This document shows positions 1 to 64,000 of a DNA stretch of 64,000 bases, one piece after another (the stretch's first letter is position 1; the number at the start of each line of letters is the position of its first letter). This DNA is from Halovenus aranensis. Lineage in GTDB: Archaea; Halobacteriota; Halobacteria; Halobacteriales; Haloarculaceae. The notes beneath the pieces were generated by a model, which did not search any database, was not told the DNA's origin, and worked only from the letters and a program-made list of their open reading frames with translations. The translations under genes and the position numbers were made by a program. The stretch is taken from positions 1 to 64,000 of the forward strand of contig NZ_FNFC01000006.1 in NCBI RefSeq assembly GCF_900100385.1, in the 5' to 3' direction.

Positions 1-311
1 GCTGACAACCCGTACTGTGGCCGGCCTTTCCCTGTGGGTGAATGTTCGTGCTGTCGCTCGTCGACGTAGGGCTCGGTCCCGAGAACACTCAGTGCGCGCA
101 TGATGTCTGACTCCCCCGGCGTGCTCACCTGCTCGGTCTCTGCCTCCTCGACTAGTTCGAGACAATGCGACCGGATATCGACAGAAGCGACCGGCGTTTC
201 GTCACGCCTCTCGGCCGCGACGATGGCCAGTAATACGATTCGCTCGGTAAGTGAAGTCTCCTGTAGTGACAGCTCGTCGTCCATAGTTGGCCTGTCAACG
301 GCCTGTTGCAT
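1..311 (-). CDS. winged-helix-like protein, C-terminus cut by window edge
   Basis: The reading frame opens at an ATG at 311 (a second in-frame ATG is at 284) and runs off the left edge, leaving about 103 codons. The visible protein is acidic and has a helix-rich start (LTERIVLLAIVAA), a second helical stretch (DIRSHCLELVEEAE) and a basic tail containing GKGRPQYGL. This helix-helix-wing layout resembles small haloarchaeal winged-helix proteins and the C-terminal domain of Orc1/Cdc6. DNA binding is therefore an inference. The opposite-strand frame in the same place is Ser-rich and looks like a shadow. I do not recognise the exact family. Confidence 0.6.
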   Translation of the reverse strand, partial: MQQAVDRPTMDDELSLQETSLTERIVLLAIVAAERRDETPVASVDIRSHCLELVEEAETEQVSTPGESDIMRALSVLGTEPYVDERQHEHSPTGKGRPQYGLS

Positions 312-415
312 GTTCCTTACGGATAGTTGATACCGGTGCCCTCGGCCACACCGAGGACCCTCTTTTTAATATCCCTCTATATCCGGGGCCGATACATTCC
401 CGTCTCTGGTGGTAG

Positions 416-610
416 ATGCCAACAACGAGAGATATGTCTGAAGGGTGCCCGGGTCGAGACGAGTCAGAAGGGTCGATAGACGAGTGTGTATTCACCTGTC
501 CGGCCTGTGCTCAGGAGATATCGGTCAATCCGGAGATGAAGCGGGCGATTCTCTCGAACGGCTGTCCGGTCTGTGCCAGCTCGGTCACCGAGCAAAGCTT
601 CGTAGATTAG
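416..610 (+). CDS. small zinc-ribbon protein
   Basis: A 64-residue acidic protein with two CxxC knuckles: FTCPAC near residues 27-30 and CPVC near 50-53, separated by about 20 residues. That is the spacing of a treble-clef or zinc-ribbon fold with four Cys ligands. It belongs to the many tiny haloarchaeal zinc-finger proteins, most without a known role; binding to nucleic acid or protein is inferred. An alternative ATG lies at 434 (residue 7). A TATA-like ctatatcc at about 375-382 precedes the first ATG by about 35 nt. Its end overlaps the end of the convergent flavin-oxidase-like gene by 4 bp. Confidence 0.75.
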   Translation: MPTTRDMSEGCPGRDESEGSIDECVFTCPACAQEISVNPEMKRAILSNGCPVCASSVTEQSFVD

Positions 611-1068
611 AACGCGTCGCGGTCGATTTCTGTCCGACGCCCTGCTATCTCGGCCGGTTGCAGTTCGTAGAGTTTGATATCGAGTTCGTCCCGACCGTGT
701 CCCCAGATTTCGAACAGCGGCCGTTTCGCCTCGCCGTACTGCTCTATCTGTTCGACCGAGAGGTCTGCGGGGTCGAGTTCCTGAAGCGTCCCTTTGGCGA
801 CGATACTTCTGTAGGTCTCGCGGTCGTCTTCCTCATCGTAGATGACGAGTCGAATCGACGGCGCGGAGTCGAGGAACTCTCGCTTTTCGCTCTCGGCTGT
901 GGAGACCAGGCGCATGTAGAATGTACCGGTGTCGGCGTCGTAGCCGTACGAAATCGGAATCGAATAGGGTTCGTTCTCGCGGGCGAGGGTGAGAACGCCA
1001 GTTTCGCGGCTGGCGACGAACTCGTCGATTTCGTCTCTCCCCATTTCTGTTTCCTTCGCAAGTGACAT
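607..1068 (-). CDS. pyridoxamine 5'-phosphate oxidase family protein
   Basis: A 153-residue protein with the FMN-binding split-barrel pattern: an N-terminal helix (MGRDEIDEFVASRETGVLTL), the strand-turn PYSIPISYGYDADTGTFYMR and the following VIYDEEDDRETYRSIVAKGTL segment. Family members bind FMN, F420 or haem. Haloarchaeal versions are mostly uncharacterised, so the cofactor and substrate are unknown. The frame could extend to a TTG at 1131. The ATG at 1068 is preferred because it starts at the usual place for the fold and an AT-rich box (rc aattaagg, about 1100-1107) lies roughly 26-35 nt upstream. The upstream neighbour on the same strand is the HTH_10 regulator, 59 bp away, which could control it. 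Confidence 0.85.
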   Translation of the reverse strand: MSLAKETEMGRDEIDEFVASRETGVLTLARENEPYSIPISYGYDADTGTFYMRLVSTAESEKREFLDSAPSIRLVIYDEEDDRETYRSIVAKGTLQELDPADLSVEQIEQYGEAKRPLFEIWGHGRDELDIKLYELQPAEIAGRRTEIDRDAF

Positions 1069-1127
1069 TGTCTCGTACTCGTGGATAGAAGGCCAGTCCC
1101 TTAATTTCCGTTGGTCCGTCCCCTGCC

Positions 1128-1766
1128 TCAATCGAGGATATCGGTCAACAGTTTTCGCTGGGCGGCGACCAGATGTTCGGTGAACGTCGACTGTGCGATG
1201 CCCAGCGCGTCGGCGATTTCAGTCGCATTTGCGCCCTTCGGCCGCCTGAAATATCCCATCTCGAAGGCGACCCTGAGAACCTCCCGTTGTCGGTTCGTCA
1301 GTCTCCCGCGGTTGACGAACACCCGGTCTTCGGGCGACCCTTCGAGTGGCGGCTGGAGCAATCGCTGGACGTCGACGGGGGGATACTCCTCGCGGAAGGT
1401 GTCCATGATGCCCTGCAGGGTCTCGAACTCCGGCGCGTGGAACACGAGCGTCAGCGTGCCGTCCTCGGCGACGTATCGGTGAACGGGACAATCGAACTCT
1501 CCCAGCGTCTCGCACGGACAGTCGGCCGACCCGTCGTGGCTAACACGGTACAGCGTTGCCTCCCCGTACGAGAATACCGGTTCGACGCGGGGAACGTCGT
1601 CGAGGTCGCTATCGGCCATAAACTCAGAGACGCTTCCATCACTGTCAGGAAGGGCCACGCTCGTCGAGACCTGCTCGATAGGGCCCTCTGTCGAGCGAGA
1701 GGCGTTCGCTATCGGGCAGGTGCCGGGGTCGGCAAAGGAGACAGTCGCTCGAATCCCGTCAGACAT
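1128..1766 (-). CDS. HTH_10 (bacterio-opsin activator type) regulator
   Basis: A 212-residue predicted transcription regulator. The C-terminal 55 residues hold the HTH_10 domain: LTNRQREVLRVAFEMGYF, a Pro-rich turn, ATEIADALGIAQSTFTEHL. This is the DNA-binding domain of Bat and DmsR regulators of haloarchaea. The N-terminal half is the matching sensory sandwich, with FHAPEFETLQGIMD. Ahead of that lies a Cys/His cluster, CPCE...CPVH (CxC-x7-CxxH), that could bind metal or sense redox; this is inferred from the residues only. The ATG at 1766 was chosen over an adjacent Met codon at 1769. The flavin-oxidase-like gene follows on the same strand and is a plausible target. Confidence 0.85.
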   Translation of the reverse strand: MSDGIRATVSFADPGTCPIANASRSTEGPIEQVSTSVALPDSDGSVSEFMADSDLDDVPRVEPVFSYGEATLYRVSHDGSADCPCETLGEFDCPVHRYVAEDGTLTLVFHAPEFETLQGIMDTFREEYPPVDVQRLLQPPLEGSPEDRVFVNRGRLTNRQREVLRVAFEMGYFRRPKGANATEIADALGIAQSTFTEHLVAAQRKLLTDILD

Positions 1767-1811
1767 CACTTGCGGCCGATTCGTCCCCGGGGGTTTTGAA
1801 GCTGGTGGCCC

Positions 1812-2420
1812 CTACCGACGACTCGGATCGAGCAGGTGTACCCGGCCCGCGACGAGGCCGACGAGGAGGCCGGTAAAGTGTGCAATCAGTGCCACACCCG
1901 GTGCTGCTGTTGCGAGGGTCACCATCCCCGCGAGCGCGAAAAACACGGAGTATGTCAGCCAATCGGGTAGATTGACGGCCGAACCGAGTGTCGCCGCGAC
2001 CCGGTTACCCGCAAGCAGATAGCCGAGCAACGCGAAGACACCCCCACTTGCACCCACGACACCTGGCGAGGCAGTCACGCCGATGCCCGGTATCACGGTG
2101 ACAACATCACTCAATACAATTTGTGAGACGCCGGCGACAGCCCCAGCGACGACGAAAAACGCGTGAAATCGAGCCCGGGTAGTGAACACTGCCACCGGAA
2201 GCCCGATAACCGCCAGTGCGACCGCGTTCGAAACCAGATGTCCGAGGTCGGCGTGTGCGAAGACGCTCGTGACCACCGTCCAGGGGTTCTCCTGAATCGG
2301 AGGCTGCAACACGAACAACTCGCCGACGAGGTCCGCAAGCGCCGACACCATCTGGAGAGCGTACACGACGACAAACAGCATTACCAGTTCGAACACCGGT
2401 GTCGCCGAACGGGAACCCAT
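1812..2420 (-). CDS. rhomboid family intramembrane serine protease
   Basis: About 202 residues and some six membrane helices. The rhomboid hallmarks are present in order: FAHADLGHLVSN (the HxxxGHxxxN helix, His56 and His61 in this numbering), GASGGVFALLG carrying the GxSG nucleophile (Ser125), and AHFTGLLVGL with the catalytic His (His181). Rhomboids cut transmembrane substrates within the bilayer with a Ser-His dyad. Archaeal substrates are mostly unknown, though haloarchaeal RhoII affects S-layer glycosylation. The frame extends to an ATG at 2492, but the extra 24 residues are polar and lie before the first helix, so the ATG at 2420 is preferred. It is divergent from the 28-aa membrane peptide. 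Confidence 0.88.
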   Translation of the reverse strand: MGSRSATPVFELVMLFVVVYALQMVSALADLVGELFVLQPPIQENPWTVVTSVFAHADLGHLVSNAVALAVIGLPVAVFTTRARFHAFFVVAGAVAGVSQIVLSDVVTVIPGIGVTASPGVVGASGGVFALLGYLLAGNRVAATLGSAVNLPDWLTYSVFFALAGMVTLATAAPGVALIAHFTGLLVGLVAGRVHLLDPSRR

Positions 2421-2498
2421 ACCACGCGATTTGGTCCGCTGGCTGTTGAGTGTATCGCTAGCGAAACACCTAACTTGCGGGACAGACTCCATTCGTGT

Positions 2499-2585
2499 AT
2501 GGACTCAGAACAGTGGATTGCTATCTTCTTCGTCGTTCTGATGGTCGGCTCGACAATCGCCATCGGCGTCGGCTCCCTGCTGTAG
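2499..2585 (+). CDS. 28-residue single-span membrane peptide
   Basis: A short frame starting with ATG at 2499: a charged N-terminus (MDSEQW) followed by one hydrophobic helix of about 21 residues (IAIFFVVLMVGSTIAIGVGSLL) and a stop. The composition is unlike a random GC-rich frame, and tiny proteins with a VLMVGST core occur in haloarchaeal genomes as I recall. The role is unknown; a subunit or regulator of a membrane protein is possible. It is divergent from the rhomboid protease gene with 78 bp between starts and is followed 53 bp later by the DUF371 gene on the same strand. The longer overlapping frame beginning at 2163 is a shadow of the rhomboid gene. Confidence 0.6.
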   Translation: MDSEQWIAIFFVVLMVGSTIAIGVGSLL

Positions 2586-2638
2586 GCAGGTCGGCTCGAA
2601 TCGACTGATTATTGCCGCTCTCACCCACAGCCACAGCC

Positions 2639-3064
2639 ATGGTCGAAACCCTGAGGACGGTCGTGGAAGCGACCGGCCACGACAACGTGTCGGCGGCGCA
2701 TGAAAGTACGTTCGAACTGACGAGCGACGACTACCTCACCCCGGCGGGAGACTGTATCGTCGGTATCGAGGCTGACACGGTTCCCGCCTCGTTTGACGAG
2801 GCGTATATTCACGCCTGCCAGGACGGCGAGGCCTCGATTAGGATAACGCTGGAGGCGAACCAGCACACAGACAGCATCGAGGCCAGTGGCCACCCGGAGC
2901 TAACGTTCGAGAGCGACCGGAGCATGGTCGTCCGGACGAGCGAGTACGTCGACGAGCGGACCGTCGCAATCGACGCGGACAAGGCGGCTGCGGATATCGA
3001 CCGTGACCTCGTGGAGGCCCTTGCCGAGGGCGCGACCCTCACCGCGACGCTACGGGTCGACTAG
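2639..3064 (+). CDS. DUF371 family protein
   Basis: A 141-residue acidic soluble protein. It fits the archaeal DUF371 family: the opening VEATGHDNVSAAHESTFELT, the LTPAGDCIVGIEAD motif, and a late beta-rich part with VVRTSEYVDERTVAID. The family is widely conserved in archaea but has no assigned function that I know. The ATG at 2639 is chosen over the in-frame codon at 2612 because family members begin close to the ATGH segment. It ends 4 bp inside the convergent ABC permease gene. Confidence 0.85.
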   Translation: MVETLRTVVEATGHDNVSAAHESTFELTSDDYLTPAGDCIVGIEADTVPASFDEAYIHACQDGEASIRITLEANQHTDSIEASGHPELTFESDRSMVVRTSEYVDERTVAIDADKAAADIDRDLVEALAEGATLTATLRVD

Positions 3065-4128
3065 AGAGATTCGACATCGACACGTCCCACGTACCACCGG
3101 ACACAGGCATACAGCCCAATCCCCAGTACAGTGAATCCGGCGACGTGTGCCAGCGTCGTGCCTGTCGCGCTGTCGACGGCAAGCAAGGCGACCGTACTCG
3201 CGGGATGTTCCGGCAAGGCGATTGTCCCGCCAAAGAGGAGGACCGCAAGCAGCGAGTACAACAACTGTGCCTGCCGGCGCTGACCGGTCAGTAGCCCAAG
3301 CATCGTCCCGACGACGACCGTAATCAGTGTCATGGCGGCCACGAACACTAGCAACACACCGACGTTCTCGATACCGGTCCCGTTGAGACGCAACAGCACC
3401 ATCCAGAGGCCGGCCTGAATCGGAGCGATTGCAACCATCCCGGCGGCCTTGCCGTCGACGATATCGACCAGCGATAGCGGCGACACCCGGAGCAGTTCGA
3501 GTGTCCCCTGTTCTATCTCCTCGGTAATCGAGTCGACGACGATAGAGCCGCTGATAAACGCCGGCAGGAACAACAACAGCGGCAACAGGATCGTGTAGGT
3601 GAACCCGAAGTACGAACTTGACCCCACGTCCTCTGGAATTTGAACCGGCGCCTCGTCGAGGTAGTCGACACGCTCGACGCGCTCCAGACGCTCCAGTTCC
3701 GACAGTAGCTCGCGAACACTGACGACGATTACTGTCGTCCGCAGGTCTTCGGCCGGAACGACTGCCTCGACCTGTACCTGTGTCCCGCCGCCGACGGGTG
3801 AACTGGCCGTCGAAACGACGGCATCGAGCTGTCCCCGTTCGAATAATTCGAGCGCGTCGTCGTTCGAGGCGACCCGGCGGATAGTGACACCATCGACCTC
3901 CTGGCCTGCCCGAATCAGATTCTCTTCGACATCGCCGGGGACGCCGACCTCGATGTCGGCCCCGCCGTCGACCGAACCGGGGTCGTACAGCGAGGTGAGC
4001 CCGACGACCAGAAACGACGAGAAGGCGGCGATAAACAGTTGGATACAGATCGCGAGGACGATGGTCTTCTCGCGGCTGAGCGACCCCAGTTCGCGTTTCG
4101 TAATCGTCCACCGAGGGTGGTCAAACAA
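3061..4128 (-). CDS. ABC-2 type permease, second subunit
   Basis: A 355-residue membrane protein with the ABC-2 exporter layout: a short cytoplasmic start (WTITKRELGSLSREK), a first helix near residues 24-45, a soluble extracellular region of about 130 residues, then five or so helices from residue 175. The cytoplasmic loop ITEEIEQGTLELLRVSPLS is the usual coupling segment that meets the ATPase. The start is a TTG at 4128 overlapping the end of the upstream permease-protease gene by 8 bp, which implies translational coupling; no ATG is available nearby. With the two upstream genes it forms a three-gene exporter operon. Substrate unknown; NatAB-like sodium export is one known role for this type. 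Confidence 0.85.
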   Translation of the reverse strand: MFDHPRWTITKRELGSLSREKTIVLAICIQLFIAAFSSFLVVGLTSLYDPGSVDGGADIEVGVPGDVEENLIRAGQEVDGVTIRRVASNDDALELFERGQLDAVVSTASSPVGGGTQVQVEAVVPAEDLRTTVIVVSVRELLSELERLERVERVDYLDEAPVQIPEDVGSSSYFGFTYTILLPLLLFLPAFISGSIVVDSITEEIEQGTLELLRVSPLSLVDIVDGKAAGMVAIAPIQAGLWMVLLRLNGTGIENVGVLLVFVAAMTLITVVVGTMLGLLTGQRRQAQLLYSLLAVLLFGGTIALPEHPASTVALLAVDSATGTTLAHVAGFTVLGIGLYACVRWYVGRVDVESL

Positions 4129-6076
4129 CGCTGACCACCACCGTTAGGTTATACGCCAGATGAACCAGCATGGCGGTCCCGACCGCCACGACGTACGCCC
4201 GCTTGCTCCGGCTGGCTCCGACCGCCGAGATGCCGGCAGTCACCACGTGTAACGCAAGCGGTGCAAGCAGGAACAACAGAACCGTCAGAACCGGCGGGCC
4301 GGGAATGATACCGCCCTGGAGACCCGCCTCACCGACAGCGAGGTCGGGCAAGCCGACAAGCTGGGCGAGTAGTGCAATCTTCTCGCCGAGGAAGAACCCG
4401 ACCCCGCTTGCGACGCCGAGTAACACGGCTCGGCGACGGCCCGACGCGAACCGCCGGTGCGTGTAACCGGCGTAGATGTGTAGGCTCTTTGCCAGTTCTT
4501 CGACGACGGCCACGACCACGAGGATGAGGACGACTGAAATCTCGCCGAGCGCAAAGAGCAGGGCGATAGCCAGTAACTGGACGACGAACACGAACGGGAT
4601 GAGCGCGGCTGTGAGGCCACCGACTGCCAGGTACTGCCGGAGCGGTGTCACGTCGACAGGCAGCAGTCCGTTCAGGCGGGCCGTGAATCCGCCGGGTTTC
4701 CCCCGCACCGGAATCGGCCCGACGAGTGCGTCGAGGACGCGCCCTCGGAGCGAGCGCTGGTCGAACATGTCCTCCTCGCGGTAGAGGCCGGCACCGAGTC
4801 CGAAGAAGACGCCAGCACACAGCAGCGGCGGCGTCGTCGAGAAGACGAATTCCGCGAGGCTAATTGCCTCTCCCTGTAGTTCGCGGACGAGCAGCGTGAG
4901 TGGCGAGATGAGTGCAACCGCGCCCACGTCAGTGAAAATGGCAGGCACGAACGCGTAGCTGGTCAGCGTGACGGTGATTGTGACGGTCACGAAGGTCAGT
5001 TCTTTGAACGACCGGGCGAACATCGCACCCAGGAATGTCGCCCCGAGAAAGAGCAAGACGAGTGGCATCACCGCGAGTACGGAGACAGGGCCGCCCAGTT
5101 GCCCGTTGACGAGCACAAACAGCCCGGCGATGATGGCTACTTCGACGGCCATTCCACCCACGAAGTAGGGTAGTGTCTTCCCACCGATGATGTCGAACCG
5201 GCTGACCGGTGACACCAGAAGCAACTCGCCGCGGCGGTTCGTCCGTTCGGAGAGAATTGTGCTGCCGTAGGCCTGAATGAGGAAGTTCATCGGAATGATG
5301 ACCAGAAACGCGAGCACGAGCGACTGGAACGGAAACGGCGGATTGATGTCCGACGGTGACCCCGAGATAGAGTCCTCTGTGAACGAGGCACCGAACCCAC
5401 CAATCGGGCCGCCCGACCCCCCTGTATCGGTCGTCGTCTCGCGGTCGGTGGCAGGTCCGTCCGGTTCGCCGTCGTCCGGTTGGTCGGTAGATGTGTCACC
5501 CGCCTCACTCCCGTCACTCTCCCCACTCTCGCCGCCATCGGAACCGTCTGTCTGACCGGTCGAGCCGTCCTCGTCGTCCGAGTCGTCTGTTCCGCCGGAG
5601 TCGCCACCGAGGCGAAGCCCGTCGCCAAGTGCACTCTGCTGGCGGTACTCCAGCACGACCGAGACGGGAAACGCTGCGGTCTGGTTCAGCTCCTGTCGTA
5701 GCTGTCTGTTGTTGTAGCGGCTGACTGCGCTCTGTAGCTGTCCGTAGGCGGCGATTCCCTTCCGTGACTCGGCGTACACTATCTCGCCGTCGCCGATGTA
5801 CAACTCTACCTCACTTCGACTGACTGCCCTCTCTCCACCCTCGCGGATGACGAACGCACCCTCTGAATCGACCACATCGTAGTAGGGACTTTCCTCGTCG
5901 ACCGATACACGGTAGAGACCGTCGTCGAGACCGGTATCGCCACTTATGATGAACGGAACGACGAGCCCGAACAGCGCCAGCGCGACCAGCGCGATGCCGA
6001 CGGTCCGGCGGTCGATGCCGCCGGCGTTTTTTGTCACTTCCCACCGGGCGATGCGGAGGAGCTTTCGTGGCCGCAC
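4121..6076 (-). CDS. ABC-2 permease fused to PrsW-like intramembrane protease
   Basis: A 651-residue fusion. Residues 1-440 are a NatB-like ABC-2 permease: helix near 28-44, an extracellular domain, a low-complexity Asp/Ser/Gly linker at about 155-225, then five helices including the loop SERTNRRGELLLVSPVSRFD. Residues 480-651 add more helices carrying EELAK (526-530), FLGEK with Glu565, His610 and HLAYN (639-643). The EExxK, Glu and His pattern matches PrsW/PrsW-like glutamic intramembrane proteases. The start is GTG at 6076, 2 bp after the ATPase gene, so the operon is tightly coupled. In PrsW, the protease releases a sigma factor by cutting its membrane-bound anti-sigma. Archaea lack that system, so any substrate here is unknown. 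Confidence 0.85.
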   Translation of the reverse strand: MRPRKLLRIARWEVTKNAGGIDRRTVGIALVALALFGLVVPFIISGDTGLDDGLYRVSVDEESPYYDVVDSEGAFVIREGGERAVSRSEVELYIGDGEIVYAESRKGIAAYGQLQSAVSRYNNRQLRQELNQTAAFPVSVVLEYRQQSALGDGLRLGGDSGGTDDSDDEDGSTGQTDGSDGGESGESDGSEAGDTSTDQPDDGEPDGPATDRETTTDTGGSGGPIGGFGASFTEDSISGSPSDINPPFPFQSLVLAFLVIIPMNFLIQAYGSTILSERTNRRGELLLVSPVSRFDIIGGKTLPYFVGGMAVEVAIIAGLFVLVNGQLGGPVSVLAVMPLVLLFLGATFLGAMFARSFKELTFVTVTITVTLTSYAFVPAIFTDVGAVALISPLTLLVRELQGEAISLAEFVFSTTPPLLCAGVFFGLGAGLYREEDMFDQRSLRGRVLDALVGPIPVRGKPGGFTARLNGLLPVDVTPLRQYLAVGGLTAALIPFVFVVQLLAIALLFALGEISVVLILVVVAVVEELAKSLHIYAGYTHRRFASGRRRAVLLGVASGVGFFLGEKIALLAQLVGLPDLAVGEAGLQGGIIPGPPVLTVLLFLLAPLALHVVTAGISAVGASRSKRAYVVAVGTAMLVHLAYNLTVVVSVV

Positions 6077-6078
6077 GT

Positions 6079-6960
6079 TCAGCCCTCCGAGCGCGAGCCG
6101 GGGTCGGCGACGTTCAGGAACACCTCTTCGAGACTCGACTCTTCGGTCCGGATGTCGACGACCTCGCCGTCTGCCTCCTGGGCGAGCGTGCGCGTCTCCT
6201 CGACTTCAGACATCGATTCGACGGTCCGCCGGTATCTGCCGTTTTCTCGCACGCTGTCGGCCACCTCGACGGTGGTATAGACGTGATAGGTGGTCTCGCC
6301 GTGTGCCTGCTGGAGTTCGTCGAGGTCGCCTCGGGCGACGATTTCGCCGTCGTTCATAATCGCCACACGGTCACAGATAGACTCGACGTGAAAGAGGTTG
6401 TGTGCGCTGAAGACGATTGTCTTCCCCTCCGCTGCGAGTTCTTCTGTGAACTGGATGATGTAGTTCGTCGTCAGCGGGTCGAGGCCGCTCGCCGGCTCGT
6501 CGTATATCAGCACGTCCGGGTCGTTGACCAGCGAGCGCGTGATTGCGACCTTTCGCTTCATCCCTTTGGACATGTCGCCGAGCTGGCGCTCGCGGTGTTC
6601 GAGGTCGAGCTTGTCGAGTGTCTCCGTAATCCGTGTCTCGGCCACGCCGTCGGGCACGTCGTAGAGGTCGGCGAAAAACCGCAGATACGAGGTCGCGGTC
6701 ATCTCCTCGTACAGGGGTGACTCCTCGGGCAGAAAGCCGAGGTGTTTGCGCATCTCGGTCTCGCTCGTGTCGTAGCCAGCGACCTGCGCGGTGCCGGCCG
6801 TCGGGTCGAGCAGTCCAGCGAGCATCTTCAACGTCGTGGTCTTCCCGGCACCGTTTGGCCCGACGATGCCGAAGACTTCACCCTCCTCGACGGAGAACGT
6901 ACTTCCTTCGACGGCGACGAACTCGCCGTACTCTTTGCGCAGGTCCTGTGCCGCTATCAT
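6079..6960 (-). CDS. ABC transporter ATPase, NatA-like
   Basis: A 293-residue nucleotide-binding subunit. Walker A is GPNGAGKTTTLKM near residue 34, the Q-loop region is LGFLPEES, the signature is MSKGMKRKV, Walker B is VLIYDEPASGLD, and the H-loop is FSAHN. The C-terminal tail (LEEVFLNVADPG) is typical of NatA/DrrA-type exporters. It powers the two permeases encoded just downstream. ATG at 6960. Being first in the operon, it probably carries the promoter in the 7028-6961 gap, which has no clear strong TATA box. The chemistry is certain, the exported substrate is not. Confidence 0.92.
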   Translation of the reverse strand: MIAAQDLRKEYGEFVAVEGSTFSVEEGEVFGIVGPNGAGKTTTLKMLAGLLDPTAGTAQVAGYDTSETEMRKHLGFLPEESPLYEEMTATSYLRFFADLYDVPDGVAETRITETLDKLDLEHRERQLGDMSKGMKRKVAITRSLVNDPDVLIYDEPASGLDPLTTNYIIQFTEELAAEGKTIVFSAHNLFHVESICDRVAIMNDGEIVARGDLDELQQAHGETTYHVYTTVEVADSVRENGRYRRTVESMSEVEETRTLAQEADGEVVDIRTEESSLEEVFLNVADPGSRSEG

Positions 6961-7028
6961 CGGTCCGAAGTAACGAACGGGGGACCGTATACCTTCCCCC
7001 TCTCGGTTTCGCGAACGTCGTACCAGAT

Positions 7029-8192
7029 TCAGTGCGCTGTCTCGGTTCTAGAGGCGTGGCACGCATCCTTGCCAGTCTGCCACTGAAGAGACGGGTACTG
7101 TGAGGACTCATCAACCGTCCAGACCCCCTCGAAGTCTAACTCCTCCATCTCCTCCGCTGTATTCTCTATGTCCGTGTCCAGTTCTTGTACTGTTGCCGTT
7201 CCATCGTTAACGCCAACCCCGGTATCGATATCCGCCTCTGCACTCTGCCAATAAATGTGCTGAATCCGTCCGCCACTCACGTTATGTCCGGCAACAACTC
7301 CACTTTTTCGTGTTCCACTGACTCGAGAGTAGACGAATCCGTTTTCGATATCTCCGAAGCCGCGATTCTTGCCTACCAATCCTCCGACTGATGACTCACC
7401 GCTCACTTCGCCACACGCATGTACGTCACTAACCTTCCCGTCCACGCCGTTGTGTCCGACCAGCCCACCAGTTCTCACCTGTCCAGACACCGCTGTTCCT
7501 GCGTACGACTGCGAAACGAGACTCTCATCGGTATTTATGCCGACGATACCGCCGACATTAGACTCTCCTGTGACGGTCCCGGTTGTCCATGCGCGCTCAA
7601 TCTGGGCGGAGTAATTTCGCCCAACGAATCCACCAACATCTGTTTCGCCTTGAATTAGAACATCCCGGGCGTGTCCGGTCATTGTTCCGTCTTCGTTTAC
7701 CCCAGTCCCTGTCCCGACACCAGATTCGCCAGTAACCTCGGGTTCAGACAGTGAAACCGTCAATTCGCCTCTATTCCGGCCAGCGACGACACCCACGCTT
7801 GATGCGCCAGTTATCTTCGCATTCTGAAACGTAAGTTGTTCTATCGAGCCCGCATTGTTAGCGAACAGTCCGACGTTGTCTTGCTCTGGTCGGTCAATGA
7901 CAAGGTCAGTGATTGTCCGTCCCTGCCCGTCGACTGTGCCAGTGAACAACTCGTTCCGGGTGCCGATTGGGTCCCATCCACCAGCGGCTGAACCGACATG
8001 TGAATCGTATCCGTCGGTCGTCGCATCGAGATTTGCCGTCAGGACGTATGTTCTGTCTCGATTATCACGGACTCTGTGCAGGTCGTGCCAATCAGCTATT
8101 TCTTGGTGACTGTCACCAAACCCAGATAGGCAACCGCTCACGGCGCTAGCCAGACTTGCACCGGCCAAACTGAGGAATCGCCGTCGGCTCAT
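7029..8192 (-). CDS. Tat-exported GLUG-repeat lipoprotein
   Basis: A 387-residue surface protein. The N-terminus has a twin-arginine motif (SRRRFLSLAGA) and a lipobox ending at Cys21 (AVSGC), so Tat export and lipid anchoring are predicted. From about residue 105 there are some seven GLUG-type repeats of about 30 residues with cores such as VGVVAGRN, VGGFVGRN, VGGIVGIN, TGGLVGHN, VGGLVGKN and SGVVAGHN. These build a right-handed beta-helix-like rod found in adhesins and peptidase-associated surface proteins. The gene is flanked by AT-rich DNA. A CTTTTATC box centred near 8216 sits 25 nt before the ATG, indicating a leaderless promoter. Adhesion or surface decoration is inferred. Confidence 0.85.
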   Translation of the reverse strand: MSRRRFLSLAGASLASAVSGCLSGFGDSHQEIADWHDLHRVRDNRDRTYVLTANLDATTDGYDSHVGSAAGGWDPIGTRNELFTGTVDGQGRTITDLVIDRPEQDNVGLFANNAGSIEQLTFQNAKITGASSVGVVAGRNRGELTVSLSEPEVTGESGVGTGTGVNEDGTMTGHARDVLIQGETDVGGFVGRNYSAQIERAWTTGTVTGESNVGGIVGINTDESLVSQSYAGTAVSGQVRTGGLVGHNGVDGKVSDVHACGEVSGESSVGGLVGKNRGFGDIENGFVYSRVSGTRKSGVVAGHNVSGGRIQHIYWQSAEADIDTGVGVNDGTATVQELDTDIENTAEEMEELDFEGVWTVDESSQYPSLQWQTGKDACHASRTETAH

Positions 8193-8343
8193 GTAATATA
8201 TGCTGTTTGTATTCGATAAAAGTATTTATACTCTTACATAGCTAAGAAATAATCTCACAGAGCGACAACAGTCTCGGTGGTAGACGAATTCTGACCGCAT
8301 CGGTCGAGAACCATCGACACCGCTACGGGATATCAGATAACTA

Positions 8344-8691
8344 TTACTTCGCCGTCGGCTCGTCGTCGTCGCTCATCGCGTCTTTGACCTGAAGCGCCGC
8401 ACTGGCGGCGAGCCCGGTCGCGATGTCGTCGCGTTCCTCGGGGGAGATATCGACGTCACCCTCGGGAGAGTAATCCGCACTCACGACGCGGCCGACGGGC
8501 GGCTGGACGGCGACAGTCGCCCGCGGCCCGCTCGTGCTCGGGACGATTTCGGAACCGACGACGAACTCGCCGGGCAGCAGTTCACGCGTTCGCGAGGCGA
8601 CACGTGAGAGTCCCTCACGTAGATTCTGGCGCTGCTGTGGGGTCAGCTCCTCCGCCGTCGACTCGTCTCCAATCGGGGAGTTTCCATACAT
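8344..8691 (-). CDS. DUF5811 family haloarchaeal protein
   Basis: A 115-residue acidic protein. The body contains LTPQQRQNLREGLSRVASRT, ELLPGEFVVGSEIV and ATVAVQPPVGRVVSADYSPE, followed by an acidic helical tail. I recognise the pattern as the haloarchaea-restricted DUF5811 family, from memory. No catalytic motif is seen and the role is unknown. It starts at the ATG at 8691, which faces the prenyl synthase gene across 82 bp. AT-rich boxes at about 8702-8709 and 8724-8731 are candidate promoter elements. Confidence 0.75.
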   Translation of the reverse strand: MYGNSPIGDESTAEELTPQQRQNLREGLSRVASRTRELLPGEFVVGSEIVPSTSGPRATVAVQPPVGRVVSADYSPEGDVDISPEERDDIATGLAASAALQVKDAMSDDDEPTAK

Positions 8692-8773
8692 AGAAGTCTT
8701 CCCTATATAGCTGTTACAGCCGTAAAAAACCGCCGACTACAACACACACCCTTCGTCACGTACTTGAGGACGT

Positions 8774-9634
8774 ATGCCCAACGAGGCGGTAATGGAGAAC
8801 TTGACCCGCCATCAGGACCGCATCGACGCGCGGCTGGAATCGGTCCTCTCGGCGGTGGAGCCACCCGAACTCCGCGACCAGGTCGAACACGTCGTCTTCT
8901 CGGGTGGGAAGCGCGTCAGGCCAAACGTGACGCTGCTGGTCTGTGAAGTGCTCGGCGGTGATGTCGAGGTGGCGATGGACTTCGCCGCCGGCATCGAGCT
9001 CGTTCACGGCGCTTCCCTCGTCATCGACGACATCATCGACGAGTCGGAACTCCGCCGGGGAACTGACTCGGCGTGGGCGGCCTACGGTCACCCGGGTGCT
9101 ATCATCGCATCGAACGGACTCATCGGCGAAGCGCTCGCACTGTTTACCAGCGAACCCGAGGCCATGCAGGCTGTCACCGAGGCCATGGCCGAACTGGGAG
9201 AAGGCGAAGCGACAGAGCTTGCAAACAAGCCCGATGCCGAATCGGCCTACATGCAGTTGGCCCGTCGGAAGACGGGTGCGCTGTTTCGGGCCTCCGCAGA
9301 ACTCGGCGCTATCGCGGCCGACGCAGACCCCTACACGGTCGAGGCATTCGGCCAGTACGCCGAACGTGTCGGCGTCGCCTTCCAGATTCGCGACGACGTA
9401 CTCGACGCGACTGCCGACGCCGAGACGCTCGGCAAGCCGACCCAGCACGACTCTGTCAAGGAACGACCTTCTATCGTCGAAGTGACCGGCCTCTCCCCAG
9501 AGGAGGCAAACGAGCGAGCGCGCACAGAGGCCGAACAGGCACTCGACGCCCTCGAAGCAGCACAGGTCGACGACCAGGAGACAGTCGAGTACCTACAGAG
9601 TCTCGCCTTTTTCGTCGTCGAACGCCAGCGGTAG
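8774..9634 (+). CDS. polyprenyl diphosphate synthase
   Basis: A 286-residue all-helical trans-prenyltransferase. The first Asp-rich motif is DDIID (in VIDDIIDES, near residue 80) and the second is DDVLD (in QIRDDVLDA, near residue 200). GGKRVRPN near residue 41 binds isopentenyl diphosphate. Such enzymes chain isopentenyl diphosphate onto allylic diphosphates; in haloarchaea the products are C20 and C25 precursors for ether lipids, carotenoids and quinones. The residue setting chain length cannot be judged by eye, so the product is not named. It has a C-terminal acidic helix. The eIF2B-like gene follows 31 bp later on the same strand. Confidence 0.88.
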   Translation: MPNEAVMENLTRHQDRIDARLESVLSAVEPPELRDQVEHVVFSGGKRVRPNVTLLVCEVLGGDVEVAMDFAAGIELVHGASLVIDDIIDESELRRGTDSAWAAYGHPGAIIASNGLIGEALALFTSEPEAMQAVTEAMAELGEGEATELANKPDAESAYMQLARRKTGALFRASAELGAIAADADPYTVEAFGQYAERVGVAFQIRDDVLDATADAETLGKPTQHDSVKERPSIVEVTGLSPEEANERARTEAEQALDALEAAQVDDQETVEYLQSLAFFVVERQR

Positions 9635-9665
9635 GGTTCTTCAGGCCCCGGCACCTGCCGTCGGT

Positions 9666-10883
9666 ATGGACGCCACGCCGGTCGCGCTCGTCTATCTCCG
9701 CCACGAGGGCGAACTCTTCGTCCGGGAGCGAGGCGACTGTCCCACCGTGCCCGTCGGCACACGGGGAGAGACGCCCGCTGAGATGGCGACCCACACACTT
9801 CGCGAGCACGGGCTGGAGCCGGCGACTGTCGAGCAGGTCAGAGACGGCGACCCCATCGAGACGACAGCGCCAGTACCGGGGGTGGCTGAGAACGAGCCAC
9901 AGGGTCCTGTCCAAGCGTATCCGTTCCTGTACGAGTGTGACAAGAGACCGACCGAGGGGACGCCAGTCCCACCGACTGCGTTACTCGATAACTCCGTCCT
10001 GTGGCGCGGGTACGACCGTATCAGACCGACTGTCGAGACGATCGCCACCGACGCGACACACGGCTCGACAGCGCTGTCCGTGCGCGCGCTCGGGGTACTC
10101 AGAGACGAGGCCGCAATCCTCGCCGACGCGGGACGCGGGTTTGCCGCTATCGAATCCGTCACAGCTGACCTCGTGACCGCACGGCCGACGATGACTGCAC
10201 TGGCGAACCGGGTCTGTCGCGCACTCGATGCCCCGCAACACCGGACGCTCGATGCAGTCGCCGACGCCGCACACGCCGCTATCGGCCGTGCGCTGTCTGC
10301 AGACGACGAGGCAGCGGCGGCCGCGGCCACCGAGGTCACAGACAAACGCGTCGCGACGCTCTCTCGCTCTGGGACGGTCCGCGCTGCGCTCTCTGTGGGC
10401 GAACCCAGCGCGGTGCTCGTCGCCGAATCCAGGCCCGGCGGTGAGGGGACCGCCGTCGCAGATGCGCTCGCAGACAGCGTGTCGACGACGCTGACGAGTG
10501 ACGCGGCATTTCCGAACCAACTCGGCGAGTGGGGTGCCGACCTGTTACTCGTTGGTGCAGATGCAGTGCTCGCCGACGGCCGGGTCGTCAACAAGGTCGG
10601 CACGTTCGGGGCAGCAGCCGGGGCGGCTCACCACGGCGTGCGAGTGGTCGTCGCCACGGCGAGAGATAAAATCAGCGCCAGCGATTCCTTCGACCCGGAA
10701 CCGAGAACCGGAGCACTGGCCGAAGCCACGATAGCAGAGTGTCACAACCCGACGTTCGAGGCGGTGGCCCCCGACTGTTACGACGCCCTCGTCACCGAGC
10801 GCGGTGTGTTAGACCGCGAGCACGTCCGTGAACTCAGCGGGGAGGTCGCGCGACTACGCTCTCGGCTGGAGTTAGACCCTTAA
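9666..10883 (+). CDS. degenerate Nudix domain fused to eIF2B-like isomerase
   Basis: A 405-residue two-domain protein. Residues 1-125 look like a Nudix fold (VALVYLRHEGELFVRERGD then GETPAEMATHTLREHG), but the Nudix box lacks the REUxEE glutamate cluster, so hydrolysis is unlikely. Residues 160-405 match the eIF2B alpha/beta/delta superfamily: LSRSGTVRAAL, then LLLVGADAVLADGRVVNKVGTF with the catalytic-type Asp, and AHHGVRVVVATARDKI. Relatives include ribose-1,5-bisphosphate and methylthioribose-1-phosphate isomerases and archaeal eIF2B homologues. It is followed after only 31 bp by the deaminase gene, so a nucleoside-salvage step is plausible. The exact substrate is unknown. Confidence 0.8.
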   Translation: MDATPVALVYLRHEGELFVRERGDCPTVPVGTRGETPAEMATHTLREHGLEPATVEQVRDGDPIETTAPVPGVAENEPQGPVQAYPFLYECDKRPTEGTPVPPTALLDNSVLWRGYDRIRPTVETIATDATHGSTALSVRALGVLRDEAAILADAGRGFAAIESVTADLVTARPTMTALANRVCRALDAPQHRTLDAVADAAHAAIGRALSADDEAAAAAATEVTDKRVATLSRSGTVRAALSVGEPSAVLVAESRPGGEGTAVADALADSVSTTLTSDAAFPNQLGEWGADLLLVGADAVLADGRVVNKVGTFGAAAGAAHHGVRVVVATARDKISASDSFDPEPRTGALAEATIAECHNPTFEAVAPDCYDALVTERGVLDREHVRELSGEVARLRSRLELDP

Positions 10884-10914
10884 CTACTACATGCTCGCTG
10901 TCGTAGTTCAATTG

Positions 10915-12204
10915 ATGTTACTCGCTGGAACACTCGTTGCAGACTCTACTACGGTTATCGAGGACGGTGCTGTCGTTACTATCGAGGATGAAATTGTCTT
11001 CGTTGGCCCACATCACGAGGCCACAGAGCGGTATCCCGACCACGAGCGCCGGGCGTTCGATATCGTGGCCCCCGGTCTCGTGGGAGCACACATTCACAGC
11101 GTCCAGAGCCTCGGCCGCGGTATCGCCGACGACGAGGAACTGCTTGACTGGCTGTTCGACCACGTGCTTCCGATGGAGGCCGAGATGGACGCCGAGGCGA
11201 TGAGCGTCGCGGCGACGCTCGGATATCTGGAGTGTATCGAGAGCGGCACCACCACCGTCATCGACCACCTCACCGTCACCCACGCAGAACAGGCCTTCGA
11301 GGCGGCGGGTTCGGTGGGAATTCGCGGCGTACTCGGGAAAGTGCTGATGGACACAGACTCTCCCGACGGACTGCTCGAAGAGACGGAGGCAGGACTGCGT
11401 GAGTCCGAACGGCTCATCGAGAAGTATCACGGCGCGTTCGACGACCGCATCAGGTACGCCGTCACGCCCAGATTCGCCGTCACCTGCACCGAGGACTGCC
11501 TCCGCGGGGCGCGAGACCTAGCGGACCAGTACGAGGGCGTGCGCTTGCACACGCATGCGAGCGAGAACGAGAGTGAGTGCGAGCGGGTTCGCGAGAAGAC
11601 AGGCAAAGAGAACATCGAATGGCTCCACGAGGTCGGTCTGACTGGGCCGGACGTGGTACTGGCACACTGCATCTGGACCAACGAACACGAGCGGGACCTG
11701 CTTGCCGAGACCGATACGAACGTCGTCCACTGCCCGTCGGCGAACATGAAACTCGCAAGCGGTGTCGCGCCTATCGACGAGTACCGAGAGCGAGGGATTA
11801 CCGTCGCGCTCGGTAACGATGGACCGCCCTGTAACAACACGCTCGATGCGTTCACCGAGATGCGACAGGCGAGTCTGTTGGCGAAAGTCGACGCGTTAGA
11901 GCCGACCGCGCTGCCCGCACGCAACGTCTTCGAGATGGCCACGACAAACGGCGCACAGGCAGCAGGGTTCGACCGAGTCGGGAAGCTCGAACCCGGCTGG
12001 AAAGCCGACGTAATCGGCCTCTCAACCGAGTCCTCGCGGGCGACACCTGTCCACGACCCGCTGTCACATCTCGTCTTCGCGGCCCACGGCGACGACGTCG
12101 AGTTCACGATGGTCGACGGACGCGTGGTCTACGACCAGGGACACACGACCGTCGACGCACCGGCAATCAGAGCGCGCGCTCGGGAACTCGCAACACAGTA
12201 CTGA
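10915..12204 (+). CDS. amidohydrolase, adenosine-derivative deaminase type
   Basis: About 429 residues of a metal-dependent TIM-barrel amidohydrolase. Metal-ligand motifs are in order: GAHIHS (HxH), RLHTHASENESE, VLAHCIWTNEHE and ALGNDGPPCNN. The last two are characteristic of the S-adenosylhomocysteine, methylthioadenosine and 5'-deoxyadenosine deaminases (MtaD/DadD group). It probably turns an adenosine-type nucleoside into the inosine form in the cytoplasm. The frame also opens at an ATG at 10891, but the ATG at 10915 (MLLAGTLVADS) fits the family start. It follows the Nudix-eIF2B gene by 31 bp (8 bp if the earlier start is used). A hairpin and a G-rich tract lie immediately downstream. 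Confidence 0.85.
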   Translation: MLLAGTLVADSTTVIEDGAVVTIEDEIVFVGPHHEATERYPDHERRAFDIVAPGLVGAHIHSVQSLGRGIADDEELLDWLFDHVLPMEAEMDAEAMSVAATLGYLECIESGTTTVIDHLTVTHAEQAFEAAGSVGIRGVLGKVLMDTDSPDGLLEETEAGLRESERLIEKYHGAFDDRIRYAVTPRFAVTCTEDCLRGARDLADQYEGVRLHTHASENESECERVREKTGKENIEWLHEVGLTGPDVVLAHCIWTNEHERDLLAETDTNVVHCPSANMKLASGVAPIDEYRERGITVALGNDGPPCNNTLDAFTEMRQASLLAKVDALEPTALPARNVFEMATTNGAQAAGFDRVGKLEPGWKADVIGLSTESSRATPVHDPLSHLVFAAHGDDVEFTMVDGRVVYDQGHTTVDAPAIRARARELATQY

Positions 12205-12207
12205 AAA

Positions 12208-12223
12208 ACCCAGAAGACTGGGT
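12208..12223 (+). terminator. hairpin after the deaminase gene
   Basis: ACCCAG and CTGGGT form a perfect 6-bp stem with an AAGA loop starting 4 nt after the stop codon. A second perfect hairpin (GGCACC/GGTGCC, loop 5 nt) follows at 12251-12267. There is no T-run, so the terminator role is uncertain; 3'-end protection is an alternative. Confidence 0.45.
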
Positions 12224-12248
12224 GGGGTTGGGTGGGGTGGTAGGGGGG
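12220..12248 (+). other. G-quadruplex motif in the 3' region
   Basis: Four or more G-runs with one- or two-base loops: GGG (12220-12222), GGGG (12224-12227), GGG (12230-12232), GGGG (12234-12237), then GG and a six-G run (12243-12248). This meets the usual pattern for an intramolecular G-quadruplex on the plus strand, that is, in the mRNA tail of the deaminase gene. It shares its first G-run with the preceding hairpin, so the two folds compete. Confidence 0.6.
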
Positions 12249-12386
12249 TTGGCACCAGAACGGTGCCTAAATGTCAGTGAGTGCGACACTATATTAAATC
12301 CTTGGCTCGATTATTGATTTTGATAGCAGAATCGACGAACCACACCGGCCGCGATGTGTCTCGTCGTCACGTCCAGTGATAGAAGA

Positions 12387-12471
12387 TGCGTGGGACCGGA
12401 TTCGAACCGGCGGACCTCTACAGGACAGCGCCCTCAACGCTGCGCCGTTGGCCTGGCTTGGCTACCCACGC
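12387..12471 (-). tRNA. tRNA-Leu (anticodon GAG)
   Basis: On the minus strand the acceptor stem GCGTGGG (12471-12465) pairs with CCCACGC (12394-12388), with discriminator A. The anticodon arm is CAGCG-TTGAGGG-CGCTG, which places GAG at positions 34-36, reading CUC/CUU leucine codons. The long variable arm (TCCTGTAGAGGTCC region) is the class II feature expected for leucine, and the T-arm contains GGTTCGAATCC. No intron and no encoded CCA. Length 85 nt. Confidence 0.95.
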
Positions 12472-12496
12472 TCTGCATCACATCTTCTCCGTGGGT

Positions 12497-12506
12497 GAAT
12501 AAAAGC
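12497..12506 (-). promoter_or_regulatory. TATA box of tRNA-Leu(GAG)
   Basis: The minus strand reads GCTTTTATTC here, about 30 nt before the mature tRNA 5' end, which is the expected position for an archaeal TATA box driving a tRNA transcript with a short leader. Confidence 0.6.
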
Positions 12507-12658
12507 ACTTTCGTTTACGACCCGCGATGTGACTCGGTTACACGCGACGCGGCGACGGAACCGGTGTCGCTTCAACCGATTATGTCACACAGGACTGCTC
12601 TTTTTCGGTCGGAAACTACGTTTGGTGTCTGCTGGCCGCGAAAACTGTGCATAGAAGG

Positions 12659-12666
12659 CTTAAATA
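12659..12666 (+). promoter_or_regulatory. TATA box of the aMBF1 gene
   Basis: CTTAAATA is centred 26 nt before the ATG at 12689, the geometry of a leaderless haloarchaeal promoter, and this supports the chosen start codon. Confidence 0.65.
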
Positions 12667-12688
12667 GGGACAGTCATCTAGCGTCCGC

Positions 12689-13177
12689 ATGGCCAAATAT
12701 TCGACCGGTAGCAGCGGAGGGAACTCTTCCGGAAGCTGTGAGCTCTGTGGTGCGTCGGACGTAGAGTTGCAGACAGCCAACGTCGCTGGTGCTCAACTGG
12801 AAGTCTGTGGCAGTTGCGCCCAACACGACGACAACACCACCAACACCGAGGACGACAGCCGCGAGAGCCGCGACAAACGCGCCGCCAAGAACATGGCGAA
12901 GATGCACGACGCCGCCAAGCAGGATTCGTCACACTGGGAAGGCGGCGCCGACTACGATGACGACCAGCTTCCCTATCTCGTCTCGGGGTACGACGAAGTC
13001 GTCACCTCCGCCCGGCAGGAGGCCGGCTATCAGCTCGAAGAGCTCGCGGCCGAGATAGGTATCGACGACGGCGACCTCCTCGCGCTCGAACAAGGCCGTG
13101 CCACGCAGGCCGGTGTCGGCGGTAGCACGGTCGGCGCGCTCGAAGAGTTCCTCGACATCACGCTCGTCGAAGAGTAG
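12689..13177 (+). CDS. mbf1: archaeal multiprotein bridging factor 1 (aMBF1)
   Basis: A 162-residue protein with an N-terminal zinc ribbon, CELCGA near residue 17 and CGSC near residue 40, a charged linker, and a C-terminal Cro/C1-type helix-turn-helix (EVVTSARQEAGYQLEELAAE, then DGDLLALEQGRA). This is the aMBF1 architecture. In eukaryotes MBF1 bridges TBP and activators; in archaea it associates with the small ribosomal subunit and can influence translation. The second zinc ribbon pair is spaced as expected. The HAD phosphatase gene starts 10 bp after its stop, so the two are probably co-transcribed. Confidence 0.9.
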   Translation: MAKYSTGSSGGNSSGSCELCGASDVELQTANVAGAQLEVCGSCAQHDDNTTNTEDDSRESRDKRAAKNMAKMHDAAKQDSSHWEGGADYDDDQLPYLVSGYDEVVTSARQEAGYQLEELAAEIGIDDGDLLALEQGRATQAGVGGSTVGALEEFLDITLVEE

Positions 13178-13186
13178 TGTGTCTGT

Positions 13187-13735
13187 ATGCTGACCGACGA
13201 GTACGAAACGATTGTCTACGACCTCGATGGCACATTGGTCCGTCTGCGGGTCGACTGGGACCAGGCCAGAGCTGACACGGCGCTGGCGCTTCGCGAGCGG
13301 GGTATCGATGCCGACGGCCAGACGCTCTGGAAGCTACTCGAACGCGGCACCGACGAAGGATTCGCGGCGGTCGTCGAGCGGGAACTGGCCGCCCACGAGC
13401 GGGACGGTGCTCGAACGTCGACGCTGCTCGATGCTGCGAGCGCGCTCCCACACGATGTTCCGACGGGCGTCTGTTCGCTCAACTGTGAGGACGCCTGCAG
13501 ACTCGCGCTCGAAACACACGACCTGGCTGCTCACGTCGGCGCCGTCGTCGGCCGCGACACGGTTTCGTCGAAAAAGCCGGACCCGGAGCCGCTCCTCCGA
13601 ACTGTCGACCTGCTGTCTGGGTCACCTTCTGAGGCACTCTTTATCGGGGACAGCGAGCGAGACGAAATTACGGCTGACCGCGCCGGTGTCGCGTTCCAGT
13701 ACGTCGAGGACTACCTCGACGCCCGCGCGGATTAG
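13187..13735 (+). CDS. HAD superfamily phosphatase
   Basis: A 182-residue HAD hydrolase. Motif I is VYDLDGTLV (nucleophile Asp12 and acid Asp14), motif III is KKPDPEPLL and motif IV is FIGDSERDE; the helical cap sits between motifs I and II. This is the phosphoglycolate phosphatase/pyrophosphatase-like subgroup, acting on a small phosphorylated metabolite; the substrate cannot be read from sequence. It is 10 bp downstream of the aMBF1 gene and overlaps the end of the convergent DUF5822 gene by 4 bp. Confidence 0.88.
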   Translation: MLTDEYETIVYDLDGTLVRLRVDWDQARADTALALRERGIDADGQTLWKLLERGTDEGFAAVVERELAAHERDGARTSTLLDAASALPHDVPTGVCSLNCEDACRLALETHDLAAHVGAVVGRDTVSSKKPDPEPLLRTVDLLSGSPSEALFIGDSERDEITADRAGVAFQYVEDYLDARAD

Positions 13736-13971
13736 TCCTCGGTCTGCTTGTGGCGAGCGTAGAAATAGACGCTGACTGCGACGATAAACCAGATGACAGC
13801 GCCGATGCCCGCCGCGAACTGGGCGCGCTCTGGCCACGTCTCGAGCGTCGCGAACGTCGAGAGCAGCATCACGGCGGGCACCCCGACTACGATGCTCGTA
13901 ATAAACGTCACCTGCATAACCCAGCCGTAATCGATACCCTCTGACTCTGTCCGCGTAACTTCGGGCGTCAC
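13732..13971 (-). CDS. DUF5822 family two-span membrane protein
   Basis: A 79-residue protein with two hydrophobic helices (residues about 18-41 and 52-72) joined by a short polar loop (TLETWPERAQF) and a charged tail (RHKQTED). I recognise it, from memory, as the haloarchaeal DUF5822 family, with no known function. The start is a GTG at 13971 (GTG ACG CCC); there is no ATG in frame before the first helix. It is convergent with the HAD gene. Confidence 0.72.
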   Translation of the reverse strand: MTPEVTRTESEGIDYGWVMQVTFITSIVVGVPAVMLLSTFATLETWPERAQFAAGIGAVIWFIVAVSVYFYARHKQTED

Positions 13972-14289
13972 TACTCCTGCCTACCGCCAGTACGGATAAG
14001 CCACTGACGGTTCCAGCCACCCGGCGACGATTTGGTCGTGTCTGTACTGCTAGAGGTAAGCCGGCAGCCGAGTCTTCATAGCTAGCAATCGTTGCAAGGT
14101 GAATGCGGGTAATTCCTCCAAGTAACGCATGCAACGAGAACGGAACAGTACACAGATTCAGCAACGCTTCGCTCTCCTTGCGAGGGGCGACACGACCCTC
14201 TCCCCAGTGAGTCCGCAGCGCGCTGGTAGAGAATCGACAGTCGAGACCGCCAGTCAGATAACGATGTCCGAGATTGGAGTGTACTACGA
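13972..14289. other. intergenic stretch upstream of the MacB-like ABC genes
   Basis: I see no convincing gene in these 318 bases. It should hold the promoter of the ABC pair. The only structure I noticed is an 8-bp inverted repeat, TCGTTGCA (14089-14096) and TGCAACGA (14130-14137), 33 bp apart, which could be an operator or a stem. Confidence 0.4.
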
Positions 14290-15027
14290 ATGACCAGTAC
14301 ACAGTCTCAACGACAGAACGGGGCCTCACCGGAGGAGGCGGTGGTTTCGCTGGAGTCGGTGCGACGGACGTATTACCTGGGTGAGCCAGTGGATGCGTTA
14401 GATGGCGTGTCGCTTTCACTGCCAGAGGGGTCGTTCACTGCAGTGATGGGGCCCAGCGGCTCCGGGAAGTCGACGTTGATGAACATGATTGGCTGTCTGG
14501 ATACGCCCGACGAGGGGACGGTGACGGTCAACGGCCAAGACGTAGGTGCCCTGCCGGATGGGAAACGGGCTCGCTTGCGCGGCGCGGAGTTGGGATTCAT
14601 CTTCCAGCAGTTCAATCTCCTGCCGCGGCTGACTGCCGCAGAGAACGTGACGCTGCCGATGGTGTTCCAGACCGTCGTCGACGAGGGCCGCCGCGAGCGG
14701 GCCGAAACGCTGTTGACCCGCGTCGGGCTGGGCGACCGCTTGGACCACACGCCGCCAGAACTGTCCGGCGGCCAGCGCCAGCGCGTCGCTATCGCCCGCG
14801 CACTCGTCAACGAACCCTCCGTCTTGCTCGCCGACGAGCCAACCGGGAACCTCGACACGGAGACGGGCAGTACAATCATGGACCTCTTCGAAGAACTCCA
14901 CGAGGAAGGCCGCACTATCCTGATGGTCACTCACGAGCGCCACATCGCCGAACACGCCGACCGTATCGTCCACCTAGTCGACGGCCAGATAGAAGAAATC
15001 GAAGACCTGGGAGGTGACTCGGCATGA
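14290..15027 (+). CDS. MacB/LolD-like ABC ATPase
   Basis: A 245-residue ATPase with Walker [13 protein letters not shown] near residue 55, the Q-loop segment [12 protein letters not shown], signature [15 protein letters not shown], Walker [12 protein letters not shown] and H-loop MVTHE. The QQFNLLPRL and DEPTGNLD pattern marks the MacB/LolD family, whose partners are FtsX-fold permeases that move substrates by mechanotransmission rather than through a pore. The stop overlaps the permease start by 4 bp. Haloarchaeal MacB pairs often sit next to a secreted substrate-binding protein; none is seen here. Confidence 0.92.
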
Positions 15028-16244
15028 AACTGACCGAGAGCCTGCGCATCTCCTGGCGGGCTATCACCGGCCACAAACTCCGCTCTACGCTGACCGCCGT
15101 CGGTGTCATCATCGGTATCGCGGCAGTCATCGTGTTCATGGTGCTGGGCGGTGCCTTCGAGCAGAACATCGTCCAGGACTTCGAGGAAGATGACGGCGAA
15201 CCGGGGATGTGGGTCAACACACAACAGGTCGGTACTGGTAGCTTCCAGTTCGTCACTGCTCCGATTTACACCGAAACTGACGTGGAGAACCTCGAAGCCA
15301 TAGACGGGGTCGACTTCGTCGGACCGGAAGCGAACCTTCGTGCTAGCCAGTTCTCTATTGGGGACACACGCCAGACCGGCGGATTCGGCGTACAGGCAGT
15401 CTCTCCCGACCAGTACAATTCCGAGGACCTGATCGAAGGCAAGATGTTCGAGAGTGCCGACGAGGCACTCCTTACGCAGTCGCTGGTCAACATGACCGAC
15501 GGCCAGGCGTCTGTGGGTGACCAGATACGCGTCAACTTCGACGACGGAGCGGCCGAGGAGTTCACGGTGACTGGTATTGTCGAGGGGGGCTTCGGAACTG
15601 GGCCGAACGCGGCGGTCTACCTCTCGCTTGAACACCACTACAACACGACAATCGAGACGCCCAGAGGGACCGAAGAGAAGGCATACAGCTCGCTAATTAT
15701 CGGTGCCGAGGACGCCTCGGTCGTCGACGACGTAAAAAAGCGTGCCACGGAGTATTTTGATACCGAATCCGACGCGGCACAGCTGAAACAAGACGACCAG
15801 GATATTCAGGTCCAGACCATCGACGACGCTGTCGACCAGATTACGAGCGTCATCGACCAGCTAACCGTCTTCATCGGCGGTATCGCGGGAATCTCACTGG
15901 TCGTTGGCTCCATCGGCATCGCGAACATCATGATTGTGAGTGTCACCGAGCGAACGCGTGAAATCGGTATCATGAAAGCTGTCGGTGCGCGCAAGCGTGA
16001 CATCATCCAGCTGTTCCTCATCGAGTCCAGCATCCTCGGGGCGGTCGGCGCGTTCCTCGGGGTGGTCGTCGGCATCGGCGTGGGGTATCTGGGAGTGACA
16101 CTCATCGGCTGGCCGATGGCGTACCCGACAGACTGGGTCGTCATCGCTGTCGTCGTCGGCCTCGGTGTCGGTATCCTCTCGGGCATCTACCCCGCCTGGC
16201 GGGCCGCCAAAGTCGACCCGATAGAAGCACTCCGACACGAGTAG
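15024..16244 (+). CDS. MacB-like FtsX-fold permease
   Basis: A 406-residue permease with four membrane helices in the FtsX/MacB layout: helix 1 at about 19-45 ([22 protein letters not shown]), a large extracellular domain of about 230 residues, then three helices from about 275 to 395. The loop [20 protein letters not shown] is the family's most conserved part. The C-terminus ([18 protein letters not shown]) is also diagnostic. It works with the ATPase encoded just upstream, probably in lipoprotein, peptide or antibiotic handling. It ends 11 bp from the convergent FNT-Usp gene. Confidence 0.92.
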
Positions 16245-16254
16245 TGCGCGGCCG

Positions 16255-18060
16255 TTACTTTCGCCGTCTCCCTCTCCCAAACAGCCGTTCGCGGAGGCCA
16301 CGATTCGAGGGTCGTTCGGCCAACAGCACGGAACTGTCGACGTCGTCGACGATGTCGAGGTGAAGCGAGTCTGTCACCAACCGCGAGAGCAGTCCACGCT
16401 CGGTCGCACCGATGAGGACCATCGTCGCGTCGTCAGCTTCGCTGACGATTGCCTCCTCGATGTCGCCGCCGTCGTCGACGACGAGTGTCGCGTCGTCGAG
16501 TTCGTGGTCGCTGGCCCACTCGCGGAGGAACTGTTCGCCAGCCTCGCGTTTGCCGTGACCGTCGACGACGTGGAGCAACGTCACCTCGGCGCCGTCGGTC
16601 TGCTGGAGTATCGCAGCGGTCTGTGCGCTCAGGTCCGAGTCTGGCCCGCCTGCTGTCGGGATGAGAATCCGGGAGGCATCGAGTCCCCGGTCTCGCGTCA
16701 CGAGGAAATCACAGGGCAGTCGGTTGGTCAACTCGTCGAGATACCCCTCCGCACGGGCCGAATTCCAGACTTTCTCCCTGTCCCAGTCCATCACGACGAG
16801 GTCCGGATTGGTGCGCCGGGCGCGGTCGAAAATCTCGACGAACGAGCGCGGCGAGACAATTGTCGACGTGTCGACGCGCACGTCGTGGCGCTCCCCAAGG
16901 CGGTCGAAGTCTTCGAGTAACCGCTCTGATTCCCGGACAATACGGTCGTGCTGTCGACTGTCGGCGCTGACAGAGATGTCCTTGGGTGCCTGGACGACGT
17001 GGACGACGTGGACACAGCCTTTCTCGCGGGTTCCGGCCATCTTGGCGGCGAACTCGACGAGGCGTTGCTCTGTTCGTGGGTTCGCAATCGGGACCAGGAT
17101 GCGATAGGAGTCGGGGTCTCTGGCAATCTCTTCGAGCGTGTCGACCAGCGGGACGTAAGACCGCCCGGCCAGGTTGCCAAGCAGTAACTCTCGGGTCGTG
17201 AGCCGGCGGACGTTCTCGAAGCGGGCGATTTCCAGCCGCTGCTCGCTGGTCTGATAGTAGTTGACGACTGTGACTAGCAACACGCCGCCGAGTGTGTTGC
17301 CGACGAGGACAGGGAGGACGAACTGGGTCATCCCGGCGCCGACCGCGAGGTCAGTGACCAACACCAGATAGACGACTTCGGTAAACGAGACGACGACGTG
17401 AAACAGGTTGCCGAGTGGAATCGCCAGAAAGGCGAGATAGACGATAGCCAACCGCGAGATGGTATCACTCGCCGCGAATATCATCCAGACGACGCCGGCG
17501 ACGATGAGCCCAGCAAATGCCGCCTTGAAAAAGAGGTCCCAGACCGGTGTTTTCATGCCTTTTTCGGCGATTTCGATTGCGACGGCCTTGGTCGACTCGT
17601 CGAAGACGCCGCCGTGGGCAAGCGCGAGCGCACCGAGTGCGCCACCCGCGAAGTTCCCTGCGAGAACGACCAGCCAGTGACGGAACAACGCTGGGACCGA
17701 ACTCAGCCGTTCGAGTGTCAGCGCCACTGGCGGCAGCGTGTTCTCCGTGTATAGCTGGTAGCCACCGATGATAATGTAGATGAAACCAAGCGGGTACAGC
17801 AGTGCTGCTATGATACTGCTATCGGCTTTCGCCGACATCGAGGCATAGAGCAGATAGGTAATCGTGATTGCGAACCCCGCAGCGAGCGCGCTGAAAAACA
17901 GTTCTCGGGTGTTCGAAGTCACCTCGTGTTCGGCATCTGCGACGATGCGCTGAAACACCTCGTCAGAGGAGAACTTGTCTGGCAGGACCTTGCCCGTCGC
18001 TGGCGCCCCGTACTCGGACTCCTCGGCCGAGACGGACGCTTCCTGCTCGGAATCACTCAT
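16255..18060 (-). CDS. FNT-family channel fused to two Usp domains
   Basis: About 601 residues. Residues 50-275 form the formate/nitrite transporter fold with six helices and two half-helix breaks around GNFAGGALGA and GNTLGGVLL; LGNLFHVVVSFTE holds the likely central His. The sequence is closer to the YfdC-type subgroup than to FocA. The remaining 320 residues are two tandem universal stress protein domains (about 320-465 and 475-580), the second with the ATP-loop-like IGATERGLLSRL. ATG at 18060 is preferred to 18069. Usp domains bind ATP or AMP, so nucleotide control of anion flux is an attractive inference. The transported anion is unknown. Confidence 0.88.
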   Translation of the reverse strand: MSDSEQEASVSAEESEYGAPATGKVLPDKFSSDEVFQRIVADAEHEVTSNTRELFFSALAAGFAITITYLLYASMSAKADSSIIAALLYPLGFIYIIIGGYQLYTENTLPPVALTLERLSSVPALFRHWLVVLAGNFAGGALGALALAHGGVFDESTKAVAIEIAEKGMKTPVWDLFFKAAFAGLIVAGVVWMIFAASDTISRLAIVYLAFLAIPLGNLFHVVVSFTEVVYLVLVTDLAVGAGMTQFVLPVLVGNTLGGVLLVTVVNYYQTSEQRLEIARFENVRRLTTRELLLGNLAGRSYVPLVDTLEEIARDPDSYRILVPIANPRTEQRLVEFAAKMAGTREKGCVHVVHVVQAPKDISVSADSRQHDRIVRESERLLEDFDRLGERHDVRVDTSTIVSPRSFVEIFDRARRTNPDLVVMDWDREKVWNSARAEGYLDELTNRLPCDFLVTRDRGLDASRILIPTAGGPDSDLSAQTAAILQQTDGAEVTLLHVVDGHGKREAGEQFLREWASDHELDDATLVVDDGGDIEEAIVSEADDATMVLIGATERGLLSRLVTDSLHLDIVDDVDSSVLLAERPSNRGLRERLFGRGRRRK

Positions 18061-18198
18061 TGCCTCCACAGTCAGATGCGATACGTATAGTCGTTATCTT
18101 CCCCCGGTCGCTGCGTTGACGTTCGTATCCGTTGTCATCACTGTTGTTCAGGGAGGCCAACCACGTCCGTTCGGACGGAAGACCTGGCCCCGAGTCGG

Positions 18199-20519
18199 TC
18201 AGTCGTCCAGTGCTGAGGACGTGGTCGTCTCGGTCGAGTCGGCCTGAAACACCGACGCTGTGTTACCGTCGATGGTGAACGTCTCGAGTTCTGTCTGGAG
18301 GTGTGTCGCGGTTTCACTGAGTGTCTCGGCTCGCTTGACCGCATCGGCTAGCGTTGCGGTCTGTTCCTGGGCGGCCCCGGAGACGGTATCTGACTCAGCA
18401 CTCACCTTCTCGGCCGCCGTCGCAACGTCGCCGATGGTTTCGGCGACTGCGTTCGCCGACGTAGCCTGTCTGTCCATCGAGGCGTCGATGTCCTGCATGT
18501 GTTCGTTGACTTGCTGGGCATTCTCAGCTATCTCTTCGAGAGCAGCGAGCGCCTCCTCGACTGTCGTGGCCCCCGTGACGACCTGTTCGTTCATCGCCTG
18601 CATTCTGCGACCGCTCGGTTGGTCGTGTCCTGTACGTCGTTGACGAGCAGTTGAATTTCGTCGGTCGCCGCCGCGGTTTCGTCGGCAAGCGTCTTGATTT
18701 CCTCGGCCACGACGGCGAATCCGTCCCCGTCTTCCCCTGCTCGTGCCGCCTCAATCGAAGCGTTCAGCGCGAGCGTGTTGGTCTGCGCTGCGATGTCCGA
18801 AATCAGCCCGCTTATCGCCTGTATCTCGTCTACCTTAGCGTCGAGGCGCTCCATCTCGCCGACTGTCTCGTTCGATTTCGCCTCTATCGATTCCATCTCA
18901 GTAATCGCCGCCGACGCGGCCGTCTTGCCGTGACGACCTCTCTGTGCCGTCTCCTCAGAAATATCGGTTGCATCAGCGGCCAGGTCAGATGCCTGTTCGA
19001 TATCTGCCGACAGTTCCTGAACCTCGTCTGCTGCCGTGACGAGACGCTGTGACTGCGAGTCCGCGCCGGCAGAAATTGCCTGCACCGACTCTGCGACTCG
19101 TGTGCCCGCGTTCTGACTCTCTTGTGAACTGCGGTGCATCTCTTCGCTTGCCGTAACCACCTCGTCGGCGAACGACTGAATCTGGCCGAATGTGGTCTCT
19201 AACTCGGCCATCATCTCGTTGAACGACGCTGCAATCTCGGCCATCGCTTCGTTCTCGCTTTCGGTCTCCATCCGCTCGGTCAGGTCACCGTCCGCGGCAC
19301 GTGCCATCGTCGCGCTGAACGAGGTCGCTTTCTCCTCGAGATGCTCGTTGAGGGCCTCGGCCTCACTGTGTGCCTGTTCAGCCTCAGTCCGTGCTGCCTC
19401 TGCGCTCTGGCGTGCGGCTTCGGCGCGTTCGAACTCGGCCTCGACTTCCTCGATTTTCTCTCCCAGCGAATCGCGTAGCTGTTCAAGCGCTCGGAAGATA
19501 TCGCCGAATTCGTCGTCGCGGTCGGTTTCGATTGGGGTGTCTAGCGTCCCTGACCGGAGTGTTTCGGCCTCTGAGACGAGCGCCCGAACCGTCCGCACGG
19601 TATCCCGGCCGACAGTCAGGCCGAAGGCGCCAAGCCCGACGAGTAACACCGCCAGCAGCAGGAGGATTCGGTTCGCGACACTGCTCCTGAGCGCGTATGC
19701 CTCGTCGGTCTCGACCTGGTCTGTTACCACCCAGGGCTGTCTGTCGAGGCTGGCGTATCCGACTGCCAGTTCGCTTCCGGCGTCGTAGGTCCCGTAGCCG
19801 CTGCCGTTGTAGGTCGCCTCGTCCCAGGTCGGGTCTTCTGTCAGAATGGCTGACTCGTTGCTCGACAGCAGCGTCGTCCCGTCTCGTCCGAGTACGTTAA
19901 TCGTCTGGTTCTCACTTCGCTCGTATCCTGCCGAAATCAGTCGTTCCGAAAGCTGTCGCAGGTCGACGACTGCCACGAGCGCCCGACCGTCGCGGCTCTC
20001 GGTCTGTTTGGTCGCCAACAACAGCGGCGCTCCATCGGCGGCCGTGAACGGCCTGGAAAACTGCACCCCGGTGGTGCTGTTTCCTGTTGTCTGTTGGACG
20101 CGAGCGAGCGCGTCGCCGACGAGTGTCTGGTCTGTGGTAATCGTCTGCTCGCCGCCTGTGCCGACGAGAACGTCTCCAGTCTCACTGTCGACCAAGTGGG
20201 TTTCGGTAATCGAGTTTCGCTCCGAGATACGAGTGAGCAGGTCTGCAATCTGGAACGTCTCACCTGACCGCACCGCGGTGGTCCGTGCCGACGAGACTAG
20301 CTGTTGGTCGGTCAACTCGAGCCAGTTACCCACTTCGACAGATTCTCCCTCTGCTGTTGATACGAGCTGGTGCTGTGTCTCGTTGGTTATCTGTTCGTCG
20401 ACAGTGAGATAGATGTAACCCCCCGCCACTCCCGTCAGCAGAAAAATAGTCAGTAAAGCCAGAGAGAATTTCAGTTTGTAGTTGCTCCTCACGGCGATTT
20501 TCTCTCTCACCGACTCCAT
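18199..20519 (-). pseudogene. methyl-accepting chemotaxis transducer, one-base frameshift
   Basis: A haloarchaeal transducer split into two frames. The N-terminal part (20519-18591) has helix 1 at 19-40, an extracellular sensing domain at 41-280, helix 2 at about 282-303, a HAMP domain at 304-357 and most of the signalling coiled coil, including the hairpin tip [21 protein letters not shown]. It stops after NRAVAECRR. The rest (AMNEQVVTG..., then AEETVSAAAQEQTATL-like methylation helix) continues in the next frame to 18199. Comparing frames, the sequence at 18603-18604 reads GAATG where GAAATG would restore a continuous protein. This is a one-A loss in the gene or a sequencing error. Its ligand is unknown. 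No partner genes are adjacent. Confidence 0.85.
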
Positions 20520-20667
20520 AATCTTGGATGTCTGTTCACTGTGATGAGGATTTATAATACTCCTATATATTAGTATATTATTCGGGATATTGCCACTAAC
20601 GCTTCGAATTTAGCAGCACTCTCTAATGGGATATGAACACATTATCTGCTACTGAGGCGTGACTCGC

Positions 20668-22122
20668 TCAGCCTGTGACCGCGGTCTGGCGGCTCGGGCT
20701 GTCTGTCGCCCACGTGTCGACCGACCCGTCGGAGTCTGCCTGAAGCGTAATGTCGAGGGTCGCGTTTTCACCGTCGATTGCGATTGCGTTCCTAAACGTC
20801 CGTGGTCCAGTGAGAACCACAACCGAGCGGTTGCCCGCACGGGCGACGCTGATGTTTGTGGCAGACTCGTCAGTGCGACTGGTGAGCGTTCGGTTGAATG
20901 CCACAGCGAACTCGTCGGCATCGTCGGCCGTGTCCCAGTGTGTCGCCCAGGCAAAAGCCGAGTTGCTGCCGTTCTCGAACCCGAATACCTTGTCGTTCGC
21001 CCAGCCCTTCGAGGCCTTCTCAGCCACGGCTCTGTCAGCATGTGCGGTCATGACGACGTGGACGAAGAGTGAGCCGAGCCTGTCGTCAGTGGACCGCTGG
21101 CGTTCCCACCCGGTACGGTTGGACGTCGCCGAGAACGAGACCCGACTCGGCTCGGTGTCGTTGTACTCAGGGTGTAACACCGCCTCCGTACTCGCCGGAG
21201 TATCGTCCGTATAGACAGCGCCGAGCCCGGTGGCAGCGTCGAGCACCGTATCGAAGTATTGGCCGCCGTGATGGTACGGCGCATACGCATAGACCTGCTC
21301 GTCGGGAGCGGCCCCGTACTGCCGGTCAAAGCGCGCTATCTGGCTCAGCTCCAGGTCTTCCTCGTCGGCGTACTGGTCAGCCGTAAACACGGCGCCGCCC
21401 TCGACGAGCGACCGATACAGCATCAGCGACTCGCTCGTCGAAAGGTCGAGCTTACGGGCAAGTTCGGCTCTCGACCAACCCTCCTCCATCTGAATCGTGT
21501 GTGCGAACTCGTGTGCCAACAACAACCCGAAGCGGTCGACAGAGTTATTTTCGTACTGCCCGAGTACGTCTTCGTTGACGACGACAGAATTCGGTCCTTC
21601 TGCCACTGCCGCGGAAGCCGCCCCGGTGGACCCTCCCTCGGTGTCGTTTGTCAGTCCCATATACTCGAAAAACGGCCGGTCTGTCTCGCCCGACCTGTAG
21701 TTGAGTTCCTCGACGCTGACTGTCGGCGCGTCAGCGTCCGAGCCGAGCAGGTCGCGGGTCAGGTTGTACACTCGATTCTCGTCTACCGGCAGGCCTGTGT
21801 CGCTAATCGGCCCCGTCGTTTCCTCCTCGCCAGTTGCCTCAGCGGTGTCGCCGTTCTCTGTCGTCGATTCGCCGTCGTCAGGACCGGAGTCGCTGTCAGC
21901 GCCGCCGGGAGTCTCTGTCTGTGAGCCTGAGTCGCGGTCGCCCGCTGACGGGGACGGACTCTCGGCTTCAGGAGACGGGGTTTCGGTCCCGTCCGGCGTC
22001 GCTGGGCCACTGTCGTCGGTGTCGTCACCGAATGGGACTGTCATCGAACAGCCAGCCATCGCAACGAGCACTGCGAGGCCGACTGCGACGAGCACGACAG
22101 TCCGTATACGCCTGCGGTTCAT
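20668..22122 (-). CDS. secreted lipoprotein with HExxH metalloprotease motif
   Basis: A 484-residue protein. The N-terminus is a signal peptide (MNRRRIRTVVLVAVGLAV) with lipobox AGC at Cys25. A long Asp/Thr/Ser/Glu-rich linker follows (30-110). The mature domain contains HEFAH at 204-208 and EGGA at 241-244. HExxH with a downstream EGxA glutamate is the zinc site of gluzincin peptidases, so an extracellular lipid-anchored metallopeptidase is inferred. A C-terminal beta-rich segment follows. The frame extends to 22305, but a TATA box (TTTATT, 22146-22151) centred 26 nt before 22122 supports this ATG. It is divergent from halorhodopsin. Confidence 0.75.
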   Translation of the reverse strand: MNRRRIRTVVLVAVGLAVLVAMAGCSMTVPFGDDTDDSGPATPDGTETPSPEAESPSPSAGDRDSGSQTETPGGADSDSGPDDGESTTENGDTAEATGEEETTGPISDTGLPVDENRVYNLTRDLLGSDADAPTVSVEELNYRSGETDRPFFEYMGLTNDTEGGSTGAASAAVAEGPNSVVVNEDVLGQYENNSVDRFGLLLAHEFAHTIQMEEGWSRAELARKLDLSTSESLMLYRSLVEGGAVFTADQYADEEDLELSQIARFDRQYGAAPDEQVYAYAPYHHGGQYFDTVLDAATGLGAVYTDDTPASTEAVLHPEYNDTEPSRVSFSATSNRTGWERQRSTDDRLGSLFVHVVMTAHADRAVAEKASKGWANDKVFGFENGSNSAFAWATHWDTADDADEFAVAFNRTLTSRTDESATNISVARAGNRSVVVLTGPRTFRNAIAIDGENATLDITLQADSDGSVDTWATDSPSRQTAVTG

Positions 22123-22145
22123 GCCGTGAATGTTCATCTGGAGAC

Positions 22146-22151
22146 AAATAA
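22146..22151 (-). promoter_or_regulatory. TATA box of the HExxH lipoprotein gene
   Basis: The minus strand reads GGTTTATTTG here. Its centre is about 26 nt before the ATG at 22122, so transcription should begin at that codon, making the upstream ATGs at 22137 and 22305 untranslated. Confidence 0.6.
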
Positions 22152-22364
22152 ACCGCCGCTCTCGTTTCGGATGCGGAGACACGTCCCGCAAACGCCGCCG
22201 TCGGGATATCCCGTACCTACCTGCGTCGACTGTCTCTGACACGACAATCCCGACGCGTTTCTCGCTTTGCTCTCGTCGGGTAAATTCCGCAGTAGTGTGT
22301 TTCAATAATTATAATTTGTTATAGATTAAAGTTATTAGTTATGACCCCTATTTGATAAACGGTC

Positions 22365-23180
22365 ATGATACAATGGCACATGCAGACGCTGCTAACAGAC
22401 TCTGGAGTAACGTACCCGCTACAGGTAGCGGAGGTGATCGAGGGTGACTCGCTTCTCGCGTCGTCGCTGTGGGTCAACGTCGCGTTGGCGGGGGTAGCGG
22501 CACTGCTGTTCGCGTACATGGGGCAGTCCGTTCACGGTGAACGGTCTCGGATGATCTGGGTCGTGGCGCTGTTCATACCGCTCGTCTCCATTTCGAGCTA
22601 TCTCGGCCTGCTGTCTGGTCTCACAATCGGGACACTCCAGATGCCGGCCGGGCATCCACTGGACGAGGTTGTCAGCCAGTGGGGTCGGTACCTGACGTGG
22701 GCGTTCTCGACGCCGCTCATCCTCGCTGCCCTCGGTTGGCTCGCCAGAGTCGACAAGGCGGACATGCTGGCGGTCATCGGCGCTGACATTGGCATGTGTC
22801 TCACCGGGCTGGCCGCCGCTCAGACGACGGCATCGATAGAGCTTCGGTGGGCGTTTTATGCCGTTAGCTGTGCCTTCTTTGCCGTTGTACTGTACGCGCT
22901 GCTCGTGACCTGGCCACAGAAGGCCAAGGCCGCCGGTACGGACGACATCTTCGGCACGCTGCGGCTGCTTACTGTTGTCCTGTGGCTCGGATACCCAATT
23001 GTCTGGGCCATCGGCGTCGAAGGGCTAGCGCTCATCGAGTCTGTTGGCACGACCTCGTGGCTCTACTCCGGCCTCGACGTGCTCGCGAAGTACGTCTTCG
23101 CATTCCTGCTGTTGCGGTGGGTCGCGAACAACGAGAGCATCGTCGAGTCCGGCGGGTCTGCTGCGCCGGCTGACGATTAA
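22365..23180 (+). CDS. hop: halorhodopsin, light-driven chloride pump
   Basis: A 271-residue seven-helix retinal protein. Helix C reads GRYLTWAFSTP: Arg108, Thr111 and Ser115 replace the bacteriorhodopsin proton-acceptor Asp and mark an inward chloride pump. Helix G has DVLAKYVFAF with Asp238 and the retinal Schiff-base Lys242. These positions coincide with those of Halobacterium salinarum halorhodopsin, and many stretches such as ISSYLGLLSGLT and LWLGYPIVWA are near-identical to it. Chloride import drives cell growth in light and offsets salt loss. The ATG at 22365 was kept, though an in-frame ATG exists at 22380. The upstream DNA is very AT-rich. Retinal synthesis genes are not in this window. 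Confidence 0.97.
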   Translation: MIQWHMQTLLTDSGVTYPLQVAEVIEGDSLLASSLWVNVALAGVAALLFAYMGQSVHGERSRMIWVVALFIPLVSISSYLGLLSGLTIGTLQMPAGHPLDEVVSQWGRYLTWAFSTPLILAALGWLARVDKADMLAVIGADIGMCLTGLAAAQTTASIELRWAFYAVSCAFFAVVLYALLVTWPQKAKAAGTDDIFGTLRLLTVVLWLGYPIVWAIGVEGLALIESVGTTSWLYSGLDVLAKYVFAFLLLRWVANNESIVESGGSAAPADD

Positions 23181-23402
23181 TTGCGCTGCACTACTCGACG
23201 ACAGGGGTGATTCGTTCCACCGCGTCCCCAGTCCAAGACCAAGACACGGGCTGAGTTCGTCTTTGGAGTTAGCTCTGTTATTCTAACGTAATTTATCCAT
23301 TAGCGCGCTTAGTCGGTGTGTGAGACCAGAGTTAACCGCCAAAACTCCGCTCGTCTTTGAGGTGGGAAATCGGTACTGCCTTTCGGTCACTTCGTTCGCT
23401 CA
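23181..23402. other. non-coding stretch after halorhodopsin
   Basis: About 220 bases between the halorhodopsin stop and the tRNA-derived repeat. I see no gene. It contains a short TTCG-loop hairpin-like string (cacttcgttcgctcatg) near 23387-23403, similar to the one inside the repeat, and AT-rich DNA around 23276-23295. Confidence 0.4.
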
Positions 23403-23540
23403 TGCGCGGGACCGGATTTGAACCGGATGAAACCTCGCTTCGCTCGGTTTATAGGGTTCAAATCGGTTCTGCTCCCTCACTGCAAACTGCTCGCTACGCT
23501 CGCAGTTTTTGTTCAGTGCGCGGGACCGGATTTGAACCGG
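23403..23540. repeat. tRNA-derived fold-back repeat
   Basis: A 24-bp sequence at 23403-23426 is an exact copy of 23517-23540, the 3' end of tRNA-Leu(TAG): discriminator, acceptor strand and T-arm. An inverted near-copy lacking one base (GGGTTCAAATCGGTT, 23454-23468) follows the first copy, giving a hairpin of about 57 nt with an inner AAACC/GGTTT stem. A second hairpin covers 23478-23518 (CACTG/CAGTG outer, AAACTGC/GCAGTTT inner). Such tRNA 3'-end duplications typically mark attachment sites left by integration. No integrase is seen. Confidence 0.7.
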
Positions 23541-23601
23541 CGGACCCCTACGGGACAGCGTCCTAAGCGCTGCACCTTTGGCCTGGCTCGGTTACCCGCG
23601 C
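23517..23601 (-). tRNA. tRNA-Leu (anticodon TAG)
   Basis: On the minus strand, GCGCGGG (23601-23595) pairs with CCCGCGC (23524-23518) and A is the discriminator. The anticodon arm is CAGCG-CTTAGGA-CGCTG with TAG at positions 34-36, decoding CUA and related leucine codons. A long class II variable arm is present (TCCCGTAGGGGTCC region) and the T-arm carries GGTTCAAATCC. 85 nt, no intron, no encoded CCA. Its 3' end is duplicated 114 bp further on, at 23403-23426. Confidence 0.95.
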
Positions 23602-23683
23602 GCACTCCCCACTTTGCTCACCATCATGAAGAACGCTTCGCTCTGGGGCGATATTTATTACCGATGGTGGCTAACACGCTCGT

Positions 23684-23992
23684 GTGTACCGCGCCAGTGA
23701 CGAACGGGACAACGCCGACTGGCTCGCCCAACTCGAAGTGGCGGCCGACCGCCTCGAATTAGAGACCGAAGCGCGCTCACGTGCCCGAGATGTCTTCCTG
23801 TCGACAGTCCCCGACGAGAGTCGGTCGAAACAGACCACACTCGCGGCCTCGCTGTATGTCGGCGCACTCGTGGCCGGCGACGAGCGGTCCCAGCAGTCCG
23901 TCGCCGACGCTGTCGGCGTCTCACGGCTGTCGGTTCAACAACACTGGAAAGACCAGCTCGAAGCCGCCGGCCTAGAACCGCCCGGCTGGTAG
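23684..23992 (+). CDS. TFB-like single cyclin-fold protein
   Basis: A 102-residue protein matching one cyclin-like repeat of transcription factor B: a first helix (WLAQLEVAADRLEL), the AARDVF-like helix, TTLAASLYVGALVAGDERSQQSVAD and a final VSRLSVQQHWKDQL recognition helix. Full TFBs have a zinc ribbon and two cyclin repeats; both the ribbon and one repeat are absent, so this is a mini-TFB or a DNA-binding protein built from one repeat. The start is a GTG at 23684; a TATA-like gatatttatt near 23650-23659 lies about 30 nt upstream, fitting a leaderless transcript. It ends next to the convergent coaD gene. Confidence 0.75.
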   Translation: MYRASDERDNADWLAQLEVAADRLELETEARSRARDVFLSTVPDESRSKQTTLAASLYVGALVAGDERSQQSVADAVGVSRLSVQQHWKDQLEAAGLEPPGW

Positions 23993-24487
23993 TCAGTTTG
24001 TTCCGGCGCTCATCTGGCCGTCCCGGTCCGGCGTCACGCGCCCGTGTTCGTCGATTTCGCCGCGGAGGATGCGTGTCGAGGTGATGATTTCGCCGTCATC
24101 GGCGTAGACGAAATCCACCACCTCCAGCCGGAGCGGGTCCAGTCCGTGCTGGCGGCGTATCTCGTTGACTCGCTTGCCACCCGTTTTCGTCTCCGGCGAG
24201 ACAACGAGTACGTCGAACGCTTCGTCGGTAGCAATTCCCGTCGGCTGAGTTAACTTTCGGATATCGAACGCGCGGTCGTGTTCGTCGGCGCGGGCTTCGA
24301 GTTCGGCCCGAAGAGACGCTTTGCGACGGTCGAACGCCCGAATCGGCCGGTCCTCACTACGAGTTTTAGGCGCAAGTTCGTCGCTCGTGAGACCAACCGT
24401 AACAGTCCCGAGTTCGAACGCACGGTCGAACAGCGCCCGGTGACCGTCGTGAATCGGGTCGAATGTCCCGCCCAGCGCGACCTTCAT
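23993..24487 (-). CDS. coaD: phosphopantetheine adenylyltransferase
   Basis: A 164-residue nucleotidyltransferase of coenzyme A synthesis; it transfers AMP from ATP to 4'-phosphopantetheine. The opening strand and loop ALGGTFDPIHDGHRALFD contains the T/HxGH site (DGH), and ISSTxx is represented by IITSTRIL near the end; both contact ATP. The length equals the archaeal family. The frame reaches up to 24625, but only the ATG at 24487 starts at the beta-strand MKVALGGTF, so that start is chosen. It is followed convergently by the TFB-like gene; the wHTH regulator lies upstream on the same strand, 52 bp away. Confidence 0.92.
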   Translation of the reverse strand: MKVALGGTFDPIHDGHRALFDRAFELGTVTVGLTSDELAPKTRSEDRPIRAFDRRKASLRAELEARADEHDRAFDIRKLTQPTGIATDEAFDVLVVSPETKTGGKRVNEIRRQHGLDPLRLEVVDFVYADDGEIITSTRILRGEIDEHGRVTPDRDGQMSAGTN

Positions 24488-24539
24488 ACCACTGCACAGC
24501 ATCCCGTAACGTTTAGCTTCTACGAAGCGGCCTGCACCG

Positions 24540-25175
24540 CTACTCGTCGTCTGTGTCCTCGGAGTTCTCGTCTGTCGTGCCAGAACCGTCCGCTGTAGCC
24601 GAGTCGTCTGTCGTCTCGTCTTCACGCTCTTCGGTAACGGTAATCGTCACTGGGTCGGAGTCGTTCTCAGCGGATTCCGTCCGGTCCATGTAGTTGTCGA
24701 GATTGAACACCGCATTCAGGTGGTCTTGGATGTCGTCGACGACCTCGCCGACGAGGTCACTCGGCGGAATCGCACTGTACTCGTATGGATTGTTGCCGGC
24801 ACCAGCATTCTGGCGTTTGTCTCGCGTGACGATACCGTCCTCGTGCAGCGATGCCAGTGCCTCTCGGACCGTACTCGGATACAGTCCCGTCCGCTCGGCG
24901 ATTTCGTCGCTGGTCTGCTCTTGGGCAGAGCGCAGGCTGATGTAGATTCGTGCCCGCGTTTCTGTTTCCAGCATCCAGGCGAGCAGGTCGATGAGCCCCT
25001 CGTCGAACTGGTCGATTGCCTTGTCGGCGCTTTCACCGAGGCGCTCGCGGACGTCTGACCCGACTAACTCGTCCCCGTGTTCAGAGTCGTCGCCTCCGTG
25101 CCCGTCGCCGGTCGTGGCATCCGAGTTGACAGACCCCTCGCTTGGCTCACCGTCAGATGTATCATCAGTAGACAT
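24540..25175 (-). CDS. winged-helix regulator with acidic tails
   Basis: A 211-residue protein. A central wHTH spans about 60-140: LIDLLAWMLETETRARIYI, SDEIAERTGLYPSTVREAL and the wing GIVTRDKRQNAGAGNNPYEY. This is the TrmB/MarR-like haloarchaeal pattern. The first 45 and last 45 residues are Asp/Glu/Ser/Thr-rich and probably disordered. A conserved helix (GEVVDDIQDHLNAVFNL) after the wing may be a dimer interface. It would bind DNA as a dimer; targets are unknown. It lies between coaD and DNA polymerase IV on the same strand. Confidence 0.85.
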   Translation of the reverse strand: MSTDDTSDGEPSEGSVNSDATTGDGHGGDDSEHGDELVGSDVRERLGESADKAIDQFDEGLIDLLAWMLETETRARIYISLRSAQEQTSDEIAERTGLYPSTVREALASLHEDGIVTRDKRQNAGAGNNPYEYSAIPPSDLVGEVVDDIQDHLNAVFNLDNYMDRTESAENDSDPVTITVTEEREDETTDDSATADGSGTTDENSEDTDDE

Positions 25176-25230
25176 GCGTTGCTTCTAGAAGGACGAAAGC
25201 GACTGTCACATTTAAACCCTTGGCTCAGTT

Positions 25231-26460
25231 TCACTCGAAGTCAGTGAGCGTGCGTTGACCCGAACGGCGGTGTTCCGGGCGCGTGCTAACGTTCGAGTCG
25301 CCGTCGCTTTCGTCCGCCCACTCGCCGAGCTTCGATTGGCTCTCTCCCGTAAACGAGAGGTTCGCGACCCTGACGCCCAACTTCCGGACATCTGAGCCCC
25401 GGAAATCCTCGAACAGTTCCAGAGCGACTTCCTCGACGAGGCGCTCGTCCGCGACGGGCCCCGGGAGACTTTGGGCACGCGTCTGGATGTCGTAGGGTGG
25501 CGTAACCACCTTGATGCTGATGGTCTGGTAGAGCACGTCGCGGCTGCGTGCCCGTCTCGCAACGGCACCTGCAAGCGACTGGAGCCGGTCGTGCTGGCGC
25601 TCGGGGTCGGCGGTCGCTTCGGCGAATGCTGACTCTCGCGAGAGGCTCTTTGGCTGGCCGCGTGGCTCGACTGACCGGTCGTCTTCCCCTCGGGAGAAGC
25701 GATAGATACGCCGGCCTCGCTCGCCAAACCAGTCTTCCAGTGCCGACGGGTCTGCATCCGCGAGGTCCCCGGCAGTTTCGATACCTTCGGCCCGGAGTCT
25801 GTCGGCCGTCACCGGCCCGACCCCGTGCACTGATTCGATGTCGAGCGGCGCGAAAAAGTCAGCAACCTCACCGGGCCGAACCACCACGAGTCCGTCCGGC
25901 TTGTCGTGGTCGCTGGCTACTTTAGCCGCGCTCATCGTCGGCGCGACACCGACACTCGCTGTCACGCCGACCGCGGTTGCAATCTCGTCTTTGAGCTCTG
26001 TCGCGAACGTCTCGACCGTCGACCAGTCGGCCGCGTCGGTCACGTCGAGGTACGCCTCGTCGATGCTCACCTCGCGGACAATCGTCGCCCGCTCGTGGAG
26101 AATCTCCTTGATATCCGCAGCCACTGACTCGTAGTACTCCATATCGACGGGGCGATAAAAGGCCGCCTCCGAGACGTCGAGGTCGTCCCGTCTGGCTGCC
26201 TCCCGCTTTCTGGGCAACCGGTCGAGTGCCGTCGAGATGGCCTGTGCACTCTCGACGCCGTACTCTCGTGCCTCGTAGCTGGCGGTCGCGACAGCGCCGA
26301 TGTCCTCTCCGGGTTCGTAGCCCATCCCGACGATTACCGGCTGCCCCCGGAGCGCTGGCTCGCGCAACCGTTCACAGGCCGCGTAAAAACAGTCGATATC
26401 GACGTGACAGACGAGCTGGTCGTCCACGTCGGTCCCGGGGAGGCGTGAGGGACGGCCCAT
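25231..26460 (-). CDS. dinB: DNA polymerase IV (Y-family)
   Basis: A 409-residue translesion polymerase. Catalytic motifs: CHVDIDCFYAACE (metal Asp and steric-gate region near residues 19-28) and REVSIDEAYLDVT (the paired Asp-Glu). The thumb helix-hairpin-helix is present in VHGVGPVTADRLRAEGIETAGDL, and the little-finger domain follows. The last residues, QRTLTDFE, match a PCNA-binding PIP box (QxxLxxF). DinB copies damaged DNA at the cost of accuracy. ATG at 26460 is used; GTG at 26466 is the alternative. It is divergent from the erythromycin-esterase-like gene. Confidence 0.93.
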   Translation of the reverse strand: MGRPSRLPGTDVDDQLVCHVDIDCFYAACERLREPALRGQPVIVGMGYEPGEDIGAVATASYEAREYGVESAQAISTALDRLPRKREAARRDDLDVSEAAFYRPVDMEYYESVAADIKEILHERATIVREVSIDEAYLDVTDAADWSTVETFATELKDEIATAVGVTASVGVAPTMSAAKVASDHDKPDGLVVVRPGEVADFFAPLDIESVHGVGPVTADRLRAEGIETAGDLADADPSALEDWFGERGRRIYRFSRGEDDRSVEPRGQPKSLSRESAFAEATADPERQHDRLQSLAGAVARRARSRDVLYQTISIKVVTPPYDIQTRAQSLPGPVADERLVEEVALELFEDFRGSDVRKLGVRVANLSFTGESQSKLGEWADESDGDSNVSTRPEHRRSGQRTLTDFE

Positions 26461-26786
26461 AGGCACACTGCGTGCCCGTGCCTCCTAAATCTCTCCCGAA
26501 AAATGCCACGAGGGTGCTGGCCAGCGATATCGTGGCGCGTTACCTGGACTGCGGTGCCAATTCACAGTTCCCTGCGACGGTGGTTCCCGCCGGAAGCCCC
26601 ACGTATCGGGACCTCAGTGATTTGTTACCACTTAACACACTTAACGCTTTGGGCGCAACCACCGGTAGGTATTTGACCGTTGGCCAACTGAATTACGATG
26701 ATGAAAGTCATTCGGTGCTGAGTCACCTCGTTTTCGGGGTTGTACTGAACGGAAAGTGACAACCACACAGCTTGCGCCATAGCACG
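26461..26786. other. intergenic region between dinB and the esterase-like gene
   Basis: No credible gene in 326 bases: the one plus-strand frame here (26472-26759) has a non-acidic, random-looking composition. The region contains a tandem repeat of CACTTAAC at 26629-26636 and 26638-26645 (9-bp period), which could be a binding site, and a TATA-like gatttagg on the minus strand near 26482-26489 for dinB. Confidence 0.4.
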
Positions 26787-28136
26787 ATGATAGACGACTC
26801 AGCATCCGAGACCAGCGGTACAGCAACCGAACTCACCGACGCCGAGGCAACGGCGCTCACAGACTACACGACACAACTCCAGCGTATCGACCCACTTGCA
26901 GCGTTCGAGGATTCTCGCCCGTGGTCAACTACCGCCGCCGACGGCAGCATCATCGCTCTGGGTGAAGCGACACACGGCACACGGGAGTTCTTCCGGCTGA
27001 AACACCGGGTCCTCCGGCGTCTCGTCGAGACACAGGGCGTTCGCGTCTTCGCTATGGAGGCCACGTTCGCCGAGACGCTGGCGATAAACGACTACGTCGT
27101 CTACGGGGAAGGAGACCCACGCGAGGCCATCGAGAACATCTACTTCTGGACCTGGAACGTCGAGGCAGTTCTCTCGATGGTGGAGTGGCTCAGGTCGTTC
27201 AACGAGGGGCGACCACTCGAGGACCGCGTCCGGTTTTTCGGCTTCGACGCACAGTACACCTCCGGGGCGGTGTCGCGACTCGATGCCTTCCTCGACCGGG
27301 CCGAAATTCCGGTTCCGGAGACGCTCAGAGCTGACCTTGCTGCCGTCGACGACGATGGCGAGCGGCCAGACGGGAATATCCAGCCACGTCTCGATACCGC
27401 GCCACGTCTCGTTGAGGCTCTGAACAACCACTTCGACGACCACCGGAAGGCGTATATTACAGCAACCGACGAGCGGGCGTACGCGCTCTCACGCCGGTCG
27501 CTCACGACTATCGAACAGGCGACTGCATACCAGCGGGCCTTACACCGGTACGACGGCGAGTTCGAGGGTGACCTATCAGACGACGAACTCGACGCGGTCG
27601 AAGAGATTCTCCAAGTGCGCGACAGGGCGATGGCAGACAACGTCGAGTGGCTGTTAGAGTTTACCGACACAGACACGATCGTTCTGTGGGCCCACGACGC
27701 ACACATCAACCGTCAGAAACACACTATCCGCGGAACCGACGCGGTCGCAGACCCGATGGGCAAGCTTCTCGCCGACCGCCACGGCGATGCGTACGTCGCT
27801 GTCGGATTCTCGTTTGGCTCGGGCTCGTTTCAGGCTATCACGCCCGGAGAGGGTCTCCAGCGACAGACGCTCCAGTCGCCGGTCCCCGGAACGATAGACG
27901 CCACGCTGGCGTCCCGTGATGTTGGTAGCTTTCTCCTTGATGTTCGCGAGGCAAAGCGCGACGACCGGCTTGATGCGCTCCTGAACGAACCACAGCAGCA
28001 TTTCTCGACGGGGGCGACTTACGACGAGACAGCGCCGCGGGAGTACCTGACCGAGTACGTATACGGTGAGGCGTTCGACGCGCTCTGTTTCGTCGATGAA
28101 ACGACGCGTGCGCTGCCTGTCGAGACCGACGACTGA
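26787..28136 (+). CDS. erythromycin-esterase family protein
   Basis: A 449-residue cytoplasmic protein. The N-terminal core carries IALGEATHGTREFFRLKHRVLRRLV, then VFAMEATFAETLAINDYV and IYFWTWNVEAVLSMVEWLR, matching the EreA/EreB-type superfamily; the LGEATHG motif and the later VLWAHDAHINRQ segment supply the conserved Glu and His residues. Bacterial EreA opens macrolide lactones, but most members, including archaeal ones, have unknown substrates, so antibiotic resistance should not be assumed. ATG at 26787 is preferred over the TTG at 26772. It is convergent with pan (stop 3 bp away). Confidence 0.85.
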   Translation: MIDDSASETSGTATELTDAEATALTDYTTQLQRIDPLAAFEDSRPWSTTAADGSIIALGEATHGTREFFRLKHRVLRRLVETQGVRVFAMEATFAETLAINDYVVYGEGDPREAIENIYFWTWNVEAVLSMVEWLRSFNEGRPLEDRVRFFGFDAQYTSGAVSRLDAFLDRAEIPVPETLRADLAAVDDDGERPDGNIQPRLDTAPRLVEALNNHFDDHRKAYITATDERAYALSRRSLTTIEQATAYQRALHRYDGEFEGDLSDDELDAVEEILQVRDRAMADNVEWLLEFTDTDTIVLWAHDAHINRQKHTIRGTDAVADPMGKLLADRHGDAYVAVGFSFGSGSFQAITPGEGLQRQTLQSPVPGTIDATLASRDVGSFLLDVREAKRDDRLDALLNEPQQHFSTGATYDETAPREYLTEYVYGEAFDALCFVDETTRALPVETDD

Positions 28137-28139
28137 GAA

Positions 28140-29360
28140 TTAGGCGAACGCAATCGGGGTGCCGCTGGTATCGTCTTCTTCTCGAACTTTTTCGAGGGCG
28201 TTGTTGAAATCAGCCATCGTGACCTCTGCTCGCGAGTCGCGGATGGCGAACATCCCCGCCTCGGTCGCAAGCGAGGCGAGTTCTGCGCCGGTGAATCCTT
28301 CAGTCTCCGCCGCGATGCCTTCGAGGTCGACGGCGTCGGCGAGGTTCATGTCGTCGGTGTGGATTTCGAGGATGCGGGTCCGGCCCTCGAGGTCCGGCTC
28401 GGGCACTTCGATGAGGCGGTCAAAGCGGCCGGGTCGGAGAATGGCGCGATCGAGCATGTCGAAGCGGTTGGTCGCGGCGATGATGCGGATGTTACCGCGG
28501 TCTTCGAAGCCGTCCATCTCCGAGAGCAGTTGCATCATCGTCCGCTGGACTTCCGCATCGCCCGACGTTTTCGACTCGGTACGCTTCGAGGCAATCGCGT
28601 CGATTTCGTCGATGAAGATGACCGCTGGCTCGTGTTCGCTGGCGAGTTCGAACAGGTCTCGGACCAGCTTCGCGCCTTCGCCGATGAACTTCTGGACCAG
28701 CTCCGAGCCTGCCATCCGGATGAAGGTGGCGTCGGTCTCGTTGGCGACGGCCCTGGCGAGCATCGTCTTCCCCGTGCCCGGCGGCCCGTGCAAGAGCACG
28801 CCGGAAGGGGGTTCGATGCCGACTGCGTCGAACTGTTTGGGGTCGCTGAGGGGGTCTTCGACCGTCTCGACGACCTCCTGAGTTTGCTCTTCGAGACCGC
28901 CGATGTCGTCGTACGTGACTGCCGGGCTCTGGTCGATTTGCATCGCCTGCGCCCGGGCGTCGGTCTCGGGGTCGAGCACAGCCTGGATGCCAAACGAGTC
29001 GTCGATAGCAACGCGGTCGCCAGCCTCTAGGTCCTCTGTTACTGCGGCGGTGTTTTCGGTCAGGACCTCCTGGTTGTTGCCGTGCTGTTTGATGATGATG
29101 CCGTCGTCGGTTACCTCTTCGGCCGTCGCCACGTACAGCGAGGACGACTTCAGGGTGCGGTTCTCGCGTTCTAGCGAGTCCACCTCGTCGGTCAGTTCTT
29201 CTCGGCGGTCGTGGGCGACCTCGAGCTGTTCTTCCAGTTTCTGGTTGACCTCGACGACCTCTTCGAAGTGGTCCCGGAGGGCTTCCAGTCGCTCTTCGGG
29301 CGACATGTCCGGGTCTAAATCGAGGTGCGGACGCTCAGGAAGCGATGGACTTCGAGACAT
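28140..29360 (-). CDS. pan: proteasome-activating nucleotidase (PAN)
   Basis: A 406-residue AAA+ unfoldase that feeds proteins into the 20S proteasome. N-terminal coiled coil (about 20-72), OB-type beta domain (73-135), then the AAA module: Walker A GPPGTGKT (192-199), FIRMAGSELVQKFIGEG pore loop, Walker B IFIDEIDAIA and the arginine finger region RAILRPGRFDR. The extreme C-terminus reads PIAFA rather than the textbook hydrophobic-Tyr-X that docks into the 20S ring. A TATA-like CTTTATTT (about 29391-29398) lies some 30-37 nt upstream. Haloarchaea often carry two PANs; which paralogue this is cannot be told here. Confidence 0.95.
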   Translation of the reverse strand: MSRSPSLPERPHLDLDPDMSPEERLEALRDHFEEVVEVNQKLEEQLEVAHDRREELTDEVDSLERENRTLKSSSLYVATAEEVTDDGIIIKQHGNNQEVLTENTAAVTEDLEAGDRVAIDDSFGIQAVLDPETDARAQAMQIDQSPAVTYDDIGGLEEQTQEVVETVEDPLSDPKQFDAVGIEPPSGVLLHGPPGTGKTMLARAVANETDATFIRMAGSELVQKFIGEGAKLVRDLFELASEHEPAVIFIDEIDAIASKRTESKTSGDAEVQRTMMQLLSEMDGFEDRGNIRIIAATNRFDMLDRAILRPGRFDRLIEVPEPDLEGRTRILEIHTDDMNLADAVDLEGIAAETEGFTGAELASLATEAGMFAIRDSRAEVTMADFNNALEKVREEDDTSGTPIAFA

Positions 29361-29459
29361 TTGGGTGTGTTATCGTTGGGTAGGACGAAATAAAGGCTTT
29401 CGGGAGTGGGGCGTGTACGCGTGTCAATCGTATCAACGGCAGTGAACGATACCCTACGC

Positions 29460-31250
29460 TTACAGCAGGGACTCCATCTCGTCGAGCGTCTCGTCGTATA
29501 CGTCGATGGCCTGCTGGATTGGCGCCGGCTCTGTGAGGTCGACTCCCGCCTCGTTCAGGATGTCGAGCGGGTAGCCATGCGAGCCGTCGCGGAGGAGCTG
29601 TCGGTACCGCTTTGCGGCAGGCTCGCCTTCCTCACGAATCGATTCGACCAGCGACACCGCCGCAGAGATGCCCGTCGAGTACTGGAAGACGTAGAACGCC
29701 CGATAAAAGTGGGGAATGCGCATCCACTCGCGGGCGATGCTGTCGTCGAGTGTCGCTGGCTCGTAGTAGTCGCCTTTGATCTCTGCGAACAGGTCGTCGA
29801 GGGCGTCGGAGGTGAGCGGCTCGCCGGCCTGTGAGCGCTGGTGTGCGCGGTGTTCGAACTCCGCGAACATGGTCTGTCGGAACAGCGTCGACCGGAACCG
29901 TTCGAGATACTCGTTGAGTACGTGTTTGCGGAGGTGGTCGTCCTCGAGCGTTTCGAGCAGGTGGTGGGTCAACAGCGTCTCGTTGACCGTCGAGGCGATT
30001 TCAGCGATAAACAGCGAGTAGCTCGCGTAGACGTACGGCTGGGACTCACTGGCCAGCTCGGAGTGCATCGAGTGGCCGAGTTCGTGTGCCAGGGTAAACA
30101 TCGACGAGATGTCGTCCTGATAGTTCATCAGGATGTACGGCTGTGAGTCGTAGGTACCGCTGCTGTATGCGCCCGAGCGCTTGCCGTCGGTCTCGTAGAC
30201 ATCGACCCACCGGGAGTCGAGCCCCTCGGCGAGCCGGCTCTGGTACTCCTCGCCAAGTGGTTCGACGGCATCGATAACGTACTCACAGGCGTCCTCGTAC
30301 GGAATCTCTGGTCCCTCGTCTTCGACCAGTGGCACGTAGAGGTCCCACATCTGGAGGTCGTCTGCGCCGACGACATCTTGTTTCAGGTTCGCGTGTCTGT
30401 GGAGCGCATCGAGGTTGTCTCGGACGGTGTCGACCAGAGTGTCGTACACCGCCGTCGGGATGTTGGTGTCGTCGAGCGCGGCCTCGCGGGCAGTGTCGTA
30501 GTTCCGCGCTGAGGCGAGTTTCTCGTTTTTCTTGACGCTGTTGCGGTAGGCCGTGCCGACGGCGTTACGGACGTTCCCCCACTCGTCGAAATACGCCTCG
30601 TAGACGCGTTGGCGGAACTCTCTGTCGGGGTCTTTGAGGTGTGTCGTGAAGTTACTGAGCGTAATCTGTACGTCGTCGCCGTCGGGTCCTTCGACCGTCG
30701 GGAAGGTCATATCCGCGTTGGCGAGCATATTGTATATCTCGCCGGGCGCACCAGTGACCTCGCCCAGGTCAGACAGCAGCGCTTCGACTTCCTCCGAGCG
30801 GGTGTGTGGTTTCTGGCGCAGCACATCGTCGATGTAGTGTTCGTACTGTTCGAGCTGTGGCTCCTCGGCGAGAAGCGCCTCGGCTTCCTCGTCGGTCAGC
30901 TCCTGTAGCTCCGGCTCGATGAAACTCGTCACCGTCTGAGCCTCGGTGTACAGCGACTTCGCGCGCGTCTCCATCGCCTGTGCGTCGCTGTCTTGGGTGT
31001 TCTCGTCGCTGCGCAGGCGCGCGTATGTGTAGACGTTTTTCACCTGCCGCATGATGGCCTGATGTTCGTCGAAGAAATTCGCAAGCGTCGTCGGGTCCTC
31101 TGTCAGCCGCCCTTCGAACGCCGCCAACTCGTCTATCTCCTCGGCAACGCGCTCGTAGGCGTCTTCCCACTCTTGGTCGCTTTCGTACAGCGAGCCAAGT
31201 TCCCATCGGTACTGCTCGTCGATGTCGCCTCGGTCGGGGACAGAACTCAT
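29460..31250 (-). CDS. pepF: oligoendopeptidase F (M3 peptidase)
   Basis: A 596-residue cytoplasmic zinc peptidase that trims short peptides, such as those released by the proteasome. The active site HELGH lies at 389-393 (TLAHELGHSMHS) and the third ligand Glu is in FIAEIASTVNETLL about 25 residues later. The N-terminal half is the helical lobe of the PepF subfamily, starting with WELGSLYESDQEWE. It is complete in length. It lies upstream of pan on the same strand, 99 bp apart, so co-location with the proteasome activator makes biological sense; a shared transcript is not shown. Confidence 0.95.
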   Translation of the reverse strand: MSSVPDRGDIDEQYRWELGSLYESDQEWEDAYERVAEEIDELAAFEGRLTEDPTTLANFFDEHQAIMRQVKNVYTYARLRSDENTQDSDAQAMETRAKSLYTEAQTVTSFIEPELQELTDEEAEALLAEEPQLEQYEHYIDDVLRQKPHTRSEEVEALLSDLGEVTGAPGEIYNMLANADMTFPTVEGPDGDDVQITLSNFTTHLKDPDREFRQRVYEAYFDEWGNVRNAVGTAYRNSVKKNEKLASARNYDTAREAALDDTNIPTAVYDTLVDTVRDNLDALHRHANLKQDVVGADDLQMWDLYVPLVEDEGPEIPYEDACEYVIDAVEPLGEEYQSRLAEGLDSRWVDVYETDGKRSGAYSSGTYDSQPYILMNYQDDISSMFTLAHELGHSMHSELASESQPYVYASYSLFIAEIASTVNETLLTHHLLETLEDDHLRKHVLNEYLERFRSTLFRQTMFAEFEHRAHQRSQAGEPLTSDALDDLFAEIKGDYYEPATLDDSIAREWMRIPHFYRAFYVFQYSTGISAAVSLVESIREEGEPAAKRYRQLLRDGSHGYPLDILNEAGVDLTEPAPIQQAIDVYDETLDEMESLL

Positions 31251-31374
31251 CTTCGTGCGATTTGGTCCTGTCGTTTGTAAACGTTCTGTGTTCTCATGGT
31301 TCAGGGCAAAATGTGACGATTGTCTGACGAAGGCTCAAGTGTATAGAGACCATCAAGATACAGTGGACAGATTT

Positions 31375-31665
31375 ATGAGTTCAACGCAATCGACGCTGGC
31401 TACACTCCGAAACCGGGCACAACTGTTCGAGGCAAACACGACCGAACGCCGCAGGAGCCTCCTGTTCACGATGGCAATCGCGACCGGATTCCTGGGCATC
31501 ACCGCCACGAGCGCGGTCCTCACATCGGTCCAACACCTTCCCACTGTGGTCGTTCTCAGCCTGCTCAGCGCGGTTGCGTTCGTCTTCGCCGGGTTCCTGT
31601 TTGCCGGCCGATTCGACGCGCTGACTGCCGACGACGAGTTTCTCTGGCAGGTCTTCAACGCCTGA
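31375..31665 (+). CDS. two-span membrane protein, unknown
   Basis: A 96-residue protein with a polar start (MSSTQSTLATLRNRAQLFEA), two hydrophobic helices (about 29-50 and 57-78) and a short acidic tail (FDALTADDEFLWQVFNA). I do not recognise the family. The ATG at 31375 was chosen because the longer frame from 31222 adds a non-acidic, Cys-containing segment unlike haloarchaeal protein. The gene is divergent from pepF and followed 180 bp later by the Hsp20-like/CDC48 promoter. Confidence 0.65.
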   Translation: MSSTQSTLATLRNRAQLFEANTTERRRSLLFTMAIATGFLGITATSAVLTSVQHLPTVVVLSLLSAVAFVFAGFLFAGRFDALTADDEFLWQVFNA

Positions 31666-31812
31666 CTGGCTGCCCACTACTGAGTTCTCTTTTCTCTGTC
31701 TCGGTAACTGAGCCAGTGCATACAGTGGCGTCTGTTCCCTTCCTACCAGTGTGAACCGCAATCAGTGTTCTTCTCGATACATGGGGGACGTACCCCGCAG
31801 TTTAGAGAAAGG

Positions 31813-31820
31813 TTTATATA
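31813..31820 (+). promoter_or_regulatory. TATA box of the Hsp20-like/CDC48 operon
   Basis: TTTATATA is centred about 29 nt before the ATG at 31846. This is a strong archaeal TATA box and fixes that start codon. Confidence 0.7.
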
Positions 31821-31845
31821 CAATTGCAGCTTACTTGTAGTTAGG

Positions 31846-32076
31846 ATGAGACTGAAACAAACGCTGAGAGAGCAGGGTCTCGAGACTCGTCGGGTCGATT
31901 ACGAGGACCGGACCGAGTACGTGTCTGACTTCGGTTCCCGCGACGGTGTGAGCGTCGATGTCGTCGGTGATACGGCTATCGTCGTGGCGGGCGAGGAGCA
32001 GCACGATGTCGAGCTACCCGCTGACGCACGAGTGTTTTTGAACAATGACGTTCTCACTATCGAGGTGAACAAATGA
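31846..32076 (+). CDS. small DUF7127/Hsp20-like protein upstream of CDC48
   Basis: A 76-residue protein with a helical start ([16 protein letters not shown]) and a beta-rich body ([41 protein letters not shown]) that resembles a truncated alpha-crystallin or Hsp20 sandwich. I recall it as the haloarchaeal DUF7127 family. Its stop overlaps the CDC48 start (ATGA), so the pair is translationally coupled. The context suggests that it is an adaptor or cofactor for the CDC48 unfoldase; this is an inference. A strong TATA box precedes it. Confidence 0.8.
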
Positions 32077-34337
32077 GACTCACAGTCAAGCCACTGAAAC
32101 AGAAAGACGCCGGTCGCGGCCTAGCGGCGGTAGATAGACAGGCGATGGAGGAGATGGACCTCGAAAACGGGGACTACATCCTCATCGAGGGTGAGGGTGG
32201 CCGCGCGGTTGCGCGCGTCTGGCCCGGCTATCCCGAAGATAGCGGCCGCGGTGTCGTCCGCATCGACGGCCAGCTCCGCCAGGAGACTGGCACGGGCATC
32301 GACGACGGCGTCACTGTCGAGAAAGCCGACGTTCAGCCCGCAAAGAGCCTGACAGTCGCGCTCCCCCAGAACCTCCGGGTTCGCGGCAACGTCGCCCCGA
32401 TGATTCAGCAGAACCTAAGTGGGCAAGCGGTCACCAAGGGGCAGACAGTTCAGATTTCGTTCGGTCTCGGGCCACTGTCGTCGATGTCGGGCCAGAAGAT
32501 TCCGCTCCGCATCGCCGACAGCGACCCAGAGGGAACTGTCGTCGTGACGGACTCGACAGACATCTCACTCAGCGAGCAGCCCGCCGAACAGATCGCTGGC
32601 GAGGAGACAGAGGAGGCCCAGACGGCCCCGAACGTCACCTACGAGGATATCGGCGGCCTCGACGACGAACTCGAACAGGTCCGCGAGATGGTCGAGTTGC
32701 CGATGCGCCACCCCGAACTGTTCCAGCAACTCGGCATCGAACCGCCGAAGGGTGTCCTCTTACACGGCCCGCCGGGCACGGGGAAGACGCTGATGGCACA
32801 GGCCGTCGCCAACGAGATTGACGCCTACTTCACCGACATCTCCGGTCCGGAGATTATGTCGAAATACTACGGTGAAAGCGAGGAGAAGCTCCGCGAGGTC
32901 TTCGAGGAAGCCGCCGAGAACGACCCCGCGGTCATCTTCATCGACGAACTCGACTCTATTGCTCCCAAGCGCGGCGAGACCTCCGGCGACGTGGAGCGGC
33001 GTGTCGTCGCCCAGCTCCTCTCGCTGATGGACGGACTCGAAGACCGCGGCCAGGTTATCGTCATCGGCGCGACAAACCGCGTCGACGCACTCGACCCTGC
33101 ACTGCGTCGTGGCGGCCGCTTCGACCGTGAAATCGAGGTCGGCGTCCCGGACAAAGACGGCCGCAAGGAAATTCTCCAGGTCCACACCCGGGGGATGCCC
33201 CTGACCGACGACATCGACCTCGACATGTACGCCGACAACACCCACGGTTTCGTCGGCGCTGACATCGAACAACTCGCAAAGGAAGCGGCGATGAACGCGC
33301 TCCGTCGGGTGCGTCCGGAACTCGACCTCGAAGAGGACGAAATCGACGCCGAGACGCTCGAACAGCTTCGGGTCACGGAGACAGACTTCAAACAGGCGAT
33401 GAAAGGAATCGAACCCTCCGCGCTGCGCGAGGTGTTTGTCGAAGTTCCGGACGTGACCTGGGATCAGGTCGGCGGCCTCGCCGACACGAAAGAGCGCCTC
33501 CGGGAGACCATCCAGTGGCCCCTGGAGTACCCCGAAGTCTTCGAGCAGATGGATATGGAGGCCGCAAAGGGCGTCCTGCTCTATGGCCCGCCCGGTACCG
33601 GGAAGACGCTACTCGCCAAAGCTATCGCCAACGAAGCACAGAGTAACTTCATCTCAATCAAAGGTCCCGAACTGCTGAACAAGTACGTCGGAGAAAGCGA
33701 GAAAGGCGTCCGCGAAGTCTTCGAGAAGGCTCGCTCGAATGCGCCGACTGTCGTCTTCTTCGACGAAATCGACTCGATTGCGACCGAACGGGGCCAGAAC
33801 GTGGGCGACTCCGGCGTCGGCGAGCGCGTCGTCTCCCAGTTGCTGACCGAACTCGACGGGCTGGAAGACCTCGAAGACGTCGTCGTCATCGCTACGACCA
33901 ACCGCCCGGACCTCATCGATACGGCGCTGCTCCGGCCCGGTCGGCTTGACCGGCACGTCCACGTCCCGGTGCCTGACCAGGAGGCCCGCCGCAAGATATT
34001 CGAGGTCCACACCCGCGAGAAACCGCTCGCAGAAGATGTCGATCTGGACGACATCGCCGCGCGGACCGAGGGCTACGTCGGTGCCGATATCGAGGCAGTC
34101 TGTCGTGAGGCCTCGATGGCTGCATCGCGCGAGTTCATCAACAGCGTCTCACCCGAGGATGTCGGTGACAGCGTCGGCAACGTTCTCGTGACGAGCGAGC
34201 ACTTCAACACGGCACTCGACGAGGTCGGCCCGAGTGTCACCGAGGAGACTCGCGAGCGCTACAGCGAAATCGAAGACGAATTCGACACCACCGAACCCGC
34301 CACCAGCGAGACCGAAGTCGGCCGGACCTTCCACTGA
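32073..34337 (+). CDS. cdc48: CDC48/VAT AAA+ ATPase
   Basis: A 754-residue double-AAA unfoldase. The N-domain (1-185) has the double-psi barrel ([20 protein letters not shown]). D1 holds Walker A GPPGTGKT (232-239), Walker [12 protein letters not shown] and [12 protein letters not shown]2 has a second GPPGTGKT near 505-512, Walker [12 protein letters not shown] and [11 protein letters not shown]. It uses ATP to extract and unfold proteins, upstream of proteasomal degradation. The C-terminal tail is acidic, as in halophiles. Coupled to the small Hsp20-like gene by ATGA overlap. With pan and pepF 3-4 kb away it makes a loose protein-quality-control cluster. Confidence 0.96.
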
Positions 34338-34346
34338 TACGGCCGC

Positions 34347-35045
34347 CTACTTCCGGGCCACGAACACGGTCCGGTGGTCGTCCGGTCCGTAGCCATCTAT
34401 CGGCTCGACTGCAAGACCGTGTTGTGAGAGTGCCGCCGCGATGGTCACGTCCTCGAACGGCGTCATCTCGCAGCTGTCGATGAAGAAATCCCCACCGGGC
34501 GTAAACACGACCGAGTTCCAACTCAGTCGCCCGTCCCCCGTCGGGTCCATCTGGACAATCCGCGCGTACTGCCCGCGCTCACTGGCGCCCACATCGAGTG
34601 CAACCTCGTTTCCCTCAGGCGGGAGCGGCGAGTTGTCGAACACGAGCACGCCACCCGAGGTGAGATGTGCCACAAGCGTCTCGACTGCACCCTCCAGTTC
34701 GGACGGCGCCAGGTGATTGATAACGCCCCGGATTGCGACGATAACGTCGTATCTGCCGTCGATATCGAAGTCGGGCAGGCCGTCGCTGTGAAACGCGGCG
34801 TCGGTCTTCGTGCGGGCACGCGAGCGCATCCCCTCGTTCGGTTCGACGGCCGTCACGTCGAACCCCGCATCGACGAATCTGCGGGTGTGCTCTCCGGTAC
34901 CACAGCCGACCTCCAGTAGCTTAGTCCCGGCACGGTCGCCGGCCGCCAGCCTATCGGTGACAAACGACACGTCGCGGTCGTAGTCCCAGTCGGACTGAAT
35001 CGCGTCGTACAGGTCGGGAAACTCCGAGTAGAGCTGTTCGACCAT
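34347..35045 (-). CDS. class I SAM-dependent methyltransferase
   Basis: A 232-residue methyltransferase. Motif I LLEVGCGTGEHT near residue 42 binds S-adenosylmethionine, VTAVEPNEGMRSRA supplies the acidic residue of motif II, and YDVIVAIRGVINHL is motif IV; the last third is a beta-rich part with DFFIDSCEMTPFEDV. The acceptor substrate cannot be inferred. The ATG at 35045 is used rather than the GTG at 35051. It is convergent with cdc48 and divergent from the Xaa-Pro peptidase gene. Confidence 0.88.
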   Translation of the reverse strand: MVEQLYSEFPDLYDAIQSDWDYDRDVSFVTDRLAAGDRAGTKLLEVGCGTGEHTRRFVDAGFDVTAVEPNEGMRSRARTKTDAAFHSDGLPDFDIDGRYDVIVAIRGVINHLAPSELEGAVETLVAHLTSGGVLVFDNSPLPPEGNEVALDVGASERGQYARIVQMDPTGDGRLSWNSVVFTPGGDFFIDSCEMTPFEDVTIAAALSQHGLAVEPIDGYGPDDHRTVFVARK

Positions 35046-35161
35046 CGTCACGTCGATACAGCCGTCGCCTGGTAAGTGTTTTCTGGGTGTTCGTATTGTC
35101 CGAGAAACACGTCGGTGCCGGCGTCTTAATTCATAAGTGTGGGCCGGTCGATGATAGAGCC

Positions 35162-36343
35162 ATGGAACCCGACTTCACGGCCCTGGATGCGTACCTGTCA
35201 GAGACGGACACGGACGGCTACCTCGTTCACGCTGACTCCGAGGAGTCCGACCAGTACTATCTCTCGGGATTCGACGCGCCGGACCCGTATATCACGCTGT
35301 ACAACGGTGAGGTCCACCTCTTTTTGTTCCGAAGCCTCGAATACGGCCGCGCGAAAAAACAAGCCCGCGCGGCGACCGTCGAGCGCGGTTCGGATTATGA
35401 CTTCGAGTCACTACTCGCCGAACACGACCCCGACGAGGCCCGCGCCCGCGTTCTCGAGGCGTTCCTCTCCGAACACGGGGTCGAGTCGGTCGCGACGCCG
35501 CCGAAGTTCCCGCTCCAGACGGCCGACCAGCTCCGCGAGCAGGGTGTCGACGTAACTGCCGACAACAGCAGCGTCATCACGGAGATACGGGCGAAAAAGG
35601 CCGACGAGGAAGTCGAACACATCCGCGAGGCACAGCGGGCTAACGAAGCGGCGATGGCCCGTGCCGAGGAACTCATCGGGACCGCAAACGTCGACGACGA
35701 AGGCCGGCTCCGCCAGGACGGCGAGCTACTGACCAGCGAGCGCGTCACGGAAGAAATCGAGATGACGCTCCTGGAACACGGGTGTGGGCTCGACGAGACA
35801 ATCGTGGCCTGCGGGAGTGACGCCGCCGACCCTCACGACCGCGGGAGCGGTCCGTTGCGTGCCGGCGAGAGCATCATCGTCGACATCTTCCCACAGAACA
35901 AACAGTCGAAGTATCACGCCGATATGACGCGGACGTTCTGTCACGGGGAGCCGGGTGACACAATCCGCGAGTGGTACGACCTGACACAGGAGGCAAAAGC
36001 GGCCGCCCTGGCAGCCGTCGAACCCGGAGCGACGGGACAAGAGGTACACGCGGCAGTCTGTGAGGTTTACGAAGAGGCTGGCGAACCGACGCTACGGAGC
36101 AATCCGACAACCGAGACCGGGTTCATCCACAGCACGGGTCACGGCCTCGGACTGGACGTTCACGAACAGCCAAGTGTCGCCCCGAGCGGCGACACGCTCG
36201 AACCCGGCCACGTCATCACCATCGAGCCGGGTCTGTACGACCCCGAGGTCGGGGGCGTCCGTATCGAAGACTTCGTCGTTGTCACCGAGGATGGCTACGA
36301 GAATCTCGTCGAGTACGACGAACAGCTCGTCGTCGGCAAGTAG
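35162..36343 (+). CDS. M24 family Xaa-Pro aminopeptidase
   Basis: A 393-residue pita-bread metallopeptidase. N-terminal creatinase-like domain (1-150), then the catalytic domain with the two-metal ligands: [21 protein letters not shown] (two Asp), [12 protein letters not shown] (His), ITIEPGLYD (Glu) and VRIEDFVVV (Glu). It should remove N-terminal residues ahead of proline or split Xaa-Pro dipeptides in the cytoplasm. The ATG at 35162 is preferred over 35087 as the frame before it is not acidic; a TATA-like ttcataag lies about 30 nt upstream. It is convergent with the next gene (2 bp apart). Confidence 0.92.
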
Positions 36344-36345
36344 CG

Positions 36346-36801
36346 TTACTGTTCGGCGAACTGCGTCTCCTCTGGCGGCTCGATATCGAGTATCTCAAGC
36401 TCTCTGACGTTCCCGGAGCGGTCGAAGGCCTTGAACGAATCCGTCGACCAGGGGGGGACGGCGAGGAAGATGACTTCCCGCATATCGTCCTCTTTCGTGA
36501 CTTTCAGTTCACCGAGGGGATGTGAGACGAAGATTCCGGGCGTCTGTGCCGCTGGCGTCTTCATATCGACGCCGAAGATGGCGTTTATCGCGTCGCCCTT
36601 GCTGGACAGATAGAAGTGCGTGAAGACAGGGGTATCTGGTGATAACCCGGCAGCAGGGAGGTTCTTGGCTCGGGTCACCGCAAGGGGAACCGTCCGCGAG
36701 TCGGGCTCGGCTTCCTCGGCCTGCCGGAGTAGCGTCTCGACGAGCCCGCGCGTTATGTGTATCACGTCACTGAATTCGGCCGGGAGTAACTTATACGACA
36801 C
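36346..36801 (-). CDS. conserved haloarchaeal protein, unknown
   Basis: A 151-residue protein of mixed helix and strand. The start (SYKLLPAEFSDVIHITRGLVETLLRQAEEAE) is helical, the body has TPVFTHFYLSSKGDAINAIFGVDM and GIFVSHPLGELKVTKEDDM, and it ends with an acidic tail. No catalytic motif is visible, and I cannot assign a family. The start is a GTG at 36801. It follows the MBL-like gene by 17 bp on the same strand, so the two are likely co-transcribed. Confidence 0.75.
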   Translation of the reverse strand: MSYKLLPAEFSDVIHITRGLVETLLRQAEEAEPDSRTVPLAVTRAKNLPAAGLSPDTPVFTHFYLSSKGDAINAIFGVDMKTPAAQTPGIFVSHPLGELKVTKEDDMREVIFLAVPPWSTDSFKAFDRSGNVRELEILDIEPPEETQFAEQ

Positions 36802-36818
36802 GCCACAGCGAGCCTGAC

Positions 36819-37493
36819 TCAGCCAAGGAGCGTGTCTTTGACGGTCTGTACCACCAGCTGTGGGGTCCGCCGCCGCGACCCTGCGAGGGCGTCAGCGAGT
36901 GTCTCCGCCGTGTCGTCGTGGACACCCGGGCCGTGGCCGATGAGGAGTCGCTCGGGGTCGAAGCGGTCGAGCTCTCGGGGTGGCGTCAGTCGGAGCATCG
37001 GGTGGACGCCCAGCGACTCGTCGGCGGCCCGGAAATAAGAGGTTGTACCGACTGCTTCCGGTACCACCAGAACACCGTTTTCCTCGTTGTACAGAACGGC
37101 TTCTTGCCACATGCGGTTGTCGACGAGGGCGTGTAACACGTAGCCCGTGTCTGCCAGTTCGTGACGGAACCGCTCGGTCGGTGCGTCGAGTTCGTCGACC
37201 ACGCCGTCCATGAACGCAGGAACCCACACCGAAACGTCGTGGCGGGTGGCGAACGCGGCCGCGTCGCGTTTGTGCCGGTCGAGAAGGGTCACGACGCCCG
37301 CGACCTCACCGTACTCCTCGATGCAGTCGTCGATGCCCTCGGCGTCAACAGGGTCGACCAGCCACACCTCGCCGTCGACCGCTAGGGCGTGGCTGGCCCG
37401 TTGCATCGTCTCGTCGGGGTACGCTATCCAGCCGACGCCGCCGTCGAATCTGTCTATCTCCTGCCAATCTGTCGCCGGTCCAGATGATTTCAT
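36819..37493 (-). CDS. metallo-beta-lactamase-fold-like protein, metal site degraded
   Basis: A 224-residue protein with the MBL layout: an opening strand (GVGWIAYP), HALAVDGEVWLVDPVDA, VVTLLDRHKRDAAAFATRHDVSVWVP and a late LLIGHGP-GVH segment. In active MBL enzymes the third motif is HxHxDH; here it is DRHKRD, so at least one metal ligand is missing and hydrolase activity is doubtful. RHKRD and IGHGPGVH may still bind one metal. A TATA-like CTTTTTTAA (about 37517-37525) is positioned for a leaderless start at 37493. Confidence 0.7.
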   Translation of the reverse strand: MKSSGPATDWQEIDRFDGGVGWIAYPDETMQRASHALAVDGEVWLVDPVDAEGIDDCIEEYGEVAGVVTLLDRHKRDAAAFATRHDVSVWVPAFMDGVVDELDAPTERFRHELADTGYVLHALVDNRMWQEAVLYNEENGVLVVPEAVGTTSYFRAADESLGVHPMLRLTPPRELDRFDPERLLIGHGPGVHDDTAETLADALAGSRRRTPQLVVQTVKDTLLG

Positions 37494-37599
37494 GGCTTCC
37501 CTTTCGTCTCCCCGGTTAAAAAAGCTCGAACCTAACTTTGGCGGGCAGGGTCGTGTTCACCGAAGGCTATTCATATCCCTCGTGTGTAACGTTCGGTGA

Positions 37600-38169
37600 A
37601 TGAGTGACGACAAGCGTCGGGCCGGAGACATCGAGCGATACGATGGCGACCGGCCGCGTTCCGATTCCGCACGGACGAACCACCGGCGAGAGCTGGCGTC
37701 ACGCGATTCGAACGCGGTCCAGTCAGCCGAAGCGGGGTCGATTGCCGACGCCGTTTCCGGCTCGCTCTCCAGTCGGGAGACGGTGACTGTCGCTTCCGAT
37801 TCCGCCCGGGCGACGCTCGTCGGTGTCCCCAGAGTCGATATCGAGGAGTTCGTCTACGACCATCAGGTCGACAGCGGCGGACAGCAGCCCGTCGCGCTGT
37901 TCGACGTCGAAAACACGAGCGACAGCCCGCTGCGCTGGCAGTCGAGCCGGACGCAGTTCATCGGTGACGACGAGTACACCTACGGGCCGACACGCGCATC
38001 CCTGGACCCATCCTCTCTCGGTCCCGGCTGTCACACGAGACAGGTCGAGGTACAGCCGGGGCGGAAGGCCCGCATCGTCACGCTGGTCGAGTCACTCCCG
38101 GCCAACGTCGAGGTCGTCGAGGTCGTCCATTCACTCGGAAGCAACGAACGCCTCGTTTTCACCCTGTAG
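37600..38169 (+). CDS. beta-sandwich-like hypothetical protein
   Basis: A 189-residue soluble protein. The first 65 residues are polar and probably disordered. The rest alternates strands: VALFDVENTSDSPLRWQSS, TQFIGDDEYTYGPTRA, and RKARIVTLVESLPANVEVVEVVHSL. The VEN.S..PLRW..S.TQF-like pattern recalls DUF4352-type immunoglobulin-like domains, but here there is no signal peptide, so it would be cytoplasmic. A ttcatatcc box about 27 nt upstream supports the ATG at 37600. Function unknown. Confidence 0.65.
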   Translation: MSDDKRRAGDIERYDGDRPRSDSARTNHRRELASRDSNAVQSAEAGSIADAVSGSLSSRETVTVASDSARATLVGVPRVDIEEFVYDHQVDSGGQQPVALFDVENTSDSPLRWQSSRTQFIGDDEYTYGPTRASLDPSSLGPGCHTRQVEVQPGRKARIVTLVESLPANVEVVEVVHSLGSNERLVFTL

Positions 38170-38210
38170 TATCACGGACCGTTTATATCGCGGGACGACC
38201 AACCGCCGAT

Positions 38211-38903
38211 ATGGTCGACACACTCCGATGGCTCGCACTCGAAACGAAGTATCTCGACCGCGCAGAAGCCTTCTACGAGGCGTTTCTCGACCTCGACGTT
38301 CGCTCTCGGTCCGAGAGTGAGGTCACGTTCGGAGCCGGCGAGACCGACCTGATTCTCCGGTCGCCTGGACCGGTGCCTCGCGGTGGCGTTCACACACATT
38401 ACGCCTTCTCGATTCCCGCCGACGAGTACGACTCTTGGTACGACGACCTCGACGAGCGATTCGACCTCGTCGAACACAGCTTCGGCGACTCGAAGTCGCT
38501 GTATTTCTACGACCCGGACGGGAACTGTCTCGAACTCGGGCAGTCTGCCGCCGACGGAACGGGTATCGCCGGTCTCTTCGAGGTCGTTCTCGAGGTCGAG
38601 CACCTAGAACGAGCCGTCTCCCTCTACGAGCGTCTGGGGTTCGAGGTGGTCGACCGCGGCGAGGACCGCCGGCGTGTCCGCCTGAACGCCGACTCCTTCG
38701 CGCTCGAACTCTGGGAGCCACAGCTAGGTATCGCCGACGCACGAGGCGGTCTCCACGTCGACATGGGCGTCACTGTCGAGAGTCCGGCCGCCGTCGTCGA
38801 CGAGGTTCGTGACGACGTGTTGACCATCGATGAGCGAGACGGGGGACTCCGGCTTCGTGACCTCGACGGGCACTACCTCACGCTGTTCCCGGCCTCCGAG
38901 TAA
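38211..38903 (+). CDS. VOC superfamily (glyoxalase-like) protein
   Basis: A 230-residue protein with two vicinal-oxygen-chelate modules. The first starts with LRWLALETKYLDRAEAFYEAFL and ends SKSLYFYDPDGNCLELG; the second starts with FEVVLEVEHLERAVSLYERLGFEVV and ends GLRLRDLDGHYLTLFP. The DPDGNxLEL and DLDGHYLxLF strands hold the C-terminal metal ligand of each half. VOC enzymes include glyoxalases, dioxygenases and resistance proteins; the substrate is unknown. A GTTTATATCG box centred about 29 nt upstream supports the ATG at 38211. Confidence 0.88.
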   Translation: MVDTLRWLALETKYLDRAEAFYEAFLDLDVRSRSESEVTFGAGETDLILRSPGPVPRGGVHTHYAFSIPADEYDSWYDDLDERFDLVEHSFGDSKSLYFYDPDGNCLELGQSAADGTGIAGLFEVVLEVEHLERAVSLYERLGFEVVDRGEDRRRVRLNADSFALELWEPQLGIADARGGLHVDMGVTVESPAAVVDEVRDDVLTIDERDGGLRLRDLDGHYLTLFPASE

Positions 38904-38924
38904 CAGGGTCACCGGCGATGCAAG

Positions 38925-39236
38925 TCACTGGCTGAGACGGTCCGTGTCGATATCGACGCCTGCTGGCGTCACGACTAGGAAGCCACGGAAATGCGTGAGG
39001 CTGCCGCCGCCGTCTTTGACATCTCGGGCGAACCCCGAGGCGAGTTGGTTCAGGTCGCCCTCGACGTTGAGGACAAGAATATTCCCTTCGGCGACGACTG
39101 ACACCCACTCCTCTGGCGCGGTCGACCCATCGAGGACGCCCAGAACGACACAGTTTGCCCCGTCGCTGTCGTCGTCAGTCTCGTCGTCGAGTTGGTCTTC
39201 GACTGCCTGCAGGTCGAGTCCGTCGAAATCCCCCAT
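38925..39236 (-). CDS. DUF5779-like haloarchaeal protein
   Basis: A 103-residue acidic protein: MGDFDGLDLQAVEDQL, an Asp-rich stretch, then CVVLGVLDGSTAPEEWVSVVAEG, NILVLNVEGDLNQLASGFARDV and HFRGFLVVTPAGVDIDTDRL. From memory this is the haloarchaeal DUF5779 family, with no known role. The ATG at 39236 is used because the preceding nine residues of the longer frame are not conserved-looking. It lies 46 bp after the pyruvate kinase gene on the same strand and is convergent with the VOC gene. Confidence 0.72.
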   Translation of the reverse strand: MGDFDGLDLQAVEDQLDDETDDDSDGANCVVLGVLDGSTAPEEWVSVVAEGNILVLNVEGDLNQLASGFARDVKDGGGSLTHFRGFLVVTPAGVDIDTDRLSQ

Positions 39237-39282
39237 ACACAGGCTCTGGACGCCCCCTCTCAAAAAGCTGCTGGCGGCCGAC

Positions 39283-41028
39283 TCACTCTGTCTCGACCGG
39301 GTCGGCGTAGACGACGCCCCGCTCGGCGTCTAGGCTGATTTCCTCGCCGTCTTCGATTCGCGTCGGCACTGTGGCGTAGCTAATCATCGGGAGACCGACT
39401 TCACGGGCGACGATAGCGGCGTAGCTCGTCGACCCCTGATGGGCGTCGATGATACCGCCGAGCTTCGAGATGTCGCCCTCGAACTCGTCGTCGAATCCCG
39501 CGGGCAGTGCCACGATTGTGCCGTCGGGAACTTCGGTCAGGTCGCCGTCTGCCAGCCGATAGAGCGGCCCGGTGACCGAGCCCGAGACAACCGACCGGCC
39601 GGAGACGACTGCCTCGGCGGCGACGTGTACCTTGAGCATGTTCGCGGTATCGAGGTCGTCGTACTCGGTCATCATTCCCGACAACACGACGACGGTGTCG
39701 CCACCGTCGACCGCGCCCGTGTCGATTGCGGCCTGAACCGCGCTCTGGATGACCGAATCGGCGCTTTCGCCGTCGTACGACACCTGTCTCGGAATGATAC
39801 CCCACCGAAGTGCCAGCCGGCCTCGGACCTCGTCATCGGGGGTCGCTGCGATAATAGGGATGTTCGGCCGGTACTTCGCGGCCTTCTCCGCGGTATAGCC
39901 GGATTCACTCGCCGCGACGACGGCGCTGGCCCCGATGTCACGGGCGAGGAACCGCGCCGACCGCGCCAGTGCGTCCGTCCGCGTCTCGTCGGCCGGCGGC
40001 ACCCGGCTCTCGCGGAGTTCCGCGTACTCCTCGCTCGTCTCGACATCCTCGATGATGCGACCCATCGTCTCGACGACCCGTGCCGGGTGGTCGCCGATTG
40101 CCGTCTCGCCGGACAGCATCACGGCGTCGGTCCCGTCCAGCACCGCGTTCGCTACGTCCGAGGTTTCGGCGCGTGTCGGCCGGCGCTCGGATATCATCGA
40201 GTCGAGCATCTCGGTCGCGGTGATGACGGGCGTCCCAGCCCTGTTACACGACCGGATGATGCGCTTTTGAATCATCGGGACGTCCTCTAGCGGGCATTCG
40301 ACGCCGAGGTCTCCCCTAGCGACCATCACCCCGTCGGCGGCCTCGATGATTCCCTCGATGTTCTCGACGGCGTCGGCTCGCTCTACTTTCGCGATAATCG
40401 GCAAATCCGCCCCGCGTTCTTCGAGGGCTCTGCCGATTTCGTAGATGTCGCCCGCGTGCTTGACGAAACTCGCTGCGACGAAGTCGACCTCTTTCTCGGC
40501 CGCAACGTCGAGTTCCCGGCTGTCACGCTCGGTGATAGTCGGCAATCCGAGGTCAACGCCAGGGACGTTAACGCCAGACCGACTCGTCAACTCGCCGCCG
40601 GAGGCGACGGTTGCCGTCACGACACCGTCGTCGACGCCGGTCGCTTCGAGTTCGATACGACCGTCGTCGACGAGTATCGAGTCGCCGGGCGCGACCGCGT
40701 CGAGATTCGCGGAGAGTCCGACGCGCTCGGGGCTCGCTGTCTCACCCTCGAACAGTTCGATAGTCGACCCGTCGGCCAGGAAAACCGACTCCTCGATTGG
40801 CGCAGTCCGCACCTCTGGTCCCGGCAAATCGAGGATGACCGAAATCGGGTACTCCCCCTCTTTTTCGACACGCCGGATGCGGTCTATCAGCTCCCGCCGA
40901 CTCTCGGGTGTCCCGTGACTCGCGTTGAGGCGTGCCACGGACATACCCGCACCCGCAAGCGCTTTGATACTCTCTGCACTTTCGGACGCTGGACCGAGCG
41001 TGCAGACGATTTTTGCTGCACTGTTCAC
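39283..41028 (-). CDS. pyk: pyruvate kinase with C-terminal PEP-utilising-type domain
   Basis: A 581-residue pyruvate kinase, the last step of glycolysis (phosphoenolpyruvate plus ADP to pyruvate plus ATP). Family marks: KIVCTLGPASES, VARLNASHGTPESRRE, the metal/PEP site IIAKVERADAVENI with VMVARGDLGVE, and PVITATEMLDSMI. After the normal allosteric domain (about 350-470) comes an extra 100-residue domain (SKLGGIIDAHQGSTSYAAIVAREVG in part) like the phosphohistidine domain of PPDK and enzyme I, but with Tyr where the phosphorylated His normally stands. The start is a GTG at 41028. Confidence 0.95.
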   Translation of the reverse strand: MNSAAKIVCTLGPASESAESIKALAGAGMSVARLNASHGTPESRRELIDRIRRVEKEGEYPISVILDLPGPEVRTAPIEESVFLADGSTIELFEGETASPERVGLSANLDAVAPGDSILVDDGRIELEATGVDDGVVTATVASGGELTSRSGVNVPGVDLGLPTITERDSRELDVAAEKEVDFVAASFVKHAGDIYEIGRALEERGADLPIIAKVERADAVENIEGIIEAADGVMVARGDLGVECPLEDVPMIQKRIIRSCNRAGTPVITATEMLDSMISERRPTRAETSDVANAVLDGTDAVMLSGETAIGDHPARVVETMGRIIEDVETSEEYAELRESRVPPADETRTDALARSARFLARDIGASAVVAASESGYTAEKAAKYRPNIPIIAATPDDEVRGRLALRWGIIPRQVSYDGESADSVIQSAVQAAIDTGAVDGGDTVVVLSGMMTEYDDLDTANMLKVHVAAEAVVSGRSVVSGSVTGPLYRLADGDLTEVPDGTIVALPAGFDDEFEGDISKLGGIIDAHQGSTSYAAIVAREVGLPMISYATVPTRIEDGEEISLDAERGVVYADPVETE

Positions 41029-41142
41029 GGAGCCATCCCTCCTCGTCGCCGCTTGAACCTAGACGCCAGTGTGCTCAGTTCGCTCATGCGTGACGATAGT
41101 TCGGTGACGAAGTAAACAGTACCCCTTCCGGCCTGTCCCCGC

Positions 41143-41178
41143 ATATCGCGGGTGGGGTATATAAACTACCCACGATAT
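41143..41178 (+). promoter_or_regulatory. palindrome around the TATA box of a wHTH gene
   Basis: The arms ATATCGCGGGTGG (41143-41155) and CTACCCACGATAT (41166-41178) match at 11 of 13 positions when one is reverse-complemented. The TATA box TATATAAA sits between them at about 41158-41165, roughly 60 nt before the ATG of the regulator gene. A dimeric repressor bound here would block TBP, so autoregulation by the adjacent wHTH protein is a natural hypothesis. Confidence 0.6.
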
Positions 41179-41220
41179 CTGTGGTGTACACTGGTTTGGA
41201 ACGGGAATAGACCTTTAGAT

Positions 41221-41616
41221 ATGAGTCACTCGCCGCGTTCCCGGCCGAACCCCGCCGGTGGTGTCGAGTCAACGACAGTCAGCGAGACGAGCAAAGTAGA
41301 GGCGATGCTCGGCGCGCTCGAAGACGAAGATTGTCGGGCCATCTTGGAAGCAACGGCCGACGAATCGCTCACGGCCAACGAGCTGTCCGAAGCCTGCGAC
41401 CTGCCGCTGTCGACGGCCTACCGCAAGCTCGAACTGCTGACCGAGACGGGACTGCTCGACGAGCAGCTCCGCATCTCTCGCAACGGGAAACACACCAGCG
41501 AGTACGCCCGGTCTGTTGAGGATGTCCACGTCTCCATCGAGAACGACATCGAACTCTCGATTACTCGCTCCGGTGTCGAGGAACACGGGCAGTCAGCAGT
41601 CGCCGGCGCAGACTGA
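41221..41616 (+). CDS. ArsR-like winged-helix regulator
   Basis: A 131-residue DNA-binding protein. Core wHTH at about 20-85: VEAMLGALEDEDCRAILEAT, LTANELSEACDLPLSTAYRKLELL and the wing RISRNGKHTSEYAR. A C-terminal strand-rich part (DVHVSIENDIELSITRSG) may dimerise. No Cys-rich metal site is evident, so a metal effector is not suggested. The ATG at 41221 is chosen; the upstream in-frame extension is non-acidic. Its promoter contains an inverted repeat around the TATA box. It is divergent from pyk (192 bp between starts) and could regulate it. Confidence 0.85.
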   Translation: MSHSPRSRPNPAGGVESTTVSETSKVEAMLGALEDEDCRAILEATADESLTANELSEACDLPLSTAYRKLELLTETGLLDEQLRISRNGKHTSEYARSVEDVHVSIENDIELSITRSGVEEHGQSAVAGAD

Positions 41617-41626
41617 TTCTCCGCCG

Positions 41627-43381
41627 TCACTCCGTCCATCGGGCGTCGGCGAGTGTTCGTTGGACAGCCTGTTCGCCGACCGCTTGTGCCAACGTCTCGT
41701 AGCCGGCACGCTCGGCGGGTTCGCCGGCGTTGGCGACCAGTCGTGAGACGATGAACTCCGGAGTCGACCGACCGACTGACTCGAACCGTGGCTGGTAATC
41801 CACTTCCAGCTCCAGCGACGGCGTCAGTCCCTCGGCAAATATGCCGTCGGTCCGTGCCTCGTTGGGAAGGGGCTCTAAATCGTCAGCCAGATGTGTCACA
41901 AACACACCCATCGCGTCGTGGTCGACAGTCAACCGGACCAGTCCGTGTAACAGGTCCGCCGCGCTGCCCGGTTCGGTAATCGCCTCGAACTCGTCGACAA
42001 GCATGAGCGTCCGCCCGGATTCGGTCAGCGGCGGTACCACCGAGCGCAGTGTCGACTCCAGCACGCCGGCGTTGAAACTCGCGTGTCGCCGGTGGAAGAC
42101 GATACGCTCGACGAGAGTCACCTCTGCCTGGTCGGCCGGCACCGGCAATCCCATCTGGGCCAGCAGTTGCACCTGACAGAGCGTCTCTAAAAGCGTCGTC
42201 TTTCCGCCGCTGTTTGCGCCGGTCAACACGGCGACCCGGTGGGCCGTCGGCGGGTTCCTGCTCGCGGCCACGTCGAGGCCGTGTTCGCCGACGGCGTAGG
42301 TAATCGGCTGGACGCTTTCGCCGGCGGCGTCGAGAAACAGATTCCGGGCGTTTACCACCGCTGACACCCTGTCGCTCGCGAACGCCGGGCGCGTCAGGTC
42401 GAATGCGACCGTGAACCGCGCCAGCGAGACGGCGAAAGCGATGTCTTCGACGGCGGAGACAGCCGCCTCGATACCGTCGTCTGCTTCGGCCAGCGTCTCC
42501 TCGAACGCCGCAGCGACTGCCTGCTCGCGCTCGTCGACGGCCTCGCGTAGCTCGTCGGCGAGTGCCCGCAGTGTTTCGCCGACGAACCCTCGGGCATCTG
42601 TCGCTTCCCCAGGGACTGCGTCCCGGACTCTCGCGAGGTCGAGACCAGTCTCGCCTGCCAGATAGCGGGTGAGTTCCTCGCGAAGCTGTGCCGCCTCGCG
42701 TGCCCCTGACTGGACCGATTCAAGGACTGAATCGGGCGTCGCGGCGAGGTCCTCGACGGCACCGAGCTGTCTCCGGAGGTCGTCGAGCCGGTCGTCGGCA
42801 CCCTCGCCGACACCAGTCCCGTTCGATTCTAGCCCTGCCAGTGCGCGGGACGCCTCTTCGAGGGTGTCGGTGTCGAGGGCCGCGACAGGCTCGAAGATGC
42901 CGTTTTCGACGCCGAGTGCACGAAGCTCCAGTGCCGTCTCTACTGTCGCGCGCCTGCCGCCGCGTTCGTCGTAGCTGTCGAACACCTCGATGACGGCCTC
43001 GCGCTCGTGCTCAGGGAGTGATTGCCAGCTTTCGACTGCCTCGAACACTGTGTCGAGGCGCTCCTCTATCTCGGCGGTGGATTCGAGTGGCGTCATGATG
43101 CGGATGGTGTCTGCCGCTCGGTCGGTCACCGCGTAGCTGCTTATCGTATCGAGTAGTTCCTTGTAGACGTTGCGCCCGTCCCGTGTGGCGAGTACGTCGA
43201 GTGCGGCCCCACCGCCGGCGTGGCGGAGTATCCGGGTCGCTCGGCCCCCGGACAGTCCCGCATCGGTCAGCGTCCGCACGTCGCCGTTCTCGATGGCTTC
43301 GATTGCAGCCGCTTCGCCGATGCTCTCAGCCAAGCGGTCCCGCGTCTTGGGACCGATTCCCCAGTAATCCTCCAGTCGCAT
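41627..43381 (-). CDS. archaeal MutS-like (MutS5-type) ATPase
   Basis: About 584 residues. It opens with a helix-hairpin-helix (LEDYWGIGPKTRDRLAESIGE), followed by a long helical clamp/lever region, and ends in the MutS ABC ATPase: Walker A LTGANSGGKTTLLET, the ERIVFHRR.. segment, Walker B LMLVDEFEAI and FVTHL. It lacks the MutS mismatch-recognition domain and the MutS2 Smr nuclease domain, as in the haloarchaeal MutS5 group. DNA structure handling is inferred. The ATG at 43381 leaves 37 bp after lhr; the in-frame codon at 43453 would overlap it. The downstream end nears the convergent wHTH gene. Confidence 0.85.
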   Translation of the reverse strand: MRLEDYWGIGPKTRDRLAESIGEAAAIEAIENGDVRTLTDAGLSGGRATRILRHAGGGAALDVLATRDGRNVYKELLDTISSYAVTDRAADTIRIMTPLESTAEIEERLDTVFEAVESWQSLPEHEREAVIEVFDSYDERGGRRATVETALELRALGVENGIFEPVAALDTDTLEEASRALAGLESNGTGVGEGADDRLDDLRRQLGAVEDLAATPDSVLESVQSGAREAAQLREELTRYLAGETGLDLARVRDAVPGEATDARGFVGETLRALADELREAVDEREQAVAAAFEETLAEADDGIEAAVSAVEDIAFAVSLARFTVAFDLTRPAFASDRVSAVVNARNLFLDAAGESVQPITYAVGEHGLDVAASRNPPTAHRVAVLTGANSGGKTTLLETLCQVQLLAQMGLPVPADQAEVTLVERIVFHRRHASFNAGVLESTLRSVVPPLTESGRTLMLVDEFEAITEPGSAADLLHGLVRLTVDHDAMGVFVTHLADDLEPLPNEARTDGIFAEGLTPSLELEVDYQPRFESVGRSTPEFIVSRLVANAGEPAERAGYETLAQAVGEQAVQRTLADARWTE

Positions 43382-43418
43382 CGACTGTGCGGTGTCGGGC
43401 CACGGCCTTAGCTGTTTC

Positions 43419-46262
43419 TCAGTCCCAGAACGACCGCGTCCTGGCGTACTCACGCTCGCGCGAGAGGATATCGCGATAGAAGTCGTCCTCGTCCTCTCTG
43501 AGCTTGTTGATGATTCTGGCGGCGTTGTGCGGGCCGACTCCGCGCGCCGCGAGCGCGATGACTGCCTGCTTGCCGTGGCTCTGGACGAGACTCGCCGCCT
43601 GATAGGCGCGCTCGGTTTCTTTCTGTTGGTCGTCGGTCTTGTCCGTCGCTTTGACCGCGCTGACGGTCTCTTCGGCCCAGGGGTTCAGGGCCGCGATGCG
43701 CGTCGACCCACACTCCGGACAGGTCGGTTGGTCGGAGACTCGTTTCACCTGTCTCTTGCGCTTCCAATCGGTGCAATGTAGACAGAACAGGATGACGCGG
43801 TCGTTCTGGAGGCGCTCTTTGACCGTCTCGATGACGCTCGCGTCGGCGTTTTCGGGCGTGAGTAGCTCAGTCCCCGACCCGCGGCCACCGGTGCCCAGCG
43901 GCGTGTGACCGCTCACCGTCTCGACGCTGATGTCGCCCGACTGTATCCGCTCCAACACCGTTGTGGCGTCGTCGACGGCCAGTTCCTCGTGGAATATCTC
44001 GCGGATTGCCTCCTCGTAGACGGGTGTCCCTTCGAGCGCATCGAGGAGTCTGCCCTTGCCGAATCTGGCACTGCCGTTACCACGCCATCGCTTGAGCGCG
44101 CCGAAACTCGTCGCCACCTGTGCGAGCTTGAACTTCAGCGTATCGGCGTTTTTCAGGCTCAGCTCGATGATACTCCGAACGTGGTCGGGGTCGGTCTCAG
44201 ACAGAACGTCGACCACTGCGCTCGCACGAACACCGGAGGGGACTGTCAACTCGATGCGGTACGGGTCTGTTTCGAGACCGACGCTCGACCCGGTCTGCTG
44301 GCCGAGCAGTGCCGAGACGAGTCTGCCAAGCGCCTCGTTGGTCTGGTGACCGAAGCAGGCGTTTACCACGACCGTCCCGTCTCCGGACTCGACGAGTATC
44401 TGGTTGTCGGTCACGAGTGGCTGGCCGTCGCCGACGTGTTCTGCGAGCCGCTCTAGCCCGCTGGCGATAGTCTCGCTGTCGACCTCGTACCGCCGAGTAA
44501 GGTCGCTGGCTACCGACCCTGTGTCACCACCGGCCGCAAGTTGGCTCCCGGCCACACTGCGGAGTTCGCCGACGTCTTGCGCGACGACCTGTGGAACCGG
44601 AATCTCTTGGCCAGTCCAGGAGGGGACCTCGCCTGCGGGGTCTTCTATCGGTGAGACCGTCACGACCTCGTCTTCCTCGTCGACCTCGGTGATGCGCCAC
44701 ATCTCGCCGCGCTGGATGAACACTTCCCCGGGCGAGGCGAAGTTGACGACGAAGCGCTCGTCGAGAGTGCCGACCTGAGAGCCACTCGCCACGTCTTCCA
44801 CGTCGTATGTCGCCTCGTCGGGAATCATCGAGAGGTTCCGATAGAAGTACTGCCAGGTGCCGCGACGCTTCTCGATGCGGTCTTCTTCCTCTTCGAGCCA
44901 CACGACATTGTTACTCGCCAGTTCGCGCACGACGGATTTGAACTGACTCTCGTCTAACTCGTCGAAGGGGTAAGCCCGGGTGACCACGTCGTAGGCCCGT
45001 GGTGCCGCTATCTCGCCGAAGTCCATCACCAGCCCCGCAATCTGGTTCGCCACGGTGTCGAGGCTGCCGTGGTGAATCGGTGCCGGCTCGACCGCGCCGG
45101 CTCTGGCCCGCCTGGCCACGACAAGTGACTCCAGCACGTCATCTGGGTGGCTCGTGAGAATCGTGCCCGACGAAACGTCACCCTCGCGGTGTCCCGCCCG
45201 CCCGATTCGCTGGAGGAGGCGGGCCACCTGCCGGGGGCTGTTGTACTGGATGACGTGGTCGACCTGCCCGACGTCGATGCCCAGTTCCATCGACGAGGTA
45301 CAGAGGAGCCCGTCGAGTTCGCCCCGCTTGAACTGCTTTTCTACCTCGATTCTGGTCTCTTTGGCGAGCGAGCCGTGATGAATACCGATGCTCGTTCCCA
45401 GTTCCTTGAGTCGAGACCCGAGTGCCTCGGCCGTCTGTCTGGTGTTAACGAATGCAAGTGTCGCCTCGTTCTCGGCCACGAGTTCGTCGATGCGGCGTAC
45501 GTGACTCGCCGCCTCAGGCTCCGTGACCAGCTCCTGTGCGAGTTTCTCGTCGTCCTCCGTCACAGTCGGTGCTTCGACGTTCACCTCGAGTGCGCTTCCG
45601 ACATCGACTTCGATGACTCGCCAGTCTCTGTCGCCGGTCAGAAGCCGTCCGATTTCGTCCGGGTCGTGGACAGTCGCCGAGAGGCCGACCCGCTGGAACG
45701 GGCCGGCGAGCTCTCGGAGCCGTTCGAGCCCAATCGCGAGCTGTGCCCCGCGCTTTGAGACCGCAAGCTCGTGAATCTCGTCGATGACGACGTGGTCTAC
45801 GTCTTCCAGTGCTCGACGGAGTTTCGAGCCGGTCAGCATCGCCTGGAGCGTCTCGGGAGTCGTTACGAGCAAATCTGGCGGGTTGTTTGCCTGTTTCTGT
45901 CGCTGGTAGTCGGTCGTATCGCCGTGGCGCACGTCGACATCGATACCGAGAGTGTCGCCCCACCAGTCCAGACGCTCGCGCATGTCGCGGTTGAGCGCCC
46001 GGAGCGGCGTCACGTACAGCGCACTGATGCCGAAGATTTCCTCACCTGCAAGCGCGTCGAAAACGGGGAGCGTCGCGGTTTCTGTCTTGCCGCTGCCGGT
46101 CGGTGCGACGACGACAACGTCCTCACCGGCAGCGATAGGGCCGATAGCTTGGCGCTGTGGCTTGGTCGGTGACTCGAAGCCACGCATCGAGAGAGCGTCT
46201 CGGAGTCGTGAGCCAAGCGCAGTAAACGCGGCTGGACCCGTGACTGCGTCCCCGTCAGTCAT
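43419..46262 (-). CDS. lhr: Lhr-type superfamily 2 helicase
   Basis: A 947-residue large helicase. Motif I APTGSGKT is at 53-60, motif Ia VTPLRALN, motif II VIDEIHELA, motif III GLSATVHD, motif V MELGIDVGQVDHV and motif VI LLQRIGRAGHR. After the two RecA domains come the winged-helix and the Lhr-specific core. Near the end a zinc-binding pair (FCLHC and CPEC) is visible, followed by a helical tail. Lhr proteins translocate on single-stranded DNA and unwind branched or RNA-DNA structures during repair. It lies just upstream of the MutS-like gene on the same strand. Confidence 0.92.
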   Translation of the reverse strand: MTDGDAVTGPAAFTALGSRLRDALSMRGFESPTKPQRQAIGPIAAGEDVVVVAPTGSGKTETATLPVFDALAGEEIFGISALYVTPLRALNRDMRERLDWWGDTLGIDVDVRHGDTTDYQRQKQANNPPDLLVTTPETLQAMLTGSKLRRALEDVDHVVIDEIHELAVSKRGAQLAIGLERLRELAGPFQRVGLSATVHDPDEIGRLLTGDRDWRVIEVDVGSALEVNVEAPTVTEDDEKLAQELVTEPEAASHVRRIDELVAENEATLAFVNTRQTAEALGSRLKELGTSIGIHHGSLAKETRIEVEKQFKRGELDGLLCTSSMELGIDVGQVDHVIQYNSPRQVARLLQRIGRAGHREGDVSSGTILTSHPDDVLESLVVARRARAGAVEPAPIHHGSLDTVANQIAGLVMDFGEIAAPRAYDVVTRAYPFDELDESQFKSVVRELASNNVVWLEEEEDRIEKRRGTWQYFYRNLSMIPDEATYDVEDVASGSQVGTLDERFVVNFASPGEVFIQRGEMWRITEVDEEDEVVTVSPIEDPAGEVPSWTGQEIPVPQVVAQDVGELRSVAGSQLAAGGDTGSVASDLTRRYEVDSETIASGLERLAEHVGDGQPLVTDNQILVESGDGTVVVNACFGHQTNEALGRLVSALLGQQTGSSVGLETDPYRIELTVPSGVRASAVVDVLSETDPDHVRSIIELSLKNADTLKFKLAQVATSFGALKRWRGNGSARFGKGRLLDALEGTPVYEEAIREIFHEELAVDDATTVLERIQSGDISVETVSGHTPLGTGGRGSGTELLTPENADASVIETVKERLQNDRVILFCLHCTDWKRKRQVKRVSDQPTCPECGSTRIAALNPWAEETVSAVKATDKTDDQQKETERAYQAASLVQSHGKQAVIALAARGVGPHNAARIINKLREDEDDFYRDILSREREYARTRSFWD

Positions 46263-46307
46263 GACTACCAGATAGGCAGTTCAGGCGATTAAGCCCATCG
46301 GACCAGG

Positions 46308-46751
46308 TTAACTGTGTGTCTCGATGTTCTCCCAGACCTCGGTCATCCGCTCGCCGGTAAACTCGATGAGTTCCTGAACATCTTCGGTTCGTTCCTTCGG
46401 GCAACAGCCCAAGTCACGGATTGCTTTCGTGGCCGAAAAGTGATGGACGTGCACCAGGTCGTCACCCGCTTTCTCATAGACGACAGTCGTACAGGGCAAC
46501 ATACCGGCAAGCTCCTGGTCGATTTGGAGGGCGTCACGCGCGATAGTCGGGTGACAGACGACCAACAGCGCGGTCCGTGACACGTCCTCGCCGAGCATCC
46601 CCGCAATCATCTGGTCGAGGCGCGTGACTTTGACCGTCTCGAAATCAGCCAGTTCGTGTTCGAGTTGAACGAACGGCACGGCGTCCTCGAACGACATCTC
46701 GAGCGTGGTGTGGAGGGCCTCCTCTGCAGTCGGCGTCGTGGACTGGCTCAT
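46308..46751 (-). CDS. DUF302 family protein
   Basis: A 147-residue protein with the DUF302 pattern: SFEDAVPFVQLEHELADFETVKVTRLDQ, then ALLVVCHPTIARDALQIDQELAGMLPCTTVVYEK, with the CHP and LPC elements typical of the fold. Many members bind metal or haem-like ligands, though the role is largely unknown. The ATG at 46751 starts at MSQSTTPTAEE; the longer frame to 46817 is not acidic. It is 45 bp upstream of lhr on the same strand and divergent from the phosphoglycolate phosphatase gene. Confidence 0.88.
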   Translation of the reverse strand: MSQSTTPTAEEALHTTLEMSFEDAVPFVQLEHELADFETVKVTRLDQMIAGMLGEDVSRTALLVVCHPTIARDALQIDQELAGMLPCTTVVYEKAGDDLVHVHHFSATKAIRDLGCCPKERTEDVQELIEFTGERMTEVWENIETHS

Positions 46752-46834
46752 GCACAGCACCTGGGTTGGGACTGAAATAAGTCTACTGTCGCCCCGAACG
46801 GAAGCAAAAAAAGACACGCACCCTGAGCCGACGT

Positions 46835-47563
46835 ATGGACTTCGAGGAGAGTCTCCAGCTCGCCAGGTCGCTGCCCGAGTCGCTTCCGCCGCTGACTGTC
46901 GACATCGATGGAACGCTGACCGACGACACCCGCGCTGTCGACCCGCGTGTCTTTCCGGTCCTCCAGTCGTGGCCGTCGACTATCGTCATCGCGACCGGGA
47001 AGGCGATGCCGTATCCGGTTGCACTCTGTGAGTTTCTCGGACTCGAAACGCGTGTTATCGCTGAAAACGGCGGTGTCGTCGTCCCAGGACGCGAGCGGGA
47101 TGCCATTTTCCTCGCCGACACCGAGGCTATCGAGTCGCTTGCGGCGGCCTACAGAGAGCGTGGACACAGCCTCGGCTGGGGGAGTGCCGACCTGGTGAAC
47201 CGCTGGCGGGCGACCGAACTCGCGGTGAGTCGTGAGTCACCGCTCGACCCGCTCGCGGATCTCGCGGACGAGTACGGGTTAACCGTCGTCGACACCGGCT
47301 ACGCATATCACGTCCACTCGGCGTCGGTCGACAAAGGGGTCGGTCTCAGCCGGATGGCGGCCGAACTCGGCCGCGAGACCCGTGACTTCGCGTTCGTCGG
47401 TGACTCTCCGAACGACGTGCCCGGATTCGAGGTTGCCGGCATCGCAGTCACTGTTGACAACGCCCCGGACGCGGTCAAATCACAGGCCGACTACAGCGCC
47501 CCAGGGGCGTACGGCGACGGCTTCCTCGACGCTGTCGAGTGGCTCTCCGAGCGATACCGGTAA
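46835..47563 (+). CDS. archaeal phosphoglycolate phosphatase (HAD-IIB)
   Basis: A 242-residue HAD phosphatase of the Cof/IIB type. Motif I LTVDIDGTLTDD near residue 20, motif II STIVIATGK, cap domain in between (VIAENGGVVVPG is the family's cap entry), motif III Lys in SVDKGVGLSRM, and motif IV FVGDSPNDVPGFEVAG. It removes phosphate from 2-phosphoglycolate or a related small sugar acid. Complete at usual length. A T-rich TATA box (47570-47577) lies just after its stop, so the next transcription unit begins immediately downstream. Confidence 0.9.
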   Translation: MDFEESLQLARSLPESLPPLTVDIDGTLTDDTRAVDPRVFPVLQSWPSTIVIATGKAMPYPVALCEFLGLETRVIAENGGVVVPGRERDAIFLADTEAIESLAAAYRERGHSLGWGSADLVNRWRATELAVSRESPLDPLADLADEYGLTVVDTGYAYHVHSASVDKGVGLSRMAAELGRETRDFAFVGDSPNDVPGFEVAGIAVTVDNAPDAVKSQADYSAPGAYGDGFLDAVEWLSERYR

Positions 47564-47569
47564 CGACTG

Positions 47570-47577
47570 TTTATATA
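47570..47577 (+). promoter_or_regulatory. TATA box of a possible RNA gene
   Basis: TTTATATA just after the phosphatase stop, placing a start site near 47598-47602, more than 130 nt before the next start codon. Such a long leader is unusual among the leaderless promoters in this window. Confidence 0.55.
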
Positions 47578-47582
47578 CGATG

Positions 47583-47707
47583 CCGGGACCACGCGCTGTA
47601 TGACCTGACAGCCGCCACGGGGTGGCCAGCGGGAGTACGGCACACCACCCTGTGGACCCTTCGTGCCGTCTGCTCGCCATCACACGCTGACCCGGGGAAA
47701 GTTTTTG
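47583..47707 (+). ncRNA. possible structured RNA, unclassified
   Basis: Between a TATA box and a T-run (GTTTTTG, 47701-47707) lies about 120 nt rich in pairing: GCCAC/GTGGC (47614-47618 with 47622-47626), ACGGCAC/GTGCCGT (47637-47643 with 47663-47669), the extension GCGGG/CTCGC, CAGCG/CGCTG (47627-47631 with 47685-47689) and CCGGG/CCCGG (47583-47587 with 47691-47695). The last pair may lie partly upstream of the predicted start site. No tRNA, SRP, RNase P or clear H/ACA or C/D box signature is seen. It could equally be a folded 5' leader of the GTPase gene. Confidence 0.4.
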
Positions 47708-47731
47708 TTGGGTGGCCCGTAACCCTCGCGC

Positions 47732-49342
47732 ATGAGCCCCGAAAAGGCCGCTCTCAGGCGCGCTATCGACAAAGGCGAGCGCGAGGGTGGCAGTGTCGAG
47801 TTCAAAGAGCGGCTCAGCAAAGACCTCCACCTCCAGGATGGGAGACGCGAGAGTCTGGTGGCACAGCTCCGCCACCGTGTGCTGTCGGGCGACGGCGAGG
47901 CTACGTACGTCATCGGTGTCACCGATAACGGCGGGATAACTGGCATTCCGATAGCGGAGTTCTCCGAGTCGATGGATGTACTCTCTCTCCTGGCTGATGA
48001 GGCCGGTACACACATCGAAAACGTCGAGACGTGGGGCGAAGACGAGACAGGAGAGCCCGACCGACTCGTGGGCGTCGCGACGGTTCGGGAGGGGCCAGTG
48101 ATGAACAACGACGAGCACATCGTGGTCGGCACTGCAGGGCACGTCGACCACGGGAAATCGACCCTCGTTGGCTCTCTCGTGACAGGAGAACCAGACGACG
48201 GTGAAGGCGGCACCCGAAGCTTCCTCGACGTCCAGCCTCACGAGGTCGAACGAGGGCTGTCTGCTGACCTCTCCTATGGTGTCTACGGGTTCGACGCCGA
48301 CGGGCCGATACGGATGGATAACCCTCATCGAAAAGGCGACCGGGCTCGCATCGTCGAGGAGGCCGACCGTCTGGTCTCGTTCGTCGACACTGTCGGCCAC
48401 GAGCCGTGGCTTCGAACGACGATTCGCGGGCTGGTCGGCCAGAAACTCGACTACGGTCTCCTGACGGTTGCGGCTGACGACGGACCAACCGAGACGGCCC
48501 GAGAGCACCTCGGCATCCTTCTCGCGACAGAGCTGCCGACTATCGTCGCGATTACGAAGGCCGACCTCGTAGACGACGAGCGGCTGGCGACCGTCGAGCG
48601 CGATGTCGAGAGACTCCTCCGGGACGCTGACAAGACACCACTGCGTGTCGACCGTTACGGGACCCAGACTGCTATCGAGGAAATCGACGAGACTGTCGTG
48701 CCGATTGTGACCACCAGTGCGGTCACACAAGAGGGACTGGGAACGCTTGACCAACTCTTCGAACAGTTGCCGAAAACAGGGACTGCACACGAGGACGAAC
48801 AGTTTCGGATGTACGTCGACCGAACGTACAACGTTACCGGCGTCGGACCAGTCGCCTCGGGAACAATCAAATCCGGCGCGGTCGAAGCGGGTGACGAGCT
48901 GTTACTCGGGCCGTTACCGAACGGCGAGTTCCGCGAGGTCGAGGTCAGGAGCATCGAGATGCACTACCACCGTGTCGACAGGGCCACCGCCGGGCGTATT
49001 GTCGGTATTGCCCTCAAGAACATCAGCGAACGCGATATCGAACGCGGCATGGTGCTAGTGCCACGGGACAGCAACCCCGAGCCAGTCCGTGAGTTCGAAG
49101 CCGAAGTGATGGTGTTGAACCATCCGACACGCATCGACCAGGGGTACGAGCCGGTCGTCCACCTAGAGACTGTCAGCGAAGCGGCAGTCATCAATCCGTC
49201 TGGCGGCCAACTCCTGCCCGGCGACTCGGGGACGGCCCGAATCAGATTCAAATTCCGGCCATATCTCGTTGAGGAGGGCCAGCGGTTCGTTTTCCGTGAG
49301 GGTCACAGCAAAGGCGTCGGGACAGTCCGTTCTACCGAGTGA
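47732..49342 (+). CDS. GTPBP1-type translational GTPase
   Basis: A 536-residue GTP-binding protein. An N-terminal domain of about 125 residues (SVEFKERLSKDLHLQDGRRESL, VIGVTDNGGITGIP) precedes the G domain: G1 GTAGHVDHGKST (133-144), G3 DTVGHE, G4 TKADL. Two beta-barrel domains follow (YVDRTYNVTGVGPVASGTI and the C-terminal FKFRPYLVEEGQRFVFREG). The order matches GTPBP1/2, eEF1A-related factors linked to ribosome rescue and mRNA quality control in eukaryotes; the archaeal role is unproven. ATG at 47732. Confidence 0.88.
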   Translation: MSPEKAALRRAIDKGEREGGSVEFKERLSKDLHLQDGRRESLVAQLRHRVLSGDGEATYVIGVTDNGGITGIPIAEFSESMDVLSLLADEAGTHIENVETWGEDETGEPDRLVGVATVREGPVMNNDEHIVVGTAGHVDHGKSTLVGSLVTGEPDDGEGGTRSFLDVQPHEVERGLSADLSYGVYGFDADGPIRMDNPHRKGDRARIVEEADRLVSFVDTVGHEPWLRTTIRGLVGQKLDYGLLTVAADDGPTETAREHLGILLATELPTIVAITKADLVDDERLATVERDVERLLRDADKTPLRVDRYGTQTAIEEIDETVVPIVTTSAVTQEGLGTLDQLFEQLPKTGTAHEDEQFRMYVDRTYNVTGVGPVASGTIKSGAVEAGDELLLGPLPNGEFREVEVRSIEMHYHRVDRATAGRIVGIALKNISERDIERGMVLVPRDSNPEPVREFEAEVMVLNHPTRIDQGYEPVVHLETVSEAAVINPSGGQLLPGDSGTARIRFKFRPYLVEEGQRFVFREGHSKGVGTVRSTE

Positions 49343-49468
49343 GCTGTACCGGCATATCGGGACAACTCGGACAGCCTTTAGGACACGTTCGGATGAACAG
49401 AACGCAGATTCGCTCCTTGCCAGCGTGGCTGTCGCCTCGGCGCTGTCCCTCTCTTGCAGTGGGGCGTA

Positions 49469-49993
49469 TTACTGGTCAGGAACCGCGACAACGTCGGGGA
49501 CAGTGGTTCGTTCGAGTACACGACGCTGCTCTGGCGGCAGGTCACGCGACTGAAACACCGCCAGTCCGTCGTTGTATCGACTGGACTTTCTCGCCCCGGT
49601 GGGGTCGTATTCCATCACGAGTTCTGCAATTCCGGTTTCACGGCCACAGTATCTGAATCCCGCACTGTAACAGGCACGGTAGGCGAGTGGATTGTTCACT
49701 GCAATCGTGACGGTATCGTACGTATCGCCTTCGAGCGCATCAGCGGTAAACCGCAACAGCCGTGACCCGATTCCCTCTCCCTTGCGGTCCTCGCGAACAG
49801 TCACGTATCTGAGGTGGCCGGTGCCCGGGGAGTCACGGTCCGCGTTGAACGCGACAGCACCCACGACATCTCCCTCGGTAGCGACGCTTTTCCCGGTCGA
49901 CGACATCACGAACTTCCCGGCGTATGCGAACTCCCTGTAGTCGAGTTCGAGCGTGGGGCCGTCTGACGGGTAGCCGACTATCGTGTACTCCAT
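49469..49993 (-). CDS. GNAT family N-acetyltransferase
   Basis: A 174-residue acetyltransferase. The acetyl-CoA site is in LRYVTVREDRKGEGIGSRLL (motif A with the RxxGxG-type loop) and the downstream NPLAYRACYSAGFRYCGRE is motif B. The last 35 residues extend past the fold. The acceptor (protein N-terminus, lysine, or small amine) cannot be told. It is convergent with the GTPase gene (126 bp between stops). Confidence 0.88.
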   Translation of the reverse strand: MEYTIVGYPSDGPTLELDYREFAYAGKFVMSSTGKSVATEGDVVGAVAFNADRDSPGTGHLRYVTVREDRKGEGIGSRLLRFTADALEGDTYDTVTIAVNNPLAYRACYSAGFRYCGRETGIAELVMEYDPTGARKSSRYNDGLAVFQSRDLPPEQRRVLERTTVPDVVAVPDQ

Positions 49994-50090
49994 CTCGGTC
50001 AGTATCTATCCTTTCCGGTCGCCGCTGAAAAAAGACGCGGCTGGTACGTTCGCAGTCGCAAAATCGAACCGCCAAGAAATATGCCCGCGG

Positions 50091-50258
50091 TTATTGACGG
50101 TCGTCGAGAGCGAATGCTACTGTCGACTGAATCCAGGCTTGGTGATTCTCTCGGTCGTAGATGACGTACTCCTCGTCGCCGATGTTGAGCTCGGCGTACC
50201 GGGATTCTTCGTTCTCGACAACCGGTGCATCCGTATCGTCCGCGGTGTTCGTGCTCAT
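50091..50258 (-). CDS. DUF7331 small haloarchaeal protein
   Basis: A 55-residue acidic protein: a disordered start (MSTNTADDTDAPVVENEE) then YAELNIGDEEYVIYDRENHQAWIQS, which I recall as the conserved core of haloarchaeal DUF7331. Function unknown. The ATG at 50258 is preferred; the longer frame reaches 50351 but its extension has the wrong composition. A TATA-like TTTTTATAC on the minus strand (about 50313-50321) lies about 55-60 nt upstream, which would leave a short leader. Confidence 0.75.
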   Translation of the reverse strand: MSTNTADDTDAPVVENEESRYAELNIGDEEYVIYDRENHQAWIQSTVAFALDDRQ

Positions 50259-50650
50259 GGTTGATGCGGCCAAAGGCCGTCTTTGCCTCCACTTTGTCAT
50301 TATCTCCCACAGTATAAAAACCTCTTGCCGGGTTATCACCTGTGAGAACACACGCAGAGTACCTCAAATCGAGTCTTACTGGCATGTTAATCGGTTTTAC
50401 ATTGTGATAACTGCAGTAACAGTCTGACCGGACCGAGCCGATTCGAGGAGGTCCACGGTATAGAACGAAAAATGACACGGTGTGATTCTGTTCCTCGGAT
50501 ACATAGATTTCGAGCAAATCGGCGAAAATGGCTCCAAAAATAGAGATATTGTTGGTATGTACACTTTACAAAATATATGATCTCTTAGTTGTCTGGCGAT
50601 TGAGACTGGCTGGCCCGGTAATTTTAACAGGGATACCATTGAATCCACGG
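50259..50650. other. AT-rich leader of the unknown two-gene unit
   Basis: About 390 bases with no convincing gene. The base composition is visibly richer in A and T than in the flanking genes (for example around 50528-50590). It should hold the divergent promoters of the DUF7331 gene and of the next plus-strand gene, for which aattttaac at about 50620-50628 sits 26 nt before the ATG at 50651. Confidence 0.45.
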
Positions 50651-52159
50651 ATGCGAAAAATGTCAGGGAGAGGGTCGAACGGAGGTTCTGAAACGCAATC
50701 GTATCGGGGCGAAATATCGGACACGCTTGAGTCTATAACGCTGCACGAGGAGCTCGACTTTGACCTCAATATCACAGAGGCGCAGTACAAGAGCAATCAC
50801 GATATTCAGGGAGAACTCCAGCTCGACCTCGTGCCGACGAAAGAGGCACTCAGAAACAGACAGTCCAAACCAACGAACATCTTTTCAGAGCTTGGGAAGC
50901 TTGCTGGAAAGGGGCTCCCATTCCAGGGGTACCCAGGCACGCGGGTGCACGTAGGTATCTCAGAGCGCTCCGAGGAAGACCAGAACGACGCGAGCATGAA
51001 TCCTGCCGAAGATGGTCTTCCGGCAAACGACACACTGTCTTTCGACTGTGATTGGGAAGCTCGTGAACTCAAAGACGCACTCGCAGAGGACGAAGGCAAA
51101 CGTCTCCAGCGAGCGTACGACATCGAGGGATATCCGAGTGAACAGCTCCCTCTCATCGTCCGGGCGAAGCTGTACCGCGACGCTGTCGAACTCTTTCGCA
51201 AACAACAGGGCGGCGGGCCAGACCCACGCCAGACCAGGGAGCGAGAGCAACGCGACCGGCAGCGGAAAAACGAGCGGGCCAAATACGAGGGGCTGGCAGC
51301 GCTGTCGATCGCGCTCGAACACCGCGAGAACGTCGGGGGAAGCGACCAGAAGCTTCGACTCGACAGGTTCCGGGTCGATATGTCACGGACCTTCCCTGAC
51401 ATCGAGTTCGTGCCCGAGCAGGGCTCGACGTACAACCCCGAACAAAAACGCGTGGAGTGGAACAGTCGAATCAGCAGTCCCGGCGACGTAACCCGGTACG
51501 TTATTATCGGCCCTATCGGTCAGCTGCTGGACCTGAACCACATCTCAGCCGAGGTAACTGGACAGATTGTCGGCTCGTCGCTCAGCGGCAAGGTGATTTC
51601 CGGCGCCTTCGACGAGAGTGGGAAATCTATCTGGCGCTCGGTCAATGCCAGCCACGAGGTCGACGTGGACTGCTCCATCGAAATCGACCCGGACGCACTG
51701 AGCGGCGAGGTTCAGAAAAAGACCGAAGCCACGTTCAATGTCGTTGGACTCCCGGAAAACATCTACTCCGAACTCGAAAACATCTGCCGCCGCGAGGGGA
51801 TACACGTCCGCGACCAGCGTGCACCGGCAGAAGCCGAACCTGCGGCCGACAGAGAAGGCGTCTGGGAGGTCAAAGGGAAAGAGGACCGCGGCGAACTAGA
51901 TATCAAACGTGAGTTCGGGAATCGTGGCGTGGTTTACGCCTCGATTCTCGTCACCGGCGAGTACACTCCCTCGTCGAAAGAACAACACGTCTCTGCGTCA
52001 GAGGATAGCTCGGACAAACTCGTCCGTGCCGACGAGGGCGCACTGGACCGACGCGGCCGGACGCAGGTCGAAATCAACGCGCGGTCGGCCTCCTCGGATC
52101 TGAACACCGAACTCATCAATACGTTCGAGGAGGCGTTCCCGGGGGGTGAGGCGAAATGA
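50651..52159 (+). CDS. large soluble protein of unknown family, first of a coupled pair
   Basis: About 502 residues, no signal peptide and no membrane helix. I do not recognise the family. Residues 1-150 contain ITLHEELDFDLNITEAQYKSN and GYPGTRVHVGISERS, resembling a strand-rich domain. A charged helical linker follows (about 155-225: RLQRAYDIEG, REREQRDRQRKNERAKYEG). The second half (235-370) has alternating strands, FVPEQGSTYNPEQKRVEWN and VTRYVIIGPIGQLLDL, then another strand-rich C-terminal part. No Walker, protease or nuclease motif is seen. ATG at 50651 fits an upstream AT-rich box; 50660 and 50528 are alternatives. Its stop overlaps the zinc-finger membrane gene (ATGA). Confidence 0.75.
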   Translation: MRKMSGRGSNGGSETQSYRGEISDTLESITLHEELDFDLNITEAQYKSNHDIQGELQLDLVPTKEALRNRQSKPTNIFSELGKLAGKGLPFQGYPGTRVHVGISERSEEDQNDASMNPAEDGLPANDTLSFDCDWEARELKDALAEDEGKRLQRAYDIEGYPSEQLPLIVRAKLYRDAVELFRKQQGGGPDPRQTREREQRDRQRKNERAKYEGLAALSIALEHRENVGGSDQKLRLDRFRVDMSRTFPDIEFVPEQGSTYNPEQKRVEWNSRISSPGDVTRYVIIGPIGQLLDLNHISAEVTGQIVGSSLSGKVISGAFDESGKSIWRSVNASHEVDVDCSIEIDPDALSGEVQKKTEATFNVVGLPENIYSELENICRREGIHVRDQRAPAEAEPAADREGVWEVKGKEDRGELDIKREFGNRGVVYASILVTGEYTPSSKEQHVSASEDSSDKLVRADEGALDRRGRTQVEINARSASSDLNTELINTFEEAFPGGEAK

Positions 52160-52752
52160 AACCAAAAGCGAACACCTGTACGAACGACCGGTCGAACGCG
52201 GTCGGCGTCTGTGGCGAATGTGGCTCGTTCCTATGTGAGGACTGTACGAACCGGTTTGTCGACCCAGCGTTCCGGTCGTTCCATCCTGGCGGGATACAGC
52301 GCCTCGTCGCTGGCGTCGTGTTACTCGCCGCGGTGCCGTTTGCGCTGTACAACTTCGACATCGTGGGCGCGCTGTACGACGCAATCTGGGGCCACTCGGT
52401 CTTTCTGCGGAAGGGACTCGTTCAGTCGTCGGTCATCCTCGGGGTCGCTCTCCTGCTCGGGACCTGGGTCCGAACCGGCGATTCGCCGGGATTGATTACG
52501 GGCAACTCCCACGAACGCCTCCTCTGTCAGTCGTGTTACCAGAACCGCCGAACCGCGAAGCTCATTTCGCGTCTCGTCACGGTACTCGCGATTGTGGTAA
52601 TCGTCTGGGGCGTGTATACCGTCGCGACTGACGGCTCGCGCAACCCCAACGGGAACCTCTTTTTCTGGGAGCTCAGGCGTATCGCGGCAGGCGTTGGGAT
52701 ATACCTGCTCCGAGACCAAATCACACTCGTTATCGAGCAGCTGCGGCGGTAA
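52156..52752 (+). CDS. zinc-finger membrane protein coupled to the unknown gene
   Basis: A 198-residue protein. The N-terminal 40 residues form a B-box-like metal site: CTNDRSNAVGVCGECGSFLCEDC. A second Cys pair (LLCQSC) sits between membrane helices. Four helices are predicted at about 48-70, 90-108, 137-158 and 166-185. The zinc finger would face the cytoplasm and could hold the partner protein at the membrane, an inference supported only by the ATGA overlap. I do not know an assigned function for this pair. Confidence 0.78.
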   Translation: MKPKANTCTNDRSNAVGVCGECGSFLCEDCTNRFVDPAFRSFHPGGIQRLVAGVVLLAAVPFALYNFDIVGALYDAIWGHSVFLRKGLVQSSVILGVALLLGTWVRTGDSPGLITGNSHERLLCQSCYQNRRTAKLISRLVTVLAIVVIVWGVYTVATDGSRNPNGNLFFWELRRIAAGVGIYLLRDQITLVIEQLRR

Positions 52753-52838
52753 CGCCGGAGTTCGTTCTTGCCGCGGAGAACTTGGTCGGCCGACCGAGTT
52801 CGTCAGCCGTAATTAGGTGGCGGTCGAATCCCACCGCC

Positions 52839-53795
52839 ATGGAGAGCAATCGGTCGCTGTTACTTGCCCACACCGTCTCGCCTGAATGGTCCTGTGCGCT
52901 GTGTAACAAACTCGAAACGCGACTCCCCTCCGGAGCCGTCGAGAACGCCGTAACGCCTGCCGAGACGCGCGCCTCTATCGAAGCCACCGAGATGCTCGTC
53001 GTCGGGCAACTTGAACCCGAGTGGCTCGACCACGCTCGCCGGCTGAAACTGGTCCAGTCGCTCTGGGCCGGCGTCGATATGTATCCACGCGACGATATCG
53101 AGGAGGCAGGGGTGTCGATGGCGAATGCGGCCGGCGTCCACGCACAGCCGATTGCCGAGCAGGTTCTCGGCTACATGCTTCAGTTCGAACGTGGCCTGCG
53201 GGAAGCCATGGTAAACCACAGACGTGGCGTCTGGGAGTCGATTCGCGGCGGCGAGCTGGGGACGAAAACCGTCGGTATCATCGGCGTCGGCGCTATCGGG
53301 TCGCGGGTTGCAGAGTTAGCGAGTGCGTTCGGGATGGAGACCATCGGAACGAAGCGGGATACGTCGACGACACCCGACGCCCTCGACGAGGTGTTTCCTG
53401 CCGAGGAGTATCACAAACTGCTCACACGAGCGGAGTACGTGGTCGTTGCCTGTCCGTTGACCGACCAGACCGAACACCTCCTGGGCATCGACGAGTTCCG
53501 TCTGATGAATCGCGATAGCGTACTCATCAACGTGGCTCGCGGCGAGATTGTCGACCAGGACGACCTCGTCAGGGCACTCCAGTACGGACTCATCGACGGC
53601 GCTGCCCTCGACGTCTTCGAGGAGGAGCCACTTCCCGCCGACTCACTTCTGTGGGACCTCTCGAACGTTGTCGTCACCCCGCACATGGCCTGGACGACGT
53701 CGGAGACGACCGAGCGGTGGGCCGACCTGATTGCAGACAATTATCGCGCCCTCGCCGACAACACACCGGCAGACATCACGAACAGAGTGCTGTAA
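52839..53795 (+). CDS. D-2-hydroxyacid dehydrogenase
   Basis: A 318-residue NAD-dependent dehydrogenase. The nucleotide fold is marked by VGIIGVGAIGSRVAEL (GxGxxG), and the catalytic triad by NVARGEIVD (Arg), DVFEEEPLP (Glu) and TPHMAW (His). It interconverts 2-oxo acids and D-2-hydroxy acids. The haloarchaeal type has several paralogues; the substrate is not readable. The ATG at 52839 replaces the in-frame codon at 52782, which lies in the intergenic DNA of the preceding unit. It is convergent with the aminotransferase gene. Confidence 0.92.
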   Translation: MESNRSLLLAHTVSPEWSCALCNKLETRLPSGAVENAVTPAETRASIEATEMLVVGQLEPEWLDHARRLKLVQSLWAGVDMYPRDDIEEAGVSMANAAGVHAQPIAEQVLGYMLQFERGLREAMVNHRRGVWESIRGGELGTKTVGIIGVGAIGSRVAELASAFGMETIGTKRDTSTTPDALDEVFPAEEYHKLLTRAEYVVVACPLTDQTEHLLGIDEFRLMNRDSVLINVARGEIVDQDDLVRALQYGLIDGAALDVFEEEPLPADSLLWDLSNVVVTPHMAWTTSETTERWADLIADNYRALADNTPADITNRVL

Positions 53796-53806
53796 TCTCG
53801 GACACC

Positions 53807-55021
53807 TTATCTCGCCTGCTCGATACTGGCTGCCAATGCTTCGATTCCCGCGGTAATCTCGGGCTTTTTCACGTAAGTAAACGAGAGCCTAAGCTCGTTA
53901 TCGCCGGCAGGGCCGGGATAGAACAGCGAGCCCGGCAGATACGTGACACCGGCTTCGGCGGCGGATTGTAACATCGCGTCGGCATCGACGCTGTCGGGGA
54001 GCGTGACCCAGATAAAGAAGCCACCAGCCGGCGTGGTCCAGTCTACGTCAGCAGGCATGTTCGCATCGAGTTCAGCGAGCATGTGGTCCCGCTTCTCTCC
54101 GTAGACACGGCGAAGTTCTGGCAGGCTGTCCTGGAGGCGACCAGACCCGCAGTAGTGGCCGACGAAGGCCTCCGTGAGCGTGTTCGTTCCCCCGGCAGCG
54201 ACTGTATCCGCAGCCTCTTGAATCCGTGTAGGCGCTGTCAGCCACCCCATCCGGACGCCGGGCGCGAGCGTCTTTGCGAACGAGCCGACCCGGATGACGT
54301 GGTCGGTATCAGTCATCGTGGCAAGTGGCGGTGGGGCCTCCTCGTCTATCCAGAGGTCGCTGTAGGCCCCGTCTTCGAGGATGGCGAAATCGAACTCTTC
54401 GGCGAGTTCGAGCAGGTGTCCGCGTCGCTCTCGCGAGAGAGTCGTCCCGGTCGGGTTGTGAAAGTCTGGTATCGTATAGACCAGCGTTGGCATCTCGTCG
54501 CCTCGCTCACGCCTGTCTCGCAGCGTCGTTGCCAACTGCTCGACGACCATTCCGTCGTCGTCGACTGGCACGGAGATAATGTCGACGCCGAAGTTTCTGA
54601 AGACGCCCAGCGCACCCATGAACGTCGGCCCTTCGACGATAATCGTGTCGCCCGGGTCGAGAAACGCGCGACAGACGGTATCGATTGCGTGTGTCGCGCC
54701 GTTTGTCACCAGCAGGTCGTGCGTCTCGAAATCGATGCCGCGCTCGCGCTCCTGTTCGATAAGAAACGAGCGCAGCGACTCCCTGTACTCTCCGCCACCG
54801 TACTGGAGGGCGTCGTCGCCTTCTTCGGCGAGAACGTCACCGAACGACTCCTCGAGAGCAGTCTGTGGAAATAGGTCCGGGTCCGGAAAGCCGTAGCTCA
54901 GTGACACCGCATCCTCGGTCGCAATATTTCGCCAACTCCCGTACGCAGACCTGTCGATAGCGTCCCGGACGGGGGCTGTGAGCATCTCCTCCAGTGGGGT
55001 GGGTGGCTTGTCCTCTGACAT
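53807..55021 (-). CDS. PLP-dependent aminotransferase, class I/II
   Basis: A 404-residue aminotransferase. LQYGGGEYRESLRSFL and LVTNGATHAIDTVCR mark the fold, YTIPDFHNPTGTTLSR holds the Asn and Pro that contact PLP, ILEDGAYSDLW the Asp, VGSFAKTLAPGVRMGW the PLP-binding Lys, and ELRLSFTY the substrate-binding Arg. The MocR-type C-terminal arrangement resembles 2-aminoadipate and aromatic aminotransferases. The ATG at 55021 was chosen since the upstream 57 codons are Arg-rich and overlap the eIF1A promoter. The eIF1A gene is divergent, 130 bp away. Confidence 0.9.
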   Translation of the reverse strand: MSEDKPPTPLEEMLTAPVRDAIDRSAYGSWRNIATEDAVSLSYGFPDPDLFPQTALEESFGDVLAEEGDDALQYGGGEYRESLRSFLIEQERERGIDFETHDLLVTNGATHAIDTVCRAFLDPGDTIIVEGPTFMGALGVFRNFGVDIISVPVDDDGMVVEQLATTLRDRRERGDEMPTLVYTIPDFHNPTGTTLSRERRGHLLELAEEFDFAILEDGAYSDLWIDEEAPPPLATMTDTDHVIRVGSFAKTLAPGVRMGWLTAPTRIQEAADTVAAGGTNTLTEAFVGHYCGSGRLQDSLPELRRVYGEKRDHMLAELDANMPADVDWTTPAGGFFIWVTLPDSVDADAMLQSAAEAGVTYLPGSLFYPGPAGDNELRLSFTYVKKPEITAGIEALAASIEQAR

Positions 55022-55151
55022 CTGACGAGTGACCGTCAGTCCTACGCGGGCTAAAGTGTGTAGGAAGTGACTCCGCACCCGCTTCCGTCGCCGGGTCAAA
55101 GGCTGACACGCGTCACGCAGGACTTTACCGTTTCCGGCTCGTACCGAGACT

Positions 55152-55436
55152 GTGACTGAGGAAAACGGGCGCCGGAACCTCCGGATGCCCAACGACGACG
55201 AGCTGTTCGCGGTCGTTACCCGCCACGACGGCGGTAATCACGTCCGCGTGCAGTGTGAAGATGGCAAAGACCGACTCGGCCGTATTCCAGGCCGAATGAA
55301 GTACCGCACGTGGATAGAAGAGGGAGACGTGGTGCTCGTCGAACCGTGGGACTGGCAAGACGAGAAAGCCAACATCGAGTGGCGATACACCAACCAGAAC
55401 GCCGAGCAGCTCCGTAGCGAAGGCCACATCGACTGA
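55152..55436 (+). CDS. translation initiation factor eIF1A
   Basis: A 94-residue OB-fold factor that aids tRNA and start-codon placement on the small subunit. The segments [52 protein letters not shown] and the C-terminal EQLRSEGHI are near-invariant in archaeal eIF1A. The start is GTG at 55152. A CTTTACC box is centred about 26 nt upstream (55124-55127), which fits a leaderless transcript beginning at that GTG. Confidence 0.95.
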
Positions 55437-55631
55437 CGAACGCTTCTCTGAGTCTCGACTGATAGAGACACATTCGAGTTTCGACTGCCGATTCCTCTAC
55501 AGTCAGCCCTGCTGGTAGACGGTCCGTAGTGACGACCGCACAGCGCTGTTGCTCTGCGGTGTGTGAGTAAAGATGGTCGGTCGCGTGCCGTCGAGAGACC
55601 GCAGACGACCGCAGTGAGATTCGAACCCTCG

Positions 55632-55826
55632 TTAGAGGCGAACGACGTTTTTCGCGCGCGGGCCTTTCGGGGCCTGCTCGATGTCGAATTCGATTTCGGT
55701 ACCTTCAGTCAGGTCTTCACCGCCAACGTCCTCCATGTGGAAGAAAACGTCTTCGTCCGCGTCTTCTGTGTCGATGAAACCGTAGCCGCCAGTGTCGTTG
55801 AAGAAATCAACCTTACCGTTTGCCAT
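55632..55826 (-). CDS. cspA: cold-shock domain protein
   Basis: A 64-residue OB-fold RNA/DNA-binding protein. RNP1-like GGYGFIDTED and RNP2-like EDVFFHMEDV are present, and the end reads PRAKNVVRL; these residues bind single-stranded nucleic acid, giving RNA-chaperone activity. The ATG at 55826 begins MANGKVDFF; the frame to 55979 is longer than any Csp. A CTTATCC box (about 55851-55858) sits 25-30 nt upstream. The stop codon lies beside a T-arm-like sequence (55615-55631). Confidence 0.95.
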   Translation of the reverse strand: MANGKVDFFNDTGGYGFIDTEDADEDVFFHMEDVGGEDLTEGTEIEFDIEQAPKGPRAKNVVRL

Positions 55827-56048
55827 TGCAACTATCCCCAGCAGGGGTACACGGATAAGGGTGTCGAAGCTGTAATCTAACTGGGTAAATGATGTACAAT
55901 CGTTTTCCAGCTCGGTCGGTCGATGGACAGTTGATTGCCGTTCGGCCGGGAGAGCGTTCACTGTGGGCTCGAAGGCCACCTGCGAGAGGTTCCAGAGCGG
56001 CGGTATCGATTCATAAACGGTTTTGTATCACAGTTGAACACTCGAAGT

Positions 56049-56840
56049 ATGTATCCACCACAGGGCGATGGGGCTGGCCGGTCAGAGGCCGCTGGTGAGG
56101 CGGCTATCGCGGCCAGTGGACTGAGTAAACGGTACGGAGAGACACTCGCTGTTTCTGACCTCGACCTGACGATTCCGCAGGGAAGCGTCTACGGCTTCCT
56201 CGGGCCGAACGGAGCCGGCAAGACGACGACTATCGAAATGTTAACTTCGCTGCTCCCGCCCACCAGCGGTGACGCGTCGGTGATGGGCGTCCCCGTCTCG
56301 GAGCGCGACCGGGTCAAACAGCACCTCGGCTACCTGCCACACGAGCCGCCGGTCTACGAATCATACACCGCACGCGAACAGCTCGCCTACGCGGCGGATA
56401 TCCGGAATCTGGATATCTCGACGTCCGACGACCGCATCGATACCTTGCTCGACCGCATCGACCTGCTGGACGTGGCCGACGAGCGAATCGGCACCTACTC
56501 ACAGGGGATGCGTCGGAAAGTTGGCCTCGTCCAGGCGCTTTTGCACGACCCCGACGTTGCCTTTCTCGACGAACCGACGAGCGGTCTCGACCCACGGGCC
56601 TCCCGGACGGTCATCGACCTGATTACCGAACAGGTCACTACGGGGACGACCGTGTTCCTCTCATCACACATCCTGCCCGTCGTCGAGGAACTCGCCGATA
56701 CGGTTGGAGTTCTCTACGAGGGAGAGCTGGTCGCAGAGGATACGCCGACAGCCCTCATCGAGCGCACAGAGTCTGAAACCGGCCAGGGGACGCTCGAAGC
56801 AGCATTCCTCGACATCACGACGGACGAACGAGCGTTATGA
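56049..56840 (+). CDS. ABC ATPase of a second exporter
   Basis: About 263 residues. Walker A LGPNGAGKTTTIEM, the Q-loop area LGYLPHEPP, signature YSQGMRRKVGL, Walker B VAFLDEPTSGLD and H-loop LSSHI. It is a NatA/DrrA-type exporter ATPase with the C-terminal extension LEAAFLDITTDE. The ATG at 56049 starts at MYPPQGDG; the frame to 55935 is unlikely. The stop overlaps the permease-protease start (ATGA). Only one permease gene follows, so the fused protein must supply the whole membrane domain. Confidence 0.92.
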   Translation: MYPPQGDGAGRSEAAGEAAIAASGLSKRYGETLAVSDLDLTIPQGSVYGFLGPNGAGKTTTIEMLTSLLPPTSGDASVMGVPVSERDRVKQHLGYLPHEPPVYESYTAREQLAYAADIRNLDISTSDDRIDTLLDRIDLLDVADERIGTYSQGMRRKVGLVQALLHDPDVAFLDEPTSGLDPRASRTVIDLITEQVTTGTTVFLSSHILPVVEELADTVGVLYEGELVAEDTPTALIERTESETGQGTLEAAFLDITTDERAL

Positions 56841-59212
56841 CAGTCGACCTGTCCGCCCTCTGGCGCGACCTCCGCATCGGCTGGACCATCGCGTACGGTG
56901 AGGCTCTCGACCTCTGGCGACGCAACGATTCCCGGCGACAGCGTGCCATCTACGGCTTTCTCGCGTTGCTGGTGTTGCCCGCGATGTTGCTGCTGGTCAA
57001 GCAGGGGTACGCTCTCGGGGCCACAACCGCCGACGGGGCGGATGTCCCGATTGTGGCGACGGCGCGAAACCTCTTGTTGCCGGGACTTGTTGCCTTCGCC
57101 GTCCTGGGTGGGCTTGGGGCCGTCCAGTCGCTCGCACGTGACCCCGTACAGCCGCTGTTGCTGACGAGCGCTCCCACACGGGCAATCGTCGTCGGGAATC
57201 TGTTGTACTTGCTGGGGACGTGGCTCGTGCCGATGTGTCTGGTGGCTGTGCCGCTGGTCGCGTACGCTGTCGGCGCGGCGGCACCGCTGTTCCCAGTCGC
57301 GGCAATCGTCTTCGGGATACCACTGCTGTTCGTGACGTTGCTTATTGGCCTCACGCTCGCGTATCTCGTCTGGGTCGGCATCGAGCGACTTGGCCTCCCC
57401 GAGTACGCCCGCCGTATCGTGACTGCGTCTGTCACACTCATCGTCTTCGTACTCGCGTTTACGGGCGGCTTTCTCTCTGGCCAAGCAAGCGCAACAGTCG
57501 ACCAGCTCCCGACGGGTGACCCCGCGACGCCGCTTGGCTGGTACGCTGACCTGTTGTTCGTCGGGTCACCAGTCGCGGACCCGCTCGGCTGGCAGACGCT
57601 GTTTGCAGCCGCGCTCGTCTTTGCCGCAATTCCGGCCATCTTTGCCGTCCAGGTACGCATCGCGCCCGCCTTCTGGTACGCGACGCCCAAAACTGCCGAC
57701 GAGGACGACACCGAGCCATCCGGCGGACGGCCCGTCTTCGAGCAGACGCCGAGTGCGACAATCGGCCGACAGGACGGACTCCTGTCTCGCTCGGCGACGC
57801 TCCGAGCAGGGCTGGGATACGTCCGTGGTGCGGTTCGCCGACCCGACCAGTACGTCTATCTCCTCTATTATCTCTTTCCGGTACTCGCAGTGCTCCTTCC
57901 CATAGGGCTGGAGACGCCGGCACTGCTTGGCCCGACACTCGGCGGGAGTCTCGTGGTGTTAGGTGTCTGGCTGGCTGGCGGAGTGGTCTGCCTAAACCCG
58001 CTGGGAACCGAGGGCGCGATGCTCTCACAGCTCGTCCTCGCGCGGACGCCGGCACGCACGTTCGTTCATGCGCGCCTGCTCGTGGGAGTTTGCCTCGGTC
58101 TCGCCGTCGGTCTCGCTGGAGCCGTCCTCTATCTCGCGACGGGGCCGTTTATTACTCTCGGCCGTACACTCGCCGTCGTGCCGTTGCTCGTCGGTGTCGT
58201 CGTCACGAGCGCGGCCTTTGCACTCGGAATCGGCTCGGCGCTCCCGAAGTTCGAGACGACCGAAGTCTTCGACAGCGTCGAGACGGTCGCTCCGTCTATC
58301 ATTGCGGCCCTGATTCACGGTGGTGTAACGCTTCTCGCTACCTGCCTGGCCGTCGCACTCGGTGCACTGCTGACAACGCCCGAGACACCTCTCTCTGGCT
58401 GGGAGGGTATCGCCGCTTTCGGGCTGTTCTGTGTCGTGATGCTCGTCGTCACTGACGGGTCGCGGCGGTACGCGGTCGCACGCCTACGTAATTACGGTCG
58501 CATGCGGGTCGAACCCGGCGGCCTGTTTCACGTGTACGCCAGTCTCGTACTCGCGGTCGGTGCCGTCGTCGTCGGGCAGGCCGTCGGTAGCTCTGTCGCG
58601 TTGCTCGTCGGACTGGACCGGCCCGTCGCGTTGCTTCTCCCGCTGTTGTTCGTCGCCGAGTACGCCGGATACGTCCTCGTCGTCGCCGGGTTCCTCTATG
58701 TTACCCGCCGCGGCCGCGCCTATCTCGACGTATGTCGCCCGTCACGGCGTGACCTCCTGCTTGGCCTCGGTGGCGTCACTGTGTCTGTCGGGGTGTGGGC
58801 GGTCGCGAGTCTCCTCATCTCTGGGCTTGGACTCCCGGTCGCGGACCATCCACTGTTCAGTGCCGAGGAGGGTGACCCCTGGCTGTTGCTCGCACTCGTT
58901 CCGCTGGTCTTGTTTGTCAACGCGCCCGTCGAAGAACTCCTGTACCGTAACGTCGTCCAGAAATACCTCGGGGAACGGTTCTCCCCGACGACTGCGGTGA
59001 TGCTGGCGAGTGCTCTCTTCGCACTGGCACACGTCCCGGCCTACCTCGGTAACAACATCCTCGCTACAGGGGTGACGCTGAGCCTGCTGTTTGCAGTCTC
59101 GTGTGTCTGGGGGACGGTTTATCTCCGGACGGAGAACGTGCTCGTCGTTGCGGGAGTCCACGGCTGTTACAATGTGCTCCTCGTCGCTGGCGCGTATCTC
59201 GCGACGGTCTAG
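56837..59212 (+). CDS. ABC-2 permease fused to CPBP intramembrane protease
   Basis: A 791-residue protein with about 18 membrane helices. Residues 1-540 are duplicated ABC-2-like permease modules: the first helix near 40-57 and the repeated RDPVQPLLLTSAPTRAI and GTEGAMLSQLVLARTPA loops. Residues 570-791 form a CPBP (Abi/CAAX-protease) domain with all three motifs: EELLYR at 699-704, FALAH at 728-732 and HGCYN at 775-779, giving the Glu-Glu, His and His of this metal-dependent protease. The pairing of an exporter with an intramembrane protease suggests that a lipidated or membrane peptide is cut and exported; this is inferred. Coupled to its ATPase by ATGA overlap. Confidence 0.88.
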   Translation: MTVDLSALWRDLRIGWTIAYGEALDLWRRNDSRRQRAIYGFLALLVLPAMLLLVKQGYALGATTADGADVPIVATARNLLLPGLVAFAVLGGLGAVQSLARDPVQPLLLTSAPTRAIVVGNLLYLLGTWLVPMCLVAVPLVAYAVGAAAPLFPVAAIVFGIPLLFVTLLIGLTLAYLVWVGIERLGLPEYARRIVTASVTLIVFVLAFTGGFLSGQASATVDQLPTGDPATPLGWYADLLFVGSPVADPLGWQTLFAAALVFAAIPAIFAVQVRIAPAFWYATPKTADEDDTEPSGGRPVFEQTPSATIGRQDGLLSRSATLRAGLGYVRGAVRRPDQYVYLLYYLFPVLAVLLPIGLETPALLGPTLGGSLVVLGVWLAGGVVCLNPLGTEGAMLSQLVLARTPARTFVHARLLVGVCLGLAVGLAGAVLYLATGPFITLGRTLAVVPLLVGVVVTSAAFALGIGSALPKFETTEVFDSVETVAPSIIAALIHGGVTLLATCLAVALGALLTTPETPLSGWEGIAAFGLFCVVMLVVTDGSRRYAVARLRNYGRMRVEPGGLFHVYASLVLAVGAVVVGQAVGSSVALLVGLDRPVALLLPLLFVAEYAGYVLVVAGFLYVTRRGRAYLDVCRPSRRDLLLGLGGVTVSVGVWAVASLLISGLGLPVADHPLFSAEEGDPWLLLALVPLVLFVNAPVEELLYRNVVQKYLGERFSPTTAVMLASALFALAHVPAYLGNNILATGVTLSLLFAVSCVWGTVYLRTENVLVVAGVHGCYNVLLVAGAYLATV

Positions 59213-59619
59213 TCGGTGTCGACAGGCGCGCCGTCTTGGGTCCGCGGCGCGAGATAATCGATAAACTCCTCGACTGATGGCTCGTCGACCGTTACCTGAA
59301 CCGCAATAGCGCCGAGTTCGCCCGGTTCGTCGACGACGAAGTTGACGACGCCCTCGACGGCGGCCTGTTTGTTCAGCCGGAACGAAAACGAGTCGCCACG
59401 ACGGTTGTCGAAGAAGACGCCGCGTGCGGTGTCGAGTATCTCCTGTCTGTGAAGCAGTTCGGAGAGGTGTTCGAGGTCGTGTACCCCTGCGGTCAACTCG
59501 CCGTGCTGGAAGGTTGGTTCGGCAGGCGGGAAGATGTTCGACATCCCGTCTGCGACGCGGTCTGTCACCTCTGTGTCGTACACCGGTGCGGTGATTTCGA
59601 CGTCGATGCTGTGTATCAT
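59209..59619 (-). CDS. UPF0201 family RNA-binding-like protein
   Basis: A 136-residue protein. It opens with MIHSIDVEITAPVYDTEVTDRVADGMSNIFPPAE, followed by LSELLHRQEILDTARGVFFDN and FRLNKQAAVEGVVNFVVDEPGELGAI; these are typical of UPF0201, whose ferredoxin-like fold resembles RNA-binding ribosomal L5 domains. The role is unproven. Its start overlaps the UPF0200 kinase stop by 4 bp, so the two are coupled; they sit together in many archaeal genomes. Convergent with the permease-protease gene. Confidence 0.88.
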   Translation of the reverse strand: MIHSIDVEITAPVYDTEVTDRVADGMSNIFPPAEPTFQHGELTAGVHDLEHLSELLHRQEILDTARGVFFDNRRGDSFSFRLNKQAAVEGVVNFVVDEPGELGAIAVQVTVDEPSVEEFIDYLAPRTQDGAPVDTD

Positions 59620-60161
59620 TGTTTGTCGAGTATGTCAGCCATCGTTTCGTGAAAGGCCTCTAGACTGCCGTCGTTTTCGAGCACCAGGTCGGCCCGGTCC
59701 ATGGCCTCGTCCATACCGAAACTCAGCTCGCGCTCGTCGCGGTCTGCCAGTGACTCGCCGCCATCGTCCTCGCTGGCGTCGCGCCCGCGCAGTTCCAGCC
59801 GTTCGGCTCGCATCTCGAAGGGGGCCTCGATACGGACCAGCGTGAACGACGAGCCAAACGCCTCTTCGAAGGCGTCGACCTCGACATCCGAGCGGATGCC
59901 GTCGACGAGGACCGTCTCGCTGTTTTCAAGCTCGGCCTCGATGAGCGGGAGCGAGCGCTCGGCCACCGCGGCTGGGCCGTTCTCCTCGCGCAGCGCCTGT
60001 GCAATCGCCCCGTGGTTCGTCGCGGGGTCGAGCCCCCGGTCGCGGCACTCTTGCCGGATGACGTCGCCCATCGTCACCACCGGAACACCCATCTCCCGGG
60101 CAACCGTTGCCGCCTCGCTCTTGCCGCTGCCCGGTAACCCGACCGTACCGATGACTGTCAT
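59616..60161 (-). CDS. UPF0200 P-loop kinase-like protein
   Basis: A 181-residue nucleotide-binding protein. Walker A is GLPGSGKSE near residue 8, followed by GVPVVTMGDVIRQECRDRG, VLVDGIRSDVEVDAF with a Walker-B-like Asp and RLELRGR near the lid. It belongs to the archaeal UPF0200 group related to adenylate and dephospho-CoA kinases; its substrate is not established. ATG at 60161 (MTVIGTVGLPG) is chosen. It lies upstream of, and coupled to, the UPF0201 gene, and is divergent from the M28 peptidase gene. Confidence 0.88.
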   Translation of the reverse strand: MTVIGTVGLPGSGKSEAATVAREMGVPVVTMGDVIRQECRDRGLDPATNHGAIAQALREENGPAAVAERSLPLIEAELENSETVLVDGIRSDVEVDAFEEAFGSSFTLVRIEAPFEMRAERLELRGRDASEDDGGESLADRDERELSFGMDEAMDRADLVLENDGSLEAFHETMADILDKQ

Positions 60162-60264
60162 TGGCGGGAGTTGGCTCACCCGCCGGATAAACACTGCGAA
60201 CGGCCGCGGTCGAGTATCTTGCTGAAACCAATAGGTTCAGGTCTGGGGCCCCGCTTGTGCCGGT

Positions 60265-61569
60265 ATGGCACGGCTCGATACCCGGGTTATCGGTGACGCG
60301 CATCGCAACGGCATCGCATGGGAGACACTCGTCTCGCTGGTCGATATCGAGAACAGGATGGCTGCCCACGACGGCGAACACGAGGGCGCACAGGCGATTG
60401 CCGACACCTTCGAGGAGGTCGGGCTTCGAGAAGTCACCATCGAGGAGTTCGAAGTCCCCGGCTGGTGGCGTAGCTCGTCGACGCTCGACCTCGCGGGACG
60501 CGGGAGTTACAGACACCAGCATCAGGTACTCGCGCTCCCGGGGACGCCAGCGGGCGAAGAGACTGCCGAACTGGTCGATGTCGGGCACGGTACGCCCGCC
60601 GAGTTCGACGAGGCAGACATCGAGGGCAAGCTTGCGATGGCATCGAGCAAGACGCCCGAGGACCACGACCGCTGGATTCACCGCAAGGAAAAGTACGAAG
60701 CTGCCATCGAGGGCGGTGCGGTCGGGTTCGTCTTCCGCAACCACGTCGAGGGCTGTCTCCCACCGACCGGGGGTATCCACCAGGGCGACGACCCCGGCGC
60801 GATACCGGCTGTCGGCGTCTCGCGCGAACTCGGCCACCGGCTGGTGCGTCACTGCGAGGACGCTGTCGAGGCGACGCTGTCCGTCGATTGCCACAACGAG
60901 ACGGCGACCTCACAGAACGTCTCGGGCGTCATCGGTCCGGACACCGACGAGCGGATTCTGGTCACCGCACACCACGACGCTCACGATATCGCAGAGGGTG
61001 CCGAGGACAACGGCGCTGGCTCGGCACTCGTCTGTGAGGTGGCCCGCCTGTTCTCACAGCTTGCCGACGAGTTGGCTGTCGGCGTCGAGTTTACCACGTT
61101 CGGGGCCGAGGAAACCGGACTTCGTGGCTCCGGACACATGGCAGAAACACGCGACCTCGACGAGATTCGGGCGGTCGTCAACCTCGATGCCATCGGTGGC
61201 TCGCGGTCGCTCGGCGTCGGCACCCACGGCTTCGACGAACTCACCGCGACGTTCGAGGCCGTCGCAGATGCGCTCGATACGCCTGTCGAAGTCGACGAGG
61301 ATATCAAGCCACACAGCGACCACTGGCCGTTCGTCCAGGAGGGCGTGCCCGGCATCATGGCCTACTCCGTCTCCGAGTCGGACGGTCGAGGCTGGGGGCA
61401 CACACACGCGGATACTCTCGACAAGCTCGACAAGCGAGACTTCCGTGACCTCGCCGTTGTTCTCTCGGCCGGCGTCCTGAAGCTCGCAACAGAGGAGTTC
61501 GTCCCCGAACGCGTCGACCCCGACACGATTGAGGACCGTGCGACAGAACAGGGTCTCGACATCAGCTGA
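60265..61569 (+). CDS. M28 family zinc peptidase
   Basis: A 434-residue metallopeptidase. Metal ligands: TAHHDAHD (His, Asp), GAEDNGAGSA (shared Asp), FGAEETGLRGSG (catalytic and metal Glu), VVNLDAIGG (Asp) and GHTHADTLDKLD (late His). A protease-associated-like insert precedes them, with GKLAMASSKTPEDHD. No signal peptide is evident, so a cytoplasmic or tightly associated aminopeptidase is likely. ATG at 60265. The CBS protein gene follows 60 bp later. Confidence 0.9.
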   Translation: MARLDTRVIGDAHRNGIAWETLVSLVDIENRMAAHDGEHEGAQAIADTFEEVGLREVTIEEFEVPGWWRSSSTLDLAGRGSYRHQHQVLALPGTPAGEETAELVDVGHGTPAEFDEADIEGKLAMASSKTPEDHDRWIHRKEKYEAAIEGGAVGFVFRNHVEGCLPPTGGIHQGDDPGAIPAVGVSRELGHRLVRHCEDAVEATLSVDCHNETATSQNVSGVIGPDTDERILVTAHHDAHDIAEGAEDNGAGSALVCEVARLFSQLADELAVGVEFTTFGAEETGLRGSGHMAETRDLDEIRAVVNLDAIGGSRSLGVGTHGFDELTATFEAVADALDTPVEVDEDIKPHSDHWPFVQEGVPGIMAYSVSESDGRGWGHTHADTLDKLDKRDFRDLAVVLSAGVLKLATEEFVPERVDPDTIEDRATEQGLDIS

Positions 61570-61629
61570 GGATTCGAGTCGACCTGGGTGTGCGACAGAC
61601 TTTCACACACCGCGCCCGAAACGTAGGTA

Positions 61630-62061
61630 ATGACGGGACGAGAGATTCCGTCGGTTCGGGACGTGTACGTCGGAAACGTGATGACAGAAGGGGTGGAAAC
61701 GATAGCAAGCGACCGCACGGCGGCCGATGCAGCCAGCCGTCTCTACGAATCCGGTATCGGCTCACTGCTGGTCGATGGCGAGGACGGACGGCCTGACGGG
61801 ATTATCACCGAGACCGACTTCGTCGAACTCGCAGCCGTCGGACAGGACCCGACGACGCCGACCGTCGCAGACTGCATGAGCTCGCCGGTCCTGACTGCTT
61901 CGACAGACGAAACGCTGGACGACGTTGCCGAACTGATGGCAGACCGGAATGTAAAGAAGGTCCCGATAACCGAGACACGGGCGGGAACCGTCGTCGGGAT
62001 GGTCACCACGACCGACATCGCGAAATATCTCCCGGTCCGTGAGTTCCATCCCGAACGGTGA
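61630..62061 (+). CDS. CBS-domain pair protein
   Basis: A 143-residue protein of two CBS repeats: VRDVYVGNVMTEGVETIASDRTAADAAS followed by GSLLVDGEDGRPDGIITETDFV, and VADCMSSPVLTASTDETLDDVAELM with KKVPITETRAGTVVGMVTTTDIAKY. CBS pairs bind adenine nucleotides and report energy state. With no attached enzyme it probably acts in trans. ATG at 61630. Confidence 0.92.
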   Translation: MTGREIPSVRDVYVGNVMTEGVETIASDRTAADAASRLYESGIGSLLVDGEDGRPDGIITETDFVELAAVGQDPTTPTVADCMSSPVLTASTDETLDDVAELMADRNVKKVPITETRAGTVVGMVTTTDIAKYLPVREFHPER

Positions 62062-62106
62062 GCGAGAGTGTTGTGGCTGATACTGGTCTGTTGTCACTGA
62101 CTGTAA

Positions 62107-62826
62107 CTACTTCGAGAGCGCGACACAGTAGTGATACGCCGAATCGCCCTCGCCGTACCGCACCGCTGTCACCTCCCAGGCGGTCCCAACAGTCGCCTCT
62201 CTGAACCGCTCGGGACTGAACAGTCGAAAGAGCAGTATATCGCTGACCGCTCCCTCGTATTCGAAGCTCATCACCCGGGATGCAAGCCCTGGCGTCGGGT
62301 CCGGCCGGTAGCCGAGTAACTCACTCGCTTCGTCTCGCTCGGGGTCGTAGCTGTCGATTACCGCCGTTCCATCCGGCTCGGTAACCACAGCGAGGTCGTG
62401 CAGAAACGCCCGAAGCCCGTCTATCGAGCCGGTGAGTCCGGCCTGTGTTCCGAACGCGAGCGCCGACTGGAACCGGTCACGGCCGAACGCGGCCGTGAGG
62501 TCGAACATGTCCACGTTGCGCGGATCTGTGACCCCGCGGTCGTCCATCAGCGAGACGAGGTGGTCACTCTCCTCGATTGCGACTGTCTCAAACTGCTCTT
62601 GGAAGTACAGCGCGTGTTTCCCTGCCCCGGCACCCATATCCAACAACGGTCCATCCAGCAACGAGTCGAACCAGTCGGCCCATGCGGCCTCACTGGTGTA
62701 CTCCTCGAAATAGAACTTCTCGATAGGGTGGGCAAGCCGCTGCTCGCCGTCGCGCTGTACCAGTGGTTCTCCTCGCCGGCCGTGGTAGTGGTCTGCCAGT
62801 GCACGGCCAAAGGGGTCTGCTGTCAT
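62107..62826 (-). CDS. class I SAM-dependent methyltransferase
   Basis: A 239-residue methyltransferase. Motif I is LLDMGAGAGKHALYF (SAM binding), with VAIEESDHLVSLMDDRGV as motif II and ALAFGTQAGLTG as motif IV. A beta-rich C-terminal part with DEASELLGYRPDPTP follows. The acceptor is unknown. A TATA box (rc TTTATTATAT, about 62848-62858) centred 27 nt upstream fits a leaderless ATG at 62826. The convergent CBS gene ends 45 bp away. Confidence 0.88.
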   Translation of the reverse strand: MTADPFGRALADHYHGRRGEPLVQRDGEQRLAHPIEKFYFEEYTSEAAWADWFDSLLDGPLLDMGAGAGKHALYFQEQFETVAIEESDHLVSLMDDRGVTDPRNVDMFDLTAAFGRDRFQSALAFGTQAGLTGSIDGLRAFLHDLAVVTEPDGTAVIDSYDPERDEASELLGYRPDPTPGLASRVMSFEYEGAVSDILLFRLFSPERFREATVGTAWEVTAVRYGEGDSAYHYCVALSK

Positions 62827-62986
62827 TCAGGCCCCTGTTTTCGCCCGGATATAATAAATTCACAATGACATGTGTTTTCTGGTACCGAGAAACGATATTG
62901 TCGCTGCCCCCAGCGTCCGGCACGACGGGAGTTGGCACAGAGATACAATCGCTTTAGTGGCTACCACGCGACAGCACAGATAACGA

Positions 62987-63076
62987 ATGTGGCACGCAGG
63001 AAACCGCGCTGCCGTCCGCCGTGAGCGACCGATGGGCCGACAACCAGCAGGCGACCGCCGAGGGCACTACCGATGA
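62987..63076 (+). CDS. possible 29-codon leader peptide upstream of DUF418 gene
   Basis: ATG at 62987 opens a short frame (WHAGNRAAVRRERPMGRQPA, then a basic tail) that ends at TGA 63074-63076, overlapping the ATG of the DUF418 gene (ATGA). It is unusually basic for a haloarchaeal protein, so it may be spurious or a regulatory upstream frame. A weak TATA-like gctttagt sits near 62951-62958. Confidence 0.25.
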   Translation: MWHAGNRAAVRRERPMGRQPAGDRRGHYR

Positions 63077-64000
63077 GTTCCGAGAACGGCCCGACTCCCC
63101 CCTCAGAGCGAATCGTCGCGCTCGATGCCTTGCGTGGATTCGCGCTACTGGGCATCCTCGTCATCAACATCCGGCTGTTCTCGATGCCGGAAATTGTCCT
63201 CTCGAATCCGACCGCGTACGGCGACTTCACGGGTCCCAACTACTGGGCGTGGTTCGTGGGTCACGTCTTAGCCGAACAGAAGTTCATCACGCTGTTCACG
63301 ATTCTGTTCGGTGGTGGCCTCTTGCTCTTTACCAGAAACGCCGAGAAAAAGGGGAAAGAGCCGCTTACACTGTTTTTCAAACGCTCGGGCTGGCTCGTTG
63401 CCTTCGGACTCGTTCACGCCTACGCGCTGTGGTACGGTGACATTCTCGTCGCCTACGGCGTGACTGCCTTTTTCGTCGTCTTTCTCCGCGACCACGACGT
63501 GCGGAGTCTCCTCGGTATCGCGGTCGTTCTCCTCGCGATACCCTCCTTGACCGAGGTGTCCGTCGCTCTGACGAGCGAAGCGAGCCAGCTCGCGAGTTCG
63601 CTCGACCCTGCCGCGTCTGTGCTCCAGAGCGAAATCGAGACCTACCAGAGCGGCTGGGTCGAACAACTCGACCACCGGGTGTCGACCTCCTTCCGACGAC
63701 AGACCCAGGGATATCTGGGCTACACGTTCTGGCGGGTCGCCGGGGCCATGGTGTTGGGGATGGCGCTGTTCAAACAGGGGATTCTCACTAACGAGCGCTC
63801 GTCCACGTTCTATCGGCGACTCATGCTCGCTGGCGGTGTCGCTGGCCTGTCGCTGACGCTGGCTGGGGTCGCCTTTATCGAAGCCAACGAGTGGGCTATC
63901 GATTCGATTCTCTACTGGCAGCAGTTCAATTACTGGGGGAGCTTCCTGCTCGCTGGCGGATACATCGGCGCAATTATGCTGTTCTCGCGACGTTTCGCTG
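63073..64000 (+). CDS. DUF418 family membrane protein, C-terminus beyond window
   Basis: The frame begins MSSENGPTPPSERIVALDALRG and runs to the window end, 309 codons. The opening RGFALLGILVINIRLF helix, the KFITLFTILFGGGLLL segment, RSGWLVAFGLVHAYALWYGDILVAYGV and WRVAGAMVLGMALFK are hallmarks of DUF418/YeiB-type multi-span membrane proteins, whose role is poorly defined. About 6 helices are visible. The start at 63073 follows a 150-bp region with a possible upstream short frame. Confidence 0.88.
   Translation, partial: MSSENGPTPPSERIVALDALRGFALLGILVINIRLFSMPEIVLSNPTAYGDFTGPNYWAWFVGHVLAEQKFITLFTILFGGGLLLFTRNAEKKGKEPLTLFFKRSGWLVAFGLVHAYALWYGDILVAYGVTAFFVVFLRDHDVRSLLGIAVVLLAIPSLTEVSVALTSEASQLASSLDPAASVLQSEIETYQSGWVEQLDHRVSTSFRRQTQGYLGYTFWRVAGAMVLGMALFKQGILTNERSSTFYRRLMLAGGVAGLSLTLAGVAFIEANEWAIDSILYWQQFNYWGSFLLAGGYIGAIMLFSRRFA

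Follow-up and report, generated by a model that had tools for sequence, protein, structure and literature searches.

A predicted PrsW-type intramembrane protease fused to an ABC-2 permease in a three-gene operon found throughout the phylum Halobacteriota

The window analysed here, a stretch of 64,000 nucleotides from Halovenus aranensis (contig NZ_FNFC01000006.1, positions 1 to 64,000), carries on its reverse strand three consecutive genes, the first of which encodes an ABC ATPase of 293 aa (6079..6960; PF00005, 9.5e-31). It is followed by a fusion of an ABC-2 permease with a PrsW-type protease (4121..6076; 651 aa, GTG start) and then by a second ABC-2 permease (3061..4128; 355 aa, TTG start; PF12698, 1.2e-19). 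With 2 nt between the end of the ATPase gene, which lies upstream, and the start of the fusion, and an 8 nt overlap of the second permease gene with the stop of the fusion, the operon is a tight one. A tight three-gene operon is also described in an earlier note on this DNA, but the range given there ended at 4121, whereas the operon extends past this point down to 3061.

Residues 1-435 of the fusion (4772..6076, as are all features below on the reverse strand) form the ABC-2 permease module, on the evidence of PF12679, PF12698 and the helices of the predicted model, which lie at 23-44 and 250-431. This module scores 30.5 bits against PF12679 (cut-off 27.2) and 28.6 bits against PF12698, reaching general ABC-2 families only; the PF12679 score, together with a PF00005 ATPase that is adjacent across the phylum, places the system among the ABC-2 exporters, and the model of the full fusion shows weak similarity to solved exporters of this type (Foldseek, PDB). 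The best NCBIfam match of the ATPase is drrA at 247 bits with the GldA model next to it, both under their cut-offs, and no NatA or NatB model is among the matches listed; the NatAB type given in the earlier note is not specifically supported. The Walker A motif of the ATPase is intact in all 93 sequences compared.

In the predicted topology an extracellular domain sits between TM1 and TM2 of the permease module. An acidic linker had been reported in this domain at residues 155-225. It is there, outside the cell in the predicted topology, and extends over about residues 144-240 (5357..5647), a stretch that is rich in Asp, Ser and Gly and disordered in the model (pLDDT < 50); strong acidity is found mainly in haloarchaea. 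All orthologues keep the linker, at a length of 62-145 residues, with D+E at 16% outside haloarchaea versus 20% within them and G/S/T at 27% versus 52%. Between the two modules lies a cytosolic linker (residues 436-484; 4625..4771), which is positively charged, with a mean K+R of 4.9 against a mean D+E of 2.7 over the orthologues.

The remainder of the protein, residues 485-651 (4124..4624), is the PrsW-type intramembrane protease domain, with five predicted TM helices and a match to PF13367 at 4133-4630 (31.4 bits, cut-off 23.5). Its motifs stand exactly at the positions first read from the sequence: motif 1, EELAK (526-530; 4487..4501), equals EExxK of PrsW; motif 2, FLGEK (562-566; 4379..4393), makes up FxxxE together with F561; motif 3 is His610 (4247..4249); and motif 4 is HLAYN (639-643; 4148..4162). 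The same profile is matched by 39/64 haloarchaeal orthologous domains (best E 5.1e-11) and by 8/19 non-haloarchaeal ones; for the window protein, hmmscan with default filters gave no PrsW hit. The profile score and the conserved catalytic residues bear out the proposal that a PrsW-like protease follows the ABC-2 module.

In the predicted model, where this domain reaches a pLDDT of 89, EExxK lies on helix 513-539, the third TM helix and the first of a four-helix core, with E565 on helix 547-574 and H610 on helix 595-623. The core of PrsW carries EExxK, FxxxE, an extra His and HxxxD on four successive TM helices (PMC4602095), and the motifs of the fusion are predicted to follow the same order over four such helices. 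Each motif is close to the conserved face of its own helix and, to judge by the positive-inside loops, would lie toward the membrane's outer half. As judged from helix positions only, the motif residues probably cluster in three dimensions. When the C-terminal domain was compared with the PDB by Foldseek, no solved protease matched significantly, and a sequence search found no solved homologue. The nearest superfamily member by fold, without significance (E 1.2, TM 0.48), is APH-1 of gamma-secretase, which is not itself a protease.

Whether the Glu and His residues might vary freely among orthologues had been raised by the earlier note; E526, E527, K530, E565, H610, H639 and Y642 are identical in 119/119 orthologues, despite an identity of only about 32% between the PrsW parts of haloarchaea and those of methanogens and others. 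F561 is likewise found in all 119 and K566 in 117/119, whilst residue 643 of motif 4 is N in 117/119 and D in the other 2, so that this motif reads HxxYN as against HxxxD of PrsW, its His being invariant. A fused, conserved predicted catalytic site is well supported at the level of sequence. A chance match to the motifs is ruled out by the 119/119 conservation and the PF13367 score over its cut-off. Assignment to CPBP instead of PrsW is ruled out by the presence of EExxK and FxxxE, not EExxxR and FxxxH, and by the profile results, in which PF02517 matched 0/64 haloarchaeal and 2/19 non-haloarchaeal domains (best 0.0018).

Orthologues of the fusion occur in 116/146 genomes of the host's family, and the survey of haloarchaeal genomes that had been called for found it widely, to the point of being near-universal in haloarchaea. 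What is new here is the phylum-wide occurrence of the fusion and its three-gene set, in haloarchaea, methanogens and MCR-bearing relatives; they are no haloarchaeal oddity, and a fusion confined to haloarchaea is ruled out, as the same gene set is present in other lineages of the phylum. The ATPase adjoins the fusion in 78/80 haloarchaeal loci, and the second permease does so in 79/80 of these and in 20/20 non-haloarchaeal loci of the phylum. Among about 120 loci no permease without the protease was found, except for one contig-truncated copy, and the permease and PrsW halves co-diverge (r = 0.89), which is consistent with a single old fusion. Sequence comparison establishes the fusion, its predicted active-site residues and the three-gene set as conserved features.

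An exporter cargo, a regulator or the partner permease, put forward in the earlier note, would be candidate substrates. Beyond the three genes no conserved neighbour was seen, the commonest families reaching only 22/80 haloarchaeal loci, and therefore no substrate appears to be encoded locally; a neighbouring substrate gene is ruled out for these 80 loci. They also have no conserved small ORF (of at least 70 aa) or modification enzymes by the operon. A test by co-loss for a link to the substrates of the archaeosortase ArtA proved uninformative, ArtA being kept in genera without the fusion. Literature searches found no published biochemistry on this fusion, and nothing on PrsW in connection with methanogens or ABC fusions.

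The reading we favour, which we consider about evenly poised between right and wrong, is that the three gene products form a single machine, an ABC-2 exporter incorporating a PrsW-type protease that cuts membrane-inserted cargo in a housekeeping role. The exporter would probably combine a pair of ATPases with two permease subunits that differ from each other, and one of these subunits, to go by its conserved residues, would carry a catalytically competent protease at its C-terminus. Within the membrane the active site would be in the outer half, near the outer leaflet, and would cleave a hydrophobic membrane-inserted peptide or protein, and ATP hydrolysis by the ABC part would deliver or drive out the substrate or product. 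The gene for the substrate would lie elsewhere in the genome, which makes general envelope housekeeping, such as maturing or clearing membrane peptides, likely rather than the handling of one dedicated cargo.

Less probable, although it deserves some weight, is regulated proteolysis, in which the ABC part would act mainly as a sensor or gate, by mechanotransmission of the FtsEX kind, and the ATP cycle would switch the cutting of a membrane regulator, giving a signal and no exported product. The absence of an adjacent cargo gene in the 80 haloarchaeal loci would suit this, but the same loci have no conserved regulator gene beside the operon, the permease has the architecture of the ABC-2 export type and not of the FtsX type, and archaea are not known to have sigma or anti-sigma factors. 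A precedent for a signalling protease exists in B. subtilis PrsW (PMC4602095, PMC9263693). Furthermore the PrsW-like HVO_0408 goes up in H. volcanii when the rhomboid RhoII is deleted (PMC9263693), which suggests that its level follows changes in membrane proteolysis; however, HVO_0408 is only probably the orthologue of the fusion.

We think it unlikely, in turn, that proteolysis is itself ATP-powered, with the ABC engine pulling or pushing embedded substrates into the fused protease and so clearing membrane peptides in general throughout Halobacteriota; such a machine would parallel FtsH and other membrane AAA proteases, with an ABC engine as its motor.

It would seem more doubtful still that the operon serves dedicated peptide maturation and export of the SagE/SagGHI kind, where the protease would strip the leader from a small secreted peptide (of halocin-like, signal or lipid-linked type) during export. 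The parts list does match that of streptolysin S (ATPase, two permeases and a protease of the ABI superfamily), and both permeases are weakly similar to the SagH model. Yet dedicated peptide systems are usually patchy in distribution, whereas this operon is near-universal in haloarchaea and broad outside them, and it has neither a conserved small ORF (of at least 70 aa) nor modification enzymes beside it in the 80 haloarchaeal loci. Most improbable is that the PrsW domain lacks protease activity and serves for structure or substrate binding, like APH-1 in gamma-secretase, for although APH-1 is the top (not significant) superfamily match by fold and motif 4 ends in N instead of the D of PrsW, the catalytic-type residues are all strictly invariant over the phylum, and the related CPBP/Rce1 proteases normally have N at this place (HxxxN, PMC4602095).

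An exporter with a protease inside it matters in several respects. Intramembrane proteases are thought to act without ATP, and this arrangement, if true, would directly exemplify a complex that combines ATP-linked transport with cutting inside the membrane. For archaea almost no membrane-protease substrates are known, and conservation across the phylum speaks for a central role in the envelope. The fusion is concealed by annotation, one orthologue being labelled by NCBI only as 'ABC transporter permease subunit'; it is carried by genetically tractable haloarchaea, and the question is therefore testable now.

Among known systems the fusion is most readily compared with PrsW (PF13367, MEROPS M82; B. 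subtilis PrsW), with which it has EExxK, FxxxE, the extra His and the His of motif 4 in common; it differs in following an ABC-2 permease, in HxxYN, and in belonging to archaea, which have no known anti-sigma substrate. With the CPBP or Rce1-like type II CAAX proteases (PF02517) it has the superfamily plan and HxxxN in common, but it has EExxK in place of EExxxR and FxxxE in place of FxxxH. In the available part of PMC9263693, HVO_0408 is the sole PrsW-like protease listed for H. volcanii, with no function assigned and no ABC module in its description; since the Haloferax orthologues (loci L062 and L070) are the fusion, HVO_0408 is probably its orthologue.

By its name, NCBIfam NF041647 (ABC transporter permease subunit/CPBP intramembrane protease) likewise joins an ABC permease to an intramembrane protease within a single polypeptide, but there the protease is of the CPBP family; against this model (cut-off 435 bits) the fusion gave no match at E <= 1 or in the genome search, and the partner permease reached 19 bits. 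Elsewhere in the window, at 55935-59212, an ABC-associated membrane protein is independently fused to a CPBP protease, and a profile-profile comparison of the window's CPBP domain with the PrsW domain was not significant; the occurrence of two independent ABC-protease fusions supports the exporter-protease reading. Finally, in streptolysin S production the ABC transporter SagGHI works with the suspected leader protease SagE (PMC4513790). There, too, an ABC transporter is paired with a protease of the ABI superfamily, in separate genes beside the toxin precursor and its modification enzymes, whereas here the two are fused and no precursor is local; by analogy, this parallel would also support an exporter with its own protease.

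On the reverse strand, an ABC ATPase gene (6079-6960) is followed after 2 nt by the GTG start of the gene for a 651-residue permease (4121-6076), the stop of which is overlapped by 8 nt by a second permease gene (3061-4128). ABC-2 permease families match residues 1-435 of the 651-residue protein (PF12679, 30.5 bits, over cut-off), and in a direct search of the genome the PrsW family PF13367 matches residues 485-651 with 31.4 bits (cut-off 23.5). Default hmmscan on the window protein did not report PrsW; it was reported in 39 of 64 orthologous domains, the best at 5.1e-11, and PF13367 was matched by 8 of 19 protease domains from non-haloarchaea. No match to the CPBP family of type II CAAX proteases (PF02517) was found among the 64 orthologous domains of haloarchaeal members. 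Among named orthologues, that of Halovenus salina is the closest (86-88% identity).

The motif residues listed in the earlier note are all exactly where it placed them, giving a set of EExxK, FxxxE, His and HxxYN. The second motif is FxxxE in PrsW and FxxxH in CPBP. Hallmarks of PrsW are EExxK, HxxxD and an extra His in the fifth helix, those of type II CAAX proteases EExxxR and HxxxN (PMC4602095). Motifs 1 and 3 together with the profile match thus assign the predicted protease domain to PrsW, although the classical Asp of PrsW motif 4 is found in only two orthologues of the fusion, which elsewhere carries Asn in this motif as CPBP does.

The Glu and His residues proposed as catalytic do not vary freely, indeed E526, E527, K530, F561, E565, P606, H610, H639 and Y642 are shared by all 119 aligned orthologues and K566 and N643 are each kept in 117; mean identity between haloarchaeal and other PrsW parts is only 32%. 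In AlphaFold models the motifs lie in the inner part of helices 513-539, 547-574, 595-623 and 625-650. It had been suggested that residues falling on different membrane faces would refute the protease reading; judged by helical phase, every motif residue but K566 is no more than about 66 degrees away from that face of its helix which is best conserved, a modest test because the shuffle p values of the conservation moment (0.04, 0.08, 0.04 and 0.002, in helix order) reach only 0.04-0.08 in three helices and the moment is partly driven by the motif residues themselves. By their charge, the loops at 540-549 and 622-627 belong on the inside and that at 575-594 on the outside, from which the predicted active site would sit nearer the outer side of the membrane.

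The fusion is present in 116 of 146 genomes of the GTDB family (21 of 22 genera), whilst the whole protein is missing from some haloarchaeal genera (g4, g7 and most of g12); the protease-domain profile matches 200 of 393 genomes of the phylum, some weakly. Across 80 haloarchaeal loci only the ATPase, the fusion and the second permease are conserved, each in 78-80 of them, the commonest neighbour after these being an aldo/keto reductase-like gene, so named by sequence, in 22, and there is therefore no conserved locally encoded substrate of more than 70 residues at these loci. In the window a putative GLUG-repeat lipoprotein gene (PF07581, 7029-8192, reverse strand) lies directly upstream of the operon and a rhomboid family intramembrane protease gene (PF01694, 5.8e-20; 1812-2492, reverse strand) 0.6 kb past it; neither is a conserved neighbour in the 80 loci. 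An orthologue on a Haladaptatus plasmid, labelled "ABC transporter permease subunit" by NCBI, is likewise flanked by ATPase and permease. Halorussus salinisoli has an extra copy (L054:4989-6920) with intact catalytic residues, beside which no ATPase or second permease was detected and which lies in a stretch that also holds one TnpB-like and one HNH-repeat gene.

Twenty loci were taken from outside the haloarchaeal order, and all 20 have both the ABC and PrsW parts and an overlapping second permease downstream. The ATPase gene adjoins the fusion in 16, and none was detected nearby in the other four, two of them on short contigs. It is divergent in 15 of the 16, whereas in haloarchaea it is co-directional, as it also is at one outside locus (L156), and this contrast implies a rearrangement. 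Methyl-coenzyme M reductase was found in 19 of the 20 genomes (15 over cut-off), which are therefore methanogens or MCR-bearing relatives. The small L156 genome lacks it, and there the N-terminal piece of the fusion is in another frame, split at the linker region, possibly through a frameshift or an assembly error. In pairwise comparisons, identity in the ABC half tracks identity in the PrsW half (correlation 0.89), as would be expected if a single ancient fusion had been passed on whole.

A second fusion, independent of the first, lies at 55935-59212 (forward strand), where an ATPase gene overlaps that of a 791-residue multi-spanning protein with a C-terminal CPBP protease (PF02517, 6.4e-17) and intact EExxxR, His and HxxxN motifs. 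Its N-terminal part has no Pfam match; the overlapping ATPase gene and many hydrophobic segments suggest an ABC permease. Hardly any full-length match lies outside the genus; there the two halves mostly have a gene each, at separate loci. ABC-associated membrane proteins in this lineage have therefore gained such a protease more than once, which strengthens the case for the coupling being useful.

The ATPase Walker A is intact in 93 of 93 sequences, and the complex would comprise an ATPase dimer and two unlike permeases, one bearing the protease. Near the outer leaflet, the predicted protease may cut a hydrophobic substrate inserted in the membrane, and cutting would be coupled to export or extraction. 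A housekeeping role is favoured over one dedicated peptide because of the wide, near-universal presence and the want of a local precursor. The PrsW-like HVO_0408 of H. volcanii, likely its version of the fusion, rises upon deletion of the rhomboid RhoII (PMC9263693), a hint of some connection with membrane proteolysis.

No description of an ABC-PrsW fusion was found in the open-access literature. The ABC-2 permease and PrsW domains are each already known, and a family of ABC-permease/CPBP fusions already exists in NCBIfam (NF041647), but its model does not match the fusion protein. For the proposed machine, the nearest working analogy is that of streptolysin S, where SagE is found with SagGHI (PMC4513790).
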